From the NCBI RefSeq assembly GCF_001625215.2, contig NC_030381.2:39802689-39866688 (forward strand): a stretch of 64,000 bases of DNA. Reading direction: 5' to 3'. Each line of letters opens with the position of its first letter. Position 1 is the stretch's first letter. Source of the stretch: Daucus carota subsp. sativus. Lineage: Eukaryota; Streptophyta; Magnoliopsida; Apiales; Apiaceae. The notes under the pieces were generated by a model. That model ran no database searches and was not told the DNA's origin. It saw only the letters and a program-made list of their open reading frames with translations. The position numbers and the translations under genes were made by a program. Shown here in pieces: positions 1 to 64,000 of the stretch.

Positions 1-208
1 AATTATCAGTAAAACATAAAAGAGGCAGCGGAAATGTACTAGGTGAATATCACACTGAACATCTATCTTCACTAAAAATGAAAAATTCAGACTTTAGGGT
101 GTGTTTGTAACTCCTAATTTGGAAAAAGGAATATTTGAATTAATCTTTCTCATTTTAAAGTTAAATTATTGTCTCAGCTAGATTTTCAGGAAGAGATATA
201 CAGGATAC

Positions 209-1559
209 CTCAGGATACGATGCAGAAGGCAGTAACTCTACTTCAGGAAGATGAAGCCCATCCTCAACAGCTTCTTTGGCTATCATGTCCAATGGGATGT
301 CTATCCATATTAGGATTCCATGCCTCAGAAGCGACCTAAAATTGGGTTTAAATAGTGGTGGGCAATATTTTGAGACTAGGTTTAGTTCATGAAACATGCA
401 GAAACCATTATACATTCATACAGATTTGTTGGGCTGTCAAATGCACCGTTTCCAGCAGAAACAACCAGGCGCCCCATGGATGACAACTGCTTCAGTACTT
501 CCGTCTAAAATTAAAAGCAAACAAAACTGAGGCAATCACATCTACATAAAAAGATCCAGAGGGACCAAAGCAAAACCGGTTTTTCTTGACTTGTTTAGAT
601 TTAAAGCTGTACCCTTTTTCAATTAAAACGGTATGTAATAAAGCAGAAAATAGAAATCTAACATATGTCTCCGACTCCATAGTGTAAAATATAATGTTAT
701 TCACCTCTGACTCACGATATCCCTTCTCATCCCTCTCCCTAAATGATCTTGCAGCAGCACTGCCACCTACAGCTTCCTCAATCAGCTTGTCGCTGCATGA
801 AGGACCAAACTATATACTTGATCAAACTCACAATTTCGAAAACATTACACCAATGTACGGTATTCGGATAAATAGAAATTCATATAAAGTATACCTGTCG
901 AAAAAGTAATAGCGTAATGTTTCAGCCATGAACTCTCCTAAGCTTGTCTTTATCTTGCTGTTTATCCCTGATGGTCGGGCCAATCATGGTAACCAAATTA
1001 TACGAATTACAGTATAACGTTTATCAACCCAGTAAGATGAAACTGCCTATCCTCGAAAACAAAAAAAGGGAAGATAGAGCTGCTTACCAACAAGATATAT
1101 GGAAGTTCCTCTAAGCTCAGGTGCTATATCCTCAGCCTTGTTCTGAATTAAAACAGAACAGTCGCTAATGATGACTTGTTTGAACAAAATTGAGCAATAA
1201 AAAAGGGCATCTTGGACAAAAATCTAACCTTGACCGGCGAATTTGGATCCATAGTTGAGCCTTGAATTGAGGAGAGGTTAGAAGTATAAAAGGGTTATGA
1301 CTTATAAGCATATCCAATTTAAGTAAGAGAAAAAAAAGAAAAGCAAAAAGGTATTTATACCGGAGGCAGTGTCGTGGTGGAGTGAGTGAGTGATGGCAGT
1401 GGATTTTCTTAAAGAAAGACGACGGGGAGAGGAGGAAGAGGAGGGGTTGTTTGGAATGATATTAAAAGTGGGGAATTGAGGAATATTAAGGGATGCATGA
1501 AATGCGAAGCTACGACTATCTAAACAAGCTGCTGCTGTCGCCGGAATCATACCCATCAT
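209..1559 (-). CDS. SKL1: Shikimate kinase-like protein 1 (SKL1-type), chloroplast, 3' end outside window
   Basis: Seven exons read right to left: 1361-1559, 1229-1260, 1088-1142, 895-967, 705-792, 422-504 and 209-335. All have GT-AG borders and matching phase, giving 219 residues; the rest lies left of the window. The N-terminus is rich in Ser, Pro and Arg, as in a plastid transit peptide. The kinase fold begins at RGTSIYLVGINSKIKTSLGE, followed by AETLRYYFFDSDKLIEEA, MGRLVVSAGNGAF and LRHGILIWIDIPLDMIAKEA. The P-loop position lacks the usual GxGKS/T, which fits the SKL group: these are shikimate-kinase paralogues without that activity, and SKL1 is known to be needed for chloroplast biogenesis. 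The short N-terminal part leaves no room for the CS/HSP20-like domain of SKL2, so SKL1 is preferred. It diverges from the plastid S21 gene. Confidence 0.85.
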
Positions 1560-2723
1560 CGTCCTCAGAGACTGCGGCTGCTCAACTTATCCGACTGTGC
1601 TGTATCCCAACCTCCCCCGTGTCGCTACTTTTATTAATATGGGAAATTTTTTATTAAAAATATTATCAAAAAATAAATTTAGTCTAGTTTTATATGTAAT
1701 TTTTTATTTTCTAAAATAATAAATAAATATGTTCTAATAATTGTTCAAAAATTAGTCAATTTGACTATTCAAAAAGCAAAAGGGTGTATATTGAGACAGG
1801 GGTATTTTAAAGGAAATTTAACGGAGGATATGCGTATCGTTTTTGAAATGTAAAAATAGGGGGTGTGATTTGAGTTTCCAAAAATATGGGTACAATATTG
1901 TTTTTGAACGAAAGTTAGGGAGTCCGAATTACAACTATCTCTTTTTTTTAGCAACGAATGTTTATCTTTATGTTTGACACTAAAATTCAAAAAAAATTCG
2001 TAGATTAAGAGTGAAAAATTAAAAAAAATGAGAATATATTTGATCTAGATTTTAAATTATAAATTATGAAACTGTAATATAATCTTTGAATTTGGATATA
2101 AAAATTGAATTATTTAGTTCTACAAATCTTATATAATGTAACAATAAAGAAGTCAAAATAGATAGAGCTCGTCTCAAGTTTCAATTTGGTTACTCATACT
2201 CTTAAAACGGACACCGGTAACATGATCAAAAAGTTGTCTAATCTTTTTTTTTGTTGATAGAAAAAAGTTGTTTAATCTTTAAGAACTCAAGAACACAAAA
2301 AAAATAAAATTATCAGTTGTATTTCATGTGCTTTTTAAAGGAAAATACAAAACAATACGGTCAACTAATGTATTTAACGTTTTGATGGACGAAATGGTAG
2401 TATCGTTAACGGATCATAAATTGAGTGGTACCACCTGTAAGTCAAAAACACGAAATGGTACCATTTAGAAAAGCCAATAACAAAATGGTACTATTCATAA
2501 TTTCTCTAAATAATTTAATGTCAAATTTTATTTAAGGTGTTATTTATATCAAATAATAACTATTCCCCCCGTCCCCTTTTACATGTTCATTTTCAAAAAA
2601 AAACACACATATTAAAGAATAATTGAAATTTATAAATCTTTTTTTAATATTTCTAATTAATATTTTGAAAATGATGGAATATCTCTGATCAATATCTTGA
2701 AAACGTGAATTTGATTAAGTTTT
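1560..2723. other. Divergent intergenic region between SKL1 and RPS21
   Basis: Very AT-rich sequence between two divergent plastid-protein genes, so it should contain both promoters. I see no gene here. Positions 2380-2500 repeat short motifs such as aaatggtac. From about 2563 the sequence resembles one end of a Stowaway MITE (cccccgtccc), but no convincing partner end was found. Confidence 0.4.
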
Positions 2724-2860
2724 TTTTTTTTTACAATGTAGGCTTATATGCCTTACAAATTAATATCTGTTCAAATACTTTTCGGATGAGTCAGAGTCGA
2801 ATCCGAGTCTCCTAGAACAATAGAGGATAAACTCACTATTTGAGTCATCCAATCGTGCTC
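2724..2860 (-). mobile_element. tRNA-type SINE with target-site duplication
   Basis: An insertion of about 137 bp bounded by direct repeats gaatttgattaagttt at 2707-2722 and 2861-2876. Read on the minus strand it begins GAGCACGATTGGATGAC. It has an A-box-like stretch (TGACTCAAATAGTGAG, 2832-2847) and a B-box-like stretch (GGATTCGACTC, 2794-2804), and ends in poly(A), seen as the T run at about 2721-2732. A short RNA polymerase III-like promoter, 3' poly(A) and long target duplication are the hallmarks of a SINE mobilised by LINE enzymes. The family was not identified. Confidence 0.8.
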
Positions 2861-3111
2861 GAATTTGATTAAGTTTTAAACAAATCAAATTTTAAAAATA
2901 AAAATTATGAAGTTAGATTTCAAAAGTTATTATTAATTTTTTTTTTGAAAATATAAATGAACATATAAACATGAATATAATTTATTTTGAAAATAGACGT
3001 ATAAAATATCAAAAAATTTGGTATAACATATCCCAGAGAGGCAAAGATAAGAAAGCAGTATAACAAAACCATTTTCTATCCATTTATCCATCAGGCCACA
3101 CTAACCCACCC

Positions 3112-5212
3112 ATGGCTTCCTCATCTCTCTCCAATTTCTTATCTCTCTTCATGCCCTCAAAACCCTCCCCATCTCCCCCTAAACTCCCTCCTTCCCACCT
3201 CTCTCTCTCCACAGACTCATCTGCTTTGAAACAAAAAGAGCCCCTGACCCCACTGATCTCCAACTCATGCCCCTCTAACGAATTGATGTCCGTGGTTTGC
3301 CCCTCTCTGCTTTACTCAAACACCCTTTTCTTCAGATCAGCTTATAATGTTCAGGTCATTGTGGATGATAATGAGCCTGAAGAGAAGCTTTTGGGTAGGT
3401 TCAGGAGGGAAGTCATGAGGGCTGGGATCATTCAGGAGTGTAAGAGGAGGAAGTATCATGAGAATAAACAGGATGAGAAGAAGCGAAAGACCCGAGAAGC
3501 TGCTAAGCGCAATCGACGAAGGTCTTTACCTTCTCTGCACCATTTCATTTCTCACATTGATATATGCATTTGTTAAACTTTGTTTTATTCCATTTTTGTG
3601 CATATGTTCATGTGTTTTGTCTATGGCTATTAGGAATGCCTTTCGGGTTTCAGTTGCTTCTGGTAATGTCTTCAGTTTATATTGTTCTGGGAATCCTAAT
3701 ATTCGATAGAAAATTGAATTTATAATTTCATATGCTTCATGGAATGAAATTTAAAAAAGGGGTTCATATTCATTCATATTCAGGGTATTCAAGTCATATT
3801 AATATTAGACTTTGTTTGGTTAAATTGAATGAAATGTGAAAATATTAGAAGTGGAGAGTTATAAGAGAATAATAAAAAGGAATAGTGATAATGCAGATGG
3901 TGCAAGGGGCGTTTGTTCATGGTTAATGAGCTCGATTAACGGGATTTGGAACCTCATATCTATATATTGGTGTTTGGATTAACAATTTTGTTGTGTGGAA
4001 TGGGAACCCCATTCCCTCTTGGTGGGTAAATCATTCTTTCCATACCCCCGGGGTCCACCCATTCCTGTTTCTGATTCCCATTCTCACCCACCATCCAAAC
4101 ACCCCCTAAAAGTTTTTATATTGTGTATTGTAACTGATTAAGATAGGGAGAAAGTAATGAACATTCACTGAAAGAAAAACAGAACTTCCATGGGACAGTG
4201 TGGAGTGACCAGAATAGTGGATGTTATGCATACATCAAACTGAAATAAACAAAGTGTCATCCTGTTCGAACAAGTCACTAAAGAATATCTCATTTTGACA
4301 ACACCCCCCGCCCCCCTCTCTCCATCCTCCATGATTTTTAAGTAGGGAATCTAGTGATTTTACCATCTTTTGTATTGCCCTTTTCTTCATTTGTATAAGC
4401 TTATAATACTTTCATATAATGATTTGGCTTTCTTATTTCTCTTGCACTGTTCAGTGCATTTTGGTTCCGGTTAAAAACTTAGGCTCAGAACCTAGGAAGC
4501 ACGGATGCTAGATATTATTTAATGCATCCTCGTGTCAGAGACTCAGGCCCTTGTATCTCCGCATCCAGTACTTTGATACTTGTCCAGTCCCAATTTTATT
4601 ATATCTATTATTACAAATTCTATGAGAAAATTTGAAAATAGAACACTATTTAGCAGTTAACAAACTGCTTCTACAAAAAACATAGTAAAGAGGCTATTTA
4701 GCAATTAAAAAGTATCGATGTTTAAATTATATGTCTAAGTCTAACACAAAAGTATTCACTTAAGCAATTATCTTTTATTTAGATTCACGTGTTGTAGATG
4801 ATTTAGTTATGCAGATGATTTAGTTATGCATACGGTTCAATTGCAATACCTAACATCAGATATATGATCCTATATATGAAATATACAGGGACCTGAATCC
4901 CCATATTATCATGTGTTGGATTCGTGTATCCCACACTAGGGACTTGTAATTTAGCTTGTTAGTTCAAAACACTGGTAAATATTTTTTATCTTTGCCTCTT
5001 CTAACTATGTGAGCATTTAATAATTTGTATATGCTTTTGGTCGAAAACCTCACTGGTGAAAGAAGTATAGTACACTGAAAGTGTTTTTTTATATGATAAG
5101 GCGTACCCCATTTCGAGCTGGGCCTCCAGAGAGGGTGGATACTGCTAAGAGCAGCAAGAAGGAAGAAGATGAGGACAACTGGGAACTTCCTCAAGGGGGC
5201 CTTCCCGGTTGA
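3112..5212 (+). CDS. RPS21: Plastid 30S ribosomal protein S21 (bS21c)
   Basis: Two exons, 3112-3521 and 5101-5212, with a GT-AG intron of 1579 bp and matching phase, giving 173 residues. Residues 1 to about 80 are rich in Ser and Pro and look like a plastid transit peptide. The bS21 domain starts at NVQVIVDDNEPEEKLLGRF and continues through REVMRAGIIQECKRRKYHE and a very basic KKRKTREAAKRNRRR. Exon 2 adds RRTPFRAGPP and an acidic tail ending LPQGGLPG. bS21 binds the small subunit near the mRNA exit; the Arabidopsis plastid copy is known as GHS1 (glucose hypersensitive 1). The length matches plant homologues. The first ATG that gives a transit peptide was taken as the start. The intron carries a TIR element at 3906-4106. 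Confidence 0.93.
3906..4106. mobile_element. Short TIR element (Tourist-like MITE candidate) in RPS21 intron
   Basis: The ends are imperfect inverted repeats: left ggggcgtttgttcatgg, right the complement of gggggtgtttggatggtgg. Flanking triplets are CAA on the left and TAA on the right, close to the TWA duplication of PIF/Harbinger elements. At 201 bp with no coding capacity it fits a MITE. Family assignment is tentative because the TIRs and the duplication are imperfect. Confidence 0.45.
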
Positions 5213-6544
5213 ATACATCCACAATAATTTACTCTATAAGATTGTTTAGTACCCTTGAACAGGCTTATGCCAAATGTAAGTGTTACCTGATGTCATGTTA
5301 ATTAAGGATTGCCTCGGTGTCCTTTTTGAATTAGTAAATGAGGGAATGACTTTGCTTTCTTGCTTTATGATCAATGTATTTCGTTAAATTTGCCTCTACC
5401 AAGCACTGTATAATGGATGGGTAATTTTGTTATTTAACACACATTTTGATGTAGAAAAGAGGACTATATATCTTTTATAGATAGAAATGAATTTTGAAAA
5501 GCATTACAGATACCTTGTTAACTTTGTTTTGATGAAGTAAATAGTGTAGACGTTGGAGGAACTATTTGAGAACCCTGAAAAAATGTCTGCAAAGTAGACC
5601 TGAAATCTGATCGATAAGCGTGTAACTCAAATTTTATTTTCTGATAGATCTAATTTTAGGTAAGAAAATAATTAATAACATATGATATAAAATAATTTAT
5701 TAACATATGAAATGGAAAAGATTATTGATTTTATAGGGAAAGAATAGTAGAACTTATTTTTAATTTCCTTTTCAATGCCCTAATTTTTAAGAATAATTGT
5801 TGGAACCACTTTTGTGTTGAAGAATAAACATCAAAATGATTAGCAGGAAGAAAGAATGCGAGAGATTGGTCTCCGATTCACTTCCGAGTGAGTAATTGAG
5901 AATTGTAAGTCATCTGTGTGTATCGTGATTACGTGATATGAATTGATAAAACAAATTCCCATCTATCTTAAAGAAATTTGGTCCTCTTTGATGGTGACCT
6001 GGTGGGATAGGATTTGACATACCGTTTCGCTAAACCAACTTAATGACTGTTGGAATGTCAAAGACTAAAATACGCGGGCCAAGATCATTTTGATCACCGC
6101 GAAAGATTAGGCTTCCACCAGGGCTCGTTATAAAATTGAAAAAACTCTTGAATAGCGAATGATTAACATATTCTCTTATATAGATCAGAACACGTATAGA
6201 TTGAGACTTCTCCCAATTCGCCGTCTTTAATTCAAATTGTAGACCGTGCAACACCCATATTCTCCATGTTAATATAATATTTTTCATCCAGGATCGCTAT
6301 TTTACTGATGGAATTGTTCTTGCGGAACACGTTTGACACAAGCTATCCAGGATCTTAACCGCACACCACCCCCAGCACCTCAGGATGATTTCAGTTATCC
6401 AAAATCCTCAACCGCAGTTCAAGTAAAAGTATCCCACACCACGTAGTTATATACATACGGCATCGGCAATAACATGATCAACTTTTTAACAATAGGCTCT
6501 CTTATCTTTTGAAGGGTCTTGCAACATCCACACACTCTAACATA
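5213..6544. other. Intergenic, no gene recognised
   Basis: The first part is presumably the 3' UTR of RPS21. The rest is AT-rich. A minus-strand open frame at 6030-6287 was considered and rejected as a gene for lack of any recognisable family or splice context. Confidence 0.35.
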
Positions 6545-6781
6545 CTCCCTCCATCCCAAATTAGATCACCCCGTTGACTTTGGGCACACAGTTTAAGGTC
6601 CATTGACCGCATAGCTACATGAGTTATTTTTAAAATTTTATTTTTGCAAATAAATATTTAAATATGAAATTTTTATTTACAAAAGTAAAAACAAAAAAAT
6701 AAATTTCGGAAGTAGACGGTCAATGCACCTAAAGTTACGTGCCCAAAGTCAACGGGGTCATCTAATTTGGGATGGAGGTAG
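6545..6781. mobile_element. Stowaway (Tc1/mariner) MITE
   Basis: A 237-bp element flanked by TA on both sides (6543-6544 and 6782-6783). The left end is ctccctccatcccaaattag and the right end is the complement of ctacctccatcccaaattag. The inverted repeat extends inward to ccccgttgactttgggcac, about 43 bp. The terminus CTCCCTCC and TA target duplication are characteristic of Stowaway. There is no coding capacity. Confidence 0.9.
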
Positions 6782-6783
6782 TA

Positions 6784-7640
6784 TGTATGATATTGTAGAT
6801 TCCGTGGTGTGCCCATATCCACATGGATTTGTTTATGGGTTTTCCCCAAAACCCTAATACTATAATCAATAAAATTGTTTGACTACTTGTATTGAATACA
6901 ATTTATTTTAACTTTACGACGTGGGACTTGGTTCATCCACTCTACACAAACTTAAATTGCAGCTGGCCATGCGTTTTTTCTCGTGCTGCCTGCAGTCCCT
7001 GGTACCTGAAATTCTATAAACAATGCTGCAAATTGCTGCATTTTAATCATAGGAGACATGTGTGCTTCATCCTCTTATTAGTAGTCCAGGTATTCATGCA
7101 CATGTGTATATAAGCTTGGTTCTGCATTTTTTGTATATCATTCCGTAAATTTTCATAAATGTAGACCCGTACATACTGTATACATTGTTCTAACGTAAAG
7201 ATTGATTTCGCCTAAATGTATGTGATGTATTAGATTTGTAGTAATGAGAAATCTTTCTCCTGTTCCATGATCTAATTTTCATTTCATCCGGGAAAAGCCA
7301 TCTTTTTCTCAATAATGTCTGTCATTTGATCCAATAGAGTTCCATTAGATGACAAATACTGATAAATCTCGGATAGAGTATTAATACGGAAAGATCCATT
7401 AGATAATGAACTAGTACTGAGTCGATAATGTAGAGTTTGGAATTTGGATAAGATGACTTATGAGTAAGCTGAAGGGTCGTTTTATTTTGCACCATTAGAT
7501 CTGTTTCCATATTTCCACTTGGTCGAGTGTGGAGTGCTGCAGCCTATCTGTCTATCACGAAATCAAACCACTCTATTAAATTCTACTAGCATTTATCAGG
7601 TAATATGATCAGAACTGTATAAACTCAAAACTAGAATTTA
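6784..7640. other. Intergenic, no gene recognised
   Basis: AT-rich sequence with only short chance reading frames. It lies between a Stowaway MITE and a MULE, and no splice-supported exon was found. Confidence 0.35.
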
Positions 7641-7650
7641 TACTTGGAGC

Positions 7651-8918
7651 GGGTTAAATGGCATTTTGATAACTTAACTCACATGTAACTTGCAAATAGG
7701 TCATTATACTGAAAAACCTTGCAGTCAAACAAGCAATCTAATTAAAATTTTCAAAAAGGCTACTCGCCGTTAAAAACCTTGAAATTTGGATGGAAAAATG
7801 ACTGTACATGCTGACATGGCTGGTGCAGTTTTAAATATTTTGTTCGCTGTAATGAAACCCAAACATATGACTAATTAAATAAAATAAATTAAAATCATGA
7901 ATCCTCTTCGTATATTTTATATATAAGTTTAATAGTCAACTGATTAAATAATAATGGTTTAAAATTTTATATTTAATATTAATTAATTATTATAAATAAT
8001 TTAATAATTTTAATATTTTATAATAATATATTTTTAATAAATATAAATGAATATGAATATTTTATGATACAATATATCATCATGATACAAGAAATAATAT
8101 CATTTTTTCCTATAAATAAAAAAAATATAAACATGAAAAATATAAATTTGTAATTAGTTAAGAAAAATCAAAAAAGTAAAATCATCAAAAATAATATATT
8201 AATATTAAAAAATTGATATATAAATGATAATATATATATATATATATATATTATTTCTATTACTCATTTATAATATATAAAAATTATTATAAATATTAAA
8301 TTTGTGAGAGAAATGTACATGTATGCTCCTTGACTCCACTAATGCAAGGTGTTCTTGAATTGTCATTACTGTTCACTAGGAAAGCCTAGGAAAGCAGTAG
8401 CCCTGGATTCTCCTCTGGGCTGAGGGCCATCACGGCATCACCCCATTCCTTTTCTCCTGGTCACAACCCCCTTCACCACCCCTCCCTCGTACACACCCAT
8501 CTCCATTTTCCCTCTTCACCATCACAAACTCTGTCTCGATCTCTCAACTTCCCATCCATTTTCACATCCTTCCTCACCCCTCTCCGTCCACTTCCATTCT
8601 AGTCTATGCAGATGTTAAAACATAAATGTTTTGCTTTTTTGTTTTTTTTTTTAATTTTTTTTGTTTTTGTTTTGGGTTTTGTGAGGTGTGATTTAGGTTT
8701 TGTTTTAAATATTGTTGGCCCAGGTGTAGTCCATGTGGCAATAGTTAACGAAAATCGTTTAAAGTCAACTAGATTTAACGTCAGTGAAAGTTGAGTCTGA
8801 GTTTAGTCATTCCATTGTAAGTTTACTTGCGTTTAATCACCTTTTTGCAAGTTTTTTCAGTTTGATAATCTACTTGCAAGTTGGGCTTCAGTTCGATGAT
8901 CAAATAGCCATTTAACCC
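7651..8918. mobile_element. Non-autonomous MULE with 10-bp target-site duplication
   Basis: A perfect direct repeat TACTTGGAGC lies at 7641-7650 and 8919-8928. Between them is a 1268-bp element with long, diverged terminal inverted repeats: left gggttaaatggcattttgat, right the complement of gggttaaatggctatttgat. Similarity continues inward for at least 100 bp (cttgcaa, ctgaaaaa). A target duplication of 9-10 bp plus long TIRs is diagnostic of Mutator-like elements. The interior is AT-rich with a TA tract near 8232-8250, but 8330-8600 is much richer in C and pyrimidine, like plant leader sequence, and may be captured. No transposase is present. Confidence 0.8.
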
Positions 8919-9067
8919 TACTTGGAGCAGGGACTTGATTTTGTTACTAGTATTATAACTCCGGGACAAGCAATATTGGTCCCTTTACGGACCCTGCCGT
9001 CCATACTGGTATTGAATTTTTAATCTTATCGATCTGCAACCTCAGTTTGAGCTTATCACCAACTAGA

Positions 9068-9450
9068 GCTGTCATTCAAGTCCTCGCCTCACTCGAACTC
9101 ATTTAACTAGCTCGTTCGGCTCGTTAAACGAGCCGAATTCGAGCAAAGATTGTGGTTTGTTTAATTAAACGAGCCGGCTCGACTCAACTCGTGATTTAAA
9201 TGAGCTGAACTCTGGTAGACTTTTAGATTTAATTAAGTGTAATATTATACGAGCTGGCTCGCTCGACTCGTTAAAACCGGCTCGTTTAGCTAAACGAGCC
9301 TGCTCGGCTCGACTTGTGAAATAGTTGAGTTTGGGTAGATATTTAGACTCAATTAGCTAAACGAGCCAGTTCGGCTCGTCTCGTTGAACTTAATTGACTC
9401 GAATTAGGCTCAATTTGAAACTCGGCTTGCTCGACTCGAATTACATACAC
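9068..9450. repeat. Palindromic CTCG/CGAG-rich repeat tract
   Basis: The motifs ggctcg, gctcgactcg and aaacgagcc recur many times in both orientations, for example ctcgttcggctcgttaaacgagcc near 9110-9133 split over several units. The tract can fold into nested hairpins. It ends about 280 bp before the CLC start codon, so it may lie in or near that promoter. No TIR or target duplication was identified, and the origin is unknown. Confidence 0.6.
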
Positions 9451-9728
9451 CAACATAAAAGGTGTCAAATAGTAAAGGGTTATTAAAGGATTTTAAGACG
9501 TGTTCAACCAAACCTTTAAGGTGATCTATCTCCCTTTACACAAGGCAAGCCAAGACAGTGTTAGTGATGTTGTCATTAAACCCTCGTGAAACACTGCTTC
9601 GATTACCCACATACACGTACTTTGTTAAACAAAAACACCATGCATAACATAAATACATTCACATCTATTCTTCATTATAAAAACATCAATCATAAATACA
9701 TCTATTGCTCACGTCTAGTTGCAGAACT

Positions 9729-12700
9729 ATGGATGAAGAGCAAACTGGGGCATCAAACAATTACATGGAAGAAGAAGCAGCAGATACAGAACAGGGAGAT
9801 TCCGAAAACAACTCACTGCACACCCCGCTGCTTAAGAGAAACGGAAACCTCACTCTTTCTTCCACTCCACTTGCCACGGTGGGAGCCAAGGTTTCTCATA
9901 TTGAAAGCCTGGATTATGAGTGATTACTCTACTCTCTGCTCTCATTCTTAATTCCCATCTAATATTTCTAATTTCTCACTCTTCTCCACTCTTTTGTACA
10001 TGTACATTGATGCAGAATAAATGAGAATGATCTCTTCAAGCAAGACTGGAGAAGCAGATCCAAAGCGCAAGTTCTGCAGTATATTTTTCTCAAGTGGACA
10101 CTGGCTTTCCTGGTTGGCCTTTTAACCGGCGTTATTGCGGCTCTCATCAATCTTGCCATTGAGAATATTGCAGGCTACAAGCTTCTTGCTGTGGCTAACT
10201 ACATTGACAAACAAAAGTGAGCATCTTTCCCCGTTAAATTTCCGTTATTTTTTTAACAAGTTTTAAAAATTCAAAAGAAAGAGTAATATCAGATCATTTT
10301 TGGGTCGATTTTGTGGCACGAATGTTATATTGTAGTAACATCAAATTGATGATCAGCTAGCTCATATGTCAATGCAGTTATGTGGAGGGATTCGTTTATT
10401 TCACAACAGTCAATCTTCTATTGACACTACTGGCCTCTGCTCTTTGCGTATTTTTTGCGCCTACAGCAGCTGGCCCTGGTATTCCTGAGATCAAAGCGTA
10501 TCTTAATGGCGTCGACACACCACACATGTTTGGCACTACAACACTTATGGTGAAGGTGTGTGAATATCAACTAGAATCTTTCGTATCAAAAAAATAAAAA
10601 GTAATCAGAAAAAAGTGTATATGCCAGACAAATAGATAGCTATGCAAATAACTTTAGAAGCTTTCATCCTTGCAGATAGTTGGAAGCATTGCAGCTGTCT
10701 CTGCAGGCTTAGATTTAGGCAAAGAAGGGCCATTGGTCCATATTGGGAGCTGTATCGCTTCGTTGTTAGGCCAGGGTGGACCAGACAATCATCGTATCAA
10801 ATGGCGCTGGCTCCGTTACTTCAACAACGATCGTGATCGACGAGATCTCATTACATGTGGTTCCTCTTCTGGAGTATGTGCTGCTTTTCGTTCGCCAGTA
10901 GGTGGGGTCCTTTTTGCGCTTGAAGAGGTGGCAACATGGTGGAGAAGTGCTCTACTTTGGAGGACCTTCTTCAGTACAGCAGTTGTGGTGGTGGTGTTAA
11001 GGCTTTCCATGGAATATTGTAAAAATGGAAACTGTGGCCTTTTTGGGCAGGGAGGACTAATTCTGTTTGATGTTAGTGATGTCAGTGTGCGGTATCATGT
11101 CGTGGACATCATCCCAGTGGCAGTGATTGGAGTTATCGGAGGAGTTCTAGGAAGCCTTTACAATCACCTTCTCCACAAAATTCTCAGGATCTACAATCTC
11201 ATCAATGAGTAAGCACTCTCAACATGTATTATAGTATATGCACCTGTAATTAGTTGGTGATAAACAGAGGACAAGGTTGGCTCTGTATGATGACACTAAG
11301 AATAGTTAAGTGTTCTAACCTAAGATGTTGTCGATATACTTGAGTCTTAGATCTGAAAAGACATTCATTTGTGTATGCAGGAAGGGAAAATTACACAAGC
11401 TCCTACTCAGTCTTACAGTATCTTTGTTCACTTCAGCATGCCTATATGGACTGCCTTTCCTTGCCAGTTGCACACCTTGTGATCCCTCACTTCAGGAAGC
11501 TTGCCCAACCACAGGACGGGTAGGGAACTTCAAGCAGTTCAACTGCCCAAGTGGTCACTACAATGACCTAGCCACCCTACTGCATACGACCAATGATGAT
11601 GCTGTACGAAACATTTTTTCCACAAACACTGCTACAGAATTCCAATATTTCTCACTTATCATCTTTTTTGCTTTATACTGCATCTTGGGACTCTTTACCT
11701 TTGGCATTGCTGTCCCGTCAGGTCTTTTCCTCCCAATTATCCTTATGGGATCAGCATATGGCAGAATGCTTGGTACAATATTGGGAGATTACACAAAAAT
11801 TGACCAGGGACTGTATGCTGTTCTAGGAGCAGCCTCCCTCATGGCTGGATCAATGAGAATGACAGTTTCCCTTTGTGTCATATTTCTTGAACTGACCAAT
11901 AACCTTCTCCTGCTACCAATAACGATGCTTGTCCTCCTAATTGCCAAAACCGTTGGAGATTGCTTTAATCCCAGCATTTATGAGATTATACTAGATTTAA
12001 AAGGACTACCTTTCTTGGATGCTCATCCTGAACCGTGGATGAGAAATATCACAGTTGGCGAACTAGCTGATGTCAAGCCACCAGTTGTAACCCTACGTGG
12101 GATTGAGAAAGTGGGACGCATTGTAGAGGTCCTGCGCAACACCACCCACAATGGATTCCCTGTTGTAGATGACAGGGAGGTGCCACTTGGCCATCTGCCT
12201 ACTGGGGAAAGGGAACTGCATGGCCTTATTTTAAGAGCTCACCTCCTTTTAGTTTTAAACAAGAAATGGTTCCTGCAAGTGAGAAGGAGAACAAAGGAAT
12301 GGGAAGTTAGAGAGAAATTTACGTCAGTTGATCTGGCTGAAAGGCTAGTCAAGATTGAGGAGGTGGCTGTGACAAAGGACGACATGGAGATGTATGTTGA
12401 TCTGCATCCTCTCACAAATACAACAGCTTACACGGTCGTGGAGACCATGTCAGTTGCCAAGGCTCTGGTGCTCTTTAGGGAGGTAGGCCTCCGACATATG
12501 CTCGTCCTGCCCAAGTTTCAAGGCTCTGGGGTACGTTCAATTGATTAAGAATTTCATGCATATACAATATTACACAAAATGTAGATCCTTTACTTACTTG
12601 GATACTTGATGATCTTAAAAGATACATAAATCTATTCTGGTGCTGCTGTTCTTTTAACAGGTGTCACCGGTGGTTGGGATATTGACCAGGCAAGATCTGA

Positions 12701-12768
12701 GGGCTCACAACATTCTGAGTGTTTTTCCTCATCTTGAAAAAGCCAAGGCAATGAAAGAAGGAAATTGA
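9729..12768 (+). CDS. CLC-B: CLC-a/b-type nitrate(chloride)/proton exchanger
   Basis: Six exons, 9729-9919, 10016-10216, 10378-10555, 10676-11208, 11381-12530 and 12661-12768, all GT-AG and in phase, giving 786 residues as expected for plant CLCs. The multi-pass CLC core contains GPGIPE (163-168), GKEGPLVH with the gating glutamate E207, FRSPVGGVLFALEEVATWW with the proton glutamate E274, and FGIAVPSGLFLPIILMGSAY. The C-terminal half has two CBS domains ending in VVGILTRQDLRAHNIL. Proline in GPGIPE, rather than serine, is the signature of AtCLC-a/b, which exchange 2 nitrate for 1 proton at the vacuole membrane. The linker EVPLGHLPTGERELHG resembles CLC-b more than CLC-a. The ATG at 9729 starts MDEEQTG, matching the family; a longer upstream frame lacks an ATG. 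Confidence 0.95.
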
Positions 12769-13128
12769 TATCAACAGAGCAACTTTCTGAAGATCACATT
12801 CATTCATATATGTTATTCTTTTACAACTGTTTCATCGGGTCTGAGAAGATGCAAATTACCACACACACGTTATTTCTTTCAATAAAGATGTTGGATTGTT
12901 TACAGATATGTCTCAGGTTGAAGTTTCCCCAAACATATACTACTACCTAGAAGATATTTTGTTTTACAACGAAATCAAGTACATCACTACTTAAAAGAAA
13001 TTTTGATAAATGCAACATTATTACAAGGGATAACTCAAGTATCCAATACTAGAATTTATAGAACTCACAGCTATGCAGACAGGTCTCGGCGTCTCGCCTC
13101 TGGCAAAATAATGTAGCCTTTTCACTAG

Positions 13129-14166
13129 TTAAAACATGGTGAAAACCATAGCGGACACAACCAAAATAGCCATGAAAATGGACGAAGAATAAGGGTGGAC
13201 AGCCTTGGACTGAGATGCTGGTGTTGAAGAAGAAGAAGAAGATGAGGGAGTAGAAGAAGACGAAGGAGCTGAAGATGCAGAGACGGTTTTAATCTTGACC
13301 TTCATTCCTTGATCGCAATGTCCCATTGTGCCACAGGCAAAGTATCGTGTTCCCGGCTTATCTAACTTCACTACACTCTTCCCACCCTTCATGGAATCAA
13401 TTGCACTTCCAATGCCACAGCTCTTGTACGCACTTTCATCCCCCAGTTCTACTACACTGTGCATTGTGGAATACTTGAAAACTGTCGAAAACAAATATTA
13501 TTAGAATCATTTAAACAAAGTTTGTTTATTAATCTTAATAATTTGTTGCAAAAACATGAGAAAAGGTCACCGATGTCATAAAACCCACAAGTAATGTCCC
13601 AGATAACAAAGTTAGGAAAATGGATCTCAAATATCACTTATTAAAGCTATTTAATCTAGCATTAAGGTTTTTGGAAGAAGACGCTAGATCGTGTTTCTTT
13701 TTGATGTGAAAAATCCGACAAAACGTAAAACCATCTTGCAGTTTGGGAGTAAAACACTAAATGAAGTAGCATTTAGGGTTTTAAAACGCTAAATCATGTA
13801 GTAATAAGAAAGAAAAGAGATATAAACGTCAGACGATCTAGCCTTTTGGATTGCAAAATGATAACTGACGGCCATCTTCTCCGACACCGATACTATTTTC
13901 TTAAATTTGTGACAACCAGGGCCAACACCCCAAAAACATTCGGCATGCATTTTAAATGGTTTTTACTTTTTATAGTAAATCGAGTAGTCTAACATACCAA
14001 GTTTGTCGCCAACCTTGAAGGTCTCACCAGACGCCCATGAACTAAAGTCTGTAGATTCGTCCCAACCAGAGCTTCCTCCAACCGTGTGATCCGTTGCCGA
14101 TACAGCCTCCTTATTCATCAATACAGCAAGAACAAATATTAAAAACACTTTACTCATGCCTTCCAT
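13129..14166 (-). CDS. Phytocyanin (uclacyanin-like) blue copper protein, GPI-anchored
   Basis: Two exons, 13998-14166 and 13129-13481, separated by a 516-bp GT-AG intron, giving 173 residues. Residues 1-24 form a signal peptide (MSKVFLIFVLAVLM core). The plastocyanin-like domain starts DHTVGGSSGWDESTDFSSWA and includes a first ligand His in YSTMHSVVEL. The C-terminal ligand loop is FACGTMGHCDQGMKV, with Cys, His and Met placed as type-1 copper ligands. A Ser/Pro/Thr-rich stretch (SSAPSSSSTPSSSSSSSTP) follows, typical of arabinogalactan-type glycosylation. The hydrophobic tail SIFMAILVVSAMVFTMF is a GPI-anchor signal. It should sit on the outer face of the plasma membrane and act in electron transfer or cell-wall processes. 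It converges on the CLC gene with about 360 bp between stop codons. Confidence 0.9.
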
Positions 14167-14240
14167 TTTCTGAGAGTTTTTAATATAAGTTAATCTCTTG
14201 AGCTAAGTTCAGTGAATGAGATACCTCAGTACTACCAGTT

Positions 14241-14249
14241 TATTTATAG
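14241..14249 (-). promoter_or_regulatory. TATA box of the phytocyanin gene
   Basis: On the minus strand the sequence reads CTATAAATA, about 75 bp upstream of the ATG at 14166. The spacing leaves a short 5' UTR of roughly 45 bases after a normal TATA-to-start distance. The call rests on sequence and position only. Confidence 0.55.
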
Positions 14250-15084
14250 CCCACTCTCCGCAAATTATGTGAATTTTCAGATATAGAATGCAAAGATTTC
14301 TTGTGTTGAATTTGGCGTAAAGCAAAATTTTCTTGGTAAGTTTAAAAGTAGAGGAAGCTTGGAGTTTAAACTAAGCTATCAATCACATAATTTCAGTGAC
14401 CTGTTCATGCAACTCATTTCTGATTCTAGATTGTAGATTGCCTGAATATACTGTGCTTCCAGGTTGAGTAAACATTTCGACTGTCTACATCAGAGTTTTT
14501 TTTTTTTTTTTTTTTTTTTTTCTAATTTTAGTGGAGCTCGAAAACTATCACTTTCGAAATTTGTGTTCGAATTTGGTTTGCATCGATTTAAAGTTCTCAA
14601 GAGTTTTTTTAGCTTATCTAAATATAAATGAATCTCCATATTTTTCGAATTTACTCACTCGGATTCATGAGGTTTGATCACATATTTAAAATTGATATTT
14701 TTTAAATTTTCTTTTCATGAATAAAAATATTTATGTAATATTTTTATTTAAGAATTTTTTTTATAAAATATTAATATATGGTCAAATAACTAAAATTAAG
14801 TGTCGAAAGTCAAACGAATTGTATAATGGACCAAAAGAAATATTAATAAATCATCTAGTTTATTAAATTTTGAGTTCATTTCTATGACTTGGCTATTGTT
14901 TATTGTTTCAATTGAAACGGAAGATATATTTTTCTAACTAGTTAACAAATAATTGTTAAAATTCATCAAATAATGGATTATGCAATATTTTTAAACTCTC
15001 CTGGTTTCAAATACAATGTGATGCCACTAAAATCGCCAAGTTGTTAAACTAATTAAATGATTTCATAATGGTTATATATAACTA
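14250..15084. other. Upstream region of phytocyanin gene with long poly(T) run
   Basis: AT-rich sequence with an uninterrupted T run of about 26 bases at 14496-14521. This could be the poly(A) tail of a minus-strand retroposon, but no target duplication was found. No gene was seen. Confidence 0.4.
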
Positions 15085-16265
15085 GTTGAGAAACCGCGCG
15101 TTGCGGCGGCCTATAAAAATTATATTAATGATTCATATTAATTATTGTAGAATAAAATAATTTTGTGGTTGTTTATAAAAAGTATATTAATGTTTCAAAA
15201 TTAATATTTGTATGACAAAATAAATTTTATATTATAAAAATCTTGATGTAATAACAATACTAATGTATAAAATTGCAAAATTGGACTATAATTCATGGTG
15301 AAAAAATTAAAATAAATTTACACACGTAATTAACAATTTAAAATACGACGAATCTTAATTTTATTTGTGTTTTCTTTTTTAAAGTAATCATGTTCTTACA
15401 TGGTCACCTTACTCCAATTTTTTTTTGGATTAATTGTGCACAAAAATATCTAACTTCAATCCGTGAGAGATAGCGGTCTATAACTACTCTTACTCAGCCT
15501 TTACTTAAAAATTGCTTGAACGGAGCAAACAGATAATGCATGAATAATTTTCTTTCTGTATACAAAGTAAATCATATAAAAATTAACAACAAACATGTCC
15601 GAAGAACAAAACAAATATTATAAAATAATAATCAACAAACATATATCACTAACAGAATTTATTGATATCATCTATCAATATCATGTCAAGACTATATTCT
15701 TTTCCCATGTTTAGATTTGTCGACTCCGACATAGCGGTCTATAACTACCTTTGCTCGTAACAAATTTTTATTTTTTAATACTGTACAAACAGTCTTCACT
15801 TATCGTTGCATAAAAACGGCACCACCGAGTTAGAAATCAAGCAAAAGAACTATCACCAAACAGAGGTCGGGTTGTGGTATTGAGAGAGTAGGTTGTGTTT
15901 AGATGATACAAAACCTTATAAGGTATAGGGGTATTTATAGATGCAGAGAGACTTGTGTGCTACTCTTTCCCATAATTAAATAATCTGAAATAAAATAAGA
16001 TTAAAACTTTCAAGCTACTATATTCCATAAATAATCTGAAAACAAAATCAGACTAAAACTTTCAAGCTACTATATTCCATAAATAATCTGAAACAAAATC
16101 AGATTCTGAAACTTTCTTTTAATATACCCGAAATTAAAAAAGGTAATTCTAATTTTTGATATTTTTCATCCAAATATTTCAGAAAATTAGAAAAATATAA
16201 CGGAGCGATGTGAGAGGCGCCACCTACACGCCCCCCGCTTCTCCTTTATATAAGTATATTGATAT
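15085..16265. repeat. Unclassified repeat element of about 1.2 kb
   Basis: The left border reads ttgagaaaccgcgcgttgcgg and the right border ccccccgcttctcctttata followed by taagtata. Similar border sequence (cgctcgctttcctttgtaca) recurs near 42255. Inside are a diverged duplication at 15110-15235 (ttatattaatgattcat against gtatattaatgtttcaaa), two copies of tagcggtctataactac (15470 and 15732), and tandem repeats at 15970-16117. There are no coding sequences and no clear TIR or target duplication, so the class (Helitron, degenerate MULE or other) is left open. Confidence 0.45.
15970..16117. repeat. Tandem repeat, about 2.7 copies of a 53-56 bp unit
   Basis: Units begin near 15970, 16026 and 16079 and share aataatctgaaa, then actttcaagctactatattc. 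The third copy is partial. It lies near the right end of the unclassified repeat. Confidence 0.8.
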
Positions 16266-17032
16266 ATTGATTGGGTTAAAATAATAACTCATTATCCAAA
16301 ATAAAAAAGTTAAAACCTTACAGCTTATTAATAATTATTCTAAAGCTAATGTAATGTAACTATTTATATCGTTTTCTTTGCTTAATTGTCTTAAAAAAAT
16401 TAACTTTTGTTTTGATTTTCTCCTAACAAAACTTTTTCGAACACTTTCTTAAGAAGTTTATATCATCTATATTCAAATTAAGCAATCACTTATAATTGTA
16501 AACTTTTGTTATACAGTATGAATTTACAAATTTTAAAATGGTTAAATTTTTTAATTATTTTTGTTAGTTTATAATTATATAATTACATTGGAAAAAAATA
16601 TATGTAAATTTAAGAAAAAAAGAATAAGTTATTACACACATCTGCTCGCAGCAAGATATATTTTTGCTCCTGCCCAGATACTATTGCAAAATGGCACCAA
16701 ATACATTTAATAATTTATAAATTTAATACCACCATATTAATAAACAAATTGTGTTTTCAGGGCATTATTCAAATCATTTTAAGGTTCTAAATAAATGCCC
16801 TAGCTCCAAAAAATAATGTTCCATGAAGAAGGCATTTTAAATGTAATAATTAATACCTATCATTCTGTTAAATCTAGACAAATTTTCTGGTAAAAGTAAT
16901 TATGAACATGCAACTCAAACATTGAAAATAACCTCATTAGTTCACCACTCTCCCCCCAAGAAGAAGATCAGGAGAAGGGAAGACGTGAACAATATTGCAC
17001 ACAAATTCAGGATTTTTAATGAATGCTGCTCC
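16266..17032. other. Intergenic region downstream of RRF
   Basis: AT-rich sequence with no gene seen. The part next to 17033 is presumably the RRF 3' UTR, which reads leftward. Confidence 0.35.
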
Positions 17033-20000
17033 TCAGCTTTCAGTGATCTCCTTTTCCTTTGCTTTGGACATATCATCAGCTGACTTAATATACTTTTTAG
17101 TCATTTCCTCAACCTGAAAAAATTTATTCCAATTAGATACTTCCCTACTTATAGATAATTTGTACCTCTCATTTTTGGAAAGTTGAACCTAATTTTAAAT
17201 CAGACACGGAAGGTACTATAAACTAACCTCTTTCTCCAGCTTTTTTGCATCATCTGCTGAAATAGATGAACCCGTTTTCTCTTTTCCCTTTTTCTTTGGC
17301 GCAGATTTTTTTATGGTGTCCAGAGCCTGTAATATGGTTCATTTAAAGACTGAATAAAAAATGACAGCTTACAATCATAAATTATATATACACACATTCA
17401 TTGCACAAGCTACACAAGAATATACTTGCTTTAGAAAAATATTCAGATATCAATATCTCATATATTACTTAAACTCTTCTATATGAAGCTCACTAGTGAC
17501 AGAAGGCTATCATTTCTAGTATTAAGCAAAGTCTTGAGAAAAATATAGAGCATGAACAAGATACACTTCTCATCTATGTGAATACGAATACGAATCCAAG
17601 TCGCAGATTTGTGTATTGTACAAAGACAATATTACGCTTGTGGGTCAGTGACAAGATTGTTGCTGTCAGCCTGTCACCACCACTCATGGAAAAACGGCCA
17701 TATTGCTCATGGATTAGGATAACCAATTGTGAAATTTAAGACCCTGAAGACCCATCATATACCACATGTAAGACCTTCAATTACACCAAGCATAACATCC
17801 TAATGTAATAGACATACATTCTAGTAGCAACAAGGAGCAGTAACTCCGTTGAGTTGCAAAAAAAGTTATGCGACAAAATTTATTGGAACTTCAAATAACA
17901 AGGGAAGACAAAACAATTATCTAACAGATATACCTTTTGTCTTGCTCTTCTTATGCTTTGCTTGGCATCTTCAGAAGATTTTGTTACCAATTTACAAACA
18001 GCCTGGTAACCGGTAAGAAGTTGACGGATAAGCAATTGCACAATCAAATTAATAACATTAAGCATTAAAGTAAGTGTGTGTGTGTGTGTGTGTGTTTACT
18101 TCACCTGCATATGCTCCTTAGTCAGCCTGTATAAGCAAATATTTAAATCAGACAACTAAAATGGTTGAATATAGAAATATCTTTAACTACAGATTGAGCA
18201 CGCAAATACAATGCAAATTAGTAATTTCTACAGCAGTGGATCCATATTCTTAACTAAAAGCAAAATCTAAATGAAAACTCTGCCTAGGAAGAGCTATATT
18301 AATGACTATGCATAGCAATCGACTGACCCCATATACATAGATAGAGTTCTTACGGAGGTATAGCTGCAATCAATCGTTGTCCATCTACCTTTGGATTTAA
18401 ACCCAATGGTGAAGTGACAATAGCTTTCTCCAATTCCTTTATTGTCTGAAAAGGAACGCACAATATAGATCAGATAAAGCCAACTTGTGATCTTATAGGT
18501 TCTCGTATATGTATATTCAGTACATGCATAGAAATGATATGCAGTGTCATATGCAATAAACTGATTTGCAACCAATGAAGTAAATTTGTTAGGGTTGATC
18601 AGATTGTATATTATGAAAAAGGAAGAACATTTACAATAATCAATGTTAACTATGTTTTATTCCATACTACATTCTAAAGGCCTGTCTGTTTACGACTGAC
18701 GTTACTTTCACTTAATTTGTGATAACTAAAATTGACTAATTAAGTTCTCTTATTAGAAGTTGAAAATAGGTATCAATTCCAGGCTTTCAATTAACTACAA
18801 TTGAAATCTAACTTGACAAAAGTCAATATTATTTTTAGTTTCAGTTTAAGGTTAAGTTATTGTTTCTAATTCTTTACCTTTTACACGCCATACATTATTA
18901 ATAGAAAGTAACAATACTGATAATAATAGCATAGGAGAAATTCACAAAATAAGTTTAGTATGTAAGTAACAAATGACTTTTTGTATGGTAAACCAGACAC
19001 GACTGATGAAGACACTCAAGTTGAATGAGGAGGCTGCAAATATCTTGCGACTATTTATTGTTCAAAAATCCTTATAAGAAAATTAATGTTTTCCTGATTG
19101 AAAATAATATAGCTACGTTGAACAGAGACGGGTACAGGGCCGGGAACAAAAAAAGCAAGTTTAAAATTATAGTCACATTTACGGCATTAAGTATATTAAT
19201 ATAAAAAAAATTATATTAGATAGAGGTAATATTCAACATCCAAAATATTAAACATTAAAGACACTATCCTTCTCAAATATTAACATCATCAAGTATCAAC
19301 TCGCTCTCCATTTGGGCTCATCAAGTGAGAGTTCCGCAAACTTCCCGTCCCCGTCCTATCCCACTTCCACCATGTCCACTACCAGTACCAATATTTTCCA
19401 TATTAAGTTTCCATTTTTCCCCCCTAAATTCTCCTACAAGTTTAATATTTTTGTAAAAAAACAAAGAAAATTCAAAAAACAAGAATTCTAGCTATGCTGT
19501 CAATGCCCTTAGAAATGTGTCAAAAGGTCAAACACCATTTATTTAAAAATAGAGGGAGAAGTTATACCCCCTCCATCGAAATTTGATGAGTCAGCCAACT
19601 TTGGGCATGAATGCTTAGGTGCATTGACCACATAACTCCATAGTTTTTTTTTTATTTCTTTTTGTAAATAAAAATTTGGTACTGAAATTTTATCTATAGG
19701 AAAAAAAAATTAAAAATATAGTTTATAGATATATGTGGTCAATGCAGTTAAACATGCGTGTAAAAAGTCAACTAGCTCATGTAATTTGGGATGGAAGAAG
19801 TAGAAACAAGAAGATAAAGCAACATATCAGAAAACTGTGAAGGCAAGAGGATATTACAGCGGGATCATATGGAGTTATAGACAGTGTTTTGGAATCCAAA
19901 ACTGAAACAGCAGCCATCCCATTTAGGGGAATCTTCATTCCGTTGGCAAGCACAATAATGTGATCCAGCATTCCTGAGAGCGAAATGAACAAACAAAACA

Positions 20001-20352
20001 ACTAGTAAATATATTATCTACAACCACCTTAGTCTAAACCCAGCAGTAAAGCACACACCTACAGATGCCCTTCCTGTTCGCAATTTGGTAAGTTCACGAG
20101 ATAATGCATCTAGTGCTGCATCCATCTGTGATAGAGCAGCAGGCTTCACCGAAGCCCCAATATCCACAGCTCCAAAAGCATCCCCATCTTCATCATCACT
20201 ATCATCATCATAAGCTGAATAAAAAAACAGAGTTTCAATCGCAGAAAATTTCAATTCCTATTTAGCTAAGTGGCAGATTTGAACACAAACAGATACGATT
20301 AGAGCTCAATAAACATTTCTTGAATTAATTTGGCGATTATTGCAATGCGCTG

Positions 20353-20388
<36 letters not shown>

Positions 20389-20609
20389 TTAGTACTCTGG
20401 GTGTTGCGTTTCTTGGCGAAGCCTCTGGCGTGTTGGAAGGGAAAAGTGATGGGTATAGAATTAGGAGTGGAATTGAGAAGATTAAAATGGGGGGAAAGGA
20501 GATGAGAAAGATCATTGTGTTGTTGGGAGTGTAGAGATGAACTTCGAAATAGGAGAGAGAATTGACGGGAAGATGAAATAGCACGACTTATTGACCTTCT
20601 CATCGCCAT
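17033..20609 (-). CDS. RRF: Ribosome recycling factor, organellar (probably mitochondrial)
   Basis: Eight exons: 20396-20609, 20059-20214, 19858-19973, 18354-18445, 18105-18126, 17934-18002, 17228-17326 and 17033-17113. All are GT-AG and in phase, giving 282 residues; exon 5 is only 22 nt. The N-terminus has Arg/Ser but few acidic residues (MAMRRSISRAISSSRQFSLL, then RGFAKKR), typical of a mitochondrial presequence. The RRF fold includes LSRELTKLRTGRASVGMLDH, AAVSVLDSKTLSITPYD, LGLNPKVDGQRLIAAIPPLT, DAKQSIRRARQKALDTIKK and a C-terminal helix ending KEITES. RRF splits post-termination ribosomes with EF-G. A plastid RRF paralogue also exists in plants; the presequence and RGFAKK region favour mitochondria. 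Confidence 0.9.
18074..18095. repeat. (GT)n microsatellite
   Basis: An uninterrupted GT repeat of about 11 units in the RRF intron, just 3' of the 22-nt exon. Confidence 0.9.
19567..19800. mobile_element. Stowaway MITE in RRF intron 3
   Basis: A 234-bp element flanked by TA (19565-19566 and 19801-19802). The left end is ccccctccatcgaaatttga and the right end the complement of cttcttccatcccaaattac. Subterminal agtcaactagctcatg / tgagtcagccaact and ggtcaatgca / tgcattgacca complete the inverted repeat. It resembles the element at 6545-6781 (shared ttgggca and gcattgacc) but is diverged. Its right end is 57 bp from the exon at 19858. Confidence 0.85.
20355..20385. repeat. (GA)n microsatellite in RRF intron 1
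   Basis: About 15 GA units, CT on the coding strand, starting 10 bp inside the intron after the exon 1 donor at 20395. Confidence 0.9.
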
Positions 20610-21259
20610 TTTTCAGCTTCTGATGTGAACTCTGTCTTGCTTAGGGTTTTACAGAACCCCTGTCTCCATTCTTTTCCCCGGTAAATAAACCAGATAGATT
20701 ATAACTTTGTAATCTAACAGTAACTTTATTTTGTGCCTAGAATTATTATTATTTTAAAATCATTATAAATAAATATATTATTTTAATATAATAATTATTA
20801 ATATATGTGCGTAAAATAAATATTACAAATATGATGAAAATGATTATAATTTTTATAAAAGATAACAAATCTAATATATTTTTCATATAGTTTAATAATA
20901 ACACACTAGCTAAGAATAGTATAAAATAAGATTCTATTAAATATTAGTAAATTTTTAGTTTGAAATCATGATCAGCATTTAAAATAACTATATACAAAGA
21001 ATATGTGAAAATGTTGCATTTGCAGAGTTCATCTAAAATTATAGTCAAACTCAAGATATTAATTATATTTGTTGAATTTGTAGATATCAATACTTTTGCA
21101 AACAATACAAACTCGATAGTTAAAACCTACAAGGACGTGAGGAAAGTTAAATATCATCTCTAAGAGTTAAAATTTTCTAGAGCTTCTTTTATAAAATAAA
21201 ACAAAGAACAAAACTTTGATAATTAACTGAAATGGAATGAATCTTGCTTATTCTCGTAA
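20610..21259. other. Upstream region of RRF
   Basis: The promoter and 5' UTR of the RRF gene should lie directly right of 20609. Farther right the sequence is AT-rich with no recognisable gene. Confidence 0.35.
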
Positions 21260-21634
21260 GAGCAAGTCCAATACAATGTTATAAGTGGTGCTATTTCTAT
21301 AATTTGAAATCAAATGTTAAAAATCTCAACTCCAATGGGGTTCTATATTTGGATGCAAATATGCATATATGCATCCTTGGTTCTAAATTTGAAACCAAGG
21401 ATGCATTTATGCATCCATGCCACATCATCAACTAACTATAATTGGTATGTATAGTGGTGAATTTTAAATAAAGTTTAGGAGAGAGGAACTAAAAGTACTT
21501 AAATTTGAAATTATTTGGATGCAAAATGCATCTAGCATTGGAGTTGAAGTTCTATTTTAGCAATAAAAAACACTTTTTAGTGTTAAATTATAACAATGAC
21601 TATAGCCATTTTACATCTTGCATTGGACTTGCTC
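21260..21634. mobile_element. Tourist-like (PIF/Harbinger) MITE
   Basis: A 375-bp element with TIRs gagcaagtccaatacaa on the left and the complement of gagcaagtccaatgcaa on the right. It is flanked by TAA on both sides (21257-21259 and 21635-21637), the 3-bp duplication typical of PIF/Harbinger. The interior contains a further palindrome around ggatgcatttatgcatcc. There is no coding capacity. Confidence 0.88.
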
Positions 21635-21637
21635 TAA

Positions 21638-22546
21638 GTGAGTCATTTCTAAATTGAGTCACCTGTTTTTAATCTTTGATAGTCTTTTTTGTGAGTGAGG
21701 ATTCATTTACTCTTGATTATTACCTTGTTTAGTAAGAATGCCCATTTTTGCAACGAGAAGAATGCTCCATATTTCCGTCTTCTGCGATCTCACTCCACTG
21801 TAGAGCTTCTACGGTCACTTCACTCAATTAGCAATTCCACTTTAAAATACAGATCCAATAGTAGCAACACGAAGAACAATCTAAACAAGCACCTCACATT
21901 ATAGTTCTACTTTTCCTCTGCGCTACAATTTTTTTAATACAATTTAAAAACCCATCGATTAGCCAATGGTTGCTCAACATCTTAGTAAGGAAATGGAATT
22001 GAATTTTTTGTGTTTATTCATATTGTTGAGATCTGATAAAATCCTAGATCCAATCTTAACAACAATTTCGATTTCAAAACTTCTTCCTAGATCTCAGTTC
22101 ATCTTCAGCACAAGTTAACAGTGACAAATGTCGGGTTATGGAAAATGGACTTCTTTACTCCAAACAAGAACAGAAATGATGAAGTTATTTTAGCTTGGGA
22201 AAGCACTTGCATGCTTTTGCTTCACAGTTCAGTGCAGCATAAATACACATGTAATTCAAGATCCCTTATATATTACACCATTCCTATATGTTGGACCTAA
22301 CAGACACTACAACCCTGTATGGATTTACTTGCACAAAGCAGATATAGAATACTTGAATTCATTCTTATAAATTTACTGAATTTTCAGACCGGTACTCCAA
22401 ATACAGATGGAGCAAGTTATTCAGTAACTCGAGTCTTGCAAGTATATGACATGATGAATTAATCAAGAAGTATACCATTCAGAGTTTGTTGTGTTAAAGT
22501 TCACTAAGTATATAAGTGGATCTCCCTACACCGTGGAAAAGTTATA
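21638..22546. other. Intergenic region downstream of the 4CL-like gene
   Basis: Contains the expected 3' UTR of the 4CL-like gene next to 22547. Only chance reading frames were seen. Confidence 0.35.
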
Positions 22547-25500
22547 TCACATCTTGGATAGAGATCCTAATGTAGCAGCCTTTCTTAAATCCTTTCTCAG
22601 AATTTTCCCAGCTGCACTTTTTGGGATTGAATTAACGAAGGATACCCGCCTAATTTTCTTGTATGGTGCAACCTACAATTTTATAAACCAACATATAATG
22701 TATAAGTGAAAGGAAATCATCAATTCATAGTCATTGGTCAAGCTATTTGCTTTGACGTAGTACATTGAGTGACGACAGGTGTTTTGGACAATCTTTTGAA
22801 GTACTACTTCTGTTACAGCTTGTGTATAAACACCTATTGCATTAAGTACTATTCAGTTCAAATATATAAATGAAAACCAGCGCCTACTTTTAGTAATGTT
22901 GGAAAACAAACTACTAACCTGCTTCGCAACAAAATCCATCACTTGTGACTCATTGATCCTACTTTCAGAACGTTTTACCACACAAGCCATAGGCACTTCC
23001 CCAGCCTCTTCATCAGGGAATCTACAACAGTCATCCTTCAAACTTTCAGTAGCTAAGATAAACATAAAAGAAAGCATAACTAACAATAATGTTGTGATTA
23101 GTTGGAGAGAATCAGCCGAGAGGAAAGTGCTTAATTTCTTCTTCTTTTTTTTTTTTGATAGTCTTAAAATTCATGATTTTTTTTTTCATTCTATCCTCTA
23201 TTCCATTTTAATTAATTTAAACTACATGGCTCAAACCCACCACTTCGAGATATTATTCTGCATTATCCATTCTAATTATTTTCCTAGCAAGTCAATATTT
23301 AATATCGATCAATGCCACAAATTCCCTATTAGGTTCCGGGTATGTAGAGAGATTTAATGTAAATGAAGGATGATCTTTAATGCTAAAACTGCAAAGCAAC
23401 TATGAGCTAATTCTTTTGATATAAAGCACATTCAAAATAACTAGAACTTTTACATTGTTGACAAGAAATGGCTTCAGTGGATACACGACATCATTTTACA
23501 AGTGTTCTTATAGTTAAGGAGATTGAAACTTACGGAATAACTGCAGCATCTACTATCTCTGGGTGAGACTGAAGCAATTGTTCTAGTTCTGCAGGAGGGA
23601 CCTGCAATATCATATCATCAATCGTAAGCAATGCAATTAAACTAATAAAAGAGGAAAACCATGAATACATAGAGGGGATAACAGTACCTGGTACCCCTTA
23701 TACTTGATTAATTCCTTTAGTCTGTCAACAACGAAAAGAAAACCTTCATTGTCGATATAACAAAGATCACCAGTCCTTAGCCACCCATCACCTACCAATG
23801 TTTCAGAAGTTGCCTGAGGATTACCAATATAACCTGTACAATATCAACCACAGTGTCAGTTGAGACATTACTTGTAACCTGAAAAGCGGGGATTCTTCAC
23901 TCACCCGCCGCACTGAGCACTCGATTCTTGGGGGTTCTTGGGTGCGTGCGGGTTCTTGGGGATTCTTGTTAAAATAATTAATTATGTAATTAATTGATTA
24001 CTTAATCACTTAACTACTTTATAAAGCAACAATTGTGTTATCAAATAATTATCATGTCAATTATTAAGGATAATGAACTTATTTATTTGATCAGTTGGTT
24101 AAAACATAAATGTAACTATTGAAAATACATGCATAATATATATTCAGATATTCTTAATACATTAAAATTTGCCGAATCCCCGTACAGCGCATTCCCGTAC
24201 CCACACCCGCACACATGCTTCCTAGCTTATAGCTTTATCAAAAAAATGTGGCATCATCTCAACAAATGGCTTCAATAAGTCAAATTAATATATTGTAGAC
24301 GAGAGAATGATGAATGAAGATACATTGAGAGTTGAGACACAAGCAAGTAAATGTTTTTATCAAGCATCAAGGAAGCCAAGATAACTTAATTGCTCTACCT
24401 TTCATTACTAGGGGTCCTCTAATCCATAGCTCCCCTAGCTTGCCAGGAGGCAGAGCATTGCCCGACTCTGGATCAACAATTCTTGCCTGGCAGTGTCCTG
24501 TTAGCTTCCCAACTGAACCCCGGTGCAAACTTTCTTCAGGGCTTGTAGATCGAAAGATGGCTCCAGCTGTTTCAGTCATTCCATAACCCTTAATAAACCA
24601 AGCAAGAATCAGTTTCTGAAGCGATAAAAATTGACAAAATAAATCTTCAGTTTAACTATGACATTTGCTTAATCAGTAAACTAGATTAAAATGTAAAAGT
24701 TACTTCCACAGTCTTCTGATTGTCCCATTTATATTAGATGAAAAGTATTTCTATCATGAACCAAATACTGATTTGACTTGTTAATATAAATAAATTCTAG
24801 TCCAGGGACTATGTAAACGATGTCCTCCCTCCCTTACCACAACCCATGAAGACTCCACTTTAATTTATCTCCAACAACCACATTCCTAGATTTGTTCGTA
24901 AGACTATCCCTGTATGTCTGCCTTTTCTAATTGCCTACACTTTCTCCTCTCTACTTATTTGTCAATTGATCGTGCATTTTCTCTTTGTTTTTCAAGCTTT
25001 GTGATATCGGCTACTATTGATACCTTGTTTGGATAGACATGTGATTTATAAGCTCAAGTTGAAGCTTAATTTCACCATGATGTAGCATTATGAACGACAT
25101 TGTCCTCCTCACTACTCCCGCTACAATTGTCTTATTCCACCGACCAATGTTTACAAGGTTTTTTTTGAATCCTCATCTTACTAAATATAATATAATCGTC
25201 AATATTTTTATATTCAATATGACGAACTACTAGTGAGCTAGCAAAGAAACTACTAAGAGATTCCACACAGATGTATAGATGTATATCGTCTACTTAATTT
25301 AATAGGGTGTAATTGGCGTCCCAGATCCCAATTAGATGGCCAGCAAGTAGGGATGACGTTTGGAAGACAAATATACCTCAAGCTCATCTGTCAAAGGATA
25401 AGTCTGATCAGAATTGGATGGTTGTAGATGGTGCTAGGATAGTACTTCCGGGTGGGGAAACCCCTTTCAGTTATGGAGACAATGGATACATTTCTGCTCT

Positions 25501-26847
25501 GGCCGTGATACATTGCTACTTATATGATTCCTTGTCGCAATAAAAACCATTTTGTCTTCCTTTTTTTTATAATTCTACTCCATTAAAGATTTTCCTTGGT
25601 TATTAAACAGATGATCAAGATTACCAGCAGAAAACTAAACAATGGAGGACACATATACAAAATGTTCATGATTTTCGTTGAGGGCAGCGAATTTTGGGGC
25701 ATATCTTCTTCCACTTGACATTACAGTTATATATTAACCAACTAATCCAAATAAACAGAACCAAATCGATCAAATGAAAAATTAATCATGGATGTAAGAG
25801 TAAGATAAGTATCACCACCTGGAACAATTCTTTATCCGGAAATTTGGCTTTAAAGGCAGCAATCATATCCTTCCCCAACGGAGCCCCACCCGATCCCACC
25901 ATCTCCAAGGAACCAAGATCAAATCCATCTGTCGTACTATCCTTAACCATTGCCACAACCACAGGCGGCGCGCCCACAATCTGCGTAATTTTAAAATCCT
26001 GCACAGCTCTACACATCTTGCTCATGTCAAATCTCTTCATAACCACCATCGTCTCACTCAAACTCACCGACTTGACACAGTAAAAAAACCCAATCACATG
26101 AAAAAACGGAGCAGTTAACATGATCACCGAAGGATTCTCCCTCGGCTCATCCACCTGGTAGCTACAAGTAATCGCGATCAAATTGCGATGAGTCAACGCC
26201 ACTCCTTTGACCTGCCCCGTCGTCCCGGAGGAGTAGAGCACGGCGGCCGTATCCGACTGTGCCACGTGGACTGCTTGTTTGTAACTCGAATTACGAGGAG
26301 ACCGCATCATTGAGTCGAACTCGGGCGAGTCGAGGAGGATCGTCCGGTGCTTTAGAGCGGGGAGCTTGTGAGACGTGTCCGACGTGGCGAACGCGATGAC
26401 AGGGCGTGATAACTGAATTTGGCGGGAGATCTCGGCGGCTGTGCTGACTGGATTCGCGGGAGAGATGATGACGCCGAGAGAGAGGAGAGAGAAATAGAGG
26501 ACTGGAATTGATTTAGAGTTGGGAGATAAGATGAATGCGGTTTGGCCTTTGGTGAGCTTGAGCTGAGTTGATAAGTACGAGGCTAGGTTTTGAGTGAGGT
26601 GAGTGAACTCGGAGTAGGAGACTCGGTGGCCGGTTTCGGAGTCTATGATGGCTGTTGGGTGGGTGGCGGTGGTGGTGCGTTGGAGAGACAGAGAGTAAGC
26701 TGCGGCGGAGAGAGGTGTGTTTTCCGCCGGCAGGGGGACCACCGGCCGGAGACTGTGGAATGTTTTTGTTGAGGCGGAGTAGCCATTGCTAGGGTCAACC
26801 ATGTTTCCATCTGAGTTTTCCATGGGAAATGTCAACGTATGCACCAC
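22547..26847 (-). CDS. 4-coumarate-CoA ligase-like acyl-activating enzyme, peroxisomal
   Basis: Six exons, 25819-26847, 24399-24588, 23688-23833, 23534-23601, 22919-23021 and 22547-22672, all GT-AG and in phase, giving 553 residues, the normal length for the family. It belongs to the ANL adenylate-forming superfamily. The P-loop box I is [15 protein letters not shown] (206-220). [49 protein letters not shown] and [13 protein letters not shown] with catalytic Lys 535 follow. The final tripeptide SKM is a PTS1-type peroxisomal signal. Members of this 4CLL clade activate carboxylic acids such as OPDA-derived jasmonate precursors or fatty acids; the true substrate is unknown. M9 (MENSDGN) is an alternative start. 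Intron 1 carries an antisense methyltransferase fragment. Confidence 0.93.
25318..25510 (+). pseudogene. Antisense fragment of a PMT-type methyltransferase in 4CL-like intron 1
   Basis: The plus strand encodes [18 protein letters not shown], then [18 protein letters not shown] and a degenerate [12 protein letters not shown]. This matches the stretch just before the SAM-binding domain in plant PMT/QUA-type putative methyltransferases (Methyltransf_29, formerly DUF248), usually WKANIPHTHLA...SDQNWM...FPGGGTHFHYGADKYI. Only about 60 residues are present, with no catalytic core and no flanking exon, so it is a captured or decayed fragment. It lies opposite to the host 4CL-like gene. No TIR, poly(A) or target duplication was found around it, so the capture route is unknown. 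Confidence 0.75.
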
Positions 26848-27000
26848 TCTGTTTGCGTGGAGCTCAAAGTATCAGTCTTCAAATTATCAATTCTGGACAA
26901 GATTACATAACACGGGAATTTTAAGTGCACATGTTTAAATGAACTCGCATGTTTTGGACACGATCGATTTTTAGTTATTGTAGAAAAATGTTAAGATATA

Positions 27001-27227
27001 GGCCCCGTTTGTTTTGCAGAAGCAGCTCCTGCTTCTGGCTTCTGCTTCTCTTTACCCGTTTGTGTAAAGAAGTAGAAGCACTTTTAAGAAGCTGAGAATG
27101 CTAGCTTCTCTCTCATAGCTTCTGCTTCTTTTCCAAACACTTTATTAACTTATTTACTTCTCATTTCTACTCCACTTCTTTAGTTTAAGCAAGAAGTCAC
27201 TTCTTTTAAGCTAACCCAAACGGCCCC
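27001..27227. mobile_element. Short TIR element (hAT-like MITE candidate)
   Basis: The ends read ggccccgtttg on the left and the complement of ggggccgtttggg on the right. The interior is made of repeated agaagc/gcttct motifs that can pair with each other. It is about 227 bp, non-coding and without a clear target duplication. GGCCCGTTTGG-type ends occur in hAT and Harbinger MITEs; the class is not settled. Confidence 0.5.
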
Positions 27228-28039
27228 ATAGTGCCATCAAAGATCAAAGCGGTGTATTCAATCAGCATTTTAATAATTTATATATAATTTATAAAATTTA
27301 AAGATTTTTACGTGAATTTAACATAACTTATCGCAAATTTTATGTAGAATTTTTAGAATTTAAACACAATATTTTAATATCCATAAACGATGATGAGATT
27401 TCAAAATTTATAAAATACAATAAACAATCTTATAAATTCCAACATTTATGAAATTTAAAAAAATTCACAAGTATTTGAATATCATTAGAATTTCATAAAT
27501 TTTAAATAATCACAACCGAATACCATTAAACCATTAAACATAATTTAAAATCCTAATTGAATAATATTAAATTTTGTAGCATAATTTAAAATCATAAATG
27601 AATAACTCAAAATTTTGGTGCATTTTTTATAATTAATTTAAATCTGAAAATTTTGAATGAAATCAATTGATGTAGTTTTAGAAATCTCTTGATGGATCCC
27701 TGGGATGTAATACAATATTTGATTTATGAATAAGAGGAGGGGGGGAAGAAATAAATCTTAAATGTTGTTGTATTTATCTATGAATTAAATCAGTAGATAC
27801 ACAACCGAGGTTTTCAAACTATTAATCGTAACAAAATAGTTGGACATTAAGACATCTTCCGAGATTATTTCGACGACATTTTATATATCCGGATTATATC
27901 TTTCTTATGAGAAGAAATTTATTCTCTTGAATTCAAGCAGCCATTGAATCCCCCGATACATGTTTTGTGCAAAGGTATAATATCTTTGGAGTCTCTAGAC
28001 TATAATCATTTCAAAAAATAATCGTTACAATAATTATCG
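27228..28039. other. Intergenic, AT-rich, no gene recognised
   Basis: Repeated aaattt/ataaatttt motifs and no coding exon. It leads into the decayed transposase at 28040. Confidence 0.35.
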
Positions 28040-28560
28040 CGTATTTAATTCTAGCAGATATTGTTGATGATTGTGTTCACATTGGTAACAACATGACCAT
28101 TGAAAGTGTTAGAAATTTTGTGGTACCAACTGTTCAAATATTTGGAAAGCAATATTTAAGAAAGTTGAATGACTGACGATGGTTTTCTAGAATGCTAGGT
28201 AGCATAGATTGTATGCACTGAAGTAGAAAAAATGTCCGACTGCTATTATCCTCAGAACTATTGCTTCACACGATCTATGATAATGGCACGATTATTTCGA
28301 ATAATGAGGATCACTAAATGATATAAATGTGTTAGATCAATCCAACTTATTTTCTAAATAGGTAGAAGATCGAGCACCCAAAATTAAATATACCATTGCT
28401 GGTCACACTCACACATATGATATGGGATACTACCTAATTTATGGTTTATATCCTCCATATTCAACTTTTGCAAAGACTATTTCTGCTTCTCAACGGAATA
28501 GAAGAAAACATTTCGCTCAAATGCAAGAGTCGGCTAGAAAACATTTTGTAAAGTCTTTTT
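28040..28560 (+). pseudogene. Decayed PIF/Harbinger transposase remnant
   Basis: The plus strand, read through stops and frame changes, gives VDDCVHIGNNMTIESVRNF, VVPTVQIFGKQYLRKLND, MLGSIDCMH and later the frame for GHTYDMGYYL...YPPYSTFVKTIS...KRKHFAQMQESARK. These match in order the nuclease-type transposase of plant PIF/Harbinger elements (MLGSIDCMHWxWKN, GYYLADGIYPxWxTFVKTI). Many in-frame stops show it is dead. It differs clearly from the open transposase at 57.5-59.2 kb, so it belongs to another lineage. Element ends were not found. Confidence 0.85.
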
Positions 28561-29153
28561 ATTACTTTAATGTTGTCATTTTCTTGTATAAATAATATAT
28601 TTTTTGAAAATGTCATAAATCTATTTTAAAAAAGTTGAATGTTAATTATGTTCTTCATTGATGATTAATGATGTATATTTTGACATTTATGATACAATTA
28701 AGTGACGTTTTGTTGGATCGCCATGTTTTTGTCAAATTAAATTTTTTATATATTATCTTTTTTCCTTTACGGTTTAATTAAAGGTTTTTGGTTAGACGTT
28801 ATTTCCTTTTTTCTTGATAATTATACAATATATAATTTTTTATATATCGCTTTTTATTTTTTATTTTTCGTATGTTCTTATGTTTATTGGAAGAGATTTC
28901 ATGAAATGACTGAAAAAATATACTTAAGATGAGTCTGTCTTTGTAGACAATAAAATTTTATTATTTAACTTTCTTGCTCATCTTTCGTACCGCTTATATG
29001 ATAAATATTATTTAATAAAAATATTATCTCCAACAAAATTTTGACAAATCTTTTCTGATGAGATTCATTCTCTCTTTAGAAAAATATATCGTTTTCATTT
29101 AAATCCATGTACAGTTCAATAAAAAAAGGAACTATGAGTATGTAAAATAAAAT

Positions 29154-30070
29154 GGGAAAATAGATTTTTTTGTCACCGAACTTATTATGTGTTTAGAAAC
29201 TTGCCACTCAACTAATTGTTTTTTTCCTTTTAGTCACTGATGTTAGGTTCAGAATTTTTTTTGCCACTAAAATTAGGTTCGGATTTGATTATTACCATTA
29301 TATTAATTCTTTGTAGTATTATTAAAATATTGTGATAACCTGTAATATTTTGATGATTTGATATATGTCTATCTTTATATATAGTACTTTATGTACCCAA
29401 GATCGTTTATTTTCAGTGATAAGAGTTAAACACGCATTTTACGGTTTCTAAAAATGTATTCATAAATTATTTTATTTTTTCTTCCGAATAAAAATTTAGT
29501 GTTTGAATTTTTATACGCAAAAAGAAAATCTCATAAATTATCGAAGATTAAATTTTCCTCTCTATTTATTTATCTTTATCTTGAAAATTATAATAAGATA
29601 AAGTTATTAAAAATTATGAGGATAAATTTAAGAGAGATCTTAGGCTGAACTAGGCTATTGAAACTTTAATAGTGAAAGATGATGCATCGTATCACTCAAT
29701 TAGACTTTATTTTATCATGGAGAGCATAAATTATTTGAAGTCAGTGATTTCATACTGATGATTTAATGAATTTCTAGAATTCTAATTACGAATTTTCCTG
29801 ATTTTAATATTATATCATCTCATTTTATGTTATTATTTCTACATACAAAGATATAAACATACATCATATTATCAAAAAATTATATACTATCACTATGTAG
29901 TAATGATGCTACAAAAAATATTACAATGCTAATAATCATATCCGAACCTAAATTAGTGGCTAAAAACAAATCCATACCTAACATCAGTGACTAAAAGGAA
30001 AAAAAATTTTAGTTGAGTGACAAGTTTCTAAAAACATAATAAGTTCGGTGACAAAAAAATCTATTTTCCC
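29154..30070. mobile_element. Non-autonomous MULE, family A copy 1
   Basis: A 917-bp element whose ends are long inverted repeats of at least 150 bp at roughly 85-90 % identity by eye. The left starts gggaaaatagatttttttgt and the right is the complement of the same string. Flanking 9-mers aaataaaat and ttataaaat agree at 7 of 9 positions, consistent with an aged MULE target duplication. The interior (gagagatcttagactga-like at 29630, gatgatgcatc at 29690) is shared with the copy at 39182-40048. No coding sequence was found. Confidence 0.75.
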
Positions 30071-30401
30071 TTATAAAATTAATGGAGAAAATGTGCAGCT
30101 TTATGCTTTAAATAATTATTAAGAGTTTTTTTGATAAATAATTATTAAGAGTTAATAATTAAATTATATAGAATTAAAAAAAAAAGATGAAAGGAGATGG
30201 TTGGAGTTGTTTTGAGCCAAAATCAACTATAGGATACAGAACGAGAAATTATCCACTTTATCACCACTTCCACACTTGTTCCATACGACATCTGGAATGT
30301 CTCGTTGTTTCTAACAAGAATCCATTTTCACTCTACTTAAAACCCTAAAATTGTATCTGTAAATTCTACATCTAATTCTGGCCTGAAATTGAAATATAAC
30401 A

Positions 30402-33400
30402 ATGGACCTCTGTTTTCAAATCTCTTCGATTCCCTGTTCAACGCATCGTCTTTCGTTGAGAAGCTGTGTATTTACTAGCAGAAACTCGAGTCAATTTGGT
30501 GGGAGGAGCGTTTGTTTAGCTTTGAATTCCGATACACTTGTTGCAGGAAATTCAGCGGAGATAGTGAGCAAGAAAGAAGATGAGATTGCGGATTTGAAAT
30601 CGTGGATGCACCAAAATGGATTGCCGCCTTGTAAGGTTGTTCTTAAGGATAGGCCTTGTCGAGTCATCCCGAGGCCCATTCATTATGTTGCTGCTAGTCA
30701 GGATCTTCAGGTCAGGATGCTACTCCTGTAATTCTATTGTATTGGCCTCGCAATCGATGTCTCAGTTTTTTGTTTGTTTTTTTCAGGCAGGCGATGTTGC
30801 GTTTTCGGTTCCCAGTGGATTGGTGGTCACACTCGAGAGAGTTTTGGGGAACGAAACTGTTGGTAAGGTGCTGGAATATATTTACATTTCCTTTCTTCAT
30901 TTCTGTACTTTGTTCCTATTTTTATGTGATGATATGATGATTTTGGTACAAAAATGATGATAGCACATTTAAGTTGCAGGGAAATGTTTTCTCCAGTTGT
31001 ATTAGTTCAGTCGTTGCAAATACATAACTTGATTTGGAACTAACATTATGCCTAAATGGTTTTGGATCTATAATTTGTTGAGTTTCAATCGTCTCTAAAC
31101 ACTCACTTTATCTCTATGTCTTCAAGATATGATCTCTTAATTAGTCAATTTGCAAGATAATATGTGACACCCTGTTACTATACTGTATTTGTAATTGATA
31201 ACTTCAAAATCCACCCTAGAGCCTGTTTCGGGAAACTTAAGATAATCTAAACTTAAAATTATGACTTATGCCTTTTTCCGACTAAATGTGATAAGGGCGT
31301 GATAGTGCACAACTTAATGTGACTTAATTTTTCTTCTTGGATAATTTTATATTATTTGGGGCCAATTAGTTATTAAAAATTTAATAGATTATCCATTTGA
31401 ATAATGATATTAAGTTTTTAAGATATAATCATAATAATAAATAAGTTATTTAAAAAAGTACCTTGACTAACTTCTGTCTTTAATTCAGTTTTCGGCTTAT
31501 TTTTAATTTTAAGTCTAACTTATTACACAAACAGACACTTTTTAACTTAAAGTCGAAAATGACTTAAACTTTAGGCTTCAAGCCCGGACAAGCAGGCTGC
31601 TAGTGTTCACCTTCTCCTCGAATAGTGCTGGTATCGAATAATGCTGGAATGTGGGTGGATGTTTGGTGTAGCTGCAAGTGGACCCTATAAAACGATACGG
31701 GAGGGGGTGCGCGAGTCCCACTGAATAAGAACTTCCTTGGAGAATAAATTATTCTAAACTCTGTGTGTATAATTGCGAGTGGAAAAGTGAAAACTGAGTA
31801 ACCCCAAAACATCTAATTATAGACCTATTTATAGGGTAATTATCGGAGCCTTGGGTATGTACGTGAAATTCTAACTATTGATTATGATAAGTTTTAGTCA
31901 TTGTATGCCTTGGATTGAGGCCACATGTTTAATAGGTCTCCTATATGTCGGTCCTTTTCCCTCTTGGGCTAGCCTGTGCCTCGCATGGCTGGCATGGAAG
32001 ACATGCTCTTGTCTGTGGACCTCATGCGGTGATCACATGGGGTTGGTGGCGTGTCTTGCCCAATTGGGTAATGGTTGTGGGTATATGTTTAGAGGATGGC
32101 GTGCAAGGGCCCCTCGCATTTGTAAAATATTTGGATCCAAAATATGGCGGGTCCTGAGAAGTTTGATGGTTCAGGATCCGGGGTTTATTGGTTTCTTGGG
32201 TTAAATATATGTACTCAATCCAACATGGTCATTTTTTTAAATCATTTTTTCCTTTAATTTTTGAATATATATTCTATTTCCTTTTTTTATGTTAATACAA
32301 GAATCCAAACTAATTTAATCATTTAAATTTCCACGTGACTTTCTTAGCTACTTCCACTTTCATTTTCTTTCATAATTTCATTAATTATTTTACTTAATTT
32401 TGATTGTACTAATGGCTTCATGGCCATTTCTTTTCCACCTCAATTTCTGTTGTATAAATTTGAACCAAAGTAACTATGTTTGAATAATTTGTTTAGGTCT
32501 AGGATGTTACATAATATGCTTTATAATAATGTCAAATAATTTTTAGGAATGAAGAGAAATTAATCATTTGGGAGAGGGGAACAAATGATTTCTACGAAGA
32601 AAATATTGAGAATGGCTGTCAAAGCAAACAATTATAGAATTATACTGTGACTTACAGATTTAGAAGATCTCATTGGGGGACTGATGTTGGAATGGTTAAT
32701 GTAATGAAAGTTACGATTCATATTATTTGGAGGGTATCATTGTTGATTGAATACATCTTTTCTTGTATTCATGAAAATAAGGACCGGTGGTTCACTGTTC
32801 TATATAACTATATGCACTACATAAGAGTATGTGCTATTCCACAAACTTTGTGATGCAACGTTTTGTTTTATTTTACATTTTTTTAATGTAATTTAAGTTG
32901 AGCATGGAATGATTACTTAAATTTTCTAAGTTAGAGACAAAGCAAAATTTTAAAGTATGTTGCTCAATATAAATTCATAGTTAATATAAAGATAGATATG
33001 TGTGAATTGTTATTATGATACTTTAGCCTATTGAGTGAAGATTAAATGCTTAATGCAGCTGAACTCTTAACCACAAACAAATTGTCGGAGCTTGCTTGCT
33101 TAGCATTATATTTGATGTATGAAAAAAAGCAAGGAAAGAAGTCTTTTTGGTACCCTTACATCAGAGAGCTTGATCGTCAGAGAGGGAGGGGGCAGCTTGC
33201 CGTTGAATCACCCCTATTATGGTCCGATGTTGAACTTAATTATTTAACTGGCAGTCCCACTAAGGTATATATGCATTTGAATGTTTGGTAAATATTAATG
33301 CTTTTCAAAATTCTAGATCTATGTTGACACTTTAATATTTAACAATAAGAAAGACTTGTTTTCTTAAGCAACCGAAGATAATTTCTGTTTGATAATACTA

Positions 33401-35196
33401 GGCTGAAGTTTTGGAACGAGCTGAAGGGATCAGAAGAGAATATAATGAGCTTGACACTGTCTGGTTTATGGCCGGGTCTTTGTTTCAGGTTACTTATTTT
33501 TGTCCCTCTTTCAGAGATAAAGTTTTTTCCTATTTCAGATGGTAATGTTGTGTTCTTCCTGTTGCAGCAATACCCGTATGATATACCCACAGAAGCCTTT
33601 CCTTTTGATATATTCAAACAAGCCTTTGTTGCAGTTCAGTCTTGTGTTGTACATTTGCAGGTTTGCCTTCCTAACTGGTCAGTGGGTACAGCTTAACTAA
33701 GAATCATGAAACAGTATATTCATGAGTCCTTTTCCTGTAAGATTTTAATATCAATGTCGTTTCAGAAGATTTTAATTAGTTTGGATCTTGCGGATTAAAT
33801 TACAGAAATGAAGATCAGTACCTCTTCTAACAATTTATTAAAAATTATTTCATTGACTATTAAAGTAATTGGTAGAAGAATTGATTCATGTGGATATTTT
33901 GCAAGTAAGAAAAAGCGTAAAGGAGCCATGATTTTTGTCAATAATTTGACTTGCTGATTACCTTGCTAAGAGTTCATGTAAACCGTGTGATACCTTTGAA
34001 CTCAGAGAGTGAGTTTGGCCCGGAGATTTGCGTTGGTACCACTTGGACCCCCGTTATTATCGTATGGAAGCAGATGTAAGGCGATGTTGACTGCTGTTGA
34101 TGATGCTGTTCAACTGGTTGTAGATCGTCCTTACAAGGCAGGGGATCCAATTTTTGTATGGTATGATCTTTGATGTATTTGTGCTAACAATTTTTGTGGG
34201 CAGAGGAGCCCTTTGAGGCGTCTTGTGCATACTCACAATTAAACAAAATATTGAAAACTCTTACTAGCTGGTACTTATTGTAGGTGTGGTCCACAGCCTA
34301 ATTCCAAATTGCTTATAAACTATGGTTTTGTGGATGATGATAATCCTTATGACCGTATTATGATTGAGGTAATTGGTTCTACTTTCACTAGCATGAATTA
34401 GCCGTTTTGTTTTGATTGGCGTTGTTAAAATTTTCTCTATTTTTGCTTCTACCAGGCAGCGTTAAATACAGAAGATCCTCAATATCAGGACAAAAGATTA
34501 GTTGCTCAAAAGAATGGAAAATTATCTGTCCAAGTGTTCCAGGTATGAATCTTTTCTGGAAGCTGCTTCTAGGGTCCTCTCACATTTTATTAAATATTAC
34601 CCCCTCTGCAACAGGTGAATGTGGGGAAGGAAAGAGAGGCTGTTCTTGATTTGCTACCTTATTTAAGACTTGGATATGTCTCAGATCCCTCAGAGATGCA
34701 GTCTGTAATATCTTCACAAGGTCCAATTTGTCCGGTATGGTCATTTCTTTATGCTTATTTAGGGGAGTAAAACCAAAGTATGATTTATCTAATGAGCTCG
34801 TACCTTGTACAATTAACAGTTATAACAATTTTTGGGTTTTTAGGTAAGCCCTTGTATGGAAAGAGCAGTATTGGACCAACTTGCAAGTTATTTTAGGGCG
34901 AGATTGGCAGGTTATCCTACCACATTAGATGAGGATGAATCTATGGTACATATCAAAGTTCAAATTCATAGGCTGACGGAATCTATTGACAGATTGTCAG
35001 TTTTAAATGATACTCTTTTTTATTTCAGTTGACAGATCCTAGTTTGGATCCAAAGAAGCGAGTTGCAACACAACTTGTCAGGTTGGAAAAAAAAGTCCTA
35101 GGTACATGCTTGGAGGTGATAGTTGATATGATTACCCAGTTACCGGACGTCACTGTATCTCCATGCCCAGCTCCATATGCCCCTATATTGAAATGA
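30402..35196 (+). CDS. SET-domain / Rubisco LSMT-like chloroplast protein (At5g14260 type)
   Basis: Eleven exons: 30402-30710, 30787-30862, 33059-33264, 33402-33488, 33568-33660, 34006-34160, 34284-34368, 34456-34542, 34615-34734, 34844-34945 and 35029-35196. All are in phase and give 495 residues. The N-terminus (MDLCFQISSIPCSTHRLSLR) looks like a plastid transit peptide. Landmarks are VAASQDLQAGDVAFSVPSGL, LSELACLALYLMYEKKQGK, YPYIRELDRQRGRGQLAVES, KAEVLERAEGIRREYNELDT, RRFALVPLGPPLLSYGS, CGPQPNSKLLINYGFVDDDN and a C-terminal Rubisco-substrate-binding-like half ending SPCPAPYAPILK. The family resembles Rubisco large-subunit and aldolase lysine methyltransferases. The NHS motif expected after ALVPL is replaced by GPPLLSYGS, so methyltransferase activity is doubtful. 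Intron 2 is about 2.2 kb and holds repeats. Confidence 0.93.
31219..32215. repeat. Intronic repeat-like block (MITE candidate plus LTR-like segment)
   Basis: Within intron 2 of the SET gene, 31219-31540 has weakly inverted ends (agcctgtttcgggaaactta; the complement of gtgtctgtttgtgtaataag). The adjacent 31590-32215 is richer in G+C. On its minus strand it has a TATA-like ctatttataggtctataa near 31816-31833, followed by a transcript-like C-rich stretch, which recalls an LTR or captured promoter. No target duplication was found, so classification is weak. Confidence 0.35.
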
Positions 35197-36325
35197 AAGG
35201 CATGTTATATGTCATGTCTATTGCTGATCTTTCCTGCACACCTGCATCGCCTATTCATTTGTATATTTTGATGCTAGATCCAGTACTTGATTTGCAGATA
35301 TCGCGCAAGTTTCTTAGTTTTTGAATGTCCCTATCCGGGACCTTATTAAAAGATAATTATTTGCACTTATAAGAGAAGGTAACAAAAATATATTTCTTAA
35401 GATGGTTTTTTTAGTCATATTCTGGTATGGCGCCTGACAATTGTAGGCTTGAAAGGAATATAACATATATGGTTTATCAAGAAGAAATTCGTTGAACTTG
35501 CAAGGTAACTGACATGTACTTAGAACACAATCCAGTCCAGCATAGTTAAGTTGGTCAGTCTCTTTTAAGTGTATTCATTAAGTTGTATTGTGTTGTACAA
35601 TTATGGATTTGATTTTTTTGTCTAAATGCGGGAGATCCTACTGATTGGGATTGTCATTGAAGGATTAAATGGCATTTGCTTGGCTGTTATTTTTAGTGGC
35701 TTTTGTATATACTTTGTAGAAAGTTAATGTAACTGATTATGTTGAATATTCAAATTCTTGCTACTGGAATGTATATACGAAGACCGACTGGGGGAGCTGT
35801 TCTAATTACTGAAAACATGGGGCAAAGGCAATTATAAATACAGTTTCTACTACCATTTGGTGGTCCAACTGATTGTTTCTTATCAATCTGAATTAGCAAG
35901 GGCGAAATATTATGTTGGTCACTCTCTATATTATTTGGAGAAAAGGTCTCATATACCACAGGTCACTGGTGGCTCACCACAAAACATATCAAGTATAATT
36001 TCAATTCAAAATATTCGTTGTCTCAAAATACGAACGTATGTTTGGTTAATGTTTACATGTATGAAGTAAGGGTTCTTCTTTTATAAAGCTTTGCTTTGTC
36101 TGACTTGATTAATAAGTTATACAGTAAAATTCATATTATAAAATCGGCCTGGCAAATAAAACAGAAAAATATCACAGTCTGAATTAAATTCATGATCAAA
36201 TTACATGAGAAAACTTATGGGCTTCTACTCTTATCTAGACCAGAATTTAAAGAAGACAATCTTTATCTAAACTACAATCAATCTCAAAATTCAAAAACAT
36301 TGATTCATCTAGTAACTAATATGCT
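35197..36325. other. Intergenic between convergent SET and fasciclin-like genes
   Basis: Should contain the 3' UTRs of both neighbours. No other gene was recognised. Confidence 0.35.
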
Positions 36326-36931
36326 CTATGCGGGTGAGGGAGAAATCCTGGCTTGATTCCCTGCACGCAAGAGTGGTGGCATGCTCGATCGCTGAGGGTG
36401 TAAATCCAGTACGTGATCAATTCCGTGGACAACAAGCCGGGACGAAATATAGATGTTAGGCTGCGTGATGATCGCCTTGTCTACCTTATAACTCCAAGGT
36501 ACAGTACTTGTGATGAGAATAGTTTTGTCAGGAACGAGAGTTGGAAGGAGCGACAATGGTTTCAAGTTTAAGAGATGCGAAAATAAGAGATGGTGGTTCG
36601 GAGTTATGTGGTAGGGAATGAGATGAGCGTTCAACTCAGCGAGGTGCGTGATGGCAGCGTCAGTAGGGGCAAACATGGTGGCGTTTACGGGGAGAACGAG
36701 TTGGGTTTTTGAGATATTTAATAAGTGAGCCCAGATTGTGAAGTTGCTTTCGCAGAGCTGAGCTTCGTAATTGCTTTCGCAAAGCAGAGCTTTGATGACG
36801 GCATCGGTTTCTTCTTGGTTGAGAGGCGGCAGAGGAGATGATGGAGTTGCATGCAAGGAGGGGAGGTTGAAGATTACGAGGGCAATGAAGAAGATTAAAA
36901 AGTTGAGAGAGTAGTTTTTGGCCATGCTCAC
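36326..36931 (-). CDS. Fasciclin-like (FAS1) arabinogalactan-type protein
   Basis: A single exon of 201 residues with a signal peptide at 1 to about 28 (NFLIFFIALVIFNLPSLHA). A Pro-rich segment and one FAS1 domain follow. The domain shows NISKTQLVLPVNATMFAPTD, then ITHLAELNAHLIPYHITP, and the C-terminal part IYISSRLVVHGIDHVLDLHP, which contains the conserved VHGIDxVL. Several N-glycosylation sites (NFT, NIS, NAT) are visible. It is short compared with most FLAs, has only one FAS1 domain and no clear GPI tail, which fits the FLA19-21-like group or a related secreted FAS1 protein. Cell-wall or extracellular adhesion roles are inferred from the family. A short internal repeat (LLCESNYEAQLCESN) precedes the domain. 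M3 (MAKNYS) is an equally possible start. Confidence 0.85.
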   Translation of the reverse strand: MSMAKNYSLNFLIFFIALVIFNLPSLHATPSSPLPPLNQEETDAVIKALLCESNYEAQLCESNFTIWAHLLNISKTQLVLPVNATMFAPTDAAITHLAELNAHLIPYHITPNHHLLFSHLLNLKPLSLLPTLVPDKTILITSTVPWSYKVDKAIITQPNIYISSRLVVHGIDHVLDLHPQRSSMPPLLRAGNQARISPSPA

Positions 36932-36990
36932 AATTGGTTAACGACGGTGGATTGTGGAATGTATGAAACAAAACTATGAAGCGACGTGGT

Positions 36991-37000
36991 GTTTATATAG
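36991..37000 (-). promoter_or_regulatory. TATA box of the fasciclin-like gene
   Basis: The minus strand reads CTATATAAAC about 60 bp upstream of the ATG at 36931. Position and sequence fit a plant TATA box. Confidence 0.55.
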
Positions 37001-37139
37001 AGTTGAATTTGCAGACTCCGAAACTGATTCTGAAAACATAAACCTATTTTGCCACTTTAGATTTCATTTATTATTTTCTACCCAAATACAATTTGTAATG
37101 AAAATTCTAATTCAAGATAAAGATTCTTAGAAGATCAGG

Positions 37140-37440
37140 ATCCGCTCACCGCAAACCACCAGCACATTCTCATCCTCCACCTGGACCTTAATATCTCCTG
37201 ATTTCAATCCAGGCATATCCACCACAAACACATAGGCATTCGGATACTCTTTAACATCAGCTGGAGTCATCGCCATGGCTTTCGCGTCGCGAACATAGCT
37301 CCTCGCCTGTTCAGACTTGTTCTTGTTGTTGCTCTCGTGCTGATCGTCTAGAATGTGGTAGAAAGTGTTGAGGAGTGGATGATCGTCTAGAATGTGGTAG
37401 AAAGTGTTGAGGAGTGGATGATCGATACCCAACTTACTGG
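37140..37440 (-). pseudogene. Truncated class II small heat-shock protein (HSP17-type) fragment
   Basis: The minus strand encodes [19 protein letters not shown], then [40 protein letters not shown] and [13 protein letters not shown], after which similarity to class II cytosolic small heat-shock proteins stops and the frame closes at ILIF. The remaining half of the alpha-crystallin domain, including the GVLTV strand and C-terminal extension, is absent. The original start codon is also missing: an ATG nearby is out of frame. A 39-bp segment is duplicated (37342-37380 and 37381-37419), repeating [13 protein letters not shown]. It lies at the 5' end of the retroposed insertion, in antisense orientation, and cannot make a functional chaperone. 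Confidence 0.85.
37342..37419. repeat. Perfect 39-bp tandem duplication in the HSP fragment
   Basis: Two adjacent identical 39-bp units, each starting gatcgtctagaatgtgg and ending aggagtggat. They preserve the frame and repeat 13 codons. Perfect identity suggests a recent event. Confidence 0.92.
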
Positions 37441-37475
37441 TGCATAATAATTCATAAATAAGTATAATCCTAGTG

Positions 37476-37613
37476 ATGGGGATCTTCTTCATTTTACACA
37501 TTGCCAACAAATTGAGACCCCAAAAAAGGGATGTGGCATACTATGTAGATCCGAACAACGAACCGCCGCCAATCAAGAAAGAAGGTACTGAGCGACCAAA
37601 GAAAACAAGGTGA
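37476..37613 (+). other. 45-codon open frame of unknown meaning in the retroposed insertion
   Basis: An ATG-started frame begins [16 protein letters not shown], continues with [16 protein letters not shown] and ends RPKKTR, closing at TGA 37611-37613. It has a short hydrophobic N-terminus and a basic tail. I do not recognise the family. Its composition is less AT-driven than surrounding chance frames, so it may be a piece of the retroposed transcript's real coding sequence. Confidence 0.35.
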
Positions 37614-38813
37614 TGTAATATTTAAAAGATTTTGATGGATCAAAAGATGATTTTGCTCGTGACAATTTATGAATTTTATTTTCGGATTCGGTATGTTTAT
37701 TCTCTCAATTTTATAGTTTTTCAAAATATCTCCGTCTCTTTGAAAAGGTATGATTCTTTCATCTTTTTTTGATTATATTGTTATGATCCAAAATAAATGC
37801 TTGCTATGTGTTTTTGCTTGTTCTTTTTGTTTTGTATATCTTATGAATTACGATAACATATCTACATCATAGAAATCATTTTATGCTTTTCCTCTTCTAA
37901 TTTTAAGGTTGTATAGAATTTTGAGTTGATTGAAATCATGGATTCGTATCTGTTTTAGAATTTTGTTTGATTAGTTTTGTAGATCAAGTCGAGTTATGTA
38001 TCCATTTTTTCCCGTTTTTCTAACATGTTTTATCTTAGCCGGATTTGTGATGGTTGACCGGAATATCGGTTTGAAATTAGGTCTGTTATAGATTCTCGAT
38101 ATAGATTTTCGATAGGTGTTCTTGATTGTATGTGTTTGTTAAGTATGTGATTTGATCTTCTAGATTAATCTTTTTAGTTTTTTAACATGTTTTTAGGTGC
38201 ATGTAATATTGTTGAGTGTTTCGATATCAATTTATTTTGAATTATGGCGTTGCTTTTATATATTATATTTGTATGTATATTTATGTGCAAATTTTTTAAA
38301 ATGCAAGTATTCAATTTTTTCGGTTAATTTTGGAAAGGAATATATCTTGTTAAATATTCTTTATGAATATTTAATAACATTTATGATGGTCTTTATTTAT
38401 CTTCTTAAGGTTTAAATTTTAAATTTTATGAATTCATAATTTATCATGATTGTATGATTTTTAGGCAATAATTTAATTTTAATTTGGACTGACTTTAATT
38501 ACGGGATCTCTCTTATTGGCTGTTCATTATTTATCTTTATTAGTTTTAATTGTATCAGTTACGTTTTAAATTGTGATTGAATAAATATTATTTATGAATA
38601 TTTAGTACCATTTATGGGGGTCATTATTGATGACATTTTATGCCTTTAATGGCTTTGAGTGCCATTTTTATGGCTTATTTTACCATTTTGATGGTCATTG
38701 CATTTAATATATTTAATTACGTGTTAAACTCAATTTTTATTCTTCAGTTAAATTATTAAATTTTAATGTGTCTAACCAAAGGATTTTCCTTTGGTTAGAT
38801 ATTTATTAATAAT

Positions 38814-38820
<7 letters not shown>

Positions 38821-38853
<33 letters not shown>
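38821..38853. repeat. (TA)n microsatellite
   Basis: About 16 uninterrupted TA units inside the retroposed insertion. Confidence 0.9.
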
Positions 38854-38855
<2 letters not shown>

Positions 38856-39181
38856 CCTCTCTATTTTTTTTATATATAAACTCTTTTGTTTTTGTTTTTA
38901 TTAGATTTTCTTGTATATTAATTTATATTTTGTTTGACTGTTTTTTCTCAGGATACTGTGGAAGCGAGCTGTATGGGTATTCTTTTCTCATTCATTTAAG
39001 CTTTATTGTCTAAACGTCCGGAGTTATGCTTGCATGGCTTTCGGTTAGATGATAAACTTTCTTGAAAGAAAGAAATCCCAGTTGCGGTTTATTGTATTTC
39101 GATACAATTCATCTACGATTATGTAGACCATTCAAAAAAAAAAAAAAGATAAAGATTCTTAGAAAGCTCTTAACTAAAAAT

Positions 39182-40048
39182 AGGAAAATAGATTTTTTTG
39201 TCACTCTAACTTATCGTGTTTTTAGAAACTTATCACCCAACTATTTTTTTTTTCCTTTTATTCACTAACGTTAGGTTTGGTTTTATTTTTAACCACCAAC
39301 TTAAGTTCGAATTTGATTACTAGTATTTAAACATCAAATTTTTACTCACTAATTTTTATAAATTAGTTCGGATTTTTTACTCACTAATTTTTATAAATTA
39401 GTTCGGATTTTTTATAAATTTTTACTCACTGATTTACCACCCAACTAATTTATAAAAATTTGATGTTTAAATTTTTATACAAAGAAGAAAATTTTTAAAA
39501 ATAATTATAGAACTATGTTTTATATGCGCCCTAAAATTCGCGTCGAACCGTGTGAGAAAACTATAAAGAAATGAGAGGGACATAGGGAGTAAAATTTTTG
39601 AAGATAAATTTAGGAGAGATCTTAGACTGAGCTAGTCGATTGAAACTTTAATAGCGAAAGATGATGCATCATATCACTCAAATACACTTTATCTTATAAG
39701 AGAAGGTGAATTGTTTGAAGTCATTAATTTCATATTCATGATTTATTGAATTTTTAGAATTCTAACTATGATTTTTCCTGATTTTAATTTTTCACCGACT
39801 CGTTTTATATTATTGTTGCTATATATAAATATATAAACATACGACACATTATCAAGATATTTCATACTATCACTATGTATAAAATGATGCTACAAAAATT
39901 ATATAATACTAATAATCAAATCCGAACCTAAGTTGGTGGCTAAAGATAAAACCAATCCTAATGTTAGTGAATAAAAGGAAAAAAAAATAGCCGGGTGGTA
40001 AATTTCTAAAAACATAATAAATTGAGTGTCAAAAAAATCTATTTTCCT
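39182..40048. mobile_element. Non-autonomous MULE, family A copy 2
   Basis: The ends are long inverted repeats: aggaaaatagatttttttgt on the left and its complement on the right, continuing with tagaaactta and ccttttattcactaa. TIRs and interior (aggagagatcttagactgag, gatgatgcatcatatcact) match the element at 29154-30070, so both are one family. Length is 867 bp and no coding sequence was found. No target duplication is obvious. The right flank is interrupted by the next MULE, which inserted directly beside it. Confidence 0.75.
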
Positions 40049-40055
40049 ATTTTTA

Positions 40056-40836
40056 GAGTTATTAACCAAAAAACCCAACTAACTTGTTATTTTTTTGCCG
40101 AAAAACCTTTAAACTTTTCTCTTCACTAACAATTCCAACAAACTTTATTAAAATCATATAAAAAAAATACAAAACAAACCATGGTTAAATATTTTAATCT
40201 GACTTGTCAAGTATCTCTCCATGATTTGTATCTTTTTATACACGTGTGTGCCACATAACGCCTATTCATTACACTGTTTGCCTCGTCATGTCTATTCAGT
40301 AATAATTTATTTTTTAATCATTTATAATATTTTAATTAATTTTATAACCCAAAGAAGATCCGAGGATAGTACTTGGCTAGCAAAAGAGTATGCAAGAAAG
40401 ATTGGAGATAGTGGGAACTTAACATGATGCTCAACAAACTTTCCGGTCTTGGGGTTTTTACGCTTCAAAACGAAATGGACCTTGTTTGTAACTCGACATT
40501 TATCAAGGCCAAACATAATAGAGTAAGCAGATTCATTGTCAAATCCTTTGGCTACCCAACCAGCCTCCGGGGGTCCTGAGCAATTAAAAATCAGTTGTAT
40601 CTGAAGCTTTACTGCACATAGGAATAGGAGGTTGGTTAATAAGATTTGTAATCATATTGTCACGTAAGAATATTTGTGATGATCATGGTTAGTCCACATC
40701 AGCTATAATTAACTCTAGTTAATTTATTTTTTTCAAAGATTGAGTAAAGTTTAATGGGGTTGTTGATGAAAAAAAAGGTTTAAAGGTTTATTGGCAAAAA
40801 AATGACAAGTTAGTTGGGTTTTTTGGTTAATAGCTC
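40056..40836. mobile_element. Pack-MULE carrying a calnexin fragment
   Basis: A perfect 9-bp direct repeat CTATTTTTA lies at 40047-40055 and 40837-40845. The 781-bp element has TIRs of about 100 bp: left gagttattaaccaaaaaacc, right the complement of gagctattaaccaaaaaacc. They continue with caactaacttgt and tttttttgcc at roughly 80 % identity. A 9-bp duplication and long TIRs define a Mutator-like element. The interior contains a host-gene exon (calnexin, 40412-40575), making it a Pack-MULE. There is no transposase. Confidence 0.88.
40412..40575 (-). pseudogene. Captured calnexin exon fragment
   Basis: The minus strand encodes [20 protein letters not shown], then [20 protein letters not shown] and [14 protein letters not shown]. 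This matches the lectin-like luminal domain of plant calnexin (FDNESPYSIMFGPDKCG, TNKVHFILKHKNPKSGEFVEHH). Just upstream the sequence reads ttgctcag, a 3' splice site, so genomic DNA with intron was captured. Similarity ends after KFP, where the remaining frame ([12 protein letters not shown]) is unrelated. It is a fragment of about 55 codons inside a MULE, with substitutions at conserved positions (GPDKCG changed to GLDKCR). Confidence 0.85.
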
Positions 40837-40845
40837 CTATTTTTA

Positions 40846-42430
40846 TAACCAACCAATATTATAGCAAATACCACTAAAGCATAATATTTTACTGTTCATC
40901 AAATTTCAGGTAATGTCTTGTAAGTTCAATTTAGCCAATTAGAGCAATTTGCATCCTACTATAGCACTAAGAAACAAGCAGCCCCAGCGCCAGAAGTTTC
41001 TCTGAGGTGTAAGCAAAAATGCCAGTTTGCATCCTGCTATATTCATTTACACTTGAATCCTTCTAGCATAAGTCTTCTACCATTTGGAACACTCAAATTG
41101 ACTTCTGAAAATTTGAAGTTCGCATTGCTGAGCCTTGTTCTTTGAACTCAGACCTGGTAATGTTTGTGTGAATTAGTTTTTGTTCGTTTCTTAAAGAATC
41201 AAGACTACAGAATGGTCATCTGTTTTTTGTATTATATCTGTGGTCAGAACTCAGAAGGCCTTAAACTCTAGCAGTTATGAATTGCAGTAGTAATAACAAA
41301 TAGTTTGTCTTTCAAGCTGAGCGCAATAGAATAATGTCTTGCACTGAACATTTTGACTGGGACCAGAGCTAATTTGGTGACATGGTGAAATGGATGCTCT
41401 ATGTAATGATTTTCTTTACAAGGTTACAGCTATAGGGAATTCTTCTGTCCTTGCTCTAATTGTTGTATCACTTGTATGCATGTGCCAACAAGGATTGCAT
41501 CCTGAATTTTCATTACATTTGCGGAATGTGTGCTAACTTCCCTTGTTGCTCTGCAGGCCTATTGGTCTCTCAGCATATACTCAACCCCTGTTGGCCATAT
41601 TCACCTGATTTTGTTGACTGCATATGCCAAAAACGCATGTTATTATATTGCTGCTACGTACACTGAAGTTTAGTGCTTGAAGTTTAGCCTAAGTTTTTAG
41701 TGTGGACTTGTTTCAGTCCTTGCGCTTGAGATATAAGCGAGAATGTGTATATTGATTCTCACTATTCTCTAATTTTTTAAGAAAAGTTCTATCTCTGATA
41801 TCCAACCTTGGCATGGCTTTCTTTCCTATATTTTATAGCTGGTTTCTGATGTCTTCGCTTTGGACTTGGGCATGTTGCTGGGCTGGGACTAATACTTAAG
41901 CTTTGGCCCAACACTTGCCATTGCCAGTTTGCCACCTCGAACGAGTGTTTATTTTTTCAAAACTTCAGTGTTATAGTTTTTATATGTTACTTTTTATTTT
42001 TTCGAAACTTCAGTGTTATAATTTTTATACGTTATTTTTTGACACGTATTTTTTTTAATTTGAAAATTTCCTTCTAATAAATTTGATATTGAAAAAGGAA
42101 AATTTTAATTTTTCAGTATGATTTTTAGAATCCATCAAAAAATTAGTTTTAATATATTTCAATCTAAAAAGAGTAATTTTTATTTTTATATTTATAATTT
42201 CAAAATTAATAAAAATTAGAAAATTATAATGAAGATAAACACAGCCGAACGCCGCTCGCTTTCCTTTGTACAAGTATACAGTGATGGCTGGTCTATAGAA
42301 ATGTGTTTGCAAGAAAAAGATGTATTTCATATAAGGTGGTTTATCGTTTTGTTAAATTTAATTTAACGAAGAGGCCAGCTACCTTGAAGCGGCGAAGTCA
42401 AAAAGATGCAAGAAAAATGATTTGCGTATT
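40846..42430. other. Intergenic with degenerate repeats
   Basis: No coding gene was recognised. Two diverged copies of a unit of about 70 bp with tttttc-aaacttcagtgttata lie at 41950-42040. Near 42240-42285 the sequence (cgctcgctttcctttgtaca) resembles the right border of the unclassified repeat at 16.2 kb. Confidence 0.4.
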
Positions 42431-42463
42431 GAGAGAGAGAGAGATAGAGAGATAGAGAGAGAG
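42431..42463. repeat. (GA)n-rich microsatellite in the 5' leader of the TRM gene
   Basis: An imperfect GAGAGA/GATAGA repeat located about 440 bp upstream of the TRM start codon, in the likely 5' UTR or promoter. Confidence 0.85.
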
Positions 42464-42900
42464 GGGCAAACAAAGCATGGTCCATGGTCTATTAGATTCC
42501 ATGAATTACTTAATCAGCTTCCCTGTCATTCCAGCCACATAGCAGTTGTTTCTCTCGATCAAATTCTTTCATCATCATTACTTTACAACGTGTATAATCA
42601 TTCCCTCCTCGCTCACTTTCTTCATTCTCATTTCTACCAGATCTACCTACCTATACGCCTTGTACGTCAAATCAAACTCATCGTTGAAGATGACACACGA
42701 TTTCATGTGCTTCACAATCTGAGCAAGGATTAATGGCGAGAAAATATTTTACTCAAGTTGCTGGCAAGTAACCAATTCCAATTCAACACTAGTATTTCAT
42801 CATTGCAATACAAATGTACTTGTGTTTCGATTTCAATCTTTTATCTAGTTTGTTCAACAGCTTATCGATTTTCTGTTTTTCCTGCCAATGTACAGCTGGC

Positions 42901-45900
42901 ATGGAAGCTCCTCGCAACAGCTTGGAGTTTCCAGTAGAAATTTTCCAGGGCTACGGTCAGGCCGGAGGAGACCATCTCATGGTAATCTTATCTTGTCAAT
43001 TGAATTTCTGTTCATAAATCTCATTCCGCTTTAATATGTGAATAATGCTACGAATCCTGGATCGTATTCTCTTCCACAAGCTGTATGCTCAGATTTCTGC
43101 TTCCTTTTTAATTTTAATTGGGCTATCTATTAGAGTTGGGTCCTGGTCGTTGACAGTCGTATGCAAGGGACCTTTTTAACCAGACGATCATTATCTTGCC
43201 GTTGGATTAATATTTAACGGTCAGGATTATAACATACATCCAGCGCTAACGTATTAATATTTTGTTATAATCATGGCTGCTGGATATTTATCCAACAGCC
43301 ATAAAATGATAGGCCAGTTGAAAGGATTTAGACCGGAATTTTTTCATGTACCTTTCATTTGGTCTATTAATGTTAGGAAAGAACAGTTCTGTACCTTTTT
43401 CTCAATTACGTGAGTCTAAATTTTTAAATTCTTTGTACTGATATATACTCTTGGTTGAAAGCTAATACACAGTTTACTAAGGTTTCTTAATTCCTATTCT
43501 ACTCAATACCTTTTACATTATCTTTTATGACCCAATTTCATTACTTTTTAGTAATGCTATTTGAAATATGCTTGTATATTCCTATGGCTAGCATGTTTGT
43601 GGCTGTTTTGACACTTGTTTGCCTTGACAACAGTACGCACATCAAGAAGCTCAGGTCTGGTCCGAGAAGAATTGTTTTCCAAGTGAAGCTCCGATGAAGA
43701 AGCTGATCAATGAAGATATAACAAAAATGACAAAGAGCAGAGTCAGTGCACTAAGTGTTGTGGCACGTTTGATGGGAGTGGATATGCTGCCATTAGATGG
43801 CAATCCAGTAGGTCAGCAGGTCGATAAGATGAAAGACAACCCTAAAATTAATTATCTAAAACAGAAACTGAAGAAAAGCGGGTCATCTTCTGGTGAGGAG
43901 CTCTTCCCCTCTGAAACTTCTCTACACACAGCATATGATTCCTGTCAATACATGAGCACAAGAGATGATGATGAGTGGAATGACAACATCAAGTTGAATG
44001 AAAATAGACGTCGTGAGCATCCTCAAGAGGAGGAATTGCAGAAATTTAAAAGAGATTTTTCGGCATGGCAGTCAACAAGGTTTAAAGAGTGTGCCAAGGT
44101 TGTTGAAACCGGAAGCAAAACTAGCCAGCTCATGGTTCCAGTAAATCTCACTAGTGAAAAGGTGGTCCCGTTTACAAATTCGGAGGGGATGATTAAAGCA
44201 AGCAAGAATCTAGTGGAACTTGAGAACTGTGGAAAAGTGAGGCAACTTAAGTCAGGTGATTTCCAAAATCATTCTGTTAAAAAAAGTCCTTCTGAAAAAT
44301 GGGATCCACTTTCTTCAAATAAGAGAAGGCCAAGTGGTGCATGTGAATGGTCATCCAACCCAAAATTAGATAATTCTTCTGTTCCCATGAATATTGTGAT
44401 TTTGAGGCCAGGCGTTGATAGTATTTATGACTGTGAAGAGTACTCAGACAGATCTTCAAGGAATACAGAGGAGAGGGATAATATGGAAGATTTTCTCGAG
44501 GAGGTAAAAGAAAGGCTTAAGCATGAGTTGCAAGGAAAAGCTAACAATAGAACCACAGATAGTGGAGGTTTAATTGAGACTTCAAACAGTGAAAAGCCAT
44601 CGGAGCCCAAAAAAATAGCTCAACGTATTGCAAAGCAGGTTAGAGAAAGTGTTGCAAAGGATCTTGGAGTGAACTTAATCCGATCAGAATCTACAAGATC
44701 ATATAGAAGTGAGGTTCAGTACAACAGAATTGGTTCCCCTGAATTTATTAGCAGAAATGCCAGAAATTTTTTAACAGAGAGGCTGAGGAATGTTCTGAAG
44801 GGAGAGACACGTCCAAATGTTTCCATGGTTGATCACAACAGCTCGAGCTTATCCATGCTAACTTATGACAGAGACGGACTCCAGAACTCACAGGAAACAT
44901 TAAATTCTGAAAACCAGATGACCTACTGGGGCAGGGTGAAAATTGAACAAGATAAGCAAAGCAGATCATTCAGACATGAGCCAGTTGATGACATAGTGAT
45001 CCACAAGGACCTATCCCCTAGGAATCTCATTAGATCATTGTCGGCCCCTGTATCAGGAACATCATTTGGAAAGCTTTTACTTGAAGACCGCCATATACTA
45101 ACTGGAGCCCAAATTAGGAGGAAGCATGAAGTTATTGAGCGTTCAACAGTAAAGGTGAAAAAACAGAAGAAAGAGAAGTTCAACCTCAAGGATAAAGTTT
45201 CCAGCTTTAAACATGGTTTCTCCATGAGAGGGAGACTTTTTAGCAGAAAGATTCAATCGCCAGAGAAGTTCACAAATGCTCCTTCTTTTCTGAATGATAT
45301 TACTAGTGGACCAACAGTCATGATGAATTTTTGTGACCGCCACGTAAGCTTTATTTATGTCCTTTCTTTGTCACCAGAAATGTAGTATACTGTATATGAC
45401 GTTGGTTTTGATGCTGATTCCCCTTGTAAATGAAGGAGAATTCTACTGAGGTTCCACCAAGCCCTGCATCAATTTGTAGCAGTGGCTTTGAGGAATCATG
45501 GAGGCCAGCAGAAGAATACTGCAGCCCAACACCATCGGATCTACATCCATCAGAGGAAAATATGATGCCACTCGCATTTAGAGAAATCAGTTCTAATCTA
45601 ATTGGTAAGTATTGAAGATAATGTACAATTTCCTTCCTGTTACGACTCTTGAAGAATTCGTTAGACTAGTAAAATTATATTACTCCTATGCAGTTCTTAC
45701 TTTGAAACACATTCTATTTGTACCCTCCAGCAATTATCGTAAATTTATCATAAGTTATTAAAGTAGGAACATTGAGGTCACCAACAAAAAGATATTGTAT
45801 TTGGAAGATGTGCAATCAATTGTATGGTTTTCTTTTATTACCCTGAAGATCTTACCATCTTCTCAGTTCTTTAGTCTATGGAGCTATAATATCTTTAGTC

Positions 45901-46694
45901 ATGTTTTGACACCGCTTTACTTAATTTTGGTTACGTCTTCAGATTTTTATACAATGTAAAAGACATACAGCTGGGCATACTAATCTAGATAGCTTCAAAG
46001 TTATAAGAGCTTTTGTTTTATATAAAAAGATTGTAATTTCTTGGTAATTAATCATGCAGAGCTTAGAAGAAAACTCAATCAACTTGATGCCTCTGATTCA
46101 GAGCAGATGATGACTGAAGAACCTCAATCTGAGGATGTGATGGCAGAGTTAGATGACCAATCAGAAGCATTTGTAAGAGATTTGCTTGTTGCTTCTGGTT
46201 TATACGATGGTTCTACTGGAAAATCTTTATCAAGATGGGACCCATTTGCAAAGCCTATTAGCGACAGTATATATGAAGAAGTAGAAGATGCTTACTTGAA
46301 AAGAAATAAAAATAATGAAGAGGCTATGCATCAGCTCGGCAAGGAGGTGAACCACAGATTGTTACTTGACTTGTTGAACGAAACACTTTCAACTATTGTT
46401 GAACCACCTATAACAATGACCAGCTTTAGGAAAAATGCGATTGGTTCCAATCTGCAGTCTCCACGTGGAAGGAAGTTACTGGGTCGTGTATGGGATATCA
46501 TGTGTGTGCACATCTACCCTCCGGCAGACACATCCTTTTATTCTCTTGAAGGTATGGTAGCTCGAGATTTACAATTGACTCCATGGTCAGTATTGGTAAA
46601 TGATAATGTTGATTTTGTGGGGAAAGCAATCGAATGTTGGGTTGTCGGAGATCTCATTGACGAGATAGTAAAAGATATGGGACTGACCGTGTAG
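42901..46694 (+). CDS. TRM-like DUF3741/DUF4378 microtubule-associated protein
   Basis: Four coding exons, 42901-42981, 43634-45343, 45436-45604 and 46060-46694, in phase, giving 864 residues. The N-terminus MEAPRNSLEFPVE leads to EAPMKKLINEDITK and the DUF3741 motif SVVARLMGVDMLP (about 68-80). A long charged, disordered middle follows, with LSPRNLIRSLSAPVSGTSFG and a Lys-rich stretch. CSSGFEESWRPAEEYCSPTP and MPLAFREISSNLIELRRKLN lead into the C-terminal DUF4378 domain, with FVRDLLVASGLYDG and the terminal FVGKAIECWVVGDLIDEIVK. TON1-recruiting-motif (TRM/LONGIFOLIA-type) proteins target TON1 and a PP2A complex to cortical microtubules. The exact TRM number cannot be assigned. An overlapping upstream ORF starts at 42732. 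The gene converges on the CRK gene. Confidence 0.88.
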
Positions 46695-47559
46695 AAAGTT
46701 TCAAGGTTTTAGCAGTGGCATTTTAAATTGGATGTAGATAAGTGTGAGGTATATGAATTTGTTCATGCCCAGAACTGGGTAGTGCCTAATAATTTTGACA
46801 TGGAGATTTTATTTGTATTGGCTGGTGTGATATACGATAGAGGAATTTGGCCGGTGTGATATAATTTGGCTGATGATTAGGTTGTAGTGAGTTGGGGTGG
46901 CTTGAAAGTAAATAACTGCAATGTATTTAGTTATACTTTTAGAGAATATTTGTGTCATTTGTTGTATATTCACCGGAATTTGTTTGAATATATACAAGCT
47001 TGAGAGAGAATTTTCCTTGGAACTAGGAGTATTTGGTTACTGCACTAAACTAAATTTATCAATATAATAGTATATACTAGCTTTTAATTCGTACTAAATT
47101 AAATTGATATGTTACTTAACAATTTAATCAACTGGCCAAGGCCTATTTTTGACGCTGCTATCTGGGTTCCCGATTATCTTAAGGACATCCTGGCCAAGGC
47201 CTATCTTTGAGAACTGATAGTAATTTACAACTATATGTCTGCTGTGATTCGATTGAGCAAGTTGTCCTATTTCTCGTCGTTCAGTTACTGTCTCCAGATA
47301 TCGTGCTATTGCACCACTTTGCAGGATGCCTTACAAGAAGTGATGTTCTGCTGCAGATGACAATGAGACAATGGTAAAATGTAACGGATCTTTAGTTTTG
47401 AACTGTGTTGTTATTTGTTAAAAGTGTAAATTGCAGAACTGCTCTGTGAAGCACAAAGTTTGTTTAAGTTATTATCTGCCAAAATTGTGAATTATAATTG
47501 TATTGGAATATAAAGTTCTGTCATAGAACATGAACATAAGCAGATGTAAATTTAGGTTT
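46695..47559. other. Intergenic between convergent TRM and CRK genes
   Basis: Should hold the 3' UTRs of both genes. No further gene was seen. Confidence 0.35.
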
Positions 47560-50892
<3,333 letters not shown>

Positions 50893-52688
50893 TCCTACCT
50901 TTGATTTTGGAAAATAATTTATAAGTTTGTACATAAGTTATAAGTCACGTTAAATGATAAGTCACAAGTTCGGGTTCTCGGTTTGCATTTAATAGTAAAC
51001 TAGTATTAACAGTGTAGCAACTAAATACATACCTGTTTGAGGATTTACAGCATTCGAGACTGTAAATGTATTCCAATAACAGTAGCAAGCAATTAACCAT
51101 GGTTTATATACACATGTTAGACGTGTTGCAGAGATTCAAAATGACCAGACTTGCTGGCTTGACTTGGTGTACATATAAATCATTCCATGCAAATTTCAAC
51201 TCACCGAATACTCGTATAGTATTCATTGCTAGCGTAACTTCTACGTATGAATGCAATGAGTTTGTTATGTTAAGCTAAATATATTTAGGGTCCTCATCCG
51301 TTACATATATATTGATTTTCAGGATTATAATAAATTTTTAATACTTCCGACGCTTTTAAACCGTTAGACGGGAAAAATAAATCCGTCGTTGGACAAGTCT
51401 CAGTCCAACAGTTAAAAATCGTCGACATGTTTAAAAACATGTTATTCATCAAACGCCTAAAGAATCATATGTTGAGTAACAACAAGGTCCCTGACAATCG
51501 ATCGCTGGTACCCAAATATAAATACCAATTTTTAGGCCATCACCTGACACTTATTTCATTTTTGCACATAAATAATTAATTTTTGTATTACTTTACATTA
51601 ACTTGTAAATTCCTCTTTTGATAGATAAATCATAAATGTATTGAAAATGAGAGTAGAAATAAAAATACTCCGGTTTTAAGGCGATGAGGTGATTGTATAT
51701 GAAATTTAAAATAATAAATACGAAGAATATAACAGTTTATTGTAAACTGAAATTTCCACCCCAATCAACTAAATTCCGTCGAGAAACTAATGAATTTGGA
51801 TTTGAAGCCGAAGGCGCTGCAGCTGATGAAAATTGAAACGAAACCGTATTGGTGGGGCATGGACTTTGAACCACCGGACAAGTCTACTCAAAATATAAAA
51901 ATGACATCGGTTTTCCAAAGTTCGATAGAATGACCAACAAGTCTTCCAGTAATACTCCGTGGCCTAATTTTTATTTGGTGGGGAAGCACTAGCAACAATG
52001 AGAAATGTGGCTCCGTGACTTTTATAGGCATCTTGAACATCTTTATTCCAAATACGGGCATCCTCAATGATTTTGTACAAATCTGGCGATCCTAGATTCG
52101 TATATGGACGAACAAGAAGTGCAGAAGATATAGAAGAGAAAACCGGTGTTATCGAGCAAGACAGGGGCAAACAATAAACATCCATGCATTTCGACTCTAT
52201 GGGGACGAACACCTTTGCACTGCATACATCATATGATATGAGGCGGACTTAGGATTTCAAACTTATCGAGGATTGAGAGGAAAAAAAAATTCGCGCAAAC
52301 TAGCATATATATGTAAAAGTGAAAGTAAAAATCAGATAGTTCACTATTAATTTGCAGCCTAATATATATAAAGGAAAATAATGATACTAGTTTATAATTA
52401 AAAATAAAAAGAAATTTGCTCACATTATTTGTGTTATACTTGACGATGTTTTTGAGCGTAAAACTTATTCTTTCTCGATCTTCACAAATATAAAATCTTT
52501 AAAATACTCTTCCTCCATCTTATTTCGAAAAATAATTTTAACTAGGAAAAATCGTTCTACAGTAGCTGTATAAACTAAGGAATCAAGACATAATTAAGCG
52601 TATCATATCGAGCTCAACAAAGTTTTAATTTCACGTCTGTCTGCTTGTAGCTACTCCGAGTGACATACATGTAGAAATAAGCTATGCA
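50893..52688. other. Divergent intergenic region between CRK and SLO2-like genes
   Basis: Contains the promoters of the CRK gene (reading left) and the PPR gene (reading right). A minus-strand open frame at 51964-52212 (with DLYKIIEDARIWNKDVQDAY) has a protein-like composition, but I do not recognise it and see no supporting exons. Confidence 0.35.
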
Positions 52689-54812
52689 ATGTCTAAAAAT
52701 GGTTTGTCTAGGCAGCTTGTAGGTGACCTATATCTAATAACCTCATCCCCATTGGCAAATCTTCTACAACAAGCTCTTGAATCCAAATCTTTACGCCACA
52801 CTCAGCGAGTCCATGCCCGCATTATCAAAACCCACTTCCGTTCTGAAATTTTTATCCAAAACAGGCTCATTGATATTTATGGAAAGCTTTCTTGTCTTGA
52901 TGATGCACACAAGCTGTTTGTTAGAATGCCCCAGAAGAATACCTTTAGTTGGAACTCCATTTTATGTGCTTTGCTTCATTCGGGTTGCGTTGATGAAGCT
53001 TATAAGCTTTTTACATCAATGCCTTACCCTGATCAGTGTTCTTGGAATTCTTTGGTGTCGGGTTTTGCTCAGCATCAACGTTTCCATGAATCAATCGAGT
53101 GTGTCATTAAGATGCATAGTGCGGGTTTTGCGCTCAATGAGTATACTTATGGAAGTGCGTTGAGTGCTTGTGCAAATTTGAGGAATGTTCAAGTAGGTTC
53201 CCAGATTCACGCATGTATACTCAAATCTCCATGTGCTTTTTATGTTTTTATGGGCTCTGCGCTTATTGATATGTATTCTAAATGCGGGTTTGTTGATTGC
53301 TCCAGGAAAGTTTTTGATGGGATGCCTGAGCGCAATGTAGTATCTTGGAATAGTTTAATTACTTGTTATGATCAAAATGGCCCGGCGTTTGAAGCCCTTA
53401 ACATTTTTGTGAGCATGATGAATTGTGGGGTGAAACCAGATGAAGTCACTTTGGCTAGTGTTGTTAGTGCATGTGCATGCTTATCTATAATTAGAGAAGG
53501 TAAGCAGATTCATGCACAAATCATTAAATTTGACAAATTAAGGACTGATATAATTATATGTAACGCATTGGTTGATATGTATGCAAAATGTAAAAAGATT
53601 AGAGAGGCGCGACAGATATTTGATAATATGCCAATAAAGAATGTTGTGTCTGAGACTTCCATGGTTAGTGGTTATGCAAAAATATTAAGTGTGAAAACAG
53701 CAAGATCAATGTTTACAAAAATGATTGAGAAAAATGTTGTATCTTGGAATGCTCTTATTGCGGGTTATACACAGAATGGAGACAATGTAGAAGCGTTGGA
53801 ACTATTTTGCCAGTTGAAGAGGGAGTCGGTTTATCCAACGCACTATACGTTTGGCAATCTCCTTACTGCCTGTGCGAATTTAGCTGATTTGAAAGTAGGG
53901 AGGCAAGCCCACACACATGTCTTGAAGCATGGTTTTTGTTTCCAGTCTGGACCAGAGAGCAATATTTTTGTGGGGAATTCTCTTATAGATATGTATATGA
54001 AATGTGGATCTGTGGAGGACGGGATCCAGGTATTCTATAATATGGAAGAAAGAGATCGAGTTTCATGGAATGCGTTAATAATAGGGTATGCCCAAAATGG
54101 GCATGGATTGGAAGCTATTCAAATGTTCAAGGAAATGACCTTGTTAGGGGTAAAAGCAGACCATGTCACGATGATTGGAGTTCTGTGTGCCTGTAGCCAT
54201 GCGGGTCTAGTTGATGAAGGGCGTCAATATTTTTATTCAATGAACAAAAAATATGGCGTGGAACCGATAAAAGACCATTATACATGCATGGTTGATATTC
54301 TTGGTCGAGCTGGTTGCCTTGTTGAAGCAAATAATTTGATTGGATCAATGCCAATGCTACCCGATAGTGTTGTATGGGGGTCTTTACTTGCTGCTTGTAA
54401 AGCATATCGAGACATTGAATTAGGGAAGTTTGCTGCTGAAAAGCTATTGGAACTTGATCCCCACAATTCTGCTCCGTATGTTCTTCTTTCAAACATGTAC
54501 GCTGAGCTTGGAAAGTGGAAGGATGTTATAAGGGTCAGGACACTTATGAGGAAGCGAGGAGTTACTAAGCAACCAGGTTGCAGTTGGATTGAGATTGAAA
54601 GTCAGCTTCATACTTTTATGGTGAAAGATAAAAGGCATCCCAAAAAGAAGGAAATTTATCAACTTCTGAGTCTTCTTACAAAAATGATGAGAATGTCCGG
54701 ATACATCCCTGATACTGGTGATCCAGAAGCTGATGACGAGGAAGACCAACCAGACTTGTCAGAAGATTTATATTTTACTGTTCCTGCATTGCAGAGTTGC
54801 TCCACTGTGTAG
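52689..54812 (+). CDS. SLO2: E-class pentatricopeptide repeat protein, SLO2-like
   Basis: An intronless ORF of 707 residues. Tandem PLS-type PPR motifs run from about residue 50 to 600, seen as repeated NxLIDMYxKCG, VFDxMPxRNVVSWNSLI and GxKPDxVTLxSVxSACA units, for example NALVDMYAKCKKIREARQIF and WNALIAGYTQNGDNVEALEL. The C-terminal E/E+ region includes GSLLAACKAYRDIELGKFAA, PYVLLSNMYAELGKWKDV and KQPGCSWIEIESQLHTFMVK. There is no DYW cytidine deaminase domain. The order of motifs and linkers closely follows Arabidopsis SLO2 (At2g13600), an E+ protein required for several mitochondrial C-to-U editing events; editing of organelle RNA would need a DYW partner. Mitochondrial targeting is inferred from the homologue. 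The ATG at 52689 gives the family N-terminus. Confidence 0.9.
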   Translation: MSKNGLSRQLVGDLYLITSSPLANLLQQALESKSLRHTQRVHARIIKTHFRSEIFIQNRLIDIYGKLSCLDDAHKLFVRMPQKNTFSWNSILCALLHSGCVDEAYKLFTSMPYPDQCSWNSLVSGFAQHQRFHESIECVIKMHSAGFALNEYTYGSALSACANLRNVQVGSQIHACILKSPCAFYVFMGSALIDMYSKCGFVDCSRKVFDGMPERNVVSWNSLITCYDQNGPAFEALNIFVSMMNCGVKPDEVTLASVVSACACLSIIREGKQIHAQIIKFDKLRTDIIICNALVDMYAKCKKIREARQIFDNMPIKNVVSETSMVSGYAKILSVKTARSMFTKMIEKNVVSWNALIAGYTQNGDNVEALELFCQLKRESVYPTHYTFGNLLTACANLADLKVGRQAHTHVLKHGFCFQSGPESNIFVGNSLIDMYMKCGSVEDGIQVFYNMEERDRVSWNALIIGYAQNGHGLEAIQMFKEMTLLGVKADHVTMIGVLCACSHAGLVDEGRQYFYSMNKKYGVEPIKDHYTCMVDILGRAGCLVEANNLIGSMPMLPDSVVWGSLLAACKAYRDIELGKFAAEKLLELDPHNSAPYVLLSNMYAELGKWKDVIRVRTLMRKRGVTKQPGCSWIEIESQLHTFMVKDKRHPKKKEIYQLLSLLTKMMRMSGYIPDTGDPEADDEEDQPDLSEDLYFTVPALQSCSTV

Positions 54813-57139
54813 CACTATGAGAGTAAGAACAAAATACATACTATTATTCTGTATTATTTTGTACTTTCAGTTTTATACACTCACAAGTGAAAGAGACAAT
54901 ATTATTCTTTATCAAATATGAAAGAAATGATATAGTTTCTGTCAATTATTGTTATGTCTTAATCTGTGCATTTGCAGGTGTTTAGTATTTGTTTTGATTC
55001 TTCTCCATTCCAATTCCTATCTAAATATAATTGATAGCATTTCTGATTATCCAGTTCCAATTGCCCCTATTCCTAGGAATCATATCCAGTTTTGAGACCT
55101 ATTGACCAAGGAAATCTTCAAAAATTTTATATACACCTTGATTCATGTATGTATAGCATACTTGTACAGTTAGATCATCACAAAAATTTAAGGAATGACA
55201 TTAAGAAGGCGTTATGTACCCAAGCTTGGTTAGCGATTGCCACATAGACCTTTTCCTTATCTTATGTAGCAGATACGAGACAAAAATGATTCAACATATC
55301 ATTTAAATGCGGCTACACTTTATGCACATTCTTCCTTTGGAATTACCATTTGCAATACTAACGTTCATATTTGTTGCATATATGCACATTCTGTCTCTTT
55401 CAGCTCACCTTGTGAGGCCTCTGTTGTCAATGATTTTTTCAACAGCTAAACTTTTAGCTTGGGGCTTACATATATAATACAAATAGATGTGAAATCTTAT
55501 TCGGATGGTAAAGTCTTCACAAAATTAATAAGTTACATAAATGAAATATGAAATTTGGTATTGCCGGTGGTAATTTTGGTATGCCAGTCAAAAGTGAGTA
55601 ACGCATATTGCACTTTATTTACTTCTTAAATGCAGCTGATTGGGCATTAAGCAATTTAAAAGTTTTCTTATGCAATTAACTAGATCTCTTTGGTAAAGAT
55701 ACACATGTCTAGAAAATTATAACTGTTTACAGCTATGTGGATGTAAGAATAGGAATGATAAAGGAAGAGGACTTCTGAGAAGGAAGTAAAATTGCAGAAA
55801 TCCGTAAGAAGCACTCCATCTCCTCCTGGCACATATTATATATTGTTTTCACTATATTAGGTTTTATAGTATACTGGGAGGGGGAAGAAGCATGTACACC
55901 CATGATCTTGTTAAGTCGGGAGGGGATACCCTTTGTCTCTAGGCTATCTCTGAATCCTAATAAATACTTCTTCATTCTTTTCTAACGACTAGTAATCTTT
56001 ATTTCATTTTTATCCTTATATCGTCCTGTTAGTCATTATTTTCACAGGAGCCTCATGAAGTGATAGATTGGAATGTGGGTATGCTTGTAGAAGAAACAAA
56101 TAATAGTTAGTTGATTTATCTGTCAGTCTAATATCTTAACTTCTTAATTTCCCTTATTTATGTGTTGTCTGATTTAGTTTGTTAACCAAAAATTCTATTG
56201 AAAAACCTATATAATCGTGTAATCTCTATTGGCAATGCCATTTGCCAACTTTTTTAACTTCACCTTATTCTGAATGTCACATGAACTCTGTTAATGCTTT
56301 CATCAGCACTCCTGTTGGTATTTTTGTACCTCCCATTATTACTATATTGGCAAATTTTTATATCTAATAAGATAATTGTTTTTCTCGTGAATGTAGGCAG
56401 ACTGAGAAAGTGTCATTGTGCCAGTGGTAGCTCAAGTCCTGCAGAGTGCAGAGGATGAAAGATGGTGACCAGTTAGCAAGGCAACTGGCACTGAGACGTT
56501 TAGATTTAGAGTTCATAGATGGTTTGGCTTTATAGAGTTCAGGTGCGTCATTAGACTGTTACATGTCTCTAAGGATATTTAAAAAATTCATTAATTGTTA
56601 ATATAGCTTATATGTCAAGAGAACAAGAAATTGAAAGTAATTTGTTTACCTGTGTAGAGACCAATAGCAGGACTTTCTCGATTACCTGCTAGCCAGGAGG
56701 AAATTTAAAATGTCGAATCGTAGCCAACTGGTCATCATATCAAAGAATTGACACCTAACAGCAAGATGAAAGCTTTGACTAAATTTATGGCTGCTGTAGA
56801 AATCTTTATTGGCCAACTGACAACCATCTCAAAGGTCCTTGAGGTATTTGACCCCCCCTGTCTATTTCTATTGTTGGTGATTCGTATTCTTCTGTAGCAT
56901 CCAACTATGGGTTTCTTAGATGAACCTTGTGCTCTTGTGCTGCAGAAAGTTAGCGAAAAAGAAAGAGGAACTTGTGCTCGAATGCTGGATTTTAATGCTT
57001 GATTTTAATATGTAACCAACCTAATTCAACTGAACTAAAGAAATATGTTGGCGAGGAGGCAAGATGGATATATGTTTGCCAAGTGTTCTCTTATGCATAT
57101 TTTATAATTGAATGCATTAACACTTAGAATCAAATACTA
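54813..57139. other. Downstream region of SLO2-like gene with spliced-transcript-like blocks
   Basis: No coding gene. Between 56395 and 57010 three blocks have acceptor- and donor-like borders (tgtag|gcagactgag ... ttcag|gtgcgt; gtgtag|agacca ... ttgag|gtattt; gctgcag|aaagtt), as in a spliced 3' UTR of the PPR gene or a non-coding RNA. This is by eye only. Confidence 0.35.
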
Positions 57140-57478
57140 TTACAGCCTGTTTGGATACTGGCATTTCATTTGAAATGCTGGATTTGGATTGAATACCCTG
57201 TTTGGATAGCTACAGGATTTGTATTTGAATTTGGGCCAAATTCCATCTAAGTAAAATAAAAGCCCACATCAAAGAATTTGAAATAACTTTTTTACTGGTG
57301 TCATTTGAAATAAGACAGCCCAAAATTACACCCGACTTCCGACTCTTTCCACTCGCTCTCTCGACTCTATGCCCTTGCTCACTCGATCTATCCATTCGCT
57401 CACCTTCCGGTCTTGCGTCTCCATCTCCTCCGCCACTTTCTCTTCATTCTATCCCTCTTCTGTCAGCTCATATCAGAG

Positions 57479-59167
57479 ATGAGGTAAGCTTTGTCTCAAT
57501 TGATTTCACACATCTTATACATCGATGAGATTTATATGTTTGAGAAGGCGAATTTTTGATTTTGTTTGTTTTATTTTACAGTTCAAGGGGTAATTCAGCT
57601 CAGTCGGCTCATGTGTAAGTATCTAGTATTGCTCACTGCTTGTTTATGTTCTTTCATGCCCTAATTTATGTCCTGCATCTAGGAGTATTTTGCTTGTTTG
57701 AACTGTTGCTTTTGTATTTATATATTTAGGGATTCTTAGGTTAATAACGATTGAGTTGATAATTATACGTTTTTTCTCAATCGAATCACAGAAATGTTCA
57801 TGTGTCAAACATTTCGCAAAAGCGTCCGAGGGAGAACGATGATGATACGGAATTTATAATATTAGTTTTAGGTTTTATTCAAGTAGTAGTGGCAGCTTGT
57901 TATGGTAAGAATTATAGGCCGAAAGAGTTAACGTGGAATGCACATGACCGTTCTCAAATTAGAGCTACTTGGATGAATACACTAAAGATCGATAGGATAT
58001 GTCGTGAACAATTGCGCCTTGATATACGACGATTTGAGAAGTTGTGTTATATTTTGGAAACTAAAGGTGGATTAGTAACTACAAAACATGTCACTGTGAA
58101 AGAAATTGTGGCATTGTTTCTTCATACTCTTGCACATGATTTGAAAAATAGAACTATACAAGCTGTGTTTGCACGTTCTGGAGAGACAGTGAGTCGACAG
58201 TTTCATATAGTACTTGGATCAGTACTCAAGCTGGGGAAGGATTACATAAGAAAAGTAGACCATGCCACTAGTTATGTCCATGATAACCAATGGAAATGGT
58301 TTGAGGTAATGTAAAAGCAAATTCAATTACTAATTATGTAGTTAATATCTTAATCTATTATTGAATAAGAACTAAACATATATTTAGGGTGCTGTTGGAG
58401 CTCTTGATGGGACACACATCAAAATGACTGTCCCTGTTGAGGATCGGCCTCGCTATCGAGATAGAAAAGGGGATATTAGCACTAATGTTCTAGCCACGTG
58501 TGATCCGGATTTGTGCTTCACATATGTTTTGCCTGGTTGGGAAGGATCGGCATCGGATCCTCGTGTTCTTCGCGATGCCCTCCGTAGATCAAATGGCTTG
58601 AAAGTTCCTAGAAGTAAGAATTTGCTCACCTTTTAGTTTTGGTCTGTCACTTCTAAACAGTTAATAATTAAAATGCTTAAATTACATGATGCAGAAAAAT
58701 ATTTTCTCGTGGATTTGGGCTTTACTAATAGTGAAGGATTCATGTCTCCTTACAACGGAACTCGATATCATTTGAATTTGTGGAGAGGAAACACTCCCAC
58801 TAATCACAAAGAACTTTTCAACTTGAGACACTCGTCCGCTCGCAATACCATTGAGAGGGCTTTTGGATTGTTGAAGAAGCGTTGGGCTATATTGAGAGAT
58901 GCTAGCTTTTATCCAAAAAAAATTCAAGTTAGAATCATTAATGCATGTTTTATTCTTCATAACTTTTTGAGGGAGGAAAAAATGGAGGAAAGAGTTTTTA
59001 TGCAAGAAGTAGAAAGAGACTTGGATAGGATGGAAGCAATTGATGTGGAAGATGATGAAGATGATTACATATCTACTGCTAGATCAACAAATGAATGGAA
59101 CGAATTTAGAGATAATCTTGCAAAGAAAATGTTTGAAGAATATGTTGGACGGACTAGAGCTACATAA
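57479..59167 (+). CDS. PIF/Harbinger transposase (DDE nuclease)
   Basis: Five exons, 57479-57483, 57582-57614, 57792-58305, 58388-58613 and 58695-59167, in phase, giving 416 residues; the first coding exon is only 5 nt and is inferred. An N-terminal helical region includes LDIRRFEKLCYILETKGGL, VTVKEIVALFLHTLAHDLKN and ARSGETVSRQFHIVL, the usual helix-turn-helix part. The catalytic core follows: GALDGTHIKMTVP (D191), YFLVDLGFTNSEGFMSPY (about D266), and ARNTIERAFGLLKKRWAILR (E313), then IINACFILHNFLREE. Family knowledge says this enzyme cuts at TTA/TAA targets and works with the Myb-like partner. The frame is fully open. The more conservative start is MSNISQ near 57802 if the 5-nt exon is wrong. 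Confidence 0.9.
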
Positions 59168-59477
59168 ATGAATGGAACGAATTTAGAGATGATAAATGTT
59201 TGAAGAATATGTTTACTATTCATGTTTTTTTCATGATCTGTATAAAATTGATTTTAAAATGCTAAAGGTAATTTCATCTTTCCTTGATAGTTCTTAATAT
59301 GTTTGATTCTCAAGTAAACCAGTTGATTGATGCTAATATTGTTTTCTTCATATACGAAGCGGATTACAGGCCTCACTGAAAACAGGATATGTCACTTTGT
59401 GATTTTGAGTGACTTTGATGCCTGCCTGGCTGCCTATCTTTTCTGACTAAACTCTCCCTTTCATCACCTATCTAATA

Positions 59478-59780
59478 CTCCCTCCGTCCCAACCAATTCT
59501 TTACGTTTGGTTTGGGCACGGAGGTTAAGAAATAGGTATAAAGTAGTGTAAAAGAGGAAGAAAAATGGGTGAAGTGGCGGGACCCATTAATTTTTAATGT
59601 ATAAAAGAGAGTTAGTGGAGTAAAAGTAGTGTGAAAAGGAAGTAAAAGTAGTGTGAAAAGGAAGGAAAAATTGGGAAGTGGTGGGACCCATTTACTATTT
59701 TTGGTAAGTTTTGGAATGTAAAGAATTGGATGGGACATCCCAAAAAGGAAACTGTAAAGAATCTGATGGGACGGAGGGAG
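59478..59780. mobile_element. Stowaway MITE nested in the Harbinger element
   Basis: A 303-bp element flanked by TA. The left end is ctccctccgtcccaaccaat and the right end the complement of ctccctccgtcccatcagat, with inner ttctttac pairing. The interior has short duplications of aaaagtagtgtgaaaaggaa. The ends are very well conserved, suggesting a more recent insertion than the other two Stowaway copies in the window. It lies between the transposase and Myb-like genes. Confidence 0.92.
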
Positions 59781-59962
59781 TAATATGTTTTAAGTCTCTG
59801 ATCTGTATATAATGTAGCCTTATCTTTACAATTTATTAATAATAATCTGTAGTTGTTAAACCTGGCAAGAAGTACCAGCACAGCATGTTGTTTGAGTTTT
59901 CAGCAGAATAAGCAAGTACCATTTATTGTGTTTGCAGGTACCGCAGACAAGAAAAACAACCT

Positions 59963-61850
59963 ATGGCTCCACGAACTGATCAACCAACTGTACCAGTTCA
60001 GAAAAGGGGATATTTAGCATGGACCCCGGACATGGATAACATATTAACTTCAACGTTGTATGATCAGATTAACGAAGGAAATAAAGGCGATGGAAATTTT
60101 AAGACTCAAGCTTATCAGGCTGTGGTTGATAAGCTGCGGCTTGAGGGTATATTAGTTACTGTGGATCATGTGAAACACCGAACTAAGATTTGGAAGAAGC
60201 ATTATGGTGTGATTACTGACATTAAGAATTTTACCAAATTCAAGTGGGACGAAGAAAAGAAGATGTTGGTGATACCGGTAGAAGATCTTGCAGAATGGAA
60301 GTCTTATTGTGAGGTAATAGTCTTATTGTGCTACTTTTACTCCTGTCACTTGTTAGCATTTTTAATCTTGTTTCTTTTCTTCCCCTCTATTTCTAATTAT
60401 GAAGTGAAGTCCTTTTCTTGGTTTCCAATTTTTACAGTTGTGGGGATAGGAGAGCTAAATACTTTCTTGTCCCTCATACAAGTACAACATCTGTCTTTAA
60501 CTTCTTTTCAATAAAACAGAATTAACCATTAAGTATAATCATATAATCAGGCTTATTACTCTCAACCGAGTTAGGAAATATATTCATATAATCAGGCTTA
60601 TTACTCAGCTACATGATAACTTCTAAAAGTTAGTTGGTAAGTAACAGACAGCTCAGCAGAATGGACTACTTCAATGGAACAGAATGGTGATGCAGCAGTG
60701 CTGTTTGGTTGTAATATATAAACAACATATTGCAGTTTGCAGGATAGTTCACTTCTCTCTTAACAACAATGTGTAATTAGCTTTAGACTTTCTCTCTGAA
60801 GGTTGTATAATAGCACTGTACTGGATATTTTTCATTGGGAGATAGTATACTTGGTTTAAAAAACCGAACAAGACTAAAAAATACCAGCAACATACTATAA
60901 AGTGAAGTACACAGTTCCTGAAAATTTTATATACTTTCCACTGTTACTAATATCAACCAGGAAACAGAAGCCTTGATACAATGATAAATACACTTTAGCC
61001 TTGATACAAAGACCGCCACCTGCATGTTTGAAAGTTGTTAAATATGTTAGAAATTTGTTAGTTCATAATCTTGTAATAGAATGGAAGACCTGCTATAAGT
61101 TTAATACTGATTGAAATAATATGTTAGTCTAGAATATAAACAAGGTGATACTAGTGAATTTTTATTTACAGAGCAGGTAGATACTAGATAGTATATTTGT
61201 AGGACCTATGATTAAAAAAAATGTTATTTGTGAGTTTATGATCTCTAATAGATAGTGTAGGATAGTTAGGTGCATCTGAATTAGTTTACTTATGTTTTCT
61301 GTTAAATTTATTAAACTTGTATAATTGTATATAGGCTATAAAATGGGTTCCAGCAGAGGTGCATTAGTCATATGTTTTCTATTGTGAATTATTTGGCCAG
61401 GGAGTTCCAGATGCTTCTGCATACAAGAACAAGCGTATTCCAAATTGGGATGACATATGTACTCTATTTGCTTCCGATAGAGCCATTGGTGATGGTGCAG
61501 AGCAGTTTGAGGAGTCAGCAGCTGCCATGGAACTTGAAAATGAATTTAGCACTGCTGAGACGGGTTCTGGTGAATCAAATAAAAGGCAGAAAAGAGATCG
61601 CCTTGCTGATGCTGTCACTAGTTTCGCAGAATCGTTCAAGGAATATGTGAGCAAAGCAAAAGAGCCTCCAAGACCCACTTGCAAAGAAATATACGAGGTT
61701 GTATCTGAAGTTTATGGTATTACGGATGATCAAGCTATGAGGGCTGTCAAGAGATTCGTGAATGGCAAAGTTGACGAGTTTGAGATGCTTAAAAGTTTGC
61801 CTGATAATGAGAAAAAGCGCAGTTGGATATTGTTGCTTATTACTGAGTAG
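59963..61850 (+). CDS. Myb/SANT-like partner protein of the PIF/Harbinger transposon
   Basis: Two exons, 59963-60313 and 61401-61850, in phase, giving 266 residues. The Myb/SANT-like domain (Myb_DNA-bind_3 type) spans about 15-120: RGYLAWTPDMDNILTSTLYD, NFKTQAYQAVVDKLRLEGI, VKHRTKIWKKHYGVITDIK and KFKWDEEKKMLVIP, with the Trp spacing of SANT domains. Exon 2 begins GVPDASAYKNKRIPNWDDIC, typical of this family, and ends in a helical acidic part (AFESFKEY-like, EVYGITDDQAMRAVKRFVNG). In PIF/Harbinger elements this protein binds DNA near the ends and carries the transposase into the nucleus. It is the second ORF of the element and has no disabling mutation. Confidence 0.88.
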
Positions 61851-62088
61851 TGATTAGTAGTAAAATTGTTTAAAAGACCATGTAGTTAGGCTGTATTTAA
61901 TGATTTTGTAATTTCAAGTTTCAAATGAAATTCTAGTTATTCCCAAACAATGCTGGAATTTGAAATGCTAGATTTGAAATTCTTATGCTTACCAAACATG
62001 TTATTTGAATTTGAAATTCTATGATTTGAAATCCAGGATTTATATTCCACTATTTGAAATGAAATGTGTGGATCCAAACACAATCTTA

Positions 62089-63531
62089 TGTGTTTTAGCA
62101 TGTCCAATATTAGTGTTAAAATACATATAGTTATTGCTATACTGTATCTCAATTCTTGAAATTTTGTTAAATAATGAAATCGATCTATTTGTGTTCGTTC
62201 GAATTTAATGACAGTTCGTTAATAGTAATATCCGATAATCAGATCCATTTCTTTATGAAATTTTTGTTCTTTAAAGACTTTGATCTATTTTATATTCTAG
62301 CAAGATTCAGTTTATTGTTTTGTACTCATACTATGATACTATTTCTTTCTCAATATTCGGTTCAATTATGCTTACAGAGATTTGATTCATAATGAAAAGA
62401 TGAAATTGTTCGCATCTTAAAGAAGTAGAGAATTGTTCAAAGAGTAAAGATAATTACTTGTACATGAATACTCATACAAACTAGTCAACACGAATAATTT
62501 ATATCCGTGAAAGGGGAGAGAAATATTAAAATGTCTGCAAAATGAGACACTTTAAGGGTTGAAAGCTATAATCCTAGAATGAAAAACTTACCCAAATTCT
62601 TTTCTTTTCAATCCTATCTGTCTTTACATACAGTTCTTTTTTCAAGTGTGATCCATTTTGTTGGAACACTTGCATACTCATGTTACGTACGAAATTTATA
62701 GTCATTTTCAACATATGAAATGTACTCCTATATTTGGTATCAAAATCATCACAAATACGTACCATTATCAGTATTTATTTTTTCTCAAACTAGCAAAGAG
62801 AATAGGTAGTAGTATCATTTTCGTGTTGCCATGCATATACATACCGGGTTAACACAGTTTATTGCACTCAAATCTTCATGGCCTCGCTTTTAAAGAGAAA
62901 CGCGGTAGATAAACACATGCAGTTTAAGTTCAACCTAAGCTTCACAGCTACAAATTACAATACTTCAAACCTAAAGATACTCTAAGCACCCCAATGAATT
63001 TTAAACAATGTGGACTAATATGGTCCGGTGGGGTACCCGTTTTGCCCAACACAAACTCGAATCTGAACTGGCCTGCTCTACGCTGAGCCGGATGTTAGTA
63101 CTGCTCAACTCAGCTGTTCCGTGTTAGAACTCATTTGTCTGAAAAAGGGTACATTGGGTTCAACCTTTAGTTTCAGGGCAGTCTGGTCATAAATGTAAAA
63201 GAGAACAGAGAGAATAATTTAGTTTCTGCAACCATTCAAAATGCTTACTGTATATAGATAAAGAACAAGACTTATGAGCCATCTCTTGGTACAAATCAAC
63301 CTACACAGAACATACAGAACACTCAAATAAAAAATAATATACAATCAGAAAGTTTAAGTTGTGAGCCAGGCAGTGCAAGGGGGGTTTCATAGTTCAAGAC
63401 TCATGTAAAGTAAATCATCAGTCATCACCATACATAACAATTTAAGCAGACCTGGCTGAGTATAACCCCCATCACAGCATATATATAAATATTTGCAGCC
63501 GCGACGAATAATGGACTCGAAATACATGATT
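62089..63531. other. Intergenic region between transposon and AVT3-type gene
   Basis: No gene was recognised. The right part should contain the 3' UTR of the transporter. Confidence 0.35.
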
Positions 63532-64000
63532 CTAACCAGTCTTGGATGAAAAGATCTCGACTAATGAAGACCAAGTCCCAAACAATGCAATAACAAAGCC
63601 AATGACAACCACCAAGGCGTCCCAGAGCCACCCCTTCCAACCCATATCTTCCTTATGAGCCATCCAATGGAACAAAGCAGGCAGCACAAATCCTAATACC
63701 ACACAAACACTACTCCCAACAAGTGACAAGAAATCGGCAAAATTAGGTACCAAAAGGGCAATGAAGGTCAATACCAAAACCATCAACCATCTCAGCCACA
63801 ATGTATACCTTCCTTCACAAACCCTCCTCTCCACAACCTCATAAACCGGATTCATCATCAACGGGAAGGAGAAAAAGAGATTCACACATAACCCGAGCTG
63901 AACAAAAGTACTCAACAATCCCGAACCCATGTTGGTGGTAATTATATCTCTAGTATCCTCCCCAAATGCGAAATAACCCAAAACTCCAAATGAACCAAAC
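63532..64000 (-). CDS. AVT3-type vacuolar amino-acid transporter, C-terminal part
   Basis: An open frame of 156 residues to the stop at 63532; the 5' part lies beyond the right edge. It reads GYFAFGEDTRDIITTNMGSG, STFVQLGLCVNLFFSFPLMM, NPVYEVVERR, then hydrophobic segments WLRWLMVLVLTFIALLVPNF, ADFLSLVGSSVCVVLGFVLP and LWDALVVVIGFVIALFGTWS, ending SSLVEIFSSKTG. This is the last third of an AAAP-family transporter of the AVT3 (ANT1-like) clade, in which Arabidopsis members export neutral amino acids from the vacuole. The final exon is long and unbroken, as in that clade. The subclass AVT3 is preferred over AVT1/AVT6 from the NPVYEVVE and FADFLSLVGS segments. Confidence 0.87.
   Translation of the reverse strand, partial: FGSFGVLGYFAFGEDTRDIITTNMGSGLLSTFVQLGLCVNLFFSFPLMMNPVYEVVERRVCEGRYTLWLRWLMVLVLTFIALLVPNFADFLSLVGSSVCVVLGFVLPALFHWMAHKEDMGWKGWLWDALVVVIGFVIALFGTWSSLVEIFSSKTG

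Follow-up and report, generated by a model that had tools for sequence, protein, structure and literature searches.

Chimeric insertions in which a retroelement body is joined to pieces of mRNA and flanked by target-site duplications (TSDs) have been described for LINE-1 in mammals (Law and Burns, 2026; PMC13174262). In the relevant part of that report, sense pieces are ascribed to template switching, RNA ligation or trans-splicing and antisense pieces to twin priming, and one mRNA/LINE-1 chimera is described as having arisen twice, from a cis-spliced source. In fungi, bipartite and tripartite chimeric retrogenes involving the MGL LINE, Mg-SINE and WEIRD are attributed to RNA template switches, double ones included, in LINE reverse transcription; the same account describes 14-bp direct repeats around a tripartite element and notes tripartite LINE chimeras in fungi, human and mouse (Gogvadze et al., 2007; PMC2104539). 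In Arabidopsis, the non-autonomous Sadhu retroposons carry a poly(A) stretch and are flanked by TSDs of 7-16 bp; LINE machinery is believed to move them, and template switching was invoked for three derivatives in which foreign sequence precedes the poly(A) (PMC2848041). More generally, L1-like retrocopies with a TSD and an A tail are known in dicots (PMC4838847). In the literature that we searched, mainly outside subscription journals, we recognised no plant report of the retroposon family characterized here or of such mosaics. In human, the non-autonomous element SVA_F1 acquired a MAST2 exon at its 5′ end through a spliced joint and spread further.

In the current study, we analysed a window of 64,000 nucleotides from Daucus carota subsp. 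sativus (the whole stretch of NC_030381.2 from 39,802,689 to 39,866,688), which contains an insertion of about 2 kb headed by an antisense fragment of a small heat-shock protein (sHSP) gene. Our preferred reading, to which we assign a probability of roughly 0.7, is that the insertion is a 5′-truncated daughter of a chimeric, apparently non-autonomous retroposon that arose by template switching of a reverse transcriptase (RT) onto host RNAs and was then remobilised. As far as the published descriptions extend, this resembles the mammalian chimeras in the TSD-flanked joining of a retroelement body to mRNA-like pieces, and differs in that no enzyme of its own was detected for the carrot body, a plant retroposon, that one foreign 5′ part (hereafter, head) is a mosaic of four traced loci, and that one chimera was found at three sites. 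The fungal chimeras are alike in the RNA template switches, double ones included, during LINE reverse transcription that we propose here; their partners as described are a few named RNAs, whereas for each carrot head that was traced the source is another locus or group of loci. Sadhu and the carrot family are both plant non-autonomous retroposons with poly(A) and TSDs, a likeness in features; in Sadhu, the reported foreign sequence is short and sits at the 3′ end (the one described measures 19 bp), whereas the carrot heads lie at the 5′ end. SVA_F1 shares with the HSP chimera a 5′ host piece spread by a non-autonomous element, but its joint is spliced, whereas the HSP joint showed no splice sites. 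Mechanisms of these classes are already known from mammals and fungi; what seems new is how widespread the heads are, that some consist of several pieces, and that the host is a plant.

Table 1. Features of the insertion in the window and of sister copies elsewhere in the genome (subfamily in parentheses).
Feature	Position in window	Strand	Head	Remarks or source
Left target-site duplication, 19 bp	37114..37132	+		exact direct repeat AAGATAAAGATTCTTAGAA
8-nt filler at 5′ junction	37133..37140	+		not present at this place in C2 and C8 chimeras; window insert position 9 aligns to C8 insert position 208
Antisense fragment of class II small heat-shock protein gene	37141..37426	-		PF00011, 5ds1, genome matches
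Exact 39-bp tandem duplication within HSP part	37341..37418	+		between TGATCG words
97-bp patch from second locus	37424..37520	+		C1:1415394, 97% match
5′ module of subfamily A	37524..38418	+		other A copies join different heads at 37524-37548
3′ module common to older subfamilies C (from ~38419) and B (from ~38558)	38419..39133	+		
Structured 3′ end	38950..39133	+		RNA fold -52 kcal/mol, z -3.52
Poly(A) tail, 12 A ahead of right TSD	39134..39145	+		
Right target-site duplication, 19 bp	39146..39164	+		exact direct repeat AAGATAAAGATTCTTAGAA
L011 (A)			99 bp	C7:23.43 Mb, 60 bp
L012 (A)			217 bp	one source, C4:43.68 Mb
L013 (A)			144 bp	98-bp patch, C6:22.03 Mb, 100%; second place on C4, 95%
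L014 (A)			299 bp	four sources: C1:32.63, C4:50.33, C1:50.10, C8:18.91 Mb
L019 (A)			52 bp	no traced source
L029 (B)				two sources
L030 (B)				one source
L041 (B)				one source
L031 (B)				no traced source
L023 (B)			none	complete copy, 11-bp TSD
L032 (C)				30 bp from C7:28.04 Mb
L036 (C)				two sources
L065 and L067 (C)			~37 and ~38 bp	no traced source

The insert proper (37133-39145) lies between exact 19-bp direct repeats and ends in an A run. A sequence-only reading of the window had pointed out both, and both were confirmed; the run comprises 14 A (39134-39147), the final two of which belong also to the repeat. Microsatellites and the arm of a MITE excepted, this is the sole exact 19-mer repeat in the window with copies more than 100 bp apart. 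With the insert as query, the genome (441 Mb, 11 contigs) yielded at least 76 matching stretches from the 40 candidates scored out of 1355, so that all counts are lower bounds. Copies of the family are truncated at variable 5′ points and have the 3′ end in common, and a poly(A) tail is present in the window insert and in other copies. In 16 copies chosen because a TSD had already been seen, with the window copy left out, the longest word shared by the two flanks was 14-18 bp, as against 12 bp or less in 239 of 240 cross-paired flanks and 14 bp in the other. One resolved duplication, around the truncated copy at ~2924-3600 of L022, is unusually long (~77 bp). By eye, the insertion sites are L1-like. 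The TSD, the A tail and the variable 5′ truncation with a common 3′ end support the earlier attribution to LINE-type retroposition, and the insert is a 5′-truncated member of a LINE-type, apparently non-autonomous retroposon family.

The 3′ end of this family is structured. None of 200 shuffles of the final 184 nt was as stable as the native fold, and the two hairpins of the tail, at 39092-39107 (with a TTCG loop) and 39112-39127, are mostly invariant by eye. With up to two mismatches, the tail motif occurs at 372 places in the genome, compared to four for a reversed control. Subfamilies A, B and C have about the last 590-730 bp in common and differ in their 5′ modules, which suggests that whole subfamilies may themselves have begun as chimeras. 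LINE ORF2-type genes exist in the genome, with at least 150 zf-RVT matches (150 of 1372 candidates scored), many of them in open frames of 1200-1380 aa. No zf-RVT match was found within 63 kb of a tail motif when 100 of the 372 tail places were compared with 150 of the 1372 candidates; presumably, then, the family depends on an enzyme provided in trans. A Pfam scan of one body ORF gave no match, and there was no Rfam match at the gathering threshold and no detected tRNA. The idea of an intron in the body (GTGATG...TTTTTTCTCAG) was dropped, as no copy without that stretch was noticed.

The head of the window insert is composed of two foreign parts. Read on the minus strand, 37141-37426 corresponds to the N-terminal half of a class II small HSP; the frame is open, lacks the first seven or eight codons and breaks off in the alpha-crystallin domain, where GER are the last residues. 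Pfam HSP20 (PF00011) is matched by the minus-strand ORF over 37127-37540 with an E value of 1.2e-6, and among solved structures the closest relative of this ORF is the 17.1-kDa class II HSP 5ds1 (E 1.8e-18). An antisense class II sHSP at the start of the insert, as the sequence-only reading had it, is thus borne out, except that the homology begins at 37141 and not at 37133. The 39-bp duplication, which the sequence-only reading had overlooked, is found in all three chimeras described below and is absent from the sHSP genes L024 and L025; the two TGATCG words that flank it lie 39 bp apart in L024. The end of the HSP part and the start of the 97-bp patch have GAT in common. Outside the chimeras, this patch matches only C1:1.415 Mb (10 of 10 candidates scored), where it immediately precedes, in the same orientation, what is by eye a last-exon-like frame; the retroposon body was not found there within the 9.9 kb looked at. 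A genome search with 251 bases of the HSP part of the C8 chimera gave 11 places, namely the three chimeras and eight sHSP-like places, of which four form a cluster at C6:26.01-26.03 Mb (90-96% identity), one is at C6:20.97 Mb (87%) and three are on C2 (78-83%). The window HSP part is 95% and 93% identical to two C6 genes over 245 bp. The best relatives of the HSP part are 93-96% identical to it, as against 96.7-98.2% between the bodies of the three chimeras and four other A bodies. The gene from which the HSP part truly descends may accordingly be missing, or else the joining may be older than the A copies.

The same HSP-body unit, with an A tail, occurs at C2:39.38 Mb and C8:23.11 Mb. These chimeras have the joints and the 39-bp duplication in common with the window copy and differ from it in 5′ cut points and TSDs (AAGATTAAGATAATATTT at C2 and AAGAATTTACACGCACC at C8). 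Their 5′ ends are nested within the antisense HSP. The C8 copy is the longest, starting 4 nt past the HSP stop codon and carrying the reversed coding sequence except for its first seven or eight codons; its HSP piece of ~490 bp is almost only coding sequence, and the frame is open (HSP20 E 2.7e-31). The C2 copy starts further inside the HSP, after a 6-nt filler, and the window copy further still, after its 8-nt filler. In 1999 ungapped columns, there is one private substitution in C8, six in C2 and five in the window copy, and none is common to a pair. This star pattern, with fewest changes in C8, indicates that C8 is, or lies near, the source; that the source is a copy not seen here is conceivable. 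In any case, the order antisense sHSP, 97-nt patch, subfamily-A body and poly(A) predates the window insertion. The C8 chimera has itself been hit by a DNA element of ~960 bp with inverted-repeat-like ends, inserted in a TA repeat (L010 ~3316-4276). On the same strand, ~2 kb upstream, there is a protein kinase ORF (PF00069; L010 8134-8736) that is a possible source of read-through.

When sister copies were compared, heads of diverse origin were found at their 5′ ends. The 40 loci examined (the window, L009-L023, L026-L043 and six subfamily-C copies) were the best scored and not a random sample. A duplication was resolved in 21; the other 19 were left uncounted (L016, L017, L018, L026, L027, L028, L033, L034, L035, L037, L038, L039, L040, L042 and L043; L061 and L063, with no TSD; L059, with an imperfect TSD; and L057, whose supposed head proved to be an interspersed repeat). 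Support is weak for two of the counted copies, L065 (12-bp TSD) and L023 (11-bp TSD). With the HSP triad taken as one, these represent 19 events, 14 with a head (the HSP founder, L011, L012, L013, L014, L019, L029, L030, L031, L041, L032, L036, L065 and L067) and five without (L015, L020, L021, L022 and L023). L015, L020, L021 and L022 are cut inside the body; the notion that every complete copy has a head was dropped on account of L023, which is complete and headless. Ten of the 14 heads were traced, each to one to four other loci, for a total of 16 patches including the HSP and 97-bp parts. The genome search traced no source for L019, L031, L065 and L067, which is no proof that a source is missing, since simple repeats and words of very high frequency are passed over in such a search. 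In subfamily A, L011, L012, L013, L014 and L019 each have their own duplication and the same body from 37524-37548. The head of L014 combines patches from three chromosomes; one of them, of 117 bp, is by eye antisense to its source gene, and a CSA/ERCC-8 label for one L014 source gene is weak (E 0.46). According to the sequence-only reading, finding the whole 2-kb unit many times as an ordinary transposable element (TE) family would have told against its proposal. The body does belong to a repeat family, but the HSP-bearing unit was found at three sites only in this assembly and the 5′ heads vary. An ordinary TE unit without a foreign part was rejected because heads differ among copies, as was a processed retrogene of a single mRNA, there being three sources (an sHSP gene, C1:1.415 Mb and the body family).

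Two of the traced heads favour RNA as the template. The beginning of the L012 head maps 34 nt downstream of the first base of a TATATAAA box in the source and has one additional G not found there; this is likely a transcription start, the extra G being as expected of a capped 5′ end. The patch of L029 ends at ...CATCAG/GTCTTC of an open exon-like frame (by eye; no Pfam match), likely an exon donor, and the part of the body after the joint follows AATAAG in other B copies. The antisense patches (that of HSP and, by eye, the 117-bp patch of L014) are compatible with the other DNA end having primed on a second RNA. Exonic status or orientation against a gene was shown for few patches, the source stretches being mostly short and the gene readings made by eye. 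Alternatively, the heads could be DNA-templated filler, in which case plant end-joining or synthesis-dependent repair would have copied short genomic stretches, of either strand, into the 5′ joint. Many patches are in fact short (30-117 bp) and come from several chromosomes, antisense pieces occur, the HSP part shares GAT with its neighbour, and the C2 and window copies have fillers at their 5′ joints. However, DNA filler would not lead one to expect the L012 start with its extra G, the likely donor at the end of the L029 patch, a C8 piece confined almost to coding sequence, or four body-truncated copies without heads, and we therefore regard it as rather unlikely, though as a serious rival.

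Heads could also have been gained by 5′ transduction, an A element beside an sHSP copy and the 97-bp sequence having given rise to a read-through or spliced RNA with no RT jump. Co-transcription would account for remobilisation, and the joint in L029 fits CAG/GT to AG/, whereas those of L012, L030 and the HSP chimera do not. L030 has the same body join point as L029, and its source (by eye the end of an ORF; no Pfam match) has no donor site, so that no single process explains all joints. Splicing alone as the cause of all heads was rejected, given that the L012 head ends mid-sequence and neither its source nor that of L030 has a donor at the joint. Against transduction, a joint locus was not found in the assembly: the C8 HSP piece matched only the chimeras and sHSP-like places elsewhere, and the sole other place of the 97-bp patch had no body within the 9.9 kb looked at. 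The L014 head would moreover require four joined loci. Transduction is consequently unlikely, and template switching onto host RNAs remains the reading that we prefer.

The insert could possibly make RNA complementary to sHSP mRNA, judging from its letters: 95 and 72 of 280 21-mers are identical to two sHSP genes, with longest exact matches of 48 and 47 nt, respectively. It might accordingly be asked whether antisense RNA or siRNA from the insert regulates class II sHSP genes and was kept for that role. The existence of three copies would agree with such a role, but they are near-identical and transposition alone explains the pattern, making a regulatory function very improbable. Finally, an inversion or switch at the window insertion itself (twin priming), of which an antisense 5′ piece is the classical sign, is refuted for this site, because two further chimeras have the same joints and duplication with different TSDs and cut points, and the HSP and body parts match different loci. 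Among the origins that the sequence-only reading had offered, a pre-existing chimeric RNA therefore fits the window site, and an event during that insertion does not.

Template switching or twin priming is nevertheless the best account of the founder insertion. We propose that a LINE-type enzyme copies retroposon RNA from the tail during target-primed reverse transcription and that, before the 5′ joint is closed, it may switch to host RNAs in or near the 5′ part of the retroposon RNA, in some cases several times. In the HSP founder, best represented by the C8 copy, the first strand would have switched to the 97-nt patch, and the other DNA end would have primed on sHSP mRNA near the stop codon (twin priming on a second RNA), yielding the antisense piece; alternatively, a naturally occurring antisense RNA could have supplied that piece. 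The 39-bp duplication would have come from a short slip backward from one TGATCG word to the other. The chimera would then have been transcribed and retroposed again to give the C2 and window copies. Sister copies with varied scraps suggest how elements join unrelated sequences and spread the product. If the RNA reading is true, they record in nature which RNAs a plant LINE enzyme could reach, point to a way in which new chimeric transcripts come about and show, in one concrete case, the spread of a stress-gene fragment in antisense orientation. It is conceivable, at somewhat short of even odds, that insertion across the whole retroposon superfamily (~370 tail-motif places) commonly appends patchworks of host RNA at the 5′ end, and that remobilised chimeras found new subfamilies; each complete insertion would in that event record RNAs near the reverse transcriptase.

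The surroundings of the window insert contain several other elements. Immediately to its left is a minus-strand ORF with a fasciclin domain (36326-36937; PF02469, E 2e-7), and to its right a minus-strand calreticulin-like fragment (40322-40651; PF00262, E 2e-11). An AT-rich, MITE-like element with long terminal inverted repeats is present in two copies (39173-40057 and 29154-30070), the left arm of the former being separated by about 9 bases from the end of the retroposon's right TSD. Further away, ORFs at 57763-59167 and 59912-61850 appear by eye to encode a Harbinger-type transposase and a MYB/SANT-like partner, and a degraded piece resembling them lies near 28200-28530.
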